Source: Phoenix dactylifera (taxonomy: Eukaryota; Streptophyta; Magnoliopsida; Arecales; Arecaceae). Taken from it: a stretch of DNA of 64,000 bases. Location of the stretch: contig NC_052392.1 in assembly GCF_009389715.1 (NCBI RefSeq), positions 32,337,227 to 32,401,226 of the forward strand. The letters are read 5' to 3'. Below the pieces are notes generated by a model that was not told the origin of the DNA, did not search any database, and saw nothing but the letters and a program-made list of their open reading frames with translations. The position numbers and the translations under genes were made by a program. Shown piece after piece: positions 1 to 64,000 of this stretch (position 1 is its first letter; every line of letters begins with the position of its first letter).

Positions 1-16
1 CTGGTAGAGTTCATAC

Positions 17-3000
17 TCTTAGATGGAGGGTAACTTGTGTTCCGCGCTTTAGTAACTTCTCAGGATCGGTCTCTTCTCGTATCACATATGAGCTACTGTC
101 AGCCACTGCTTCCCAGACATACTGCTTATCTGACCTAGGGTTCTTTGTTGATACAACAACCTATTTCAGAATGGTTTTGCATTTCAAAAAATAAAAGGCC
201 ATTGTTTTAGCAACTTCACAAAAATGATAGCGAAAAAAAAGGGTAAGAAAATGCATCTGATGTGAATTTAAGCACTAGCAACTGCAAGTTAAATATTATT
301 CAACAAGGACCAGTTCCAAACCTTGTCTGCAACCAGGAAAGCTGAATAGAATCCAACACCAAATTGACCAATTAAACCATTGTCTGCCCCAACATCCTTG
401 TTCTCCTATATATATAAAGATCTTACATTAGTGATCTAAAGATTGATGCAAAAGCCAGCTAGATTTACCCGTTACACATTAACAAATAAGCCATACAGTA
501 CAATATTAATGTTATATTATTAAGTCAGATATCATAAAGAATAAAATTGAACCTTGAGAGCCTTTAAGAAGTTGGAAGTTCCACTCTGCGCAATCGTCCC
601 AAGACAATCGATAAGCTCTTCTTTGGTCATTCCAATGCCAGTATCACTGCAATTTCAAACCTTTTATTATGTACTGTAGAATTAGAAGAAAAGGAAACCA
701 AGGGTGTTTACTATCCTACCTGATTGTAATTGTCCCATTGTCTGGATCGGGCTTAATGCGTATCTCCAACTCACCACCATCACCAAGTAAAGAAGGATCA
801 GTCACACTTAAAAATCTCAGCTTATCCAGTGCATCACTTGCATTACTGAAAAAGATGACATCAATCAGCAGTAGCATTAAACAGCACACAAAATATTTTA
901 CGTAGGACCTATAAAAGAAAAAATTATCATCACATGAAAATAAAGTACAATCAGATATGTCCTATATAGGATAAACTGATTGTCCGGTCCTAGGAGCAGT
1001 ATTTCCTGAACTTGAACAAGGTATTAAATTATTATCTGCATTGGGAGTTATTCATCCATATGAAAACATTATGAGCATGTAAACATTGAAAATATAAGCA
1101 TGAAAATAAGGGGCCCACCTGTCTTCAAACTGCAACCTTTGCCTGCAATATTAGAACACAGATAATAGAAGTTTCAAGCCAGTCCTTTTTGAAAAAAGGT
1201 AGATGCCTCGGCAGGTTTAGAATTTAGAGAATACTGTCATCAACATTATGCCTATTGTGGTTTTCAAAAAATGGTGGGCATGTCCCACAAGCTCAAGGCC
1301 TACATGACAAAAACAATGCCGTCACCAAATCAAGGAGAATAACAAATGTCACCTTTTGAATCCTACAAACTGGTGAAATGCTAATTTTTTGTTCGTGAAT
1401 AATGCCACAAGGATCCAGCCAGTGGTGTTGTTTCTAATAAAGATTTTAGGATTTTGCAGAGGTGCCTGATCACATTAGAAGAAAATGTGTGTGAAAAGAA
1501 TGGTGCTGGTTACTGGGCTCATGCAAATCTACCTGGATGCCCTCAGAAGAGTTCTTTCTAACTGTTCATCAGCCATAGTTTTATGTTTGAATGTTATTTT
1601 TGCAGTCTTTTCATACTTCTGCAATCACCTTTTCATCTATAGGGCAATTTCTGAATACTGGCAATCTACTTAAAAAACAAAAGGCTCCATTGTTCATTAG
1701 TCTGTTGGAGCATTGTTAATGCATATTTTATCTCCCTTGTGCTGGAATTTCTATTTACGGTAATTTTGGATACATGGATCTACGTCTTCCTTTAGCATCA
1801 GTTTGGTTTAAGCAAGCAACATCTTACATGCTGATATCCCACCTTTACTCAACGAACAAATCCATTATACTTATTATTTTGTTTTAGCATGTCTTATGGT
1901 ATTATTTGTTGTTTCATAATAATAAGTGATTTGTTATTAATTTCTACTTACAAGCTTTTAAACATACAATATGCAAACATGAGTTTACACTAACTAATAT
2001 GTTGCATGAGATGATAAACTTTTCTTTCCTGCCTAGGCTTGAGCATCAATACAACGATAGCTGACTTTCAGACTAGAAGTTTGACACTTGGCTAACTAAC
2101 AAGTGGGTGGTAATTAACCCTCATGCCATTATAATCCACAAAAAATTGCACACCACAATCACTCAATATAATATTCCTATAAAATAAGAAAAAAGGAGAT
2201 AGACAGGAAAACTGTCCATCAAGAATATATTATTCTAAACCCTTTGATTAAGATGCATAACTAGAATTATTTTTTGTCACTATTCACACCGCATTTCAAA
2301 CCTTTAAAGCCATCATTTTGCTTGCATATGCAGAGAGGAAACATAGAAACGATCATTTATTTGACTATTTCCTTCTATCACCAGCAATATTCAAATTTCA
2401 TCTATGAAGCATATTTTAGAAATGAAATTGACAAGTAAAATAATGCTTTCAAAATGTAAGAAATATATAAAGAACCAGTTCAAACTTATAGGGTATTCTA
2501 GCTTCTTGAAATCCATGAATTGAGCAAACTATTGGAAATACCCATTGACTGGCCTATTACTAGTTGATTCAAAGGATACATATCAGTATATTAACAATAT
2601 TGGGGCAATGAAAGTGCAAAATCAGATTAATGAAAACATAGATTCCACAGGTCTGTCATGCCAGATTTTTGAAAGTACACTAAATACATCTAAGGATAAT
2701 TACCAATACCAACCTTACAAGCTCGCGAAGAAACACTTCTTTGTGGCTGTACAAACTATGAACTATCAAATCCAATAGGCGGCTGACCTGCAAATATCAT
2801 AAGTAGAACCAACCGCTTGTTGAAAAACTAACAGTGTGTATCAAATTAACAGAAACAGGTCAAACATATAACAAAAGCTCAGGATGAACAGATATAATGG
2901 GATTTTCCTTTTGAGAGAAAAAGACCGCAACTTTTTTAATTTGACGACAGAAAATTTTCAATTTTCAAGAACAGAGCTCAACAGAAGATATAAATAGGAT

Positions 3001-3439
3001 AAGACCCTTTCAAAAAACGTAAGAAACCCATTCCAATCCACAATTACTAAAGAACTAATAAACTAGAGTAATCTCACGAAAGATAACAAAAAAAGTCTCA
3101 ACTTTCATCAACAAAACTTAGAGAACAACAAGCAACAAGCCGAAATTGAGAAGATAAAGGAAACCGCACCTCGGCCTGGTACTCAAACTTCTCGCCAGAA
3201 GCCTCCTCCGCTTCCTTATCCGCAACAGCCGCCTCACACCGGACCACCATCCGGCTGTCCTTCTCCAGTTTCCATCTCAAGCCAGCTGAAGGAAACCCCT
3301 TCCTTGCAAGCAGGGATTGAGGCAAAACCGAACTTCTAAACGACACAGCTCTCGGAGGATTGGAGACCAAGGGGGAAGAAGGGAAACCGAAGGCCGAGAC
3401 AGAGGAGGTGCCCGGGCTCCGGCTCAATACGGGCGCCAT
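17..3439 (-). CDS. HSP90-5: Plastid-type HSP90 chaperone, N-terminal exons (partial)
   Basis: ATP-dependent HSP90 chaperone, most like the chloroplast form (HSP90-5/HSP90C), which folds imported stromal proteins. Exons read by eye in transcript order: 3439-3170, 2787-2714, 845-720, 646-553, 405-322 and 160-17. They total 792 nt (264 codons), have GT-AG borders and stay in frame; the rest lies beyond the left edge. The first ~60 residues are rich in Ser, Ala, Pro and Arg, as expected of a transit peptide. Then come [22 protein letters not shown] (read in two pieces across the exon 2/3 junction), DTGIGMT and [15 protein letters not shown], the three ATP-binding boxes of the GHKL fold. The start at 3439 is the first Met before the transit-like stretch. 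Intron 2 is long (1.87 kb). Plastid rather than mitochondrial targeting is inferred from similarity to the plant HSP90-5 N-terminus. The family call is near certain; organelle assignment is likely. Confidence 0.93.
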
Positions 3440-3785
3440 GGACGCGGTCGCGACGGCGAAATCCTAGAGTTCTGGAACAGTTCGGAATCGAAACCCTAGC
3501 AATTTGGAGAGAAGCGGCTTGGGAGGGAACACCCCTCGCGAGAGAGAGGAGGGTTTAAGGGGGCGACCACGGAGAGAAGTGACAGAGAGAGCATTCTAGA
3601 ATACGAGCACGAGATAGGATGCGAGATACCATTTCAAATTACAAGCATAAGAAATAATATGCGACAGCTTGATCTACCGTTGCTAATGTTATACAAAAAG
3701 ATCTTGTCCGTTGATCAATTTCTCACATAGCATTTCTATCCGCAAATGCGGTAGAGGTGAAATTGTGCTTAATATTTTATTATTT

Positions 3786-3798
3786 TTCTAGAAGGTTC
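3786..3798. promoter_or_regulatory. Three-unit heat-shock element upstream of HSP90
   Basis: The sequence TTCtaGAAggTTC is a perfect three-unit heat-shock element (alternating TTC and GAA at 2-nt spacing), about 350 bp upstream of the HSP90 start codon. A shorter two-unit copy, TTCTAGAA, lies at 3594-3601. Such sites bind heat-shock factors; their placement before a chaperone gene supports heat induction, though function is inferred. Confidence 0.7.
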
Positions 3799-3830
3799 TG
3801 TTCGCAGGGTTTGTAAGGCGCGGATGCTGC

Positions 3831-3885
3831 CACGTCAGTTCGCACAATATCCGCGAATCGATGTTCGGAAACTTTGGACACGTGG
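3831..3885. promoter_or_regulatory. ACGT-core sites in the HSP90 upstream region
   Basis: CACGTC at 3831-3836 and CACGTGG at 3879-3885 are ACGT-core (G-box or ABRE-like) motifs of the kind bound by plant bZIP or bHLH factors. They sit 30-90 bp beyond the heat-shock element and could belong to the same promoter. Short motifs of this size also occur by chance. Confidence 0.35.
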
Positions 3886-3889
3886 AAGC

Positions 3890-6800
3890 ATGGTGTGCGT
3901 CTAGCACAAAATTGGAACTTTATGTGGAGTTTTATGCTTGTAGGATAATTTAGCGGAGGTAGCTGAAAAGATCAGGATCATGCTGGATGGATGGAAGGAA
4001 ACAATAGCATTGGATATTTTTTCAGTGCTAGTAGGGTAAGAATATTGATGGATGTTACTGGTGACATGGAGATGGAAGTATAAATATGTTGCATGCGGCA
4101 AATGTTTTAAACATATTCAAAGTTGAAGATATTAGTATACATGACATGTGTCGTACATACATTGTATATCTACTTTTATCACAATGGCAAATGGCTTGAT
4201 AGACAAAAAATTATATTTATATTCTACACCACGTGTACCATGCGGCAGTTTATACTCCACCATATGCACTACACAACGGTGCATCATGGCAATCATGGAA
4301 TCACCTTATCTCGTTTTTATAGGCATCATTCATCATACGCACATCTCAAATTGCTGTCGCATTTATCTTGTCTCTAATTGTTTCTTTAGTACATAGCCAA
4401 CATGGTGCCGCTTATCTTGTTTTGAATTGTTACTATGGTACATAGCCAATATGGTGGAGTATAATTTCTCCTAATAGGCAGCCCCTCGATTTAGAACCGG
4501 AAAGAATCATGTCATAAGCTATCCATGGGCATTAAAGGCTTTTATTATCTACTTTTTATTTTTTATCTGCAAAAAAAAACTCATTCAAAAGTTATTCCAA
4601 ATTTGTAATGTTGATGTTGGTAGTAGATTGATAATGCATGTGGCCAATCATGATTGCCATCTTTGTAATGAGCCATGATTCAACAACTCATCATTTTTTC
4701 CCTTACTGGAATTTTTACTTGTCATGTGTAATGACCGCATCTTCCATGGATCTAGCAAGTAACTAGTTAGTCTGAGTGAGCTCAAATAATTTACAATAGT
4801 CCATTCTACTTCCATTAGAATACTAGGTAGCTCAAACATCTCTGTGAATGTCAGCAAGTTCTTGTTTTCTACTTAAAGAATGCGAATTGTTGATATCCTC
4901 AGGGCTATGGCATTGCTGAGCCATCAATCTCTGATACATTCACTTTTCAATAGGAAGAGTATAAATTATTCCCCTTCCAAGGCCAGTTTCTGTTTTGGAG
5001 GAATATCTAAAACAATTAACAGGACATGTAATTCTAACCAAAGCCATATTTCACCAACATCCACCCTGTAAAGTACTACTCAATTTGCACCATGAATGAC
5101 ATGCCCATGACATGTCAATGTGCATGCAGCTCTGAAAACAGTTGCAGAGGTCAATAGAAGCTCGGATCCAAATCAATGGCTGCACCCTTTTTTATTTTGT
5201 TTACATAACTCATCAGGAAGAATGGATCAGAGGGGATTATGTCCCATTCATTGATTTTTATTAGTTGCAGCATGAAATTATATTTTGGACAGTAAAATTG
5301 TTTGTTTGCGTTGCGCAGCAAAGGAAAACATGCATGAATATATCTTACAGGACAATGCTCTGCAGATCAGCACTGGGCAGAGAGAAATCTGTGGATGACT
5401 ATGATTCAATCAAATCATAATTGTTTGAAGTTAAAACTAATAATGGGGGGCAAAAATCCACATACTACTTTCCCCTCAAAAACACAATCAATGACTCATT
5501 CATAAACTATATGATGCTTACCAAAAATAAAATAACGCGAACACAGATAACCAGGAGTCGAACTTGCACCGGGATTTAGACATCTTTTGTTGCTGTCTTG
5601 TTACAGTGTCAAAGTCTTCACAAATGCCAATACATGCATTCTACTACTAGAAATGGAGATCAGCATACTTAACAAGAATTGCTTAAATTTGGAAATTATA
5701 ATCTTTTATATATTGAATTTATCATACTTTCTGAGAAAGTATCAGTTTAACTTTCAGAAAAAGTGCATGGCCAAGCTCGCAGAACGGTCGTTTATTGTAG
5801 TTTCCAGTGGTTTGAGCCTTTTAGGCTGCAGCTATGCAGCCAATGAACAAGTTGTCAGGTTATTCTAACAAATGAATATCCTCTCATGTACACAAGGCTG
5901 ATATGGGCAGCATGTGAAGTTTGGCAAGGAATACATACTACCTGCTTCTGATCAGGGTTGCCTTTCTGGATGTGAAAATCTCAGGAAAAAAAAGGATTTC
6001 GATCAAAGATACTAATTGTCAAATATTCACAGGATCTAAAAACAAGTTGACAAAGTTATTACAAATAATGAGCACTGAAACTTAAAATCAAACATTCAAT
6101 CACTATAAAAATTAAAATCACAAATTATGTGTAATTCTGATTCCCAACGTTGATGCAGATGCACATGCACATGCTTGTCATAAAACAGGCAAAGCTAAAA
6201 AGTTCTCTTGAAGCAGAGAACTACATTGGAAAAGGTAGAGGGTCAGGCCTGGCTGAGCACATACAACATATTGAATAGACCCATCTGGAATAGTGTAAAG
6301 ATCAAGTTTTTGGTCCATTTTTCAACAGCATCCCCTACCAATAGCAGACTGCAGGATGCCATAAATTATAAATATCATTTGCCTGCCGCTCACCTAACAG
6401 TTATCTGACTACATGGATAGCGCACGGAATAAGGCTAATCCATTGGCAGCAGTCGCACGAGAAGAACTTTGCTGACAAATATATATAGAGCTAGAGTTCC
6501 ATAAAGTTTTATAATTTTAAGTTCATGGAAAGAGAAAAATATATATCAAAAGAATATATCAACTATTAAAGAGGGTTTAAAACCCTTTATAAATCTGACA
6601 ATATCAAGATGTTCGAAAAACTTGAAAGTTTAATCATATTTTCAGAACTCGTCCAACTCTTTAACATTGTATCTAAAGATAAGCCACAACTATTTAAACA
6701 AAGATTTCCAATAGACACTTGCCAGTAAAATGAGCATTAGAATTGAAATTGCACCACAAGTCACAAAATGAAACAAGAATTGAACGGCCAATGGTGCAAT

Positions 6801-8024
6801 AAATAAGGACCAACTTTGTCATGCTTCTCAATCAGCACTACCTGACTTGCTAAAAACTACCTAGATCTTTTATATTTAAAATGACAATGATGAGCTAATA
6901 GAATAACTTCTTGTAAGGGCTAGTAGCAGTATACAGCATTGCAGATGCCTTCACAGTAGCAAACATAGTGGAGCACCATGCCCCCAACCTATCCACTATT
7001 ATATGTAATAGATGCAAGAAGCTGGAAGCTATTATGCATAAGGAGATTACATGCAAGAGATACGCAATTCTTCAGAAATTGCCTTTGATTCATTTCACCT
7101 TACAATTAGCGTACCCTGCCACCATAATGGGTATGAACAAAATGAACTTGTATTCTGCTCCTTATATTTCAAAATATAATTGCACTTTCCTCCAATCAGC
7201 AACAACACGAATGACAATTCAGTATATAGAGTAAAATCAGAGTCTATTCGCCAAGAAAGACACCATGTTCCATTATTTTCAACATTGATCTTCCAATCAG
7301 ACCCTTTTATGGAAGTATTAGAGTTATCCATGCTGTTATTTATGGCAAATAATTTGCCATTCGCATGAGGAAACAAAGACAAAAACAGGTATGTTGCCAG
7401 CACCAAAACCAGACAAAAGAATCACTATACTAAATTTTCTTATAGTAATTTTAATATACCATTTGCTACTTTGCTTCTGTTAGAAAGCTGATCTCACGAG
7501 GCAAATAACCAAGCTCAAAGGTAAAGTTATGTAGGGGCTATAAGATACCCACATGATTTTTATGCATACCAAATCTCTTTCAATGGACAGTAACATACAT
7601 GTCACCAAGATTGATTGCATGACACAGAAGAATAAAAATGAAAAGAGAGAATTTCTCCTTCTATGAGCCTGACAACAAAAAGCTCGTTAAATTAAACCGT
7701 ATTATTTTTTCCAATAAACATGAAGATGCGAATTTTCCATCACCAAGACAATCCACCCAACCCATATATTAATCAGAAAGGAAAAAACAACCCAAAACCA
7801 AGCACTGACCTCTGAATACCTCAGGCCCCGGAAGCTTTGTCTTTGAAACAGTCGATATTGCACAACCCCACCGATCTCACCATATCTCCAAAGCTGCCAC
7901 CATTTGATTACAACAGTCAAGAGAGAACCAGACAACACAAAAACCACAGAACACAAGAGATATATATACACATATGACAGAACACAAAAATTTGAAAAAA
8001 AGGAAGAAAATCTTAGCCAGTCAT
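3890..8024. other. AT-rich intergenic region, no supported gene
   Basis: I see no coding exon, RNA gene or bounded transposon here. Small open frames on both strands are short and lack family features. The part nearest 8024 is probably the 3' untranslated region of the hydrolase gene on the minus strand. Confidence 0.5.
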
Positions 8025-11000
8025 TTAAGTTTTATCCGACCGATCAAAGCTTTTCCTTGGTTTCTCTGGCTGGTCCATGTTATCCTTTGAATTGTCAGAA
8101 CGATCAACACTTCTTCTTGATTTTTCTCTCCTATCAGTGCTGGCTCTTGACTTTTCTCTCCGATCTGTGCTTTGCCTATGTTTCTCTCTACGGTCAATGC
8201 TTGACCTAGACTTCTGCTCTGTGCTCTTCCTTGGGAACTCCAAATTATCGGTGCTTGGCCTAGACTTCTCCTTCTGGTCAGTGCTTTTCCTGGGAAACTC
8301 TGAATTCTCGGTGCTAAGCCTAGACTTCTCCTTCTGGTCTGTGCTCTTCCTTGGAAACTCTGAACAGTCAGAGCTTGTCCTAGGAGCCTCAGAGAGATCT
8401 GAGCTCTCAGCTGATTCAATTTTTATTGCAGGAGACTTCTCTATGGCTGATATAAATTTTCTTAGATGCCTTATATAGTCAGGATAAAGTTCCAAGTTAC
8501 AATGGTTCCCTCCCTGAATCCAGAGAGGCTCATACTTTTCTTTGCACAGTTCCCAAAGCTGCTTCCCATGGTAGAATTTCACAACATCATCATCAGTTCC
8601 CTGAAAAAAAAAATACACTTCACAATCCTAAAGACAGGGAGAACTTCCTGGGAAAGCAGTATTCTTATAGAAGAAATTCTTTAGGCACAGACAACCTAAA
8701 GAAGCATGCATGCTTATTTATTTATGCCAAAAATAAAGAAGTTCATTTTTCTTTCCAATATTTTTCAAAGTATAGGTTGCCAATGCTGCACCAAAGATAA
8801 TAAACACTTGTTAATATCATGTTTGGAAGGAAAATCTTAATTTGAAATTTCCTATTTTTCATTTGCCAGTTCATGTAAAAACATCAGGTTTCTTGTATGA
8901 TGCAGAAAGGACAAATATTGAAGCATTTTTTTCTAGGCTCTTTATTCCAGATACTGCAGTTATTTTACATCAGTTATTCATTCTTCTGGTCAATGCACAT
9001 CGAACATCCTTTGTTTATGATGTAAGAGTTTCAAATGAATGCCATCTTACACTGACATCATGCCTATCGTTTGGTGATTGATAACTTGGACTCAATGACC
9101 AAAAGGATAGTTCCCACTGATTAATATAATTATACAACACGACTTGAATGTGTACAATTGAAGTTTTTCTACCATTCAGGGTATGAATAGTAAATACAAG
9201 AACTATAGTGCCAGCTATACAAATAAACTTTCTTTCATCTATTCTATTGCCCAATAGTGACTGCAACTACATTTCCATAAAATGCAATATCAAGCTCTAA
9301 TGGAAGGCACATTCAATACAAAGAAGGTTGGAAAGAGGCACCTCTTATGAGTCATGAGTGAGTTATGAATTCACCAAATAATTGTTGCATTCACTTGGTC
9401 ATGAGTATCACAATCTCATAAAAATAATGTAACATTAGTATGCTTTTTTCTTTTCTTCATCTAAATGACATATCTAGTAAACTTCAAATTCGCAAGTAAA
9501 TAGAAATCAAATACCAATCCAAAAAACTCCACTAGCAGAAATTTCTAACTCAAGATTTTTTTCTTAGTGAATTGAATGGTGCGAAGAATACCTAGACAAT
9601 GCTTGGGACATAAGAAACAAAGAAAGTGTTGCTGAATGCTGGAAAAAAAAAACACTAATGGAAGAAGATAAGTATTAAAAATATTTTCTAACAGGTAACA
9701 CCAAGTTAAATTTGATGTACACCCCTCGCCCCAAAGTTTAAGACTTAGATAAGTACATAAAGTTGTAGACAAAGAAGAATGAAATGAGAAATAAATAATG
9801 AAAGTTAAGCTAGCCAATAGTTTTCTATCCTTAAAACAAATGATTCATATATAATCATCCACTGGAGAATCACCATATATGCATGGTGCAAACACAAGCT
9901 CCATTCTACAAGTATATGAAGAACCACTAGAGGAAAAAAATAAAAATACAAAATTATAGCTACTATATGTTAAGAATGATAAATATAAGATAATTGGAAG
10001 GGAAATGAGGTTCCCCTACTTTGTCTAGGAAACTCCAACCCAACATTAACATGCAGTTATAGTACAACCATGGCATTTCATAAGAGTCCAATATCCAATA
10101 ACTAACTTAGCAAAACTTCCATAACATAGATTTCATTGGGAGCAGAAGAATGACTCCAACTGACAAAGAATGAATGCAGAGAACCCAAAGTACCAAGAGA
10201 AATAAAAGATTTATAGGCAACTATTTATACTGAGGCTAACTGAATAAACTTAAAATGTGATATGATGCTTTAGCAACACTTTCAAATAAATCAAGAGAGG
10301 TATCAATATAATGTACTCACATGAATTACAAGCACAGGACACTTGACATGTGAAATTTTCTCAATGTTCTGCAAAGATAACAAGAGTTCATGTTAATCTG
10401 CTAAAAGCATAAATTCTTTAAAACTAAGCAAAGAATGATATGGGAACCTTGTATATGTCAAACCAATATGTATGCTTCACAGGATACATCACTCGTAGAC
10501 CAGACAAAATGGGACTATGTAGAACAACTGCTCTCAAATGAGGCATGCGAGTAGCTAAATCCAAAGTAGGCCCACTGCCAACTGATTGACCATATAAAAT
10601 GATATCTTCTTCATGGGTTCCATATGTCTCCTCAAGGCATCTGTAAGCAGCCTCAATATCTGCATAAGTATTTTGCTCACTTGCCTGCCAGTAAAAGTAA
10701 TAAGAAAAGGTGAACTTTAGAGAAGTTAAAAATAAATAAGCAAAACAAGAGGCAGCTAAGAACATAATTCCAACCTTTCCAGATGATTGTCCATAGCCAG
10801 AATAGTCATACCTGCAGAAATTAGATATCTATGTTAAAAAGGATATCATCCACCACAAGCATGGGATGGATTAATATGAGAAACCAAAAGGCATTGAAGA
10901 CCTATGCAATTGGAGGCAAGGAAAACAAAAAGAAACACAAACTTGGAGGTCCATCATGTGCCAAGTGCTAAGTCTCGGCACCAAATTCAATTAGGGCTGT

Positions 11001-14000
11001 CAAACGGATAAGCTGTTGACGAGCCAGCTCATGTTTGGTTCAAAATTCAGCTTAAATTCAGCTTTTTAAATTAGTAAATGAGCCAAGATAGAGCTTGATT
11101 GGCTTGTTTGAGCTCGGCTTAATTAAAGCTTGAAATATAAATATAAAACTAATTAATATATTAATTATTTTAGCAACTATTTGTATACAACAAATATTTG
11201 ATAGTTATTCATTATAAACTAAAATAATTTGTATAAAAGAAAAGAAAATGTGATATATCTGGGATAATCAGTTTAAAGAGTCCACAAGCTCTAATAGATC
11301 TCTTGAATAAGCAGTTTGTGAATTGCGAGCAGCTTGAGACTGGCTCAAAATTAAAGGAGCCAGCTCAACTACTGTTTGTTTACGCACCTAAATTCAATAT
11401 TAGAAAGAAATGAAAGCTCTTTTATACAAAAGAAAAGGGTTTAACTATTTAAGCCCATTTACTTTAGCTTCACTCTATTGATCTCCACACACTAGAAAAC
11501 TTTCCAAAGTCATTCCCTTGACTTGTCACCAGTTCTTCGATTACACTCTTGTGAAGCACATTTGCCTCCATTTTCATATAGATGTTGCATCAAATGCTGG
11601 TGGGGTTCACATGACATAGAAATGGATACATGCAGATGGCTTTCAGCTACAAGTTGAATAGATACAACATTCCTCATGTGATTGTATTTACAGCACAAAC
11701 ATTTCAATATGGGGTCTCTAAGCAGAGAAAATCGAGTAGAAACCAACGTCTGTTGTGCCGGAACCGGGCTCCGTACCGGTTGTCTGGCAGCACGGGCTGG
11801 TACAACCCCACATCGTGTCGTGCTGGTCCAATACCGACACAGTAGAGGCGAGGGAGAGGGAGAACAGGAGAAAGAAACAAAGAGAGAGCGAAGAAGGAAG
11901 GGTGCGGAAGAGGAAGGGAGAGAGAGGCCGACCAAGGCTGGCCAGCAGAAGCCGAGGAGCCTCCACATGGAGGAGGCAGAGGTCGAGGAGACACGGAGGC
12001 CGGGCTCCACCTCCAGTCTCCTTTTATTTTTGCGGATTTTAAGTTGAAGTCGGCAAACCCATTGCCAACTTCACTTAATTTTTTTTTAAATTAAGTGCTC
12101 AACCATCTCAACAGTTATCATCCAAGTCTCCATATTTATATATCATTCAGAATTCAAACCAAAATATTTGACGACTATGTAGCCGGATATAATCATTGGA
12201 ATTAGTCCAAATTCATCATCTACATATGAATTTATTAAATAAAATTTAGGGAAAGTTATCATAGCACACTGCTGAACCATCTCATCAGTTACATTTACCA
12301 ATAAAAATATAGGCACAGTACAATTTGTTTGGATCAATGTCTGATGAGTGCGTCTATGTATACATATATATTACTAGCATAAAGAATTGACACGTTGATT
12401 TAGAATAGCCACATAACCCTAGTTTAAATGATTTCATTCCAACATCCCAAAAAAATATTAGGATTGCATTACTATCAACATCAACCTATTTATAATATCC
12501 GGTCTTTTTTTCCATTGATGAGGTATGAAGAAGTGAACAACTATGCATATAAAACAAGCCAAAGTGGCTGGTGCAATGAACAAACAACCAAATCATGCAC
12601 CGACATCAGGGACTTTTTGGAGGGACGGTCCCAACAGCAAGAAAATTGCATCTATCTTTTCTCTTCTAGCGGTTAGCCACACGGTAGTTGTACGCCAACA
12701 ATATACTGTTACCGATTGAGGGCGGTGACCACGCCACCGCTATTGTAATGGTCCTCTGTACTGAGTCTCCGTCGGTGTCGATGGCGTGGTGTAAGCATCC
12801 TCCGATGAAACCTGGCGGCGAAAATAACGACATTATCGTACCTTCCTCATTGAGCATGTGATACGTATTATAACGACAACATAAAAACCCTATCTCCACA
12901 ACTGTACGTTGACAGCTACAGGAGCCTCCTAAGGACTGGCATGTAGCTCATGAGATTTAAATTATATACAACACTTCTAGCCAACATCTCTAAAGTCAAC
13001 ACAAGTCATAAAGTATTGGAATTTTGGTCATTGAACATAAATAACTATTATCATTGAACATAAATAACTTAATTTTTTTGAATAAAAAAATAAGTAAAGT
13101 CGGCAATGGGTTTGCCGACTTTAACTTAAAATCCGGAAAAATAAAAGGGGGCCCCCTCCGGGCCCCTGTTTCGAAACAAACAGGGGACCGGAAGCGGAGC
13201 CCCGCCTCCGTGTCTCTTCGGTCTCTGCCTCCTCCGTGTGGAGGTTCCCCGGCCTCCACCAGGCAACCCCAATCGGCCTCTCTCTTTCTTTCTCTCCCTC
13301 TCCCTCTCCCTCCCCCTCTCTCTTTCTCTCCTTTTCCTTCTCCTTCTCCCCCTCTGGCGACGGAGTCTCGATTGCGATGACGGAATCGTCCCAATCCGCC
13401 GCCGGTACGACTTGGGACGCTCTGAACCGGGCGGTTTGGGATGGTTTCGCCGACCATGGTAGAAACTGTAACAAAGTTTTCTTTATGGTAAAGCACAGAC
13501 ACAATGGTCGACCTTACCAATAAAATCCTTGAGTTTTTCTTCTTTCTAGGTCATATTACTAGAAGCATAGGATATAGCAGACTAAATATTTGCGTTTCAG
13601 TAAAGTCCATCCATGCATTTTAAATCTCCCATCGGAACTTCCAACAAGGCACGGTTTGTGATCAATAGAGAAACCAATCAAAGATTGAAGTTATTAACTT
13701 TCAGTACAACGTAGATAAAATTCAAGTTTTGCATAACTTCCTTTGCTTTCAAGCTTTTTATCAACATAACTTTATGAGGCTTCCTATAGTTGAAATTACT
13801 TTTTCTGTAGACATCTTTCTGCTTATAGTAGACTCTTGATACAGTTTTCCTCTACTATGCGCAAACTTCTTTTGTTCCTTCACATGTCCATGTGCCACAG
13901 GTTAATCTTATTTTCATTGATAATTACAAATTAACTAGTCAGCAGTTGCACTTATATAACTTCATTTTGTATACCTTTGCTAGCTCATCGTAGATGTTCT

Positions 14001-16750
14001 AGTGCTATGTGTTAGGCTGACACTACAAAACAGGATTCCGAAATGTAGAAATAAGGCGTTCTCTAGAAAGAATAGCTGAAGACAGGGTACTTAGATGGAC
14101 ATGAAAGCACATGCAGGTGCCCCTCACACACATACAGAAAAAAGTAACAATAGAATTGCACCTTTGGACTGCCAATGAGTGAAGTTATAAAACTTCTACA
14201 CCAAGGTCTAAATTGCAAAACTAAAATAGTCCATCCCTATTGTGCTGTAGGAGAAGCTAATAAATGACAGTATGGACTGAAATAAAAGAGCACAATAGTT
14301 ACAGAGCTCCAATTGCCGGTACCCTTTACATCCATAAGCCATTATTTAGCTGTGAATACACTGCAATAAACCAAAATCCTCTCATCCTCACGGCTTTCTT
14401 CATGTGAATAATAACACAATAATCCAACCTTTATATAATATTTAAGAAAAAATGGATAAATTTTGAACTAGAAAGAAACTGAAATTATTTTTATTTTTTT
14501 TTAAGAATAAAGTACTGCAAAAATAGCCAAGAAAAGTTTGAATTTTCATTAATCTTAAAAGTTAATGATTACAATAAGTAAAATTAAATTTAAATCTGAA
14601 TGCAACAGTAGATATTTAAGAGGTGTAACCTTTTAAATTCCCACCTTCTTATAACTTCCAATTTTCTTCTTTTTAACTTTTTGAAAATTAGCATGTATCC
14701 ACCAGTCATGTTAGAGGAAACAACCTAAGTATTCCTCTTTAAATTGGTCTGTCTATCACTAGACCAAATTTCTAGAACTAGAGGAACCTATCACACTGAG
14801 ACTACTTAAGGTAAATAGAGGGACAACCCAAAATTCACTGTCATGCTACATGTTAAAAACATTAATCCTTAACCCACCAAAAGCGCCTCACTCAATAAAA
14901 GACTTCAATATTATTAACTGATAAGAACAACTTGCATTCATAAAAGCAGCAATAAAATTCAATCTAAACTTGCAACATGCCATAGATCAATCAAAATGCA
15001 TGGACTTCCAACCGCCTTATTCAAATGCAAATAACAAATTAAATTGAGCTCTCAATTAAAATTGTTCATCATAGCATCAATAATCATCATTAATGTTGTT
15101 ATATTTAGATACATAAGATTCAATAAAGTATTACTTTGAAATACAATGATGTACTTGCAATTGTGTCTATCCCATTTTAAGTGGATGCTGCTTTTATTTC
15201 TTCAACAGCAAATGTTTTAACTACCATTCCGTGGTCAAATAAATAAGGAGCGAAAGCAAGAAATTGATATATTCATGGGAGTGGAAGGATCATGCAGCAA
15301 AAGTTTTCAACCACGAGAATGCGTACAAGGCAATGTGTAATAATTAAGATCAGTGGGTGGACTTCCAGTTCCAGGATCCAAATAGCATTTCACCACCCAT
15401 TCATAAGCAAGAAGTCTACTATCTACCAATTCATTGATGTCCCTTCACGCCTAAAATCGATTCTGCCCTCAAAACCAGCATTTTCTAGTTCTTTAATAAA
15501 GATGAAAGAAAGAAACTTGACCATGCAACCATGCAATTGTAATCATCTTTGATTTTTCCAAAACAAGGTGCCACACACCAATGTAAAGCATAAATTTTAA
15601 CATGCTATTCGCTGCATCAAATGAAGCTGCAAGGTTATAAATTAGGGAACTTTATCTACTTTACATCTATAAAAAAAAAAACCTTGCTGATAATTACACT
15701 AACACTCTTGGAAACACAAGTAGCAAAGAAACTCAAATTAAAAAAAAAAAAGAATCAAAGAAACTCCAATCAAATATAAAAAAAATGACTCATGATTCTG
15801 CTCCTCAGTCAAAATTTATAGACTAGCAGCAAACAAGGGTGTCCTGCCTATCATTTCAAGAGAAAAAGAAAAGAAAAGAAACGAAGCACAGATGAAGACA
15901 TTATTCACACCTTTTTTACAAAGACCGATCTAACTCACACCACTCAAGGAAGTTCAAAAGAAGGGCCACACCCATACTTTTCCATCTGTATCCTAAGATT
16001 TCCAAATTGAATACAGCTATACGAGACATAGAGGTTCAAAGAGGTAAATAGCACTCTAGTCTGTAAGGCTTCCTCAAATAGACTCAAAGAATTTTAAGTT
16101 GAACGAGTTGCTTATTCCATGCAGCAGCAGCAGCAACAACAACAAAAAAAAAACAAGCGTTCCTTATTCCAAAATTTCAAACTACCAAAAATTCAAATTT
16201 GAATTAAACTAAGAACCTGGAGACTCATTCATCCCATCAAACAGAGATCAGACCTTCCCGATGTCTTCAGTCTCGGCAAACATCAATAAAATTCTCCTTG
16301 GCATCAAAATCGAAACTTTAACCCCCACCCCAAAAGAAAAACGAAAGAAGGAAAAAGAAAAAAGAAAGAAAGAAAGAAAAAAAAAAAACAAAAACAGCCC
16401 ACGAAGAACGTTCAGCAAAAGAAACAACATGAGAAGGCTCCTCACCCCATCAAGTTCACTCGGAGGTGATGGCTGAGCTCGACGAAGAGCTCATACATCT
16501 GCCCGAGGTCCGCCGCATTGCCGTGGGAGTATAGCACGGTGAGCTTGGCCTCAGTGTTCCTCACGTGCATGGCCACTATCTCGGTCCCCCGCTTGGTCTG
16601 CAGCCTCCGGACCTCCACCCCCTCCCGCCGCGGCACCTCCGTCATCGCCAGCCGCCCCGACGCCTCGTCCTCCACCACCACCCCGTACGACGGTGGGTCG
16701 GGAGGGAAGAAGGCGAACCTCGCCACCATCGTGGACTTCACCCCTCCCAT
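8025..16750 (-). CDS. ABHD17-like alpha/beta hydrolase with repeated basic C-terminal tail
   Basis: Serine hydrolase of the ABHD17 type; animal members depalmitoylate membrane proteins, and the plant role is not established. Exons in transcript order: 16750-16446, 10811-10775, 10684-10448, 10368-10321 and 8600-8025. Together they give 1203 nt, 400 residues, with GT-AG borders and consistent phases. The catalytic triad is visible: Ser148 in GQSVGSG, Asp212 in GTDDD and His242 in [17 protein letters not shown] and [14 protein letters not shown] are family hallmarks. The N-terminus MGGVKS fits an N-myristoylation site (Gly2, Ser6), suggesting membrane attachment. From about residue 265 the protein ends in a highly charged Ser/Arg/Lys tail made of two repeats: about 2.7 copies of a 20-residue unit beginning [14 protein letters not shown], then three copies of a 10-residue unit DRREKSRxST. 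Intron 1 is 5.6 kb and contains two transposons. Confidence 0.92.
10992..11390. mobile_element. hAT-type MITE with 8-bp target duplication (intron 1 of the hydrolase)
   Basis: A 399-bp non-coding element bounded by terminal inverted repeats TAGGGCTGTCAAACGG (left) and, on the opposite strand, TAGGTGCGTAAACAAACAG (right). It is flanked by perfect 8-bp direct repeats AATTCAAT at 10984-10991 and 11391-11398. Eight-bp duplications and TAGGG-like ends are typical of hAT transposons. It has no transposase frame, so it is non-autonomous. The interior is AT-rich, with GAGCTTG-type subterminal words. Confidence 0.85.
11744..13458. mobile_element. Long-armed non-autonomous hAT-like element (intron 1 of the hydrolase)
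   Basis: Two related GC-rich arms of about 370-400 bp face each other (about 11744-12110 and, inverted, about 13056-13458). Each runs from a GTACCGG-like outer part through a purine tract (GAGAGGGAGAAA-type) to a shared inner block ending near GTCGGCAAACCCATTGCC. Perfect 8-bp direct repeats GTAGAAAC flank the whole (11736-11743 and 13459-13466), and the ends read CAACGTC and, inverted, CATGGTC. The duplication fits the hAT pattern nTnnnnAn. The interior, 12110-13050, is AT-rich without a transposase. The single-element reading is inferred from the duplication; two separate insertions are the alternative. Confidence 0.7.
13467..16445. other. Remaining intron 1 of the hydrolase gene
   Basis: AT-rich intronic sequence without exons or bounded transposons that I could support. 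It includes a short CAG/CAA run near 16122-16142 and an A-rich GAAA-type low-complexity tract around 16330-16390. Confidence 0.5.
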
Positions 16751-17139
16751 CTCCGATCAAACCCCCACTCCTCCCTTAATTCCCCCAACCTATCGGGTCA
16801 CGCCGCCGGCTGCAGGCCCCACCGGAGCGCCGTCGTCGGCATCGGAGAGAGGGCTCCCAATGAGGATCCTGGTGTTCCAATCTAGGTTTAGGGTTTTGGG
16901 TTTGGGGGCGGAGAATGGAAGAGGGGGCGGCGTAGGGAAAAGAGAGGGGACGTGGGGAGGAGGAGAAGGGGAGGGAGGGAGGGAGAAATAGAGGCATTTT
17001 TTTATTTTGATTTTTTTGAAAAATGAGGTATTAAGAGAAATATTTCTAAAAAGGGATTTGGGGGAATAATTAAAGAGCGAATTAAAATGGGGAGGGAGGG
17101 AGATGGGAGGAGTTCCCGGCGCAAGAAAGGTCAGGGGAT

Positions 17140-17166
17140 CACGTGATGAGACCTGCGAGTCACGTG
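17140..17166. promoter_or_regulatory. Two G-boxes upstream of the hydrolase gene
   Basis: CACGTG occurs at 17140-17145 and again at 17161-17166, about 400 bp upstream of the start codon at 16750. Two palindromic G-boxes exactly 21 bp apart in a likely promoter are plausible bZIP or bHLH sites. There is no experimental support. Confidence 0.45.
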
Positions 17167-17261
17167 TGGCGCGGAAATTACGGCAGTGAGGTCTGGTGAC
17201 CCTGTTGAATTCTTGGGCGTTAGATGGTTCTAGCAGAATTTTGTGGGATTTGGTGAAAATC

Positions 17262-17264
<3 letters not shown>

Positions 17265-17336
<72 letters not shown>
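17265..17336. repeat. (AT)36 microsatellite
   Basis: An uninterrupted AT dinucleotide run of 72 bp. Runs of this length are usually highly variable between individuals and are hard to sequence accurately. Confidence 0.97.
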
Positions 17337-17339
<3 letters not shown>

Positions 17340-17769
17340 GAAGTGGAATTGATTGACTTGTATGAATCTCAAGTTAGTTTAAGGACAGAACTTATTTTAG
17401 TAGGGACTCCTTTTTTTATTGCCATGTATATGAAAAAATTGATCTCAAAAGGTGCAACCCTCTCATGTTGCATGCAAGTTATGTCTTCAAAACTAGGGTC
17501 AAGTAGACTCAAGCATGTGATGTAGCTCTGAGCAACACATGATGTATTTAGGTGGTGCATGCATGGCAAAACATCATGTTTTGTTAATCAAAAAATAATA
17601 ATAGTACATCGACAAGTTAAATATAGATGCTAAGAAACTATTTGTACACAAAAGATATTGTTTAAATTAAATAAATTGATTATGTAATTTTTGATTGATG
17701 CACCTTTAGAGAGAGGGATGGAATTAAAATGGACCGAAAGAAGTATGTTTACCATATAAAGTGTACTTA

Positions 17770-18110
17770 TGCAATGTTATGAACTATGAAGCTTGCTATG
17801 ATCTTAAGTAGCTTAAGCTTAGCTTGAAATCAGCTTGGTTTGGGCTCGACCTATTTACAAAAATAAGTCGATCTCAAACCAATTTCAATGCTCGGCTCAT
17901 AAAGGAGCTAAGGTTGAACATTTGAGTCATTCATCTGGAGTGGAAGAGCTCATCTTAGCTCGAATAAAGCTCCACTTAGGAAAGCATAGCTTGGACAGAC
18001 TTTTTATGAGCTTGGTTTGAGTTCAAGCGGAGATCAAGCAACTTGTTTATTTTCTGAGCTGAGCTTGAGATACTTGGCTTGGTTCGGCTTATTTATAGCA
18101 ATATTACTGG
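17770..18110. repeat. Degenerate GAGCTTG-rich repeat, probable old hAT MITE
   Basis: The stretch is dense in words such as AGCTTGG, GAGCTCG and GGCTCGAC, resembling the subterminal words of the hAT MITE at 10992-11390. I could not find clean termini or a target duplication, so the boundaries and class are tentative. Confidence 0.35.
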
Positions 18111-19184
18111 GCAACTACTAACGTGAATATAATTTTTGAAATAGTTACCTATGTTATAGTATTAAATGGGAGAGCTAAATGTTGTTTTAGAATTCGTCTC
18201 TCAAATTTTATGACTATAATAGCCTCAATTACTCTCTTCATGAATGAAGCTAATCTACTTATGTCTCTATTTGTTTTTCTCTTTATCAGCTATATGCTTT
18301 CTCCTAAAAATCTCAAACCAATTCTACAGCCCTAGCGGATTGGAGTTTTTTCAAAATTAAAACCAAACAAAGATGTCAATACTCTTTATTTAATCCATAT
18401 ATTTTCTCCTTTTCCCAATTCCTTAAAACTCTTTTTTACTAAATGATGGTTTCATAATTAAGAAATATTCTCTCTTGATTCCATCTATTAATTTTCATAT
18501 CAACAATACCCTTCTTAGGGTTAACTCGCACACACTTTCTCCTCCTTTCTCATCTAAATTATTTATATCACTCTCATAGGACTCCAAAACAAATTGAACT
18601 CTCTTTCTCTAATTCAACCTCTAAACAACTCTTAAAACTTGTGCGCAAATTAAACTCTCTCTAATTCTACTACGGACTCTTGGATTTGACTTATAAATGG
18701 ATCTGACTCTGTCGCTTAGCTCTTTCTTCTCTCTTTCCTACTACATACATTGCATGTTCCTAATTACTAGATGTTAATAGATTGGACTCTATCACTTGTT
18801 CCACTCCGGCAATCACCAACTTCATTCTACTTAGTAATCTGAGTAGTGATTTGGTGGGTAATCTAAAGCTTTTTCCACATAAAATTAAGTGTGACCACAA
18901 GACAGAGCATCGACGACAAAATAGAAATAGTATAACAAGCACATATATTATGCATTTAAGATCAATTATTTATGTACGAGCATTCTTTTCTTGACTTACT
19001 AATTTAAATGCCATTACACATGTAATAAGATAGCGAAAAGGGCGACAAAATCATTTTAATTGCAATCACTTTTTTTTTTTTTTTGAGAATACATGCCTGG
19101 CTAGGTTTGCGAGCTTGCTCAATCATCTTGGAGGGCGACAATCAGATGGATCTAGGGGGCCCGAGGGGTGCGGATGACGACCAC

Positions 19185-19435
19185 CCTCTGCCTCGTAACA
19201 TTTAGGCCATGATAAGGGATGGAATGGCCTTTCAGGTCAAGCATGTCTTCTGTGAAGCTAATGGGATTACGGATTGGGTGACCACCTATGTGGCCAACCA
19301 TACGGGTAGTACCATGTGGGCTGAAAGATGGGGAACTACCTCGGGCACTCCGAAATATTTTATTTTCTGATTTTATTGGGTGTATTCGTACTTGTCAGAT
19401 ATGAATCGCCCGTCCTAGGTAAAAAAAAAAAATAC
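19185..19435 (+). pseudogene. LINE 3' end: RNase H tail fragment with A-tail
   Basis: One frame encodes a decayed C-terminal piece of the RNase H domain of plant LINEs (VFCEANGITDWVTTYVANH), then a short 3' untranslated part and an A-run of about 12. A frame ending just after the RNase H piece, followed by an A-tail, is what 5'-truncated LINE insertions look like. Similar tails recur near 53230, 57300, 59430 and 61130, and on the minus strand near 39950. Confidence 0.65.
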
Positions 19436-19864
19436 AGGCCAACAACAAATGATAACACATGAAGACTGAAAGAGGAACACTTTGAATGGGGATGGGAAGG
19501 CGAGAATGCATGTTTTGGCATGTGGGAAGAGGCCAGAAAGCTTCAGAAATTTATGGACAGGGTGCAGGAGGACGTTTCTGGCCAAAATCTCACGGGGTTT
19601 TACTCTCTGAGAGAGTTTAATGCAGAGAAGGGAGGGGGAGGAACAGCTGGCTGGCTCTTTAGATTGGACCGAAATATCTGGTTGCAGTCCTGCAGGACAG
19701 ACATGGCACAGTTGTTTTGATACTGAGATGGACCCCTCACTGACCCCTTAGCAGTCTCCAAGTATGGGCTAATACAGCTAAAACCAGCAGAGTTTATAGA
19801 TTTCAGAATTGTCACAATCTTGCTTTAATTCTGAACCAAAACATATTTATAACTATTAATAATT

Positions 19865-20270
19865 AGATTTTTTTTATATGAATATCTTTCTAAAAATTCA
19901 AATTTATTTGAATACCATCTTAAAATTTATATTTATTTCTATCCCTTCATGAAACGCTATTTTTTGCACAAATGTCCCTAATATAACGGTTCTTCCAATA
20001 CTATTAATAAAAACCATATTTATTTTTATTAAAAATAAAATAAAATTTTGAAATTATTTTTTTGTCCTCCATCGCGACCGTTTTATAAATATTATTTTAC
20101 ACATCTATCTATTAAGGGTATTTTAGTCATTTTAATTTGAAACTGTTAATTTTTCTAACGGCGTTTATGTAAAAATAAGGATAAAAAGAAGGATAGAATA
20201 GCAAAACAAGTGTTTTACGAGGGTATACATGTAAATATCAATTTGGAGAGGATATTCTTGCAAAAAACAC
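19865..20270. mobile_element. Mutator-type MITE, copy 1
   Basis: A 406-bp AT-rich element related, in inverted orientation, to the one at 25248-25697. They share a block including AAGGGTATTTTAGTCATTTT and a second block GAGGGTATACATG. Near-matching 9-bp direct repeats flank it: TTAATAATT at 19856-19864 and TTAGTAATT at 20271-20279, consistent with a Mutator-type 9-bp target duplication that has aged. No coding capacity. Confidence 0.7.
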
Positions 20271-20279
20271 TTAGTAATT

Positions 20280-21400
20280 CACCAACTCAAATCGAAAACA
20301 AGGTACAAGATTTTAAGCTAGGTGAGATCGACAAGAACGACAATAAGATCGAAAGCCATGTAAACTTATGAATAGTTTCACTGATTCTGCATGCTCGCAT
20401 TGATTTGGAACAATAGATATCCAAACAATGCTGGGTTATCTTGGAGAACAAAATATTTCGATAAACCTCGTCGCCATCCCCTCCCTTTAACAGTCAATTT
20501 AGGAGCTTGTGATATGCCAATCTTGGTCAAGAGTACAAAGAAATCTTCAAAATATAGGAGATACAATAAAATGAAAGCCATGATATCTAGGAGAAACTTT
20601 CACTATGAGATACACTCGAGTGCCATTTTTGTGCTGCCTTTGTAGTGCGCATGCCTCGGCACGGCTCTTATCATTAGTTGGTCACACCCATATCCTAATG
20701 ATTCTTGAGGATGCCTTTTGATATGCCTCCCGTTCTCTTAGCAGTAAAGGGCTCTCAGGCTGAGGGCATCTTTGGATTGGTGGGGCAAATGGCAGTGCAT
20801 CTTTTCAAAAGATTTTCCAATCCAATTGAAAGCGCATGTTGCCTTTGCTGCCTTTGTTCTTGAAACCAATGTCTCTTTCCTTATGATAGAATCTTGGTCT
20901 ATATGATAGTTGTTTGGGAGACTCTCTTTTTTTTTGTGAATACATTAGAATTTACGAAAATTATAACAAGCATGCTCTTTTGGATATATGGAAGGGAGTA
21001 AGCAAAGCAAGCATAAGAATTATAACAATTTTGAGTTTGCTCTTGGAAAATAGGCTTCTTAACTAGGTTTGGGCATAAAAGTGAATAATATCTAGAGAGA
21101 ATCATCTTGAGAACCTGGGCTGAATAACTTGGAGTTTGCTCTAGCCTAAGTTTTTTATATGTAGAAAAAGAAAATACAATTATTTTAACCCTTTTTTGCA
21201 AGTGATACTGGTCTTAAATTGGGTGTATTTGGACTCGTGATGTATGAAATACCCATTTTAACAAGCAAAAAAAAGAGAGAGAGAGGATAAAATGGTCTGA
21301 ACCTAATCCAGCCTGCTTTGAACCCAATATAGGCGAATGTGGACCACACTTGGTCGGGCAATGTGCAACCCACGCTTGGCCTGACCTGACTTAATAATAA
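20280..21400. other. Intergenic, nothing bounded
   Basis: No gene or clean repeat is seen. Part of 20650-20900 has mid-GC composition and may be further LINE debris, but I could not place it in a domain. Confidence 0.4.
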
Positions 21401-21409
21401 ATCACTTGG

Positions 21410-22570
21410 GGCCCAAACTGACCCAGTTGGTTTCCTAAAGCTTCATCTCTAATGGCACCTTCATCCTCTATTAAGTTCCAATTATGGTCCTTGAGCTGTC
21501 GAATATTGTTTCCATGCCTTCTGAGCATCGTAGATCGATGGAAGAATTTGGAATTGTCTCCCTATCGTAGCCTCCTCACTCTAGACTTGTGCCTACAGAA
21601 GACCTCACTCTAGACTTGTTGCTGCAGGAGCGAATGATGCTGAGCTAAGCAAGAACTAAGTGTGGCCAATTACTCATCTGTCGAGTCATTCTCACAATCC
21701 TTAAGTTGCAAATCTCTGACTCATTTTTCTTGGCTCTTTTGAGAATATTATCCATCATAGTTCTGTTAGTGAGCTCCTATCTACAATTCATCCGATACAT
21801 GGCATCACCCCTGATAGAAATGCTCCAAACACCATAAAAATATCCTAGAACTGCCGGTACTATAATTTGTCAAAGCGAAAAGGGAGTTAGCAAGATGTAA
21901 CTATAGAGGTATTAATAAGTATAAGATAATAATAAGATGCAATTCGAGAAAGATGATGTACTTGGTGGCCTGGGAATCTCAGTATCCAGCTCCCAGTGGC
22001 AAAAGCTCTATCAATATATTGCTAGACTATTCTTATCAAGAAAAAGAAAAAACATTCTTAGATTATGGCCCGACCATTGTAGCTATTACGCCAAATGAAA
22101 TGCGCCGCCATATACTCCAAATCAGGCAATGCGTTAAAAGCTATGAAGCTACAGAATTCTCTGACATCGTTATTTCCAGTGCAAGGTTTGCTCCTTGCTT
22201 CTTAGTCGGCCCATCAGTACAATTGAAATCTTCTATAATCTGGCAAGCTTAGTTTATCAAAGCAGAATCTTCTGGCCATATAATTTCCTTCGTCAATACT
22301 TTGTATCTACATAAACAGCCAAAAAGATCCATGAACCATACCAAGTTCCTTGATTACAAAATCTATCTGTTGGGAGCTATTATTAATGAAAACACCCATC
22401 CTTGCAAAAAAAACCCTACTGCCAAATAAAAATGATGCCTCCTTTCAACCCTTACGACTCCTTAGTATCGCCCATCTAACTAGTCAAACTTTGCTCCCCA
22501 TATTTTTAGCACCAATAACAACATCACATCTACCACCATCGCCGCCACCTTTGCTAGAAAAACCTTCTTT
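21410..22570 (-). pseudogene. LINE ORF2 remnant (endonuclease and linker)
   Basis: On the minus strand, with frameshifts and stops, fragments of a plant L1-type ORF2 are readable. The tail of the endonuclease domain lies around 22200-21950 (REFCSFIAFNALPD, then AFATGSWILRFPGHQVHHL, matching the family's LDRAL..WL.RFP..RV.HL segment). The conserved linker before the reverse transcriptase follows around 21590-21450 (KFFHRSTMLRRHGNNIRQL). No intact frame remains, so this is dead transposon sequence. The outer limits are approximate. Confidence 0.65.
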
Positions 22571-22574
22571 TGAA

Positions 22575-23265
22575 TTGGAAAATCTCTTAATTATTTCATA
22601 AATAGTTTTCTACACACACAAAGCAAATAAAATAAGTTATAGATATTACCTACTTCAAGGCACGCTATGGAATGCTCTCTTTAAAGTATAATTTGCCTTG
22701 ACCATGTGCAAATAATTGATGGCGGTTTACTCCTAAGATTCAAATAACCGTTATATTTTCTTCTTGAAAATCAACCAAATCCAGATGTTATGAAAATCGG
22801 TAAAATAGATTGAAGAAAATCGTTCTATCTTCTTTTATATGAACTTAGCCCTTTCTTATCAAATGCTCGAAGGATGCATTTGAGCCTACTCACTTAGTGC
22901 TCAATTTACTCTCTCAATGTATAGAGTTAGGCTCCAAGGAAAGCACAACATTTTATTTGATTCTTCGATGTCAAAGACCTAAACTCGATCGTACTTTCTT
23001 TTGAGAGTGTTATTCGCCTTTTACTTTTCGTGAAATGAAATATGGTGCTATATATCCAACCTTCTTCTCCTTTTGAGTTGTGGTAGGAACAATAAAAATG
23101 AATAAAGGATACGTATATCCTTAAGATTTGAATAACTTAAAGCTCGTCAAATAAAGCTAGAATGCCCATACAGAGGAAGACAACTGTGTGTCCCTTCAAT
23201 TCGTGGCAATGAGGACAAGGATTAGCTATTGATCCAGAATTATGGGAAAGGAACGGAGCAAACAT
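22575..23265. other. Intergenic, nothing recognised
   Basis: AT-rich sequence with no supported coding region, RNA gene or element ends. Confidence 0.4.
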
Positions 23266-23268
23266 CAA

Positions 23269-23684
23269 GGGCTCGTTCGGTTTGTGGGAAGCATTTTTTC
23301 TCCTAGGAATATGATTCCTGGCAAGCAGATTCCTAGGAAGAGGATGCTTAAAAAAGTACTTTTGGCATGTTTGGTTGACCATGGAAAATTGACAAATTTC
23401 CAAAGTGCTTATATTTGGTTGGCCATCCACTTTCCTGAAAAAGTTTTGTATAATTCCTATTATACCCTTAATAAAAATTAAGTCTTTAATGCCTCTTTAA
23501 TGCCGAAGGGTTTTTTTGAAAAAAATAAAAATGGAGTGATTTCCGCCTCATGGCAAAGTAACTTTTCCATATTTCTCATGGGAAAGATTTTTTCATGAAA
23601 TGTGGGAATCATATTCCCATGGGAATACAACCTTTCCGTCTCTTTTTTGAAAATTCCAATTAAACAAGAGGCATCTCATTACTT
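23269..23684. mobile_element. Harbinger-like MITE, truncated copy
   Basis: It begins GGGCTCGTTCGGTTTG, the terminal repeat of the complete copy at 24463-24942, and follows that copy in reverse orientation through the shared CCTAGGAATATGATTCC and CATGGGAA words. Similarity ends near CATTACTTTC, so the far terminal repeat is missing. It is a truncated relative. Confidence 0.7.
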
Positions 23685-24462
23685 TCAACAAGCCCCAAGA
23701 GCAAAATACTTGTGAGGGGACATAAATGAACCTTTGGAGCCTATAAACCTATATTTTGATACAATGCTTTTTGCACCTGCACGAGGGAATAGTCTAGATG
23801 TGTCATAGCGTAAGAAAGATACCAAAGAAAATTTTGATGCGGCATTAATTTGTAGTGTGGGACTTGAATTGGAAAATAACACAATGAAAATATTAGTACA
23901 TTCAATGCTTGTAGAAGGATACCTACTTAAAAATTTTATAAATTTGTAAAGCCATTGAGCACTTTATTGATGTACCTACTACCAATGTTGCATGTCAATA
24001 TGTGAGAGGAAGGCCTCCTTCGAGCAACCATCTAAAAGGTGGTAGTGGTTCTTTCACTCATGGTACCAGAGCCCATAAGTTATACCTATTAAGCTGCCAC
24101 TAAATTTGATCCATATTCATTTAGATTCAAGGCCCATTTCTATATGGTGAGATCGATAAGATGAGGTAGATGGAAGCCTTCCCCTCCAAACTAGTTTAAC
24201 ATAAACATGGATGATTCTATAATTCAAGCAAGTTGATGGTAGTGCAATTGTCATCATCAGAAACCACATTGGACAATCTTTTGTTGATAAAGGTATAACA
24301 TTTGTGCTCAAACTCCTCTATTCTTGCAGAGGCTTGGGCTCTTCATGAGGCCTTTTGAGGCACTAGTTTCTACTCCCAAAAGTGATCATTAGAAGTAATT
24401 TCCCCACCTTGCTCTCAAATATAGAGCATGGTAAGCCTTTCCCTTTCCTATCTCTTCACCTA

Positions 24463-24942
24463 GGCTCGTTTGGTTCGCAGGAAAAATAGGTGGGAAAGTG
24501 TGGTCAACAGGAAAGTAATGAAATGCCTCTTGTTTGGTTGGAGTTTTCAAAGGAGAGAGATGGGAAAGTTGTATTTCCATGGAAATATGATTCCCACATT
24601 TCATGGAAAAGTCTTTCCCATGAGAAACATGGGAAAGTTACTTTCCCATGAGGTGGGAATCACTCCTTTTTTATTTTTTCCCAAAAAAACCCTTCAGCAT
24701 TAAAGAAGCATTAAAGAGACATTAAAGACCTAATTTTTATTAAGGGCATAATAGGAATTATACATAACTTTCCTAGGAAAGTGGATGGTCAACCAAACAA
24801 AAGCACTTTGAAAATTTGTCACTTTCCCATGGTTAACCAAACATGCCAAAAGTACTTTCCTAGGTATCCTCTTCCTAGGAATCTGATTCCCAGGAATCAT
24901 ATTCCTAGGAGGGAAAATACTTCCCGCGAACCAAACGAGCCC
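24463..24942. mobile_element. Harbinger/Tourist-like MITE, complete copy
   Basis: A 480-bp element with near-perfect terminal inverted repeats: GGCTCGTTTGGTTCGC on the left and the same on the opposite strand at the right end (GCGAACCAAACGAGCC). The interior holds many short palindromic words such as TTCCCATGGGAA-type and TCCTAGGA. The flanks read CTA and CTT, a doubtful 3-bp duplication. End sequence and size fit PIF/Harbinger-derived MITEs. Non-coding. Confidence 0.75.
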
Positions 24943-25247
24943 TTTAATTCTCAGCTGCAATCTCATGATGGATGGCTCCAAGCCTCCAAGGAGACCAAGT
25001 TGCAATGTGTGCTTAGCGAAGGAAATTGAGCAAAGAATTGGATTGCTTCTCATACTAGAAGGTTGCGAACTCATTGATTTATGGATGACAATGTATCTGG
25101 AGATCTTAGGGACATTTTGAAGGTCTAATTATAGTGAATGTGCACATGCACGTGGAAACTAAAGAAAATCTACCCAAAATAAGGATAAGTGAATTATTAA
25201 AAGTATATTAATTGTACTATAAAAAAGATAAAAATTAATAATTTATA

Positions 25248-25697
25248 GGGTTTTTTTGCATCAATACCTTCCTAAATATCAGATATTGTATGAATACACT
25301 TCCAAAATTGATATTTGTATGTATACCCTCGTCAAACACTTATTTTGCCATTCTACCTTTTTTTATTTTTATTTTTGCATATGTACTCATGCTATCTAAC
25401 GACGTTAAAAAATTAACGGTTTCAAATTAAAATGACTAGAATACCCTTAATGGTAGACATGCAAATAAATCGTGATTCCGATAGGAAAAGAAGACAAGGA
25501 TAATAGCATAATTTTAAAATTTTATTTTATTTTTAATTAATATAAATATGATTTTTCTGAATCTTGTTAGAACAACTGTTATATTACGGGCATTTGTACA
25601 ATAACAAAATTTTACGAGGGTATACATGCAAATATCAATTTTGGAAGGATATTCATGCAAAATTTGATATTTAGAAGGATATCCATGCAAAAAACCT
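25248..25697. mobile_element. Mutator-type MITE, copy 2
   Basis: A 450-bp element with terminal inverted repeats near GGTTTTTTTGCAT and a perfect 9-bp target duplication TAATTTATA (25239-25247 and 25698-25706). A 9-bp duplication is the Mutator signature. It lies in inverted orientation relative to copy 1 at 19865-20270. There is no transposase frame. Confidence 0.82.
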
Positions 25698-26169
25698 TAA
25701 TTTATATGATTAATTAGAATGACGGTTATATCTTGCACGATATTTTATGCATTACAATAATATAGGACATTATTATTTTGTTTGCATTTGTTGCAATGCA
25801 ACAGAATTGACCTAAAAAGTGATCTAACTTATTCGACCTCGAGAGTTAATGGATCAAGTTTGGGTCAAATTCTTATATTCAAGGTTAGCTGATATCAGGT
25901 TCAAGTCATGCTAGGTAAGTGCCTCAAAAAACAATTGTCCGTAACTAGATTGCATTTAAACAAACTCAATAAAAAATGGTTCTAAAAATTGAACCTATAA
26001 AAAACAATTGAATACTATGAAAAAGGTGATATATTATATTTGTATCTACCTCATAAAATCCATGAATTGCTTGTTCCAATGACCATTGCTTCTTTTAAAA
26101 TTGATTGAGATGGTAGCAACGTCTATCCTAAAAATCTTAAACCAAGTATATATATATATATATATGAGA

Positions 26170-27290
26170 TGGATATTGCTCCCCTCGAGAGGAGAGATTA
26201 TCCACATCTCTCAACTCCAAAATCATTAACGTGGAACTCAAATCAAAGACTTACCTCGTTGATCATTATGTTCCTAATAATTCTCCAGAACCAAAAATCA
26301 TGTGTTCTGATGGTCTCCAAACTATGCATTATGTGGAAAAAAATGAATCATTGAAATGATATAAGAGTATATTTACTATGATTTAAACATCAAATCAATT
26401 GATTTCTATTTTATAATTATTTTAATATGTCTAGATAATGTTAATAATATGGATTCTCAATTTAAATATTTTATGTATTAGCATACTAGTATAATAAAAT
26501 TATTTTTTTTGTGTATACATGATACATAGGTTATAGACTACCAAAATATATGATTTTTGGTTTCGTGACACTTTTAGTGATATAGTTCATAATCGCTGGT
26601 ACGAATCTTTAATTTGAATGTCTGATTATGAATTTTGGATATGAGAGGAGTAGATATCATCTTCTCTCGAGAGAAATATATTTAATCTCTATATGGAATA
26701 AACTATGCTCCTCTCGAGAGAACATATTTGCTCTTCTTAACTCTAGATGAACTATGCTCCTTTGGAGATAAGAGAGTGTTGCTCTTCTTAAATCCAAAAT
26801 CAATAATCAGATATTCGATCCATTGTAATAACCCAGGACTTCACCCAAAAAAACGAGCCGAAAGGTATTTTTTAGATTCCTTAATCTTGTATAAGTACCC
26901 AAGATCTACATAGCGAATAACCAATGTGAAACTAAACAGACGCCCGCATAAGTCATCACATCCACACCTCTGCTCATATCTATATTACTAAAAATAACAA
27001 AAATTCAAAAATCATATGCTTTAGTAGTATATAAACCTTGCATCAAAAGAACACAAAAGCAAATGATTTTTGTCATGCTAGGATGTTAAAATACATGATA
27101 AGACATCTAAATTAAGAATCTACTTTTTGGACCATGATCTATAGATTCTATACACATTAAAACATATATAGATTAAAACTCATGATAGTACCTTTTTTTT
27201 AATGGTATAGATCACAACCAATAATGATATGGATCCTCGATTTGGATGCCCCATTATTAATTTTGAATACGAGAGAAGTAGATTCCATTT
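26170..27290. repeat. Two adjacent degenerate MITEs with CTCTCGAGAG-type ends
   Basis: The first element (about 26170-26685) has inverted arms of about 75 bp. The left reads GCTCCCCTCGAGAGGAGAG through CTCAAATCAAAGA; the right carries the same block inverted (TCTTTAATTTG through CTCTCGAGAGAAAT). A second, more diverged element (about 26695-27290) repeats the left arm twice at 26700-26800 and ends with an inverted arm at 27220-27290. No coding capacity. The transposon class is undecided because no clear target duplication is visible. Confidence 0.55.
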
Positions 27291-27316
27291 CCTTATATTG
27301 ATAATGTGTATATATA

Positions 27317-27334
27317 TGTGTGTGTGTGTGTGTA
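27317..27334. repeat. (TG)n microsatellite
   Basis: A short TG dinucleotide run preceded by TATATA, inside AT-rich intergenic DNA. Confidence 0.85.
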
Positions 27335-27339
27335 TGCAT

Positions 27340-30300
27340 ATATGTAAGGAGGAATACAGAGTTTTCCACTTGTTTCGTCAAGATAATGAAAAGAAGAGAA
27401 AGTAAATTCTAATGAATAAAAAGCATGATAAGGAATATAATAACAAAAGAAGATGTAAACCGTGTGTTGCATGCTGCTTCCTTTGGGTTAAGAGCATCTC
27501 TTATATCGTCATTTTAACCTATCAAAATGCTATAGATTCCATTACGACAAAGTGATCGATATTTTAATTTGAAAGTTTTAGAACTTTTAACTACCATAAT
27601 TTTCCAACTTAACAGTTGTATTTTGATCACCATCACTGCTCTTAAAACCATGCTTCATGATCTTTCAAAGTACAATAGTTTTGGGGTCCCACATACATTA
27701 TTTTGCGTGCTACATTGGACGTGCCACACATGGCTGCTAACTTTTGTGGCCATTCTTGTAAACCATAAATAATAACATGCTAAGATTTATAATCACAATA
27801 ACACTGTATTCAAGTTTGAGAGATATATCTGTGGAAGACATATTGAATATGATTCTTCAATCACATGTAATAATAGCGGTTGGATCTTTTCTTCCATGCT
27901 CCTCACAAAAATAGTCGTCAATGGGGCAAGCTATAAACCATATGAAAAGGAGAGGGGGACCTAGCCTTTATATATGAAACATAAGGAAGCCTTCCCATTA
28001 AGGGCTCCAAACTCTAATAGGGTTTCCTATCCTACATGCCAAAATTATTGTTGTGGGAATAAAGGGTCCGAACTTAGTCCTACATCGACTAGATAGCGGA
28101 GATGTCTGTTCCTTAAATGAAGGGGGGCAACCCCTTTCCCTTCAGCGGCGTCTTTTGCAAGGCAAAACCGTACGTTGGGAAAAGACTATGAAACTCCCTT
28201 CAAAGCGAACAATACCTCTGAGGAGAAGCAGTTGCTTCCGCTGTCTGAGCCCGGTGGGGACTGAGCTCTGGGGTTTGGGTGGATGCGCTCCGACCTCATC
28301 AATTACCACAATAAATAGGACTCGATCCTATAGATCCAAGATGCACCAAACCCATAAAACAAAATGATCACACATCATATTGTACTTAACCTAGTACCAT
28401 TATGAATCATACGTTTAACCTATTTTATAAAATAAAAATACGCAACCAGTGAAAACACATATTTTGAAATTATTCTAACAACCCTCCCACGTAACATTTT
28501 GCACGTAGGGTTGCCACTTGTGGAATGACAAGTGGCAAAGTCCAACGTAGCACAGGAACCACGTGGCTCGGTTTTCTACCCAGCTTGGAACCGACTTATC
28601 AACAGTTGACACGCTTCTCGGAAAGTCCTCCACTGGTGGCAAGTTGGGCAGCACGCCCTCGGGTTCTGAACTTATCCCCTCCCCCCAAAACCCTAAGCCT
28701 GGTCCTCAGCACGGTTTTCTGACTTCATCCACTTTAATATTGATAATAATATGAAGGTTGGTAATTCTAAGAGTCCCAGTCCCTTGAACAAGTTCCTATG
28801 GCTCTTGATTTGATGCCCTTGTCACTTTGCGAGCTTCAATCTCTTGGCCACAAGAAAAATTTAAAAAATAAAAGGGCTACAGGATCCAACTATGCCCATT
28901 TGATTTTGATTTTGTTGTGATTCAAAGTTTGGAACTGCATTGTGTAGTTTAGATGTGCAAGGGAGTGGTTTAATTGAAGAAATATTATTTTGTTGATGGG
29001 AGGACTTTTTTTTAGGTGTCCAATAGTTAAAAACATCCCCTTGGCAAGCATTAATTTAACAAATGATGTTTAGTCTATAATAATTATGTTGAAGGAAAAA
29101 GAATCCTATCATGGCGTACCATTAGCAATTAAGCCTCTATTTTCAATGTTGGTATATATGCTTTTGTTAGTGAATACAGTTTGTCTAATTCCTAATTTTT
29201 TCTTGATGGATTAAGGATATGTTTGGATATTCCTACATGATTGAGCTAAAAAATTTTAGGATTTCGGAATTGAGCCATCTATTTAAGTCTGTCTCTGTAT
29301 TAACCAAACAACATCCAGCTTAATTTATTTGGGATATTTTTTTTTTCTTGTAGCCTAAAGGCTATAATTTAGAATGAGCTTGGCCAAGCTCTTAAAAAAT
29401 ATAAGTTAGATAGGTCAACAAGGTCCGATTTTTATAAAATTTTCAACCCATTTCTATAGAAATATTCAAACAGACCCACTAATTATTTCACAACATGGTG
29501 CAAGAATATCGTATGCCAAATACTTGGTAAAACACCTCCCAAGACTGAAAAAATAAATTCTCCTCCATTGGAAAGCAGTGTTATTAGAGGGCCTGGTTTT
29601 CCCATCTTCTAAGTGTCTTAACTTCATCCAAGTTTGTTCTATGTTTTTTTTCTATTAACATTTTATAATTAAACCCCCTGGTTGGTCTAGCATTTACTCA
29701 TGGACGGTATGGCAGTACCTGATTCATTGGCAAGCAAAAGGATGCAAAGGCAGGCAACGTCCAGTGCTACTCAAACCCTGAAGTATCTACTTGTGGCTCT
29801 TAATTGACACCAGATGATCCCAAAGCATTTCTAGAATAAAAAAGACCCCATGCTTTTTAAGTTCATATTAGTCAGGGAACTTACATAAAAAGAGAAAAAG
29901 ATATAGAACCTCTCGAGATGCCAATTTTCATGCTGCATAATTATTTAAAATTTCTGTTTTCAAATATAAGTTTGTCGGGGAACTTTTTGTAAATTGAAAA
30001 ATTCCAACATTTGTATGTAAACTTGGGAAATTGTCATAAGTTGTGCAAAAACTCAGCCTTGATAAGGCATTTTGTGCATGTTTTCATGATGCATATTTCA
30101 ACCACTAAGCCCTCTAAAATATGAACATGGATCCTCTGTGGTATGCATGCAGCACAGCAGAATACTGTAAAGCCATGGATGACTGCTATCAAGAGATGGA
30201 CAACCATAAAACAAGATAGTCCATGAGCACACGAGATGTCATACAAAATTGTATGTTATCTGATGGCTGTCCATCTTCTGATAATGGCCACCAAGAGATG

Positions 30301-31700
30301 CACACTCTACGGTGCAGCCCCTGCACCGTAGAGGATCTTGGTTGCTAAAATATACCTTTGAGGTGGTACACGAAAAACATACCTTGAGGCCGTGCTTCCA
30401 AACGTGCCCAACCAAATCCGGAAATAATGCTCAAACGTACACTGAATTATTCTTCTACTAGGCTTTTGTTCTCAGCAACAATACCGTTGATTGAAGCAAC
30501 ATCACATTAGATGTTTGAATTCCAATGATAAGTCAAACGAGACAGCTCACGCCATCTACCATTGTTCTTATTTTTACACTAGGGTTAATAACAAACAATT
30601 CATTCATTACCAAACATTCGGAAAACCTAAGCTTATAGGTACTAGGCTTCACAAGTTTTGATATCTTTGAATCAGGAACAATATTCTCAAGCTATTTCTA
30701 TAATGTATCTCACTTTCATGCTAATAACTTCATATCAACTTCTTAGCACACAGCAAGTAGTTTAATGGTCGCGTATTTTGGAACCCGACAAACCCTGAAA
30801 TGAAATCACATTGCTCGCTAATTAAAGTATGTGTGATTAAACAGATATTCATCAAACTCTTTTTTCGAGGAGCAAGCCAAGACCAAATCGACGATTAAAA
30901 GTTGAAAAAATCCTTACATCCTAATTGTTCCACACAGAATCTTGGCCCTGTTGATATAACTACTACTAGATTAGATTTCTAACACAATGTCAGATTCTTA
31001 CAATTTCAGTCTGTCTACAATTTGACTATGACTAAATTTGAACTTATCCAATGGTATCTGGACATGTGTCAGAGTCAAAGTCAGACGAAGGTCAGGCGAT
31101 AGCTGGTCAACATACAAGTGTACAGAAATTTATACACCTCTTTTCACACTTTAGAACAAACTAGGCAGCCAGGATAGCCTCCAGTAGTATTAGGAAGTGT
31201 GCCCAAAAACAAGTTTGGCTCTTGCTATTTTGGTTCTCTTGCACTCACCTCAAGCCACTTGCATCTCCTCATGGCTACTCATGCAAAGAAAGGAACCCTA
31301 AACCCGGCCAAAAAGGTGTGCTCAAGATATGGGGACTTGGGTCCAATAGTATAAAAGTAAAGGGTGTCCAAAACCCTAGGTTTGGTGGGTTGGCAAAAGC
31401 CTTGGCCACTGCATTCCAACTTTCTCCTCGTTGCATGCATGGCGGTAGACAGGCGCAAAGCACCCGTATCTTCCATTCCACGCGATGCTAAGAACCGCAT
31501 TAAACTTTTTTGTTTTTCTCTTCTCTCAAAACTTTGAACTCTGCTGCATGGTTTGATCCTTCCAAGCACCAAATTTTAGACCAAGGAAGAGAAGTAACAG
31601 GGACTGGTTAAAAAAATGACCACAAGGACAGTTAATATATTATCATAATAGAAAGAGGTCATGTTGGAATGCAAGCTAGCTTTGACTAGCTTGCTTGGAT
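27340..31700. other. Intergenic region upstream of the RGF gene
   Basis: No supported gene. A mid-GC block at 28030-28330 and another at 28480-28720 differ from the AT-rich surroundings and look transposon-derived, but I could not find element ends. A perfect 13-bp hairpin lies at 30305-30333. Confidence 0.4.
30305..30333. repeat. Perfect 13-bp-arm hairpin
   Basis: CTCTACGGTGCAG, a CCC loop, then CTGCACCGTAGAG: a perfect inverted repeat with a 3-nt loop. It may be the end of an old transposon. There is no following T-run to suggest a terminator. Confidence 0.6.
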
Positions 31701-31709
31701 TCTCTTCTT

Positions 31710-31716
31710 TATAAAA
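31710..31716 (+). promoter_or_regulatory. TATA box of the RGF precursor gene
   Basis: TATAAAA lies 72-79 bp upstream of the ATG at 31789, in a pyrimidine-rich leader, at a normal distance for a short plant 5' untranslated region. Confidence 0.6.
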
Positions 31717-31788
31717 CCTTAGCTCCCCTATCCTGTCTCTCTTCTCTTTTTGTTGTTGTTATACAACAAACCTACCCAGTAAAAAGTC

Positions 31789-32402
31789 ATGGGGTGTATG
31801 AGGTTCAAAATCTTTCTTCTTGGGATTTTGCTCTCTTTCGTTGCTCTTGGTGACTCCTTTGCTGATGTCCACCATGGTAACCTCTCTCTTCTTCTACCTT
31901 GCATTGCCACATGAAGGAATGGCAGAACTTTAGGATGATTAAATTAACTTTAGTGTTTTTTTTGGTGTAGCAATCGAGATGGTAGGCAGCAATAGTAAGG
32001 CAACTGGTGGTGATAAGGTTGGTTTTGATATTATTACTCATTCAAGTACTATTAAATTTTTAGGTTTATTTTTGAGTTGGTTTCTTGAGCTAAACTTGTT
32101 GGCAGGTATTCCTTGATGAGACTGGGACAGCTACCACATTAACCAGAAGCAAGTGGCTAAGAGGAAGGAAGATGGGTGCAAAAGATGAGGTGGAGAAGAC
32201 ACCTGAGGTGGAAGCGAAGGGCCCAATGAACACAGGTGCAAACCCTTCTGTTGGAAAATATGATCATGGAGGGAAGAGGGAGTTGAAATTAGAGAGTGGG
32301 TTGAGTGCTAGAAGCATCCCTTCCAGGGTCAAATTGGTTGATCTGATACCACTCAGTTCTGACTATCGTGCCCCCAAAACCCACCCCCCAAAGAACAACT
32401 GA
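31789..32402 (+). CDS. RGF/GOLVEN/CLEL secreted peptide hormone precursor
   Basis: Precursor of a root meristem growth factor peptide; family members are tyrosine-sulfated, cleaved and secreted, and signal through RGFR/RGI receptor kinases to control root meristem activity and gravitropism. Three exons, 31789-31876, 31971-32017 and 32106-32402, have GT-AG borders and total 432 nt (143 residues). Exon 1 encodes a signal peptide (MGCMRFKIFLLGILLSFVAL). The middle is a variable, charged prodomain. The last 13 residues, DYRAPKTHPPKNN, fit the mature motif DYxxPxxxPPxxN: the Asp-Tyr sulfation site starts it and it runs to the stop codon, as in many RGF precursors. The frame was missed as a single open frame because exons 1 and 2 are short. 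A second RGF-type module follows at 32826. Family assignment is strong; expression site is not visible. Confidence 0.88.
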
Positions 32403-32825
32403 AGGAAAAGGCTCCTATGCCACTAACTTGCAGATTAGGCTTTCTTTTGATTTTGTTTTTCTCCACACATCTTAGTGACAAAAGAAGAGAACCTCATAGT
32501 GTATTTGTATGAAATCGGCTTTTGATGCTTAAAGGAATCTCTTTTTCCCCCTACATATATACCAAAAAGCCCTGAAGTTTATGATGTATGGTAACAATCA
32601 GATGTTACTTCTGAAAATTGGAAAGCATGATTTAGGGTTGGAGACACCAATTTTTATTTTTGGAAGAGTACAAAATTCATCAACCAGCTACAAAAATATG
32701 CCAAATATTTACAGTTGTGGATGGTTGGCATGTGTTCGCAAGCAACGGAAGGAATTCTAATATGGGCATAAGTCAGGGATGGTTCTCCTCCTATTTGAAG
32801 TATATATTTGATTTTTTGGATGCAG

Positions 32826-33553
32826 GAAAGCCTAGGAACTCTTCAAAGAAGTTATTGAGGTCATCAAGAATGAACGAACATGACAAGGTCTTTCTCTCCC
32901 TCTCTCATTCACCCCCACTACTCGCTCACACTCACACAATAACATATTTCAGTTTACATAGTTTGGAATCCTTACCCAGGCAATTTAGGGATAAACAATG
33001 TCACATGAACTGTTTTCGCTAATAAAAGCAACCAAAACTATTACTACTGCAATCCCAAACTCCTTTTGCTACTCCAAAATATTTTGTTTAATCATGATTT
33101 TCATGATTTCTAACCTCTCCAATCAATATTCTCTCTCTTTCTCTCTCTCAAGGGGGACAGGCTCCAATCAGTAATCACTAACATGTACATTCTCTTTCGT
33201 TTTTTCCAACTCAGGATAATATCTCCTCGCCGGAGGCGAACCCATCAATAGCAGTCAGCATGAATTCTAAAGGGAGTTCCCATGGGAGCCTAAAACACTC
33301 AAGTAATCAAGAACGCTGCCCCCAAGTCTTTGTAACATCCTCAACTCATGGTAGCTTGGGATTACCACCAGGGGGAGCATTATCAGCCTCCCATGGATCT
33401 CATGATGCATTTCAGACAATTGATATACAAAAACATCAAGATGCAGTGACTGAGATGTTCAACATGCTGAACAAAGATTACGCAGCGAGGGCCCGTCGCA
33501 AGCCTCCAATCAACAATGATATACCACTAAAGGATATTGATGTGGAACCCTAG
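32826..33553 (+). CDS. Second RGF-type peptide module (signal-peptide exon uncertain)
   Basis: Two exons, 32826-32887 and 33215-33553, have good splice borders (GCAG before, GTCTTT after; CTCAG before) and encode a charged prodomain ending in KDYAARARRKPPINND plus ten more residues. DY followed by PPxNN is again the RGF/GLV peptide signature, but it differs clearly from the peptide upstream. The exons lack a signal peptide. The first begins in phase 1 and ends in phase 0, exactly like exon 2 of the upstream gene, so exon 1 at 31789-31876 could be joined to it in frame (162 residues). An alternative start is a short hydrophobic frame at 32416. Whether this is a separate gene, an alternative 3' half of the upstream gene, or a broken duplicate cannot be settled from sequence. 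Confidence 0.65.
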
Positions 33554-33559
33554 CTAGTT

Positions 33560-36500
33560 GTATGAACGGTATTTTAGATAGGGTGACCTCTCTTCTACTT
33601 CTTATTATTACCCTTACTTAGATAAACAGGGCCTAGGTTAGATTTGTTTTTGGCTAGTCAATAATAGAAACCCAGACATATATAAGCTGTTCAATATATA
33701 ATGCCTCTAAGCCTCCTAGTCCAGTCTTGGTTACATTGAAACATCTACTGAGAATTGGGCAATTTTGGCCATAAGTGAGGTTGAGGTTTGTACTAAGTCT
33801 CCAACTTTAGACTTGAAATGTTAGATAATTCTGAATATGCATCTTGTGAGCTACTTCTTCAGCATTGTTTATAATAGGGCAAATAATTTACATATTAATT
33901 TATGCAGAGTATATTTGAAATGGATTTAGGATTCATAGAACATAGATATCTTACACAGGATGATGGCTGTGATTCTTCTTCTTCATTTTTCATGTTTGAT
34001 TGTAAAGATGCCCTAAACCGATGTTTCATGCTTTTTAACAGATTTTGGTTTTCTGAGCAATATAAATACTATTGGGTTGTGATTACTCCTCAAAAAATCA
34101 GAATACCTGTTTGGTTACAAAGGTGGAGAATAGAAGTTTTTAGCATTAAATCATATGAAAGATGTAGGTATTCTGCTATCAAATCTATACTACTGCTTCA
34201 AGAAGTTCTTGATGCAACATATTGATTTAAGGTTTAAAAGATCCATTGTAAGATATGTTTGATGGAAGATGTGTAACCCTTTCTCCTTTCAAAAGGAAAA
34301 AAAAAATGTTCCAACTGTTTCTTAAATACTGAATATTATGTATTTGAAATTTTGCAAGAGCCTGCATGCATGAAATTTGATCCAGCCTGTGATTCATAAG
34401 AATAGCAGGGAATATTTGTGATATCCCACTTGGTTAGTTCCTTAATTTCTGAAGATCAATCATTTTTTTTCTTTTCTTTTTTCCTTTTTTTTTGAGAAGA
34501 ACTGTCGGGGCACGGCCCATTATTTCACAAAAATGATAGAAGAAACATCCATGTCAAGCACTTGGTGAAACACTATCCGAACAAGGAATTTCCTCCAATT
34601 GGCAGTCTGTTTGATCAGATCAATCCCCTACGTCTCAGAAAGATAAGCAGAAAAAGTTATACTTTTCGTAATCTTTATGTGAATGGTTTGTTCAGTGTTT
34701 GAAATACATGGTGGAGATGCAAGTGTTCTTATCAAGCTTCAGCCATTAAGCAGTGAGGAATGCTACAATGCTAATTAAGCAACAGTAACAACACTACCTA
34801 TAAACATGGACATAGTTAATTCTCCAAGGTGAATCTTCTTTCATGCTTTATATTTCAATGTAGGGTTGCTAAAGGGGCCAAGACTGGGCTGAGCAAACCC
34901 AAGATTTAAATGCATCCAGCCCAGACTGCAGCCCTAGTTTCTGAAAAAAAAATTGGATACATAATGGAACATTAAGGGCAGGGTCTCCAAGAAAAGCAGT
35001 GCAATTGCATTGCAATTTGCAGCCCCATACGATCAAACAAATTGCTTTACGCTTGGAATTGTTTGTTTAAATATTTCAATCCAGACATGGAAGTGTAAGA
35101 TAGAAAAATAGCTTGCGTTCTCTTTTAGGCTTTCACAACCATCTTTTACTACAGTGAGGAATCTCTAATGATCTTTTTTCCTGAAATGTGCTCCGATGAT
35201 TTTTATGCAAGTAACTAAAAACTCTCCTTCCTTTTTCTTTTCTTTCTTCTTTTTATAAACAAACTCTTCTTTGTGTACTAGTTCTCAAATCCCAACCAAT
35301 AATACTTGGATTTCACCATTTGGATGTATTGAAGCCATTAATAATGCTTCAATGCCAATTAAAATAAAGTTATATTATCTCTTGACACCAAATTCAAATT
35401 GGGCATTCCATTACTAACAATTTTCGGTGCACAATTTGTAAATATGTATCTCTTTACTAACACCTATATTTTGTGGGTCTCTCCCATCTCTCTTTATTAA
35501 GATAGAAATAAGAAAATGTATCTGTCATTGAGCATCTATTTAAAAGAAACTTTGTTTTGGCATTGCACTGAAAAGTGTTAGGATTTGTGTTTGTGTGGTT
35601 GTGAAAATGTTTGACTTGTGGGTATATCAAATTACATGCTAATTGGGTTTCTTCATTCTATTGCAATAGATATCTTTTTTTTTAAAAAAAAATATCTTTA
35701 AATTTTAAAAGTCACAATTGAGGGCACTAATTGGTAGAGTCGGAAAAAACTCACCAGGCGTGGATTCCAATTACTTGGGTTCTATCCTGCCAACACTCCG
35801 ATTTTGACTAGCCTTCCATGCTAACATTCAAAAAATTTTAAAGCTTAATTTTATAAGTGACCCCTTTTAGCTCAATTTTTTAAGTTGCCTTTTATACTAG
35901 CAAGATGTTTGAACATGTAGAAATAGAAGGTGACATTTTTTTCATTTTCTAGTGAGTCAATGAGAAAATTTTGGTGATAGATTTATTCAAGTCATTAGCA
36001 CTTCTATATACCATTTTTCATTATGATTCTGAATCTTTTGTTGAGTATTCCCTTTTCTTCAGAGTCGCATTATATTGAGATACAAGATCTAGTAATTTTG
36101 CTAATTCAAGATGTAATAACAGAATGCTACATGTATTGAAAAAGTTGGGTGAGGTAGGAAGAGAGCTTTGGTGTGAATATATATAATTATAACATAGGAA
36201 AAAAAAAAATCCATGCCCCTTTGCTTCATACTTGAATTGGAGAAGCCGAGTCTCAAATCATACATCTTTTTTACATATTGGGGAACAACTAATGATCAGA
36301 AAAGGCATCACATGTACCAATAAATACCTTTATAATTTGGCGAACTCTTTAAATAAAAATGAAAACCTCTATACTGAAGTATGAACATATATCTTAGTGG
36401 ATTATTCATGATCATTTTTGCCTCTCAAGACATGCTGGTTCCATCAGTAAGGACCCTAATCAACTCCCTAACTATTTGGAGGTAAACTGAGGAAGCATAT

Positions 36501-37400
36501 TAGCTCAAAATGAGCGTAATAAGCATCAATTCAACAACAATAACAACAAAAATCTAGTGATTAATGACTGGAAGAATTGTTTTTTCCTTGGAGAAGAGAT
36601 GAGTCGGGCTCTACCTAAGGAAAAGAGAAAAGCAATAGAAAATTCATCATGACCTGCATCCATTTCTCTTGCATGGTTGCATGTAAACTAAGAGGCTATA
36701 TGTAGCATATTTGTTTAGACGCTTCCAAACTATTCTTTCCTTGGATAAGATGATGTTTTGAGTATTCATAGAATTACTAAAATGGGTGTTAACAAGTGCC
36801 AATAAAAATTAATTAGATAGCACATGAGGTACCTCACAAAGTATGACCTACAAAAAAGTATGATCTACTGTGTATCTTTTCCAAAATCATTGTCTAATGC
36901 AGTGTTATGATGTGAAGCATTTGATGTCTGACAAACAAAACTTGTAGGAAGTTGTTAGCTAGCATCCAATTGTCAAAAGTATCTCCTGTTACCCTAAAAT
37001 TTGAGAGATAACATATAAAATAATCCATCAAAGATTAATTAAGTTTGTTTGAAGCTAGCCTTTTTTTTTTTCTCTTTTTTCTTTTTGTTGTTTTGCTTTC
37101 CAAGGACTTGCCTACATTTGTGCATCCTTTTTCCTTGTTTACCTAGCTGTCACCTTGTCCCATATGGGTGATTGGGTACGGTTTGTGAAGTTGAGCCAAT
37201 CACTTCTTCCCCCCGAGGCTTGGGTTGTCGATCGAAAGAACGCTCGACCGTTGGATCGTATCACGCACAGATGTCAAAGCATTCCGAATGACTCCATTTA
37301 TCTTCTGCACAGATCTCGAAGCGATCGTTAAGCAACCCAACGGTGGATTCGCGGCGAAGAAGGGGAATCCTTATTTGGCGGGAAAGATACAACCCCTGTT
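33560..37400. other. Intergenic, nothing supported
   Basis: AT-rich DNA between the RGF module and the glycosyltransferase pseudogene. A 107-codon frame at 33902-34225 has no recognisable domain. No bounded transposon was found. Confidence 0.4.
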
Positions 37401-37406
37401 CCTCTC

Positions 37407-37453
37407 CACGTGCTCTCCTCCCCCACCTTACCTTTTCTAGAAGCTAACACGTG
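37407..37453. promoter_or_regulatory. Two CACGTG boxes before the UGT pseudogene
   Basis: CACGTG at 37407-37412 and 37448-37453 lie about 150-200 bp upstream of the start codon, followed by a short CCG-repeat run (37486-37505). They are likely remains of a working promoter. Confidence 0.4.
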
Positions 37454-37603
37454 TATAATCCAACACCCCACCCACCCTCCCTGCGGCCGCCGCCGCCGCC
37501 GCCGCAGGTCCATCCCCAAACACCGTGGTCAGAACCAAGCCCTTATAGCCAGCTCTCTCTTCACTTCAAAGAGAGAACAGAGAACGAGACCAGAGAGAGA
37601 TAA

Positions 37604-38994
37604 ATGGCGGAGCCCGTTGGGCCCCACGTGCTGGTGATCCCCTACCCGAGCCAGGGCCACATGCTCCCCCTCCTGGACCTCGCCCACCTCCTCTCCTCCC
37701 GCGCCGGCCTCGCCGTCACCATCGTCGTCACCACCAAGAACCGGCCCCTCCTCGACCCCCTGCTCTCCCGCTCCCCCTCCGTCGCCGCGCTTGTCCTCCC
37801 CTTCCCCGACTACCCGGCCCTCCCACCGGGCCTCGAGAACTCCAAGGACCTACCCCACGACTTCTTCCGCCCCCTCATCCACGCCCTCGCCGGCCTCCAA
37901 GACCCCCTCCTCCGCTGGGCTTGCTCCACTCCCCATTCCCTCACCGCCATCGTCTCCGACTACTTGCTCGGCTGGACCGCCGACCTCGCCGCCCAGTTGG
38001 GCATTCCCCACCTCGTCTTCTCCCCCTCCGGTGCCCTCGCCATCGCCGTCTTCAACGTGCTCTGGCGCCGGATGCCTCAAAGATCGGATCTTGACGACCC
38101 CAATTGCCCCATCTCCCTCCCGGAAATCCCCAATTCCCCTGTTTTACCCTGGCGCCAGCTCTCGTTTCTCTATCGGACCCACATAGTAGGAGAACCGATC
38201 TCGGAGTTCCTAAAGGAGGGATTTTTAAAGAACATTGGGAGCTGGGGGTTCGTCTTCAACACATTCGCCGACCTGGAACGGGTCTATCTGGACAACCACC
38301 GGAACGATCTGGGGCACCCGCGGATCTGGGCTTTGGGGCCCCTGGCTCCGCCGGACGGCCCCGTGGAGCGTGGCGGGGTGGCCTCCGCCGCCTCCGGTGA
38401 GATCATGACGTGGCTGGACGGCTGCCCGGAAGGGTCGGTGCTGTTGGTGGCCTTCGGGAGCCACAAATACTGGCGCCGCCGCAAGCGGCGGCACTGGCGG
38501 CGGGCCTGGAGCGGAGCGGGGCGAGGTTTATCTGGTGCGCGAGGGGGGCGACGGCGGTGCCAGAGGGGTTCGAGGGGCGGGTGGCGGGGAAAGGGCTGGT
38601 GGTGCGGGGGTGGGCGCCGCAGGTGGCGATCCTGGGCCACCGGGCGGTAGCCGCGTTCTTGACTCACTGTGGGTAGAACTCGGTGCTGGAAGCGGTGGCT
38701 GCGGGGGTGGCGATGCTGACGTGGCCGATGGTCGCGGACCAGTTCTTGAACGCAAGGCTGGTGGTGGAGGAGGCCGGAGTCGGGGTGGCGCTGTGCGAAG
38801 GCGCCGACGCGGTGCCCGACGCGGACGAGTTGGCCCGAGTCGTGGCCGAGTCGCTAGGCGAGTCGACGAAGGGAGTCAGGGATCGAGCGGAAGAGCTGAG
38901 TCGGCGGGCTTTGGAAGCGGTAAGAGAAGGGGGAAGCTCGTATAAGGAGCTGGACCGACTGGCGGCCGAGCTTTCCAAGGTTGCAGTCAAGTGA
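37604..38994 (+). pseudogene. UGT89-like glycosyltransferase pseudogene (frameshift and stop)
   Basis: Family 1 UDP-glycosyltransferase that would move a sugar from UDP-sugar to a small phenolic acceptor. It resembles the UGT89 group and the intact minus-strand gene at 57558. The start MAEPVGPHVLVIPYPSQGH carries the catalytic His19, and the N-terminal half is intact to about residue 286. At 38462-38464, just after FGS, the frame shifts; one missing base explains it. In the new frame the PSPG sugar-binding box follows (WAPQVAILGH to WPMVADQ), but a TAG at 38674-38676 replaces the conserved Trp of HCGWNS. The remaining C-terminus is open to the stop at 38992. There are no other lesions, so decay is recent, or one or both changes are sequence errors. 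As written it cannot make a full enzyme. Confidence 0.9.
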
Positions 38995-38999
38995 AATAT

Positions 39000-39890
39000 T
39001 TTGGTCGTTTTACCATCTTTTATGGTCTTTTTATCATCTTTTTCTTTGGTATTATGTAACCCTACTGCTACCTGTGATAACTAATAAAGGAACATGGCAT
39101 CACTTTTTCTTTTCTTTTTTTTCCTTTTTTTTTTTTTGAACAATAGGGTGGTTTTAAGCAACCACCATGTTCGGAATCCTTGACATCTCCCTCTGCGTGT
39201 CTTCAGAATTTGAAAAGGAAAAAGGTGAAGCCGATCTAGCATGATTAGCAACTGACCTAATTGATTCCTCGTGCAGGACTTAGTTTAAGAGAAAGAGATC
39301 CATCTTTGGTGAAGTTAGTTTGGCATTATCAGACTACCCAATGTTTGGATTCATGTTTGGTTTTATGGGACATTCATCCCGAGGTCCATGGAGCTTGGGA
39401 CCAGATCAAACATAGCTGACTAATATTAATGTTAATTATATGTTTTGTGTTCCTAAACTAGAATTACTGAATGGAATAGGTACAATATCAATTAATCAGA
39501 AAGCATGATTCTGATTATTGACCTTTTGAACTTTCTCATTTTGAAAGATTGATGCAACACAGGACAGCTAAACCAGCCAAGAGAAGGGGAAGGTTGGAAA
39601 TGTTTGTCCACAAACAACTTAAAAAAGCAATTTTTGATTGATGATATGCCAACATTTTATATGAAAATGTAATTTTTGCTGGTCTTTTGGCTTTTCTGTC
39701 TACAGAAAATGGGTATTATGTAAAATATTTGGTCTTCTAAGTTGAAACTAATTCTATGTTATGTACAAAATAAATTTTATTTAAGCTGCTTTATCCCACT
39801 CTCTGTCATGTTTTATTATGTTGGTTAAATTAAGACAATTTAAATAATTCAGATTACAATTTGTAATCTCTTTTTCATTAGTTGATAAAA
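39000..39890. other. 3' flank of the UGT pseudogene
   Basis: AT-rich and pyrimidine-rich sequence; the first part is probably the old 3' untranslated region. No gene seen. Confidence 0.4.
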
Positions 39891-39894
39891 TATT

Positions 39895-42800
39895 TCTAAA
39901 CATAATGGGTCCATAAGCCACCGAAGTCTATAGAAGCTCTCCCGATTGATCCAACACAAAAGAGGCCATCCAGTTCGCCGCACTATTGGCCTTGCTGTAA
40001 ACATGCCTCACCACAAAGGTAAAACAACTACCCACCTGACGCTACATGTTATGAATCAGAAGGTTTGACCCCACAACTTTTACCCGCCCCTGGATCCAAC
40101 TGATCACTGTTGCCGAGTCGCCTTCCAATATAGTGGAATCAACCCTCAAGAAACTCCGCACGTGTCTAAGTCCAGTCCAAGTAGCCCTCATCTCTGTCCA
40201 AGAACAAAACAAGTGTATAACCGACACCCACCCACTGTAACTAGTTTGGAATCAAGGCCCCTAATGATGAAGCCAGCGCCATCCCTCTTTCCATCTTCCA
40301 ATACACACATGCAAAGTTCACCTTGAAGAAGCTAGAGAGTGGAGGCTCCCAGGTGATATACACAAATCGAGACTTTACCAGAGCAGGAGTAGAGTCCTAG
40401 GTGCCCCGAGCTATCAAAGAAACTCTAAGATGGTCGAGGTGGGAGAACTCGGTAGACTGTGCCCGCATTCTATCTAGAACTAGACGAGAAGGCAGGCTGC
40501 TCTCTCCAAAGATCCAAGTGTTCCTCGCCAGCCAGATATGAAACACAGCATACGCCGTTAAAACAGCACCCAATCTAAACTGGGGTCTTTTCCAACGACT
40601 CCTCAGGTGCAGCAGGAATGTGGCCCCCGAGGTCAACAAAGAGAGAACCTCCTGGGGGATATTAGTTAATCCCCATATCTGCAATGCTCTCATACATGGG
40701 AAAAGGACATGATCCATAGTTTTCTCCATCTCACAATAAGGGCAGGTTGAAGGAACAGTCACCCCTCGTCTCCTCAAAGCAGATCTGGTCAGCAGATGTC
40801 CCCAAGAGACCTTCCAAAAAAACAATGTGACTTTTGGATGGAGTCCTAACCTCCAAACCCAAGCACAGTCATAGCTCTGACCTTGCTCATCCCTAAATAG
40901 GCCATAAAGGTCGCTTACCCAAACTTTCGGACTGCAAGAGGATCTCCACCCCCACACATCTAGGGTCCTAGACTTTGGGATAGTCATATTAAGGACTCTC
41001 TTTGCAAGATGCTCTCCAAAAAGGCAACTGATCTGACCCATGTCCCAACCTCCCTCCCCAGGGGAGAGAAGATCATAGACCCATAGGCTATCCCCTATCT
41101 CAGTGTGGATCATGGTCGGTCAAAGACTCAAAAAGAAGATCATCCAACCATGCATCTCCCAGAACTGCTACACTCTGCCTATCCCTAAGCTGCAATCTTA
41201 TGTTGGCCATAACCAATGCTGCGTGAGCACATATCTCCCTCCACATGGAGCACCTCTAACCCCCACGAATATCCCTCCCAGGGGTCCAACTGCTGTACCT
41301 ATCTCGCATCATGACGCTTCATAGATTGTCCGACTCAAGTATGAATCTGGCTACATGTCTGGCGATCGTTGCTTCCCTTCTCACCACCAAGGATTGAAGG
41401 CCAAGACCACCCTCCTGTACAAGCTAGCATACCACCCCCCATGCCATGAGGTGCACATCATGCCCCCCTTTATAGGAGCCCCACAAAAAGCTCCTCATCA
41501 GCTACTCAAACCTCTTAAGAACTGATCTCAATAGGGTGAGTCTGCCCATCATGGATAAAGAAAGGGACTGCCAGCCGTCTAGCCGCTCTTAGATGCTCTG
41601 CTCTAAGTGGGTGCACTCAACTCTTCGCAGCCTCCACCCTATAATAGAAACTTCAAGGTAGGACTCGAGACCCTCCTGCTCATGGATGCCAAGACACTCC
41701 CTGATCGCATGCCTCATCCTCAGCTTTATTTTTGGGCTAAAGCACACTATAGACTTGTGCAGGTTCATTCTCTGACCCGAAGCCAAATCATAGTCCTCAA
41801 GAATAAGTTCAAGTACCACTTCATTCCTCATGGTTCCATAGGCCAACAACAAGCAATTATCAGCAAAGAACAAGTGAGAGATCGGGTGAGCACCAGGGGC
41901 AGGCACATAGGCCTCCAAATCACGGTTCATACATGCAGCCTGCAGGGCTCTGGATAGTGCGTCAGCATAAATGACAAAAAGATACAGCAATAGAGGACAA
42001 CCCTAACAAAGACCAGCTATGGAATGGAAGAAAGGGGTGGGCATATAGTTGATGAGGATGGAAAGGGATGGGCCCTACACACAACCCAGAATCTACCAAA
42101 TCCAAACCTCATAGAACCCAAATCCCTTTAGGGCAATTCGGAGAATCTCTCAGCTCATACGGTCGTAAGCCTTCTTCATGTTAAGCTTGATCGCCATAAG
42201 ACCTCTCTGATATGGAGCTCTAAGGTGATCAAACATAAATTTTTGAGCAATGAGGATGTTATTATAAATGCACCGACACCCTACAAATGCCCCCAACTTA
42301 GGGCTGATAAGTTTGGTGGAATTAGCCATAATCCTTGCAACAACCTTGTACAAGGTGGTACACAAGCTAATCACCCTGAAGTGACAGAGCTTCGATGCAT
42401 CATGCCTCTTCAAAATTAGGGTGATGAAGGCCTTCTTTCAAGCATCGGACATTGACGCAAATCGAAAGAAGAGCTGGACAACTGCCACTACTCCACGTCC
42501 TATAATGGACCAATATTTTTTGAAAAATGGAGGAAATCTATCTGGCCCAGAGTATTGTCATGCACCATGGTTAGAAAAACCTCTCGCACCTCAGTCGCAG
42601 ACACATGCGCAATGAGGGCAGCATTCTTTGCCTCCTCAATGCCCATGCCTGGGGCAAAAATGGACAAAGGGGCAAACTGCCCTAGGCTCTTCGACTATCG
42701 TCCTTTAAAGAAGTCGAGGATCAGCTGCCAGATCTCATCCACCTTCTCTATCTGATCTCTCGAGGCATCACTCAGCGCCCAGATCATGTTGCCCTGCTTC

Positions 42801-43740
42801 CTGATAATAGTAGAGCGATGAAAGAAGCGGGTGTTCCTATCCTCCTCCTTAATCCACGAAACCCACAACTTCTGCGCTTTCTTGAGATTTGGTAGATCCT
42901 CGACCACCAAAGTTGCCTCCAATCTTGGAAAATTTACACCCATCATCTGAGTGCCCAATTCCGCACGGGTAGCAAAACACTAGCACACTCTTGTACACAA
43001 ACGGTCTCCAGAAGACCCTTGACCTCCCTTGGATCCGGATCTATGGTTTCAGCAGCACCGTGGCATGAATGATCACATTTATCGGAGCATACCCCAGCTT
43101 TTTTAGCTGGTCCATGAAGGAGTCCATAGCTAACGGATGGCCGATGGCCACCGTGATATAAAATATAGACTCCTTAACCCAATATTCCAAAGAGAGTTGT
43201 GACAGCCTCAACTAGGTGACTGCCGTCCTCACCACATACTTGCCGAAAACGAAGTTGGGAGCCTAAGGCTCCACCGCTAGAAATTGGCCCGCCCATCGGC
43301 CAATGCTTCCTCCCAATCATCCTTCGACTTAAAATGAAGGATATGGTGATCTTCTGCCAAAGGGAAGGATTCCACCTCATAATCAAGCTTCCCCCTTTCT
43401 TTCACTTCTCGGACCACCAATCAGCCGGAAGCCACCATCCCAGACTGTGAATGATGATGGCCACCCTCTCCCAGGATTGCCTCGCAGTTTCGATGCGCTC
43501 CTCTAGCAGCACTAAGATATAAGTGAAATGTCGCTGCAGGATCTCCACCTCCTCATCGGGCAGTTGTGAGTCGTCCACCCCCTGACCGCGGATGGCTAGG
43601 GCCTACTGCCTCCCTAGATGACAATGAGGGATGACCCCTCCCACCAGAGGAGCCTCCTCGATGCTTTCCCACTCCGATCTCCCATCGACCTGCCCACCAA
43701 CTATTCGACCTGATCTCTCAAAGAGAATGCAAAAAATAAA
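39895..43740 (-). pseudogene. Decayed L1-type LINE retrotransposon
   Basis: Minus-strand remains of a plant LINE in the right domain order. An ORF1 nucleic-acid-binding domain of DUF4283 type is at about 43450-43020 (ESIFYITVAIGHPLAMDSF). The ORF2 linker is at 42958-42695 (RNTRFFHRSTIIRKQGNMI). Reverse-transcriptase palm segments are at 42413-42150 (FRVISLCTTLYKVVARIM) and 41990-41589 (HLFFADNCLLL). The zinc-binding zf-RVT domain is at 41113-40600 (CPYCEMEKTMDHVLFPC), and the RNase H is at 40260-39900 (LEGDSATVISWIQ, then VYSKANSAANWMASF). The endonuclease region is missing, the catalytic FADD motif reads FADN, and stops break the frame. It is inactive. Confidence 0.85.
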
Positions 43741-43932
43741 GCAATCGCTCAAAAGAGAGCGGATGGCGTTGAGTATAATTTTTTAGCATTGAGTAACTTT
43801 CCTAAGCTATTCTGCAAAAAACTAGTCAATAGATTCATATATTTTTTTACTTGTGAGGGATCCCAAGAAAACCATCACATACCGTATTTTTCGGATGAGG
43901 TACTTGAAGTTGGACCCACAATCTGGTATATA

Positions 43933-43954
43933 CCCCCCCCCCCCCCCACCCCCC
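43933..43954. repeat. Poly-C tract (15 C, A, 6 C)
   Basis: A homopolymer C run, close to the 5' end of the minus-strand LINE. Three other long G or C runs occur in the window, at 46052, 53707 and 60961. Confidence 0.9.
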
Positions 43955-44863
43955 AAAAAAAACCTAAGATATTTGCATACATGGTTAAAATTATTTTCCG
44001 TGGCAAAAGGCAATAGTGTAGTGGAGGCACTCCTCGGGATATTTCATCATTCAAATCATAAAAATATTTCTTCAAATCTTTGACATGTATATTTTTTCAA
44101 TCATTTATATGAAACAATTAAATTACATCATCATTATCTTTAATTTTTTTAAAAAATCTTAGAGCAACTTGAACACCAATTTAAGCAAGATGGGCTCGAC
44201 AAATCCTAATGTCATGCCCTAAAATTCTCGTATGCATATCTCCTTATCCATGTGCCATTAAGAGGAGGTCCATATGCCATTAAAAGGATGGTGACTTTTG
44301 TGGATGATTACACCAAAAAAAATGGCTTTGTTTTGCAAGTGAATGAACTTAACTTATACAAAGATTTGTATTGGAGTCTCCAGATGTGCACTATGTTTAA
44401 TCTTCAATGTAACAAAGTTGCACCTCAAAACATAATTTTAAACGAGATATACAACATTTTAAAATTAGATATTGCACAATCAACTTATATTTTTTTAATT
44501 AATTATTAGAGAAGGACAACACCTAAAAAATAACTTAAAAATTTAAAAAAAAAGTTTTAAATTTTAAATTTTAAAATTCACATCTTTGATCTTATTCTGC
44601 TAAAGATGTTTACAATTTAATAATCATATAATTTGAAGTCCGAAGCAGCAAATAGGGAAAAATTAATTTTGTTAGGATGTTAGCAAGCATAATAATATAT
44701 TATGTACGAATTCTTGAGCTTCTACTCAACGACACGTGTACATCCGATATCCACGACTCTATTACCAATACTAACAAAATCGGGTATACCCACTTCTTCA
44801 AAGTGGCTCAGGCTGTCAGGCAATACGTGGAGAGAGGCGGAGGTGCTCTCGCTGGGCAAAAGG

Positions 44864-47800
44864 ATGACGGATGTCTCCGAGCTCCGCGGCTCCCCGGCCA
44901 AGCGCCTCAAAACCCTAGCTCCGTCTCCCCCTCCCGGCTCTAAGGGCAAGGAGAAGATGGCGGAGGAGCCCGCGTCCGCCGAGGGATTCGCCTCTCTGAC
45001 GGCGGCGGCGGAGGAGACTTGCGGCATCTGCCTCTCCGACGGCGGTCGGTCGATCCGCGGCCGGATCGACAGCTGCGACCACTACTTCTGCTTCATCTGC
45101 ATCATGGAGTGGGCCAAGGTCGAGTCCCGCTGCCCCATGTGCAAGCAGCGCTTCCGATCCATCCGCCGCCCGCCAGTGCCGGAGATCTTCCCCTTCGAGC
45201 GGATGGTCGAGGTTCCAGTTCGCGATCAGGTGAGCTAGGGTACTTTGATCCTTTATATATATATATATATTTTGGTTTAGGCTTTAATTTTTTTACTTTG
45301 TAGTTCTTCTGGATGGATTTGATTGGAATTGGATTCGTTTATATCGGCAAAATTATCCCTGAAACCTGGTACGATTCGAAGCGGGCGAAGTTAACTTTTT
45401 TGAAGCTCATTTGAAGTCCAAAGGATCTCTATGTAGCTCACTTCGTAAATATTGCACGCTGGATTTTGTGCTTATGAAATATTTTAGGGCTTAAAGATAT
45501 GAGGACCCGAAAATGATACGGTGTAATATCGAAAGAAGGTTAAAATAATGAGTAGTTCAGCTCATTTGGTTAGTGCATGTCAAAGCGGTTGATCTTAAAA
45601 GTTTACAGTCGCAAATATTTTTAGTGAACATCCTGTAATATAATATTGAATAAAAAAAGAAGGGGAATATAAATTTCCAGAGATAAGTTAGTAGTAAAAG
45701 TGATATCATCGTTAAATGGGACATGCAATGTAATATTGAATATAAAAGAAGGTAAATGTAAATTTCCCAAGAGAAGTTAGTATGAATAGCGATATCATCA
45801 TTAAATGGGACAAGTGCTTGCGCAACCTCCCAATTTGTATCCATGGTTAGCTAATCTAGGCTGGACTTATTTTTCATTTCTTTTTTTTTTTTTTTGAAAA
45901 ATAAGCTGCATCCCTATATTCTCTTCTAGATTTGGGTGACTCTAGAAGATAGTGATCCTTTTATGTTCTTGATTTCTAATTTTGTCAAATTCTAGGGAGG
46001 TTTGACAAAATGATGTTATATTTTATTTTTTATCTTCCTAAGTATTGGGTTGGGGGGGGGGGGGGGGGGGTGATTAGTCTCCTGTGTTGCCCCTGCATCA
46101 GGCAGGGAAGGAAGCTGAATGATTGAGCGAGGAACATCTCCTTATGAAAGAGTTGTTCAGAGGTCTTCAGACATTTGGAGGTATGGGGAGCACTTGGGCG
46201 AGTCCGAGGTTTCCAACCTTTTCCTTTGGAGGTATAGGACCCTTCATTGCATGGTATTGGTGAGTCCTAGAAATAACAGAATGGCAGATTATAATTTGTG
46301 CATAAAAAAGAGTGGGGGCCTATTCAGTGCAACAATAACTGCCACTTAAAATTGAATGGCATTTATGACCACATTGGCTCTCTCCTCTCATCCTTGTTCC
46401 TCCTGGGTGCATTGCATGTCCAATACTAGTGCCTTTTATACAAAAAATTTTCATAAATTTATTCTTATGGGGTGCAAAATTTCCTGTTAGATTTTTACAT
46501 TGAAGAGATCTGACCTGTATATAGTATGCTAGAAACAAGTGGAATATAAGTTGTCGCATGGGGATTCTGATGTGGTATATTGAATGGGATCATATCTCTG
46601 ATATAGTGCATGGGGATGAGATGAGCATGGCTCTCTGTGATCCAAACAGATAGCCTTCCTGCTATCAGACTTGAGTAACCAACAATAGTCCAATGCCTAG
46701 CATTGATTTTGACTGTCAAGATATCTATGTATTTTATCATCCATTAGATCAGTTCTCTGTCTCTCACTTTGGTCCTCACTGCATCAGTGAGAAAAATGAA
46801 CATACTCTAGAACTTTACACTCCGTAGACCTAGAACTCTGCTCTATTGTGGACATGTGGGCTCTATAATGCGGTCTCCGCTGGTTATTCATATTTCTTTA
46901 ATTGAGTGAAGGGAGGTGATATCATGATTAGGCTTTTACTATGTGCATTCTAATGCTTCTATATGTATTACCATTTCAATAGTGTAGAAGAGTGGTTAAA
47001 TATGCTTGCTTTTGCCCAAAACTATTCTCCACCGGCTTGTCAAGTTTGATTTTAAACATTTTACATATCTTGAAAGAAGTCATATCCAAATTAAACTATG
47101 TTAGCGAAACTTAACCGACCCATTTGGTTGAAACCAAGGATTGCCGAATCGTGCCAAACCGGTTGGTTCGGGCGTACTGAACTGGACTAGTTGGTTACTA
47201 GCATGATTTAGCCCATATATTCGAGTTCAACCCACATATATTCGAGTCGACAGAGTTGAGAGTTTCATTTTTTGGGGTATAGGAGGGTTTCGTACAAGGC
47301 CGTCTCTTGGTCTCTCACAATGGTTCGAGAGAGCCCCCTTCCCTCCCTCTCCTGTTGCTTGTGATGGTTGGAGAGCCCCTCTCCTCCCACCATTCAAGGG
47401 TTTCCTGGTGTCGGACACTGCTTGCTCCCTATTGGCTGTAACTGGGGTTAGCTCCCTCTCTCTCCCTCCCTCTCTCTCCACTAGGGTTAGCTCCCTCTCC
47501 CTCTCCTGCCCTCTCTCTCTCTCTCTCTCTCCACTAGAGTTAGAGTTAGTGTTTAGCGCTCGGCCCTCCCTTTCATCCCTTTATCCCTCTCTCTCTCCCT
47601 CTCTTCTTTTCTTCCTCTCTCCTCACATCTCCCGATTTTTGGTTTGTCCCTGAGTGGCACAGTATGGACCCATTACGTACTGGATTGGTCACCGGATGGT
47701 ACAACCTTTGGTACCGATTCGATGAACCTTGGTTGAAACATCTTGTATGTTTAATTGACTATTCTTTTTTTCTGCTTCTAGGCGGCCCAATGCATGAGTC

Positions 47801-50800
47801 TTGCTATTGCAGAATTTGGAAAGGGTCAAATGTATATAGCTTTATTCCCACATGTGAAAAGACTGTTTTCATGCTTCAAACCAATGGCACCTAGGTTATA
47901 TTAGAACAACCTTACTGTTGCACCAAGACTCACTCTCAGTTGACTCTTTTTTATCTAATAATAAAAAAAAAAGAGGAGATCAATTGGTTGCCCAAATGGA
48001 GCATAACTAGGCGTGACAGCAGCTGTGGAGCAAATTCAATTGCTCACTTACTTATCATGTTTTTATATATTATCTGTTTAAGTCTGGAATGACTATTATA
48101 ATGTTTCCCTAACTGTAATTTTTTATTTAGTTTCAAAGTTTTACAGCCATCAAATTTTTGATTCATTTTTTTCTCCTGTGCATTACACAGATCATTTGCT
48201 TGATCCACTGTTTCTTTGGCGTTGCTATTATTTAGCCATGCATATACTTCATTCTTATCATAGTTTTCAGGTGCAAAATATATCAACATGGTGAAGCTTG
48301 TAATCTTGAAATCTGTTTATTCGAGTAATAAATCTTCTCCAAGGATCAAGAACTTTTCAAAGTTTTGGGACCCTTCTTTTGTCATAATCATTTAGTTGAA
48401 TGGTTTGGTTTGTTCATTATCAGTAATTTTTTTGGGATTAATGAAGCCTATTTCCATGTGAGAGTAGTGCTGGGTTAAGCTTCAAAATGAATCCTAAGAG
48501 GCAGCATAGCCTTCGTGTGCAGATAAATGATGCATTTATGTTAGTATAAATTGCCACATCTGGAGGGGACATTTGAACTGCATCCTGTGCCTTACTACTT
48601 TTCCATGGGCAACTCTCTTCCACATTATTACTCGTACATTACATGTGCCTGGCTTCATACTCAATCATCACGATAAACCATAGGTTATACATGGATCTAC
48701 CTTAGAAGGTTATTTTACTTTGGGCATTCCGTTAACATCCTGACAGATATGACCCTGCCATTGACGTAATACTATTTTATGCCTGTTTAATACAATGGGT
48801 GATTCAATTTGCAGGTTTACCATCCGCTCGGCAATGAAAGTACAGGGATTTCTGATCCATATGCGAATGTCAGCTGCAGTGCATGCCACAGTTCTGCAGA
48901 TGAAGAACTTCTTTTACTTTGTGATTTATGTGACTCGGCTGCTCACTCCTACTGTGCTGGTCTGGGGGCTACTGTACCTGAAGGTGATTGGTACTGTCCT
49001 GATTGTGCCATTTCCAGAGATGAACACTTGAAATCTCAGTCTGATACTGATTCTTACAATCAAGATTCCTACAAAATTACCAGTGCAGTTCAATTTTCTG
49101 AGCCACCAGTTTCAATTTTTGAGATTGTGGCTGATGAAAGAACTTCTTATTTGTCACCAAGATTTTCCCCTATTCAAGTTCCTGAACAACAAAGAAATGA
49201 CGATGGTTCGGCATCCAGAAATACTTCTCGTAGTGTATCTGAGGGCTCTGTGTCAAATACCGAGCGACCATCATCCCCTAGTCCACCTGCTGGGAAAACT
49301 GTTTCACCTACTCCAGCAGAAAGAGTCATGCAAATTGCGGCAAAAGCTGCAAGGACATTGCGCAGTTGCCGCAATTTGCATAGCCGAATACGTGTGCTAC
49401 GTGAAAATTGGAATGCCCTGCGTGCTGGTTCATTAGCCTTCTCATCAAAGTTACTTGTTTGTGGTGCCAAGATCAATGGAAGAGAACAGAATAACAGCGG
49501 ATCTGAATCTGATCTATCAGGTCATCCAGAGCCTTCACATCCTGTCCACGGTGGGCAAATTGCAAATGCAAATGCTTCTAGCAAGACATGCAATAGTGGA
49601 TGCTCGAGTGATATCAAGAAAGCATGGAAAATGATGGAAGTTGCAAAATCAGCACATGGAACTCAGATAGGCAACACATATCATTCTCTAAACTCCTTCA
49701 GCAATAGGAATGCCTCGAAAAGGGCTGAAGATCTTCATTGTGGTTTCTTTGTCTCCAAAGGTAGAAATACTGCTCATATAGCGGCTGGAAGAGCTGTATC
49801 AAAAGATAACAAAAATTTCTCTCCCAAGGTACTGTACCATTATTTTATACCCCAACACCAGGATCAGCAAATACCAGAAATGCAGAACACTAAGGTGCAG
49901 CACGTTAACAGAGGACATATGGACACACACCTGTCAGGTTATGTGGGGCTATCTTCTGTGAAACAAGAACGACTCATGCATCAAGATGGTATGTGTGATG
50001 GGAAGGGCAGGCCAGCATCTCAGCAGGTCATGCATGAATTATCAGTGCCATGTGATGCACAGGAAACTCCAGTTTGCCCAGGTTCATTTGCTTGTTCACC
50101 TTCTGGAGCTTTCATTCTATCATTTAACAAGCCTGGCGAATTCTCTTCCTGCATAGAGCCCCATGATAGAAAACAGGGTTTGGGTACAAATTCTGATCAA
50201 ACTTTGTCTAGAAAATTTGACATGTCGAATAGCAATGTCATGGGTAAGGTTGAATCAGTTGTCAAGCTCAACATGGAGTTGCGGAGCATAGACCAACGTG
50301 TAGAGAATGGGAAGCTTGGTGTAGGCACATATGCTGATGAAAGATTATCAAGAAGAAATGACAATGCAAATAACATTGCCAAGAGTGACATTCAGTCATT
50401 GGTGAAACTCAACCTGAAGTTGCTAAGCAAAGATCAACATTTAGGTAAGAATTTTATTGTTTCAGCTCTGTCATCTAGCAATTTAAGCCAGCACGTTCCA
50501 TGCCTGGCTGCAGTATTTCCTGGTCCCAACTTTTTATAGCATCATTTTCTTGGACAGCAGGCTTTATTTGGGTGCTGTTTTTACCGTGGACCATTTCTAG
50601 TGATGTATGAACATCGCTTTTCTATTAATGGCTTATAAGTTGTAATTAGGTTAGTTAATTTGTGGTCCTCTAAAGGGCCAAGATAAGTTTGGTCATGCTT
50701 GTTGCATTGATTTCAACCAACCAAAATAAGAAAGAAAAATCCAAAAGAAAGAAGGAGAAATTCAGGCAGCTGTTTTTTAACTTTTAATCTCTGGTGATCT

Positions 50801-52182
50801 GGTACCATCCAATCCCTGAAGATGACATAGGGTGTGGTGTTTCTGAAAACAAGACATCTAAATTTTGGCAAAAGGCAGGGGGGGATAGCCTCTGAGGATT
50901 ACATAAGAAATTACAAACACTCGTAGATTTATCCCCTAGCATCTGCCTGGGCCCTAGCACACACATCATAGGGATAGAAAGATGTCCATTCCATTCTCTC
51001 GTCCAAGTTGCAACCCAGGTTCAACAGAAAACGGGATCTTTGGTTAAATGCTTAGTACACGAATTCATGGTAATAATTTTAATTGGCAAGTTCTCATGCT
51101 ACCTGCTAGACATGCTGGTCCTAATCTAACCTTGTCATATAAGTATCAAAAGTTGGTTTGCCAAGTGACACCCATATATCCTTACTTGTGTAACTATAGA
51201 AAGATTTGATAGGACTTAAGAAAGCTGGTAAGTAATGGGACAAAAGTCATCTGATTGCTAGCCCAAGGAGTTATGGTGAAAATTGTATTGCATTACTAAT
51301 TAATCCATCTTATTAACATGTATGATTTATGACTATCCTTTCTCAGATAGTTAGCAGTTGTATGAAGTGTAGAAGCTTAGGTTTTATCCTATGTTTCTGG
51401 AGAGGGAATATTATAAAGGTGGCCATAGAGTGACTGCAATCTTTTCTTTTAGATATGGAATGATGAATTGAACTAGTAGCTTGTGAACTTCCAAGGACTT
51501 TCATTTCAGTAATGTTGGCATATAAGCTCTTTATATCTGTTTCAACTGGGCTTTTCTAATTAAAATTGAAAAAATGATAATATTGAATCAGGACAGAAAG
51601 CTGTGACTGTACTGTCATATCTTTTCTTATTGTAATATCAATGGTCTTTTATTAAATTTTTCCTCTTTCAAATTGAGTTGTTAAGGCCTAATGTGGATGA
51701 ATCAATTTGCTATCCTGATCTGGCAGCCTGGATGTATTGGTTTTCCTTTGATAAAACAAATTCAGTGTCTGGATTATCCATAATTTGTTCACACATATTT
51801 TGTCTTTCTAAATTTGTTTTCCCTGCAACAGATGATTTTCCACCACCTTACAGCTTCAACATATGATTGAAAAGCAATATTTTTTTCTGATCTGGAGTTA
51901 ATTGAAGAGGTGTTGTCTACCGCAGGTGCTGATAAATTTAAGGAAGTTGCAAGGGCTGCTACTCACACCATCTTGGCGGCGTGTGGGTTGGAACATTCAA
52001 AATCAAATGCTCGAGCTGTCTCAAGCTCAATATGCAAGCACAACGGACAAATTAAGCATATGCGTAGATCCAATCTTATGCCCAATTCTTGCAGAGAATG
52101 CTTCTACACATTTGTACAAGATGTTGTCAAGTGTATATTGTCAGAAAAACATATCCTTCCGACTGCTGCAAAATTCAGTTGA
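44864..52182 (+). CDS. RING plus PHD finger protein
   Basis: Nuclear-type protein pairing a RING finger (probable E3 ubiquitin ligase activity) with a PHD finger (histone-tail reading), as in plant PHD-and-RING-domain proteins. Exons 44864-45229, 48815-50444 and 51926-52182 have GT-AG borders and total 2253 nt (750 residues). RING ligands: C53, C56, C71, H73, C76, C79, C90 and C93 (C3HC4). PHD ligands: C143, C146, C158, C161, H166, C169, C183 and C186 (C4HC3). A long Ser-rich, probably disordered middle follows, and exon 3 gives a conserved C-terminal helix region (FVQDVVKCILSEKHI). The start at 44864 (MTDVSELRGSPAKRLKTL) is the first Met in coding-like, GC-rich sequence; the open frame extends upstream to 44702 but that part looks untranslated. 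A later Met, 32 residues in, is possible. Intron 1 (3.6 kb) holds a hAT MITE. Confidence 0.88.
46052..46070. repeat. Poly-G tract (19 G)
   Basis: An uninterrupted run of 19 G inside intron 1 of the RING-PHD gene. Confidence 0.92.
47135..47731. mobile_element. hAT-type MITE in intron 1 of the RING-PHD gene
   Basis: A 597-bp element with terminal inverted repeats CAAGGATTGCCGAATCG and, on the opposite strand, CAAGGTTCATCGAATCG. Perfect 8-bp direct repeats GTTGAAAC flank it (47127-47134 and 47732-47739). The interior has a CT-rich microsatellite (CTCTCTCTCC words around 47450-47620) and ACCGG words near both ends. Ends, duplication length and the nTnnnnAn pattern all point to the hAT superfamily. 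It has the same target pattern (GTWGAAAC) and general build as the element at 11744-13458. Confidence 0.85.
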
Positions 52183-52826
52183 CTTCCTATTTTTTATCAG
52201 GTTTGTTTTGTCAAATTGTGTTTATCTCTTTTTTCAAATATGTGTTAGAGAGGCTACTAAACTAGAAAACTATGTGCAATATACGCCATTCAGAAGAAGT
52301 CAATTTAAGGGCTTTCATATTTTGTTGATGTTTTTATGCTCGAACCATTCTTGGTCCATGCATGTGGTTCTTTGTAATCTGCTAGCAAGAGTGTTGGTCA
52401 ATTTGTTTTCTTTTATGTATTTCTAATCTCTTGTGCCATTGGTGATTCCCTCATTCTGTCCTTTTCACAGTTATGATCTTCCATGCATTGATAGTTTCTG
52501 TATAATTTCATGTCAGCTGACAGGCCATTTTATCTTCAGTCTTTTGTTTCTCTTCTTCAGGATCATTTTGGAGTTATCCACGTTCCTGGTTGCTCATGTC
52601 TATTGTCAGTATGATATAGCGGCAAAAAGGTGGCCTCTTATTTTGCCGATCACTCTGGTTCAATTTGCAGGGACTTGATGATGACTGCCCCTTGTGAGTA
52701 TAGATATGTTTTATCTTCTGACTTTAATAGTTGCATTTACTGTCGCCATATGTAATGCATCCTGTTTACGCAAAAAAATCATATATAGATCATTAGCCTC
52801 CAGCAGCTGCTCCTACAATCTCCATT

Positions 52827-52894
52827 GGTGGTTAGTATCCCCTCCTTATGGTTTGGTGAAGGTGGTTAGTATCCCCTCCTTATGGTTTGGTGAA
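52827..52894. repeat. 34-bp tandem duplication
   Basis: Two identical adjacent 34-bp copies beginning GGTGGTTAGTATCCCC, just before the RNase H fragment. Identity suggests a recent duplication. Confidence 0.92.
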
Positions 52895-53365
52895 GGCAGA
52901 TTTCGATGGCTCCTTCAAAGATGGACAAACATGGGCTAGTTTTATCATTCGGGATCACCTTGGCAGGACAGTTTATGCAGGCTCACGAGTTTTTCCAACT
53001 ACCATACTTGCACTTGCTGAACTTTTAGCTGCTTGAGAGGGTTCTACGGTTCTACCACAGCTTTCTTCAAGCTAAATTGTAATGTCATTGTCTTGGAAGG
53101 TGTCTCTCATACTGTTATTAACTGGATCAAAAAGAGCACTTCTACATTTTTTTTTTAATTTTTTGAATTCACTTCTGCAAGATATTCAGACAATTGTCTT
53201 AAGGCTATCTACACCCCAGGCAATACACATTTTTCGAGAAGCTAATAGCCCGGCAGATTGGTTGACTGGGAGACATCTAAATTGTGGCTTCTCTGATGTT
53301 TCTACTTTTCCTTCTGAATTGGCAATTGCAGTCCAATTAGATGCCATGGGTTGTTCGTATGTTCA
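52890..53365 (+). pseudogene. LINE RNase H domain fragment
   Basis: The frame reads ADFDGSFKDGQTWASF, then IIRDHLGRTVYAGSR and LALAELLAAWEG, the start of a retrotransposon RNase H (RVT_3) domain with its DGS and E catalytic positions. After a stop and frameshifts it continues as IHIFREANSPADWLTG, the C-terminal tail. It is dead and lies 0.7 kb downstream of the RING-PHD stop codon. Confidence 0.7.
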
Positions 53366-53706
53366 TTCTTAATATTTCAGGTATCTTTCACTGTATTGGA
53401 AGGGAAAAAAGAGAGCATACCGTCCGCTTTGGGGACCCTGCTCCACTTTGTGCAAGGATTTTCAGACGGGAATGCAACTCTAATTATTACAACTTATATG
53501 ACTTGCACCTAGTGTCTATGGTGCTTTGTCTGATCATGTTCACTTCAGCATTTTTGCCCCAGTTTTGATACTTTAGTTTGAACAAGTCTGGCAAGAAACA
53601 CGTAGGAGCCTGACTCCACCCCTTGCCCTTGCGTAAAGGCAGCCATGCAGGAAAATTTTTTAGAATTTGAAATAAGCAAATAAGAGAACGTTAAACAACA
53701 CCAGTT

Positions 53707-53727
53707 GGGGGGGGGGGGGGGGGGGGG
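53707..53727. repeat. Poly-G tract (21 G)
   Basis: The longest of four G/C homopolymers in the window, at the left edge of an AT-rich block (53730-54180) that may be an old MITE. Confidence 0.92.
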
Positions 53728-54432
53728 TGGAAGGGAATGGGAATAAATTTAATATTTAATATTTTTTTTTAAAAAAAATCATGACTCGAATTTCAAGCAG
53801 TAGTCTCAAGGATGAATTGGGTTTGCAGCCAAAATTGCAATTGGAATAGATTAGGAGGGAAATTGGAATAATTATATTTCTCAACATGGTTGATTCATAA
53901 TTGAAATTAGCAGAAATTAAAATTGGAATCAAAAAATCAAATAAATTGAAAGATATTTTAAAAAAAAATTCTTTAAATAAAGGGGTATTTTTGAAAAATT
54001 ATTTTTTCATTAAATTTGGTGGAAAAAATTTGAATACTAGAAGAAGAGCTTCCCATTCCTTCTTGAAACGAGAATAAACATAAAAATAAGAGCAGAATTT
54101 TCATTTTTTAAAATAAAAAATATAATTCATTCATTCTTATTTTTATTTCACAGCTTAATTCTCCCCCAATCAAATATATCTTTATTGCGGGAGGGCAGTT
54201 CTAGCATCTCTCTCGAGGGTCGCGGATCAATTCAAAGCCGCCGAAGCTGACTTCTACGTCCTCCAGCGGCTTCACGTGACCCGACGACTGACGCCCACGT
54301 TGCCCAATTCTCCTTCCTTCGTTTGAATCGGAGCCGACACCTTTCTTTTGCCAAAGGCAGGGAAAGAAACCACACACCAAACCCAAAATGATAAATCTAG
54401 TATGAGAAAATTAAGTATAACTAAAAGCTCAG

Positions 54433-55395
54433 TGTTGGGGGGAATAAAGTTTCTCCCCAAATGACATAAATATCCCTAAGAAGCCGTACAACCTCCGACC
54501 CCGGATGGCCGAAGTCAGCGTCGGACCTCGGAACGCCCGGCCACAAGACGACCGACCCCGAAACCTCCGACCTAAGAGAAACCCCGATGTCCGAGGACCG
54601 AACTCTAACACCCCTCCGGCATTTATTGCGTATGGCCGCTGTAATCTTCCGGCACACTCAACAATAAATGCGGATCTCCGGCTTACTCCACCATTAATGC
54701 GGATCTCCGGCTTACTCCATAATAAATGCGGATCTCCGACTTACTCCACAATAAATGCGCATGGCTCCTGACATCTACGGATCCCCAGCTCTCCACGGCA
54801 AATCAACCCAGCAGGGTCTAGTCGACTATGATAAGTCTCTGATCTCGGCCATACCGCCGACATCAGTGCAATGATTCGCCTGACCGAGCGCCGACCTGAA
54901 CAACATGCCAAGCCGTACTACGGCCTCGCCCTGTTACATCACAGGTAAACCGACCCCCGCATATAAAAGGGAGCCTTGGCCTCTCAAGAGGGGATGGGAA
55001 ATATTCATACACCCAAAAATCACTGTTTATCTCCTGCTCCCCACTATTTGCCCCCTCCCTGACTTGAGCGTCGGAGGGCCGGCGCCGGAGAACCCGGCCA
55101 CCGGTTCGTGTGCAGGCACCCGGACGGAGGACGCCGCCAGCCAACGGATCGCCGCCCCGCTGCGAGGACCTGCTGTTCCTTCTCTCCGACCGCCCCAGAC
55201 GGAGGACGCCGCCCGCCGACAGACCGCCGCCCCGCCGTGAGGACTAACAGTCGCTCCCTCTCCTCGGCCGAAGATTGCCCCCGGGTCCAATTTCCAGCAA
55301 CAGGCCCGCCGACAGACCGCCGCCCCGCCGTGAGGACTAACAGTCGCTCCCTCTCCTCGGCCGAAGATTGCCCCCGGGTCCAATTTCCAGCAACA
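54433..55395 (+). mobile_element. Solo LTR with 5-bp target duplication
   Basis: A GC-rich 963-bp unit starting TGTTGGGG and ending CAGCAACA, flanked by perfect 5-bp repeats CTCAG (54428-54432 and 55396-55400). That is a complete long terminal repeat without internal retroelement sequence, left by recombination between two LTRs. A TATA box (TATAAAA, 54962-54968) gives the plus orientation. It contains four 29-bp tandem copies at about 54661-54762 (unit with AATGCGGATCTCCGGCTT). Its last 93 bp are duplicated in tandem (55211-55303 and 55304-55395), so CCAGCAACA occurs twice. A Gypsy origin is likely from LTR composition but not shown. Confidence 0.88.
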
Positions 55396-55488
55396 CTCAG
55401 TTTTCTGAAAACTGAATCCATTTAACAATACATCGTGCCACAGAAAATCTGTCTGCATTTAGGACTTTGATAACAGGATAAGGGGGAG

Positions 55489-55528
55489 CTTTTGGAGGGC
55501 CAGAAAGCACTTTCTGGCCCTCCAAAAG
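55489..55528. repeat. Perfect 19-bp-arm hairpin
   Basis: CTTTTGGAGGGCCAGAAAG, a CA loop, then its exact inverse. It lies at the left end of a probable MITE-like composite (about 55480-56870) that includes the AT-rich array. The right flank near 56850 has CCCAAACAGGGCCT, a hAT/Harbinger-like terminal word, but no matching left end was found. Confidence 0.8.
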
Positions 55529-55969
55529 TACTTTTAGATGAAAAACTGTATTTGGTAAATTTTTCAAAAAGCTGTTTCAGCTTTTGCGGGAAGCTGAAAA
55601 CAGCTTTTAGGAGGAAACTCCAATTTGAAGCTTTTGGGAGGAAGCTGTTTCAGCTTTTTCGGAAAGCTGTATTTTTAACAAAAATACACATATTAAAATA
55701 ACATAATTACATAGTTTGTCCCTTTATAAATCTAAAAATCTGCTGTAGCTAAGAACCCTAGCCGTCAAACTCCCTTCCGTAAGAAAAGGTATTTTTCTTT
55801 TCAATTTTTGTATGCATCTCTTGAACCACATTTTAGAAGAAAATTTTTTTAATCCTTTTCTATACCTTCCAAAATTAATCTATTGTTTTTTTTTATCATC
55901 AACCTCGCGGCCCGCGCTGAGGTTCTCCTCGAGCGTGGACCACGAAGAAGAGCCCCTGTACCGCAGAAA

Positions 55970-56560
55970 ATTATTTTATGGAAAATTATTTTATACTAAT
56001 AATTATAATATTTTATACATTTATTTTTGTATTATACTATAAATATAATATAATATTATATTATATCATAATACATTAATATGTTATATTAAATAATTTA
56101 ATATTATGTTATATTATGAAAAATTAATTTATACTAATAATTATAATATTTTATACCTTTATTTTTGTATTATACTATAAATATAATATCATATTATATT
56201 ATATCATAATACATTAATATGTTATGTTCAATAATTTAATATTATGTTATATTATAGAAAATTAATTTATACTAATAATTATAATATTTTATACCTTTAT
56301 TATTGTATTATACTATAAATATTATATTATATTACATTACATTATAATACATTAATATGTTATTTTAAATAATTTAATATTATGTTATATTATGAGAAAT
56401 TAATTTATAATAATAATAATAATATTTTATACCTTTATTATTGTATTATACTATAAATATTGTATTATATTACATTACATTATAATACATTAATATGTTA
56501 TTTTAAATAATTTAATATTATGTTATATTACCAAATATTAATTTACTCTAATAATTATAT
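55970..56560. repeat. 138-bp AT-rich tandem repeat, about 4 copies
   Basis: The phrase TTATACTAAT and its variants recur at 55991, 56129, 56267 and 56405, exactly 138 bp apart; each unit is almost pure A and T with TTAATATTATG words. Copies differ by a few bases, and a fifth partial copy starts near 56535. Confidence 0.92.
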
Positions 56561-57189
56561 TACTATTATGCTATATTAACATAATATTATTTTATATTAC
56601 AATAATATTATACTATATCGTATATTTATGTATTAATTTATGTTATGTTTTATTATGTTATGTTGTATAATACTATGCAATGTCCTTTATGGTAATTTTG
56701 TCATACAAAAGTACTTTCTCAGTTTGTTTACTAAACACAAAACAAAGTACCACAACACTTTACGAATGTAGTTACGAAACAGTAAACAACTTTTTATAAC
56801 AGCTCTACTTCAGAGAGCTCTACTTCCAACAGCTCTACTGCCAACACTCTCCCAAACAGGGCCTAAGTGAAGGTTATCCTTGCAAACAGGGTATTGTTCC
56901 GCCAAATGCTCAAAAACGGCATGCAATATAGCTTATATTCGCATGAATACAGAATAAGAAGTTATTCAGATAATTCTATTTAACTAAAATGATGCTTTTC
57001 ATGTAATAGGAAGAACTTATCCCTAAGCCATGTATTTTTAAATGTAATAAAAATAAAAAGATAATTTATTTGTATGATAAAATTTCTTTATTTATCTCCT
57101 CAATCAAATAATAAAAGAAAACTATTTGCGGCCATGCTCGGCACGTGCTACAGGCTAGAAGAGTCATGCTTAAGGGTGATTCGATTATG

Positions 57190-57435
57190 ATGATCGACTG
57201 AATCCAGAATCGATGGTGTAGGTGGATGCCACTCCTTGCTTCGAGATATTCGAACTATAGATAGCGGCGACATGGCATTTCAGGAAGTATGTTAATAGAG
57301 AGCCTAATAGGGTCATAGATTGGATGGCGTTGTATGTGATCAATTATTTTAAAGAGGTTTTGTGGGTTAAAAAGAGAAAGTTGCTTAAAGCTCTCTGTCG
57401 TTCCGTATATGAATCATCCGTTTAGAAAAAAAAAA
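57190..57435 (+). pseudogene. LINE 3' end: RNase H tail fragment with A-tail
   Basis: The frame encodes WHFRKYVNREPNRVIDWMAL, then LWVKKRKLLKAL, the RNase H C-terminus of the LINE family seen elsewhere here, followed by a 9-A tail. An upstream stop shows it is decayed. It is about 120 bp downstream of the intact UGT gene's stop (minus strand). Confidence 0.65.
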
Positions 57436-57557
57436 TATATTTTATGAAATAAATTGTCCATCCTCCAAAAACAAATATTATTCCTTCTACCAAGAGCAGT
57501 CATAATCCCTTCCTCATAGTACATCCATGGATTCCAAATATTAGTTAATTTTATAGA

Positions 57558-58994
57558 TCACTTCATTTCTACGTACGCAGCTTCGGAGAGCTCCTTGGCC
57601 ATTTGCTCCAGAGCCCGGTACGAGCTCCCCCCTTCTGCCACCGCCTCCGCCGCCGCCCTCCCCAGCTCAGTCGCCCGGACCCTCATCTCCGGCCACGCCC
57701 CCTCCGCCACCGCCTCCACCATCACCCTCGCCAGATCATCCGGCTCCGGCGTCCCCTCCACCCCCTCCCCGACCCTCACCGCCACCCCCAACTCCTCCAC
57801 CAGCAGCCTCGCGTTCACGAACTGGTCCGCCCCCATCGGCCATGCCAGCAGCGTCACTCCCGCCGCCGCCGCCTCCAGCACCGAGTTCCATCCGCAGTGC
57901 GTCACGAACGCCCCCACCGCCCCGTGGTTCAGTATCTGCACCTGCGGCGCCCACCCCCGCACCACCAGCCCCCGCCCCGCCACTCGCCCCTCGAAACCCT
58001 CCGGCACCACCGCTCCGTCGCCGCCGGCGGCCCACACGAACCGCGCCCCGCTCCACTCCAGCGCCGCCGCCAGCGCCCGCCCCTGCTTCTCCGTCGGCGT
58101 GTACTGGCTCCCGAAGCAGGCGTACACCACCGACCGCGGCGGGCACGCGTCCAGCCAAGCCGCCACCTCCTCCACCGGGATGGAGCTCCGGCCGCCGCGC
58201 CCCACCGCAGGACCAGCCGGGGAGATGGGCCCCACCGCCCAGACGCGGGGGTAGGCCCGCTTTAGGTGCGCGAGGAAGGGGCCCTCGAGGGCGTCGAAGG
58301 TGTTGATGGCCGCCCCCCAGCTGCCGGTGGCGTTGGCGAGGAAGCCCTCCCGCATGACTTCCCAGTCCGGGTCGCCGGCCCTGAACCGGCGCCAGACGCC
58401 GGGGAGGTGGTCGAAGGGGAAGACCGGGGAAGAGGGGAGGTCGCAGAGGACGGTGAGGGCGGCGGGGCCGTCGCCGTCCTCGCGGCGGGGCATGCGTTGC
58501 CAGACGTGGTCGACGATGGAGACGGCGAAGGCGCCGGAGGAGTAGAAGACGAGGCGGGGGACTGCTAGATCGGCGGCGAGGCGGTTGGTCCAGCCGAGGA
58601 AGAAGTCGGAGAGGATGGCGGAGGGCGGGTGGGGATGGGATCGGGCCCAGCGGAGGACGTCGGGGCTGAGGAGGGAGAGGGCGCGGACGAGGGTGGCAGT
58701 GGAGATCTGGGCGGGGAGGTCGCGTACGTGCTCGACGCCGGCGGGGAGGGAGGGGTGGGCAGGGAGGGGAAGGGCGAGGGGGCGGGCGGAAGGGACGGCG
58801 GAGAAGAAGGAGTCAAGGAGGGGGAGGTTGGCGGGGGTGACGAGGACGGTGAGCGAGAGGGCGGCGCCGGCGGCGGCGAAGCGGTTGGAGAGGTGGCAGG
58901 CGAGGTCGAGGAGGGGGATGAGGTGGCCCTGAGCCGGGAGCGGGACGAGGAGGAGGTGGACGGGTTGACGACGAGAGTCCTCGGAATTCGCCAT
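57558..58994 (-). CDS. UGT89-like UDP-glycosyltransferase (intact)
   Basis: Soluble family 1 glycosyltransferase, GT-B fold, expected to glucosylate flavonols or other phenolics in the cytosol. Single exon, 478 residues, normal for the family. Catalytic His24 sits in PAQGHLIPLLDLA, and its Asp partner is probably in ILSDFFLGW. The 44-residue PSPG box runs from Trp348 to Gln391, starting WAPQVQILNHG and ending AWPMGADQ; a final Gln usually goes with UDP-glucose. The start MANSEDSRRQP was chosen because it places the first beta-strand (VHLLLVPLP) at the usual distance. The frame stays open 67 codons upstream to a Met at 59195, but that extension is a low-complexity repeat without a signal peptide. 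It is the intact paralogue of the broken gene at 37604, on the opposite strand 19 kb away. Substrate cannot be read from sequence. Confidence 0.92.
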   Translation of the reverse strand: MANSEDSRRQPVHLLLVPLPAQGHLIPLLDLACHLSNRFAAAGAALSLTVLVTPANLPLLDSFFSAVPSARPLALPLPAHPSLPAGVEHVRDLPAQISTATLVRALSLLSPDVLRWARSHPHPPSAILSDFFLGWTNRLAADLAVPRLVFYSSGAFAVSIVDHVWQRMPRREDGDGPAALTVLCDLPSSPVFPFDHLPGVWRRFRAGDPDWEVMREGFLANATGSWGAAINTFDALEGPFLAHLKRAYPRVWAVGPISPAGPAVGRGGRSSIPVEEVAAWLDACPPRSVVYACFGSQYTPTEKQGRALAAALEWSGARFVWAAGGDGAVVPEGFEGRVAGRGLVVRGWAPQVQILNHGAVGAFVTHCGWNSVLEAAAAGVTLLAWPMGADQFVNARLLVEELGVAVRVGEGVEGTPEPDDLARVMVEAVAEGAWPEMRVRATELGRAAAEAVAEGGSSYRALEQMAKELSEAAYVEMK

Positions 58995-59147
58995 CGGGGT
59001 TGAAGGAAGGGGAAGGGAACCGAGAGCTTTTCTCCAAGTCGTCGACAAGTGGGAATCGATAAAAGCTTTACCATTTGGACTCTTTTTTTGGGGGTCAAAA
59101 AATGGGGGTCGGCGTCTTTGTTGGGCCTTATGCATGATCATGATGCG

Positions 59148-59252
59148 ATGGATGCATGGCGCAGGAGATATTGCTGAGCTCATGCATGATCCCACGCTAT
59201 GGCTGAGTTCATGCTATGGATGCATGGCGCAGGAGCTATGGCTGAGGTCATG
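59148..59252. repeat. 68-bp spaced direct repeat upstream of the UGT gene
   Basis: ATGGATGCATGGCGCAGGAG occurs at 59148 and again at 59216, with GCTGAGnTCATG following each. It is a short tandem duplication in the promoter or leader of the intact UGT. Confidence 0.75.
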
Positions 59253-59384
59253 AAACCCAGTTCGTGGGGCACCATGGTGTGTCGTGGCAGGATAGAGAGC
59301 CGCAGAAATAGTTGGCCACGGTGATTAGTTGGATGTAAAGGGCCAGGAGGTGACAGCAGCGACAATCCACCATGACATTTAGGT

Positions 59385-59600
59385 TATGGTGAGGGGGAGA
59401 GAGCCTTCCTGATCGAGCATGTTTTTCGAAAAGCTAATAAGGCTGCGCGTTGGGTAGTTGTTTATGTGGCCAGTCACTCCGAAAATATCTTGTGGGCTGA
59501 AAATGAAAAGATGCCCCGGACACTTCATGGAATTTTGTTTTCTTACTTTATTGGATGCATTCGTATTTGTCATGTTTGAATCTATCCGCTCTAACAAAAA
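59385..59600 (+). pseudogene. LINE 3' end: RNase H tail fragment with A-run
   Basis: The frame reads LIEHVFRKANKAARWVVVYVA, then ILFSYFIGCIRICHV and a stop, with a short A-run after. The end matches that of the fragment at 19185 (shared FIGCIR segment), so both come from one LINE family. Confidence 0.65.
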
Positions 59601-59604
59601 ATTT

Positions 59605-60680
59605 ATATACAAAAGTTAAAAAAAAATAATGCTACAAACATAATTATTAAAAAATAGGTAAAAATAATAGGACAAATATGATTAAAAAAATAAAATATGA
59701 TGGATGATGTGCCCAAAGATAATTGAAGAAATCATAGAAGGAGCATCAAGAAACTAGGTTAACTAGATTTTCACAAATTTCTCCTGTGGCCAATTAAATA
59801 ACTAGCTAGGTGGTCACCAATATGAATATCATAATCAATATTATATGAATATGAATATGGAAAATACATGTACATATACTTAGTCAAAAATATAATGTTA
59901 TTATGCTATCTATATTTATAATTTATGCATATAATCATTTTTATAATAATGATCCATTTTCATATTAATATTACTTATCATTAAATCATATAACATCATT
60001 TAGTAATATATTTTATCCTTTTCTTCTATAATATATTAATATAAAATTTATTATAATAGATTAAAGTAAAAAATTTCTATTTTGGACCAATATTCCACCT
60101 AGGTATAAGAGAATGAGCCTTGATGTGATTGGTAAAATTGTTCCTTTCTAGCCAAGAAGAATATGACATAAACACTAGACCACTGTACCATTAGAAATGA
60201 CTTACTTATTTCCTTTGTTTTATGCGCATATGAAATGGGCCCTTTGATTTGTGTGTGTGTGTGTTATAGAACCGATGAATTAATTATTTAAAATAAGTTT
60301 AAATTCATCCATAAAATCTAAAAAATAAAGTATTTATAAAAAGCTGCAAGATATGCAGAAGAATTCTATAATGTAAATCTAGTATGGTTAGCCATATAGC
60401 TCGTTATCCAATCTACAACACCGTTAGTTTCTCTGAGAATCTAATTTAATTGTATTTTTTTTGCACCCAACGGCGACAACAGGAGTATGCCACATCTCAT
60501 GTATCGATGTAGTATTACCCTTCTACTCCAAACAACCACATGAATTATCTAGTGATGCATCATATTCTAGTGTTGTCGGTCCACCATTAGATTGCCTTCC
60601 ACATTGCCTTTTGATCAAAGCTTGGTAAGTCATTTGAGAATATTAGCTTGGACATAAAGTCCTTCGATCGTGTACTTCTG
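59605..60680. other. AT-rich intergenic region
   Basis: Very AT-rich, with runs of TATA-like words and a short (TG)n at 60250. No gene or bounded element seen. Confidence 0.4.
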
Positions 60681-60960
60681 CTCGGATCATGCCTCCATTA
60701 AATTGTCCTTCTCTCTCCAATCTAATTCAAAGAGCCTTTCTAAGTTTGAAATGAATTGGCTATCATATGAGGATACACCGGAGGTAGTGGATTCTAATGC
60801 TTGGAAGTGAGTGGATTCGTCCATGGATGCAGCTTCTAACCTTGTCCTAAAGTTAAGAGCCACTAGAATGGCTCTTAATGCTTGGTCTTCGAAAGTTAGA
60901 GTTGAGACCAGAGCCGATAAAGACAAGGAGATACAGTGCTTGGACTGAAAGGAGGAACTT

Positions 60961-60974
60961 CCCCCCCCCCCCCC
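60961..60974. repeat. Poly-C tract (14 C)
   Basis: A 14-C run, about 110 bp upstream of the LINE RNase H fragment at 61080. Confidence 0.9.
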
Positions 60975-61079
60975 TCTCTGTTGCAGAAAGCGAATTTAGG
61001 GAGACTTGCAGAAGAGACTTGCAACAAATTTATAAAGTGGAAAATATATTGGAAATTGCTGGCAGTGTGGGCGAGTACC

Positions 61080-61230
61080 ACCTTCTAGTTCGAGACATCC
61101 AAGCCATAGTCTACGATGGGGTGGCCTTCTGGGTTGTGCATGTCTACAGAGAAACCAATGAGGCCACAGACTGGATGACCTCGTACGTGGCCAACCACTC
61201 TAGGAAGACCCTATGGGTTGAAAAGAGTGA
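61080..61230 (+). pseudogene. LINE RNase H tail, cut by the Copia LTR
   Basis: The frame encodes VRDIQAIVYDGVAFWVVHVY, then RETNEATDWMTSYVANHS and LWVEKS. This is the same RNase H tail as elsewhere, and the open frame continues uninterrupted upstream to 60878. It stops where the Copia LTR begins, so the LTR appears to have inserted into the LINE. Confidence 0.65.
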
Positions 61231-63078
61231 TGTGGAGTGATTGATTAAAACCCTATTTGATTTTGATGAGCTCAAAGCATTTGAGTATATCTTTTGTTTA
61301 CTAATGAATTCAATTGAGTGTTTCAGTGAAAATCTTGTCTAAGTATTTCTAGACTTGGTTCAAGATATTTTGGATAAGTTAAGAAGTCAGTTTGAACCAA
61401 AGTCTGAGACTCGAGTCGACTCCGGAATATTACGAGTCGACTCCAAGCGTATCAGAATCACTGGCACAGGCTCGAGTCGACTCCGGATCATTACGAGTCG
61501 ACTCCGACTGAGAACTGACAGACGAACAGAAAGACTCAACTCAAAACCTGTCAGCGAGTCGACTCCTGAAGTGCGCGAGTCGACTCCGATGATTACCGAG
61601 TCGACTCCGGAGTAGTATGAGTCGACTCCAAGGAGTTACAGACAGAAAAGTCAGAGAGCAGTTTTCGGACTCTGAAATCCGAGTCGACTCCCGCAATGCG
61701 CGAGTCGACTCCGAGACAGCGCGACCCCAAAAAGACAGAAGACCGAATTATTGTCTCTGAGAGCCGAGTCGACTCCCAGACAGCTCGAGTCGACTCCAAG
61801 GCAGCGCTACATCAAAAAGGCAGAAGGCTATGTTTCGAAAACTGAGAGCCGAGTCGACTCCGGAACAGTTCGAGTCGACTCCAAGACTGGACGAGCCAAA
61901 AGACAGAAGATCGGGAGTTCAGGCTCTGAGCGCCGAGTCGACTCCTAGGATTGTCGAGTCGACTCGAGTGGGCCAAGTTGAAAAATTAGCTCCATGGACT
62001 TCATGGGATGAGCCGACTCCGAAAATGGCAAGACAGCTCCAGAAGTTGGCGAGTCGACTCCGGGTTAAGTCGAGTCGACTCCCGGTCGCGGAGGTCACTT
62101 TAATTCAAATCCGGAACAGTTGCCGAGCCGACTCCAGAAAAGCATGAGTCGACTCCCGCTACAGCCGAGTCGACTTCAGATCGCGCGAGTCGACTCCGAC
62201 CCCAACGGACATATTGTCAGGATGTGCAGAGTGTGCAGAACGGGCAGAAAAAGGTGTCTAACGGCTAGTTTCCGTGGGGGATGGCTTAAATAGCCACAGA
62301 GGACTGTAGCAAGGTAGACAAGCACCATTCCACTCAAAGAAATCAAGCATCCTATCTCTGCCAATTGGTTTTCAACAGAAAAGAAGGAAGAGCGCCATTA
62401 ACTCCATCCAGCTACCTCTTCCCAGCATAAAAAGAAGTCTCCTCCTGCCTTCAAGTCGACCAGACATTCAAGAGGAGACTCACAGTTCAAGAAGCCCTAC
62501 TCTACTCCAACTCAAACATGTTTGAGGGCTCTTAACTTCTCTCTAGTTTATATTGCTGTATATCTGTTTTTTAGAAGCTCTGTTTTTCTGTTTGTCCTTG
62601 TTCTTTCCATCTTGTCTTTGCTTGATTCAATCAGGGGATTGAATCAAGAGTGTAGAGGTTGGTTGGTGAGCCGAGGGTAAAACCAACGTGTAAGGGTTCG
62701 ATTGTGATCCCGGAAAAACAATCGGGGTGGTTCTAGTCGGTGAGCCTGGAAAAATCGACCGAGTTCGTTGTGAGCTCGTAAAACAACAAGTTGAGTTGTG
62801 AGCTTATAAAACAACCGGCTGTAATCCAAGGGGTTATAGTGAATTCCCAAGTGAGACTTGGGGAGTGGACGTAGGAGCAAGGGTTAGCTCCGAACCACTA
62901 TAAACATTGTGTTTGTGATTGCTTGTGTCTCTCTCTCTCACTCTCATTTCACTCACAGCACATAGCAACTAATTAATCATCTTGCAAAAGTATTAATTAG
63001 TCATCCACAAACGTTTTAATTGCAAAATTATTTTAAAACCCAATTCACCCCCCTCTTGGGTTGTCTATCTGGGCAACA
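61231..63078 (+). mobile_element. 5' LTR of a SIRE-type Copia retrotransposon
   Basis: A unit of about 1.85 kb starting near TGTGGAGTGATTG and ending GGGCAACA, placed directly before a primer-binding site and gag. The length is typical of the SIRE/Maximus Copia lineage. The first third (61413-62200) is packed with the palindrome GAGTCGACTC. A TATA-like TTAAATA lies near 62285. The 3' LTR lies beyond the window. The left border is approximate because no second LTR is available for comparison. Confidence 0.78.
61413..62200. repeat. Array of GAGTCGACTC palindromes, 21-bp paired spacing
   Basis: Starts of GAGTCGACT: 61413, 61434, 61474, 61495, 61556, 61577, 61598, 61619, 61681, 61702, 61766, 61787, 61851, 61872, 61935, 61956, 62051, 62072, 62146, 62167 and 62187; one-base variants (GAGCCGACT) at 62010 and 62125. 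Nearly every partner is exactly 21 bp away (one is 20). The sequence between palindromes varies, while the palindrome itself hardly does. Confidence 0.93.
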
Positions 63079-63080
63079 AG

Positions 63081-63092
63081 TGGTATCAGAGC
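63081..63092 (+). other. Primer-binding site (initiator Met tRNA)
   Basis: TGGTATCAGAGC, complementary to the 3' end of plant initiator Met tRNA, lies two bases after the LTR end. It is the standard priming site for Copia reverse transcription. Confidence 0.9.
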
Positions 63093-63126
63093 CTAAACTC
63101 TTCTACCCTAAGAGTAAAAGATCAAA

Positions 63127-64000
63127 ATGACAACCCCATTTGGATCTTCCCACATTGAGGGTCAGTCCACCCAAAGACCCCCATTCTTTAATGGATCCGA
63201 CTACTCATATTGGAAGGTTAGGATGAGAATATTTATCCAAGCCCAAGACTATGAGATGTGGACCATTGTAATAAATGGACCATACATCCCATCCATCTAT
63301 GTAGAGGGTGTCACTGTACCCAAACTCGAAAAGGATTGGGATGACCATGACATGAGAAAGGCACAACTCAATTCCAAAGCAATGAATGTGCTTTAATGTG
63401 CATTAGATAGGAATGAATTTAATAGAGTCTCTACTTGCAATTCTGCAAAAGAGATTTGGGATAGACTTGAAGTGACCCATGAGGGCACGAATCAAGTCAA
63501 AGAATCCAAAATAAACATATTGGTTTATAAGTATGAACTATTTAAGATGGATTCTAATGAAACAATCACTTGCATGTTCACTAGATTTACTGACATTGTC
63601 AATGGCCTAAAAAGCCTTGGCAAAAACTATACTAACAGTGATCTTGTCAGGAAGATTCTTCGCTGTCTACCAAGATCATGGAAAGCCAAGGTGACGGCAA
63701 TCCAAGAAGCCAAGGACTTGAACAAGCTACCACTTGAGGAGCTTCTTGGATCCCTAATGACGCACGAGCTAACAATGAAGCAACACAGCGAAGAAGAGTC
63801 CTCCCATAAGAAAAAGGTAATAGCTCTCAAATCTACATCATCTAACAAAGACTTGTCTTGCAGTAGCAGCAGTGAAGAAGAAGATCATGAGGGAGAGGAT
63901 GATGAGGCTCTTCTCGTACGTAAGTTCAGAAGATTCATCAACCAAAAGAAGTCCTTTCATCAAAGGAGAGGCCCCTCAAATTTCTATCGAAAGGATAAAG
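63127..64000 (+). pseudogene. Copia gag, N-terminal part with an internal stop
   Basis: The frame starts MTTPFGSSHIEGQ and shows the Copia gag N-terminal domain (FNGSDYSYWKVRM), followed by the UBN2-type gag core (EIWDRLEVTHEGTNQVKES; ILRCLPRSWKAKVTAIQ) and an acidic Ser/Glu stretch. A TAA at 63394-63396 interrupts an otherwise open frame that runs to the window edge. The zinc knuckle and pol are outside. One stop suggests a fairly young but non-functional copy, or a sequence error. Confidence 0.85.

Follow-up and report, generated by a model that had tools for sequence, protein, structure and literature searches.

Palindromes paired at 21 bp in the U3 of a Sirevirus-like Copia LTR of Phoenix dactylifera: candidate promoter-proximal sites for a host DNA-binding factor

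The window, a stretch of 64,000 nucleotides of Phoenix dactylifera (contig NC_052392.1, positions 32,337,227 to 32,401,226, forward strand), has a Copia retrotransposon as its last feature, and the window end falls within it. Outside the element, two UDP-glycosyltransferase-like genes lie in inverted orientation at 37604-38984 and 57558-59195 (67.5% DNA identity over 1,370 aligned bases); a Pfam UDPGT match was obtained only in 57558-59195, and the first reading of 37604-38984 was without a match. Short direct duplications are present at 45634-45812 and 55119-55395 (83% and 79% identical). A LINE remnant at 61046-61230 (RNase H-like reading made by eye) is apparently the insertion site of the element, and AGTGA ahead of the LTR is a possible target duplication. 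The features of the element within the window are:

61231..63078, + strand, 5' LTR of a Copia (Sirevirus-like) retrotransposon, TG...CA, 1848 bp, ends placed by comparison of the 5' and 3' LTRs of relatives
61413..62196, + strand, palindrome array in U3, 20 exact and 3 one-mismatch copies of GAGTCGACTC, pairs 21 bp apart, footprint C-GAGTCGACTC-C-N-R
61668..61945, + strand, 85-bp tandem repeat, 3.3 copies, 73% match, palindrome pairs inside
62286..62292, + strand, TATA-like TTAAATA, 99 bp downstream of where the last palindrome starts
63046..63055, + strand, C-rich stretch CACCCCCCTC, 23 bp ahead of the LTR end at 63078
63079..63093, + strand, agtggtatcagagcc, which we take to be the primer binding site region
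63127..64000, + strand, gag, copia type, running off the window (Retrotran_gag_2, E 8.6e-20 for the open part 63472-63999)

The copia-type gag places the element in the Copia superfamily. Reading by eye showed a single in-frame stop in the gag of this copy, TAA at 63394, and the portion of gag within the window contained no palindrome array. By eye, target duplications of 5 bp were recognised in 5 of 6 LTR pairs of relatives inspected. Sireviruses have multiple polypurine tracts before the 3' LTR; in relatives, a 16-letter stretch was seen at the 3' LTR junction, the one place covered. The position of CACCCCCCTC matches the Sirevirus integrase signal (C-rich, ~21 bp before the LTR end) given in the portion of PMC2829016 available to us.

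The array begins 182 bp from the LTR start, and its one-mismatch sites lie at 62010, 62125 and 62167. With up to 2 mismatches allowed, GAGTCGACTC was found 43 times in the window, against 11.5 expected (100 shuffles, largest 22). From one site to the next, the 23 copies are spaced, in order, by 21, 40, 21, 61, 21, 21, 21, 62, 21, 64, 21, 64, 21, 63, 21, 54, 41, 21, 53, 21, 21 and 20 bp; 12 of these 22 spacings are exactly 21 bp, one is 20 bp, and there is a single run of four sites. The 11-bp spacers are unlike each other. A preliminary description of this DNA, made from the letters alone, had reported about twenty palindromes in under 800 bp of a Copia LTR, paired at a fixed 21 bp with differing filler, and all of this was borne out. 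Its further statement that plain tandem duplication would not account for the array stood in part: tandem structure is present at both 21 and 85 bp, and since the 85-bp repeat runs through 61668-61945 in 3.3 copies, tandem duplication took part in the making of the array; the uneven decay of word and filler is left unexplained by duplication alone. The CpG observed/expected ratio is 1.29 in the array versus 0.46 in the remainder of the LTR, and predicted RNA folding of the array is strong (z -6.1, 20 shuffles).

The array was compared across 31 LTRs falling into two groups. The start of the last palindrome lies 99 bp upstream of the TATA-like box in 9 of the 10 group A LTRs and 101 bp upstream of it in the tenth; in group B the distance is 107-109 bp in all 21. 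The depth of the last site into the LTR varies from 505 to 1079 bp across the same 31 LTRs. A sigma-70 promoter scan, the model of which is not meant for plants, returned nothing. Genome-wide counts were made on the Phoenix dactylifera assembly (773 Mb), in which the element has thousands of copies. Exact GAGTCGACTC pairs at 21 bp numbered 87,478 (42,972 + 44,506), and a word taken from the window LTR, in its 3' half, gave 10,863 matches with up to 2 mismatches; the reversed control gave 0 in both cases. Such pair counts reflect how many copies of each single slot exist; they do not represent independent events. No match was found in the viral contigs and plasmids searched.

Substitutions in the palindrome were compared within and between elements. 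The within-element sample consisted of 30 LTR pairs, the 5' against the 3' LTR of one element; the primer-site word TGGTATCAGAGC followed one copy in 22 of the 30 pairs, and 4 of the other 8 loci end before the LTR end. Because the two LTRs of an element are identical at insertion, their differences arose later and are largely unselected. Within the 30 elements, 47/5170 palindrome, 162/13655 filler and 338/37033 remaining LTR sites differed (41/5163, 161/13655 and 338/37033 by a simpler count), the palindrome changing somewhat less than the filler (p 0.021) and not less than the rest of the LTR (p 0.43). For the between-element set, 123 of the 465 pairs among the 31 LTRs were used, having a filler divergence of 0.05-0.26 and enough filler, and 10 disjoint pairs among these 123 formed the main sample. 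Palindromes were masked before alignment so as not to steer it, and shifted sites were re-matched. Palindrome sites then differed at 36/1910 positions, filler at 686/4833 and the LTR outside the array at 973/11578 (between-element Fisher p 1e-12); with 5 replaced sites included, the palindrome count rose to 75/1960 (p 5e-6). Before sites were re-matched, masked alignment had given a weaker contrast (99/1944; p was 0.0066 relative to filler at 686/4833 and 0.36 relative to the outside LTR), a difference ascribed to masked sites that had moved by a few alignment columns.

Unmasked alignments gave 35/1924 for the palindrome versus 622/4787 for the filler, and the bootstrapped unmasked ratio of palindrome to filler was 0.14 (0.075-0.22) between elements and 0.67 (0.43-1.00) within them. 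The palindrome changed less than the filler in all 10 disjoint pairs. When all 465 comparisons were binned by filler divergence, palindrome/filler ranged from 0.21 to 0.46 and palindrome/outside from 0.16 to 0.39 except in the most diverged bin (108 of the 465), where the latter was 0.99 and the palindrome was no better kept than the outside LTR. Judged from these alignments, the palindrome changes roughly 4 to 7 times more slowly than the filler between elements, and about like the rest of the LTR within them. Slow change between elements together with near-neutral change within them argues that the word is kept during the spread of the element. The preliminary description had named palindromes mutating as fast as the filler as the observation that would speak against a binding-site array; this was not seen between elements and was approached only after insertion, a combination that would be expected of a site serving the element.

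Variants of the word were divided by whether both LTRs of an element carry them. Those common to both, and thus older than the insertion, numbered 89 (34 GAGCCGACTC, 17 GAGTCGTCTC, 14 AGGTCGACTC and others), being partly inherited so that events are fewer than counts; single CpG transitions made up 2 of the 89, and the CpG is also lost in 11 of the 27 shared variants with more than one change. Among 33 variants private to one LTR, 14 were single CpG transitions and one was GAGCCGACTC, the commonest change after insertion being CpG loss. In both LTR groups, GAGCCGACTC recurs at slots ~177, 62, 41 and 20 bp upstream of the last site, and changes of the GAGTCGTCTC type were found at 62, 157 and 175 bp upstream of it. 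Two cores, GCCGAC and GTCGTC, recur among the older variants, and the favoured core is thus G[T/C]CG[A/T]C. Outside the word, C at -1 and C at +10 are kept at 0.89 each, and a purine stands at +12 in 517 of the 520 exact sites of the 31 LTRs, which are homologous rather than independent, and in 23/23 sites in the window. The footprint C-GAGTCGACTC-C-N-R is one-sided and not fully symmetric. The dimeric factor that the preliminary description had offered as an example is disfavoured by this asymmetric C...C-N-R flank and by the persistence of symmetry-breaking variants.

For spacing, the filler-divergence limit was set at 0.30, which gave 179 pairs, 11 of them disjoint. In these 11, 115 of the 120 orthologous slots of up to 22 bp were unchanged, 2 differed by 1 bp and 3 by 20, 21 or 40 bp, so that the 21-bp spacing is conserved, as had been proposed. 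The 11-bp spacer had 2 small indels to 200 substitutions, longer spacers 33 to 652 and the LTR outside 70 to 1176, a deficit in the 11-bp spacer of p 0.012 versus longer spacers and p 0.0025 versus outside; within elements, 2 small indels were found in 3,400 spacer bases, numbers too small for a difference to emerge. The 11-bp spacer of the pairs thus keeps its length. The preliminary description had also placed the palindromes on one face of the helix. The 278 spacings other than 21 bp, which come from the 31 LTRs and 8 further stretches (L057 repeating the place of L065) and are homologous, gave a best period of 10.5, and 13 hand-chosen elementary slots gave R 0.74 (p ~7e-4); the best period moved to 11.0 once locus L058 was included. 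Pairs at other distances numbered, genome-wide, 74 at 24-29 bp, 2,953 at 30-33 bp, 2,645 at 34-38 bp and 203 at 45-50 bp, and about nine in ten of 100 listed pairs of the 34-38-bp class were at 37 bp, or 3.5 turns. A helical rule for all spacings was rejected, given the shift of the period with L058 and the common 37-bp slot. Since that slot is half a turn out, only the 21-bp pairing was retained, and the arrangement is better described, from its spacings, as a fixed pair than as a fully phased array.

Related arrays were found elsewhere. In L053-L056, picked since the pattern search had listed pairs there, the array lies in an open gag frame as ESTPxxx heptads, 21 bp being 7 codons. The gag palindrome arrays, mostly in frame, are at:

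L053:91-247
L054:383-539
L055:311-383
L056:370-651
L003:1438-1677

The last three sites of L056 and L003 are in another frame, and in L003 a stop precedes them. The L056 gag matches only positions 9-86 of 172 in the gag family model and the match ends before the array, which apparently takes the place of the second half of the gag domain. Of 2,856 candidates genome-wide, the 40 matches scored were 98-100% identical. A second array, with 19 copies (up to 1 mismatch) of the word G[A/G]GTCGACCC, lies on the reverse strand at L014:60-1100, and 12 of its 18 spacings are exactly 21 bp. Some 37-bp pairs lie between two LTR words of one element, by arithmetic ~7 kb from the 5' LTR start; two examples are:

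C1:23857875-23857922, opposite strand, 37-bp pair
C1:22172109-22172156, opposite strand, 37-bp pair

These pairs may represent the array that Sireviruses have before ENV.

Repeated or symmetric U3 boxes of the Tnt1 type are thought to act on transcription; they number two or three repeats per LTR and have other words, whereas about twenty sites are present here. Closer likenesses are found in the palindromic repeated motifs (RM) that Bousios et al. 2010 (PMC2829016) described in Sirevirus LTRs upstream of the TATA box, accompanied by CpG islands and by extra copies before ENV, and for which any role was said to need promoter experiments. In the portion of that paper available to us, RMs are high-copy, CpG-rich palindromes with divergent flanks that sit in the upper LTR half, ahead of the TATA box, and some Sireviruses have extra copies in the internal region, as do some relatives here. 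Where at least 8 palindromes in the element, clustered in the LTR, are called for, the window LTR has 20 exact and 3 near copies, and its cluster is CpG-rich (1.29 vs 0.46), begins in the upper half (182 bp in) and lies shortly before the TATA-like box (99 bp after the start of the last site). The Vitis RM CGGTCGACCG has the kernel GTCGAC in common with GAGTCGACTC (PMC2829016), but GAGTCGACTC is without the CGG-CCG core signature of Sirevirus RMs, as is Tnd-1 in a table of the same paper. As far as its accessible text goes, PMC2829016 holds neither fixed 21-bp pairing, asymmetric flank, selection contrast nor tolerated-variant set ('helical' and 'spacing' are each found a single time, in the title of a reference), and its RM description differs from the present arrays in that these also lie inside gag. 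Maize Sireviruses have palindrome clusters in the LTR cis-region too, with another word, CACCGGACNNNGTCCGGTG (PMC10760457, in part). A literature search returned neither GAGTCGACTC nor fixed 21-bp pairing in Sirevirus LTRs within the partial texts covered, and Bousios et al. 2016 could contain it; a full-text search for GAGTCGACTC gave, by title, no plant LTR among the matches listed. In the features answered here, the array fits this known kind except for the CGG-CCG signature.

The array probably consists of U3 promoter-proximal sites for a sequence-specific host DNA-binding factor that aids transcription of the element. A word preserved while the element spreads and released after insertion would serve the element, and its place in U3, nearly fixed relative to the TATA-like box, points to a host factor that activates transcription. 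Under this mechanism, a protein would bind the sites, would activate transcription and not repress it, and would occupy neighbouring sites, spaced by two helical turns, together. An AP2/DREB-type protein is a candidate factor, as a lead only, because the barley CBF motif (G/a)(C/t)CGAC (reported in a reference title in PMC3602543) covers both GTCGAC and the recurrent variant GCCGAC.

A role at the RNA level, with the palindromes pairing in the U3 part of the genomic RNA as hairpins or for dimerisation or packaging, would fit the folding score of the array and the ability of neighbours 21 apart to form a 10-bp stem with an 11-nt loop. It is nevertheless unlikely: recurrent GAGCCGACTC and GAGTCGTCTC break the dyad, which is evidence against a need for perfect hairpins, the palindrome was kept in only 1 of 33 two-change sites (~1 expected by our own estimate), and the array is anchored to the TATA-like box. 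Recognition by the host as the main role, the array being a small-RNA hotspot, draws on the maize Sirevirus LTR palindromes described as such hotspots (PMC5311732 and PMC10760457, in the parts available) and on the CpG transitions among private changes (14/33), which fit methylation after insertion. The preliminary description had allowed for silencing as a function, but preservation before insertion must favour the element and silencing would favour loss of the word, which makes such a main role quite unlikely; silencing may be a side effect.

That a decayed tandem repeat without function was multiplied in 21-bp and 85-bp units, its word kept by chance or by recent origin, would agree with the 85-bp tandem array, with the 21-bp period and with C...C flanks in one orientation, which suggest a single ancestral unit. 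Orthologous word and filler are equally old, however, yet the gap in their rates of change is ~four- to sevenfold when elements are compared and much smaller inside single elements, and this very unlikely account is already contradicted by the within/between contrast. Homogenisation at the palindromes, by template switching or gene conversion, is still harder to credit as what keeps the words alike: unit gains and losses of 20, 21 and 40 bp do occur, but conversion would have to affect 12-14 bp only while sparing the filler, and both LTR groups retain variants tied to particular slots, such as GAGCCGACTC at ~-177. We know of no conversion process so confined.

If the binding-site reading is true, GAGCCGACTC and GAGTCGTCTC would compete for the factor and GAGTCAACTC and GAGTTGACTC would not. 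A bolder form of it, which we regard as speculative and rather doubtful, is that one host factor with the 14-bp oriented footprint C-GAGTCGACTC-C-N-R (core G[T/C]CG[A/T]C) drives thousands of elements via sites paired at two helical turns, that the more than 80,000 paired sites could titrate this factor, and that the array taken into gag in frame (ESTPxxx) in a sister group may serve as both DNA signal and protein. The contrast between change within and between elements provides sequence evidence for selection on such an array, acting for the element. It also leaves a 14-bp footprint open to testing, in which some changes recur and others are avoided, together with a spacing that can be varied. 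Should a host factor be found, tens of thousands of its sites would lie in one retrotransposon family, and their competition with host genes would become testable.
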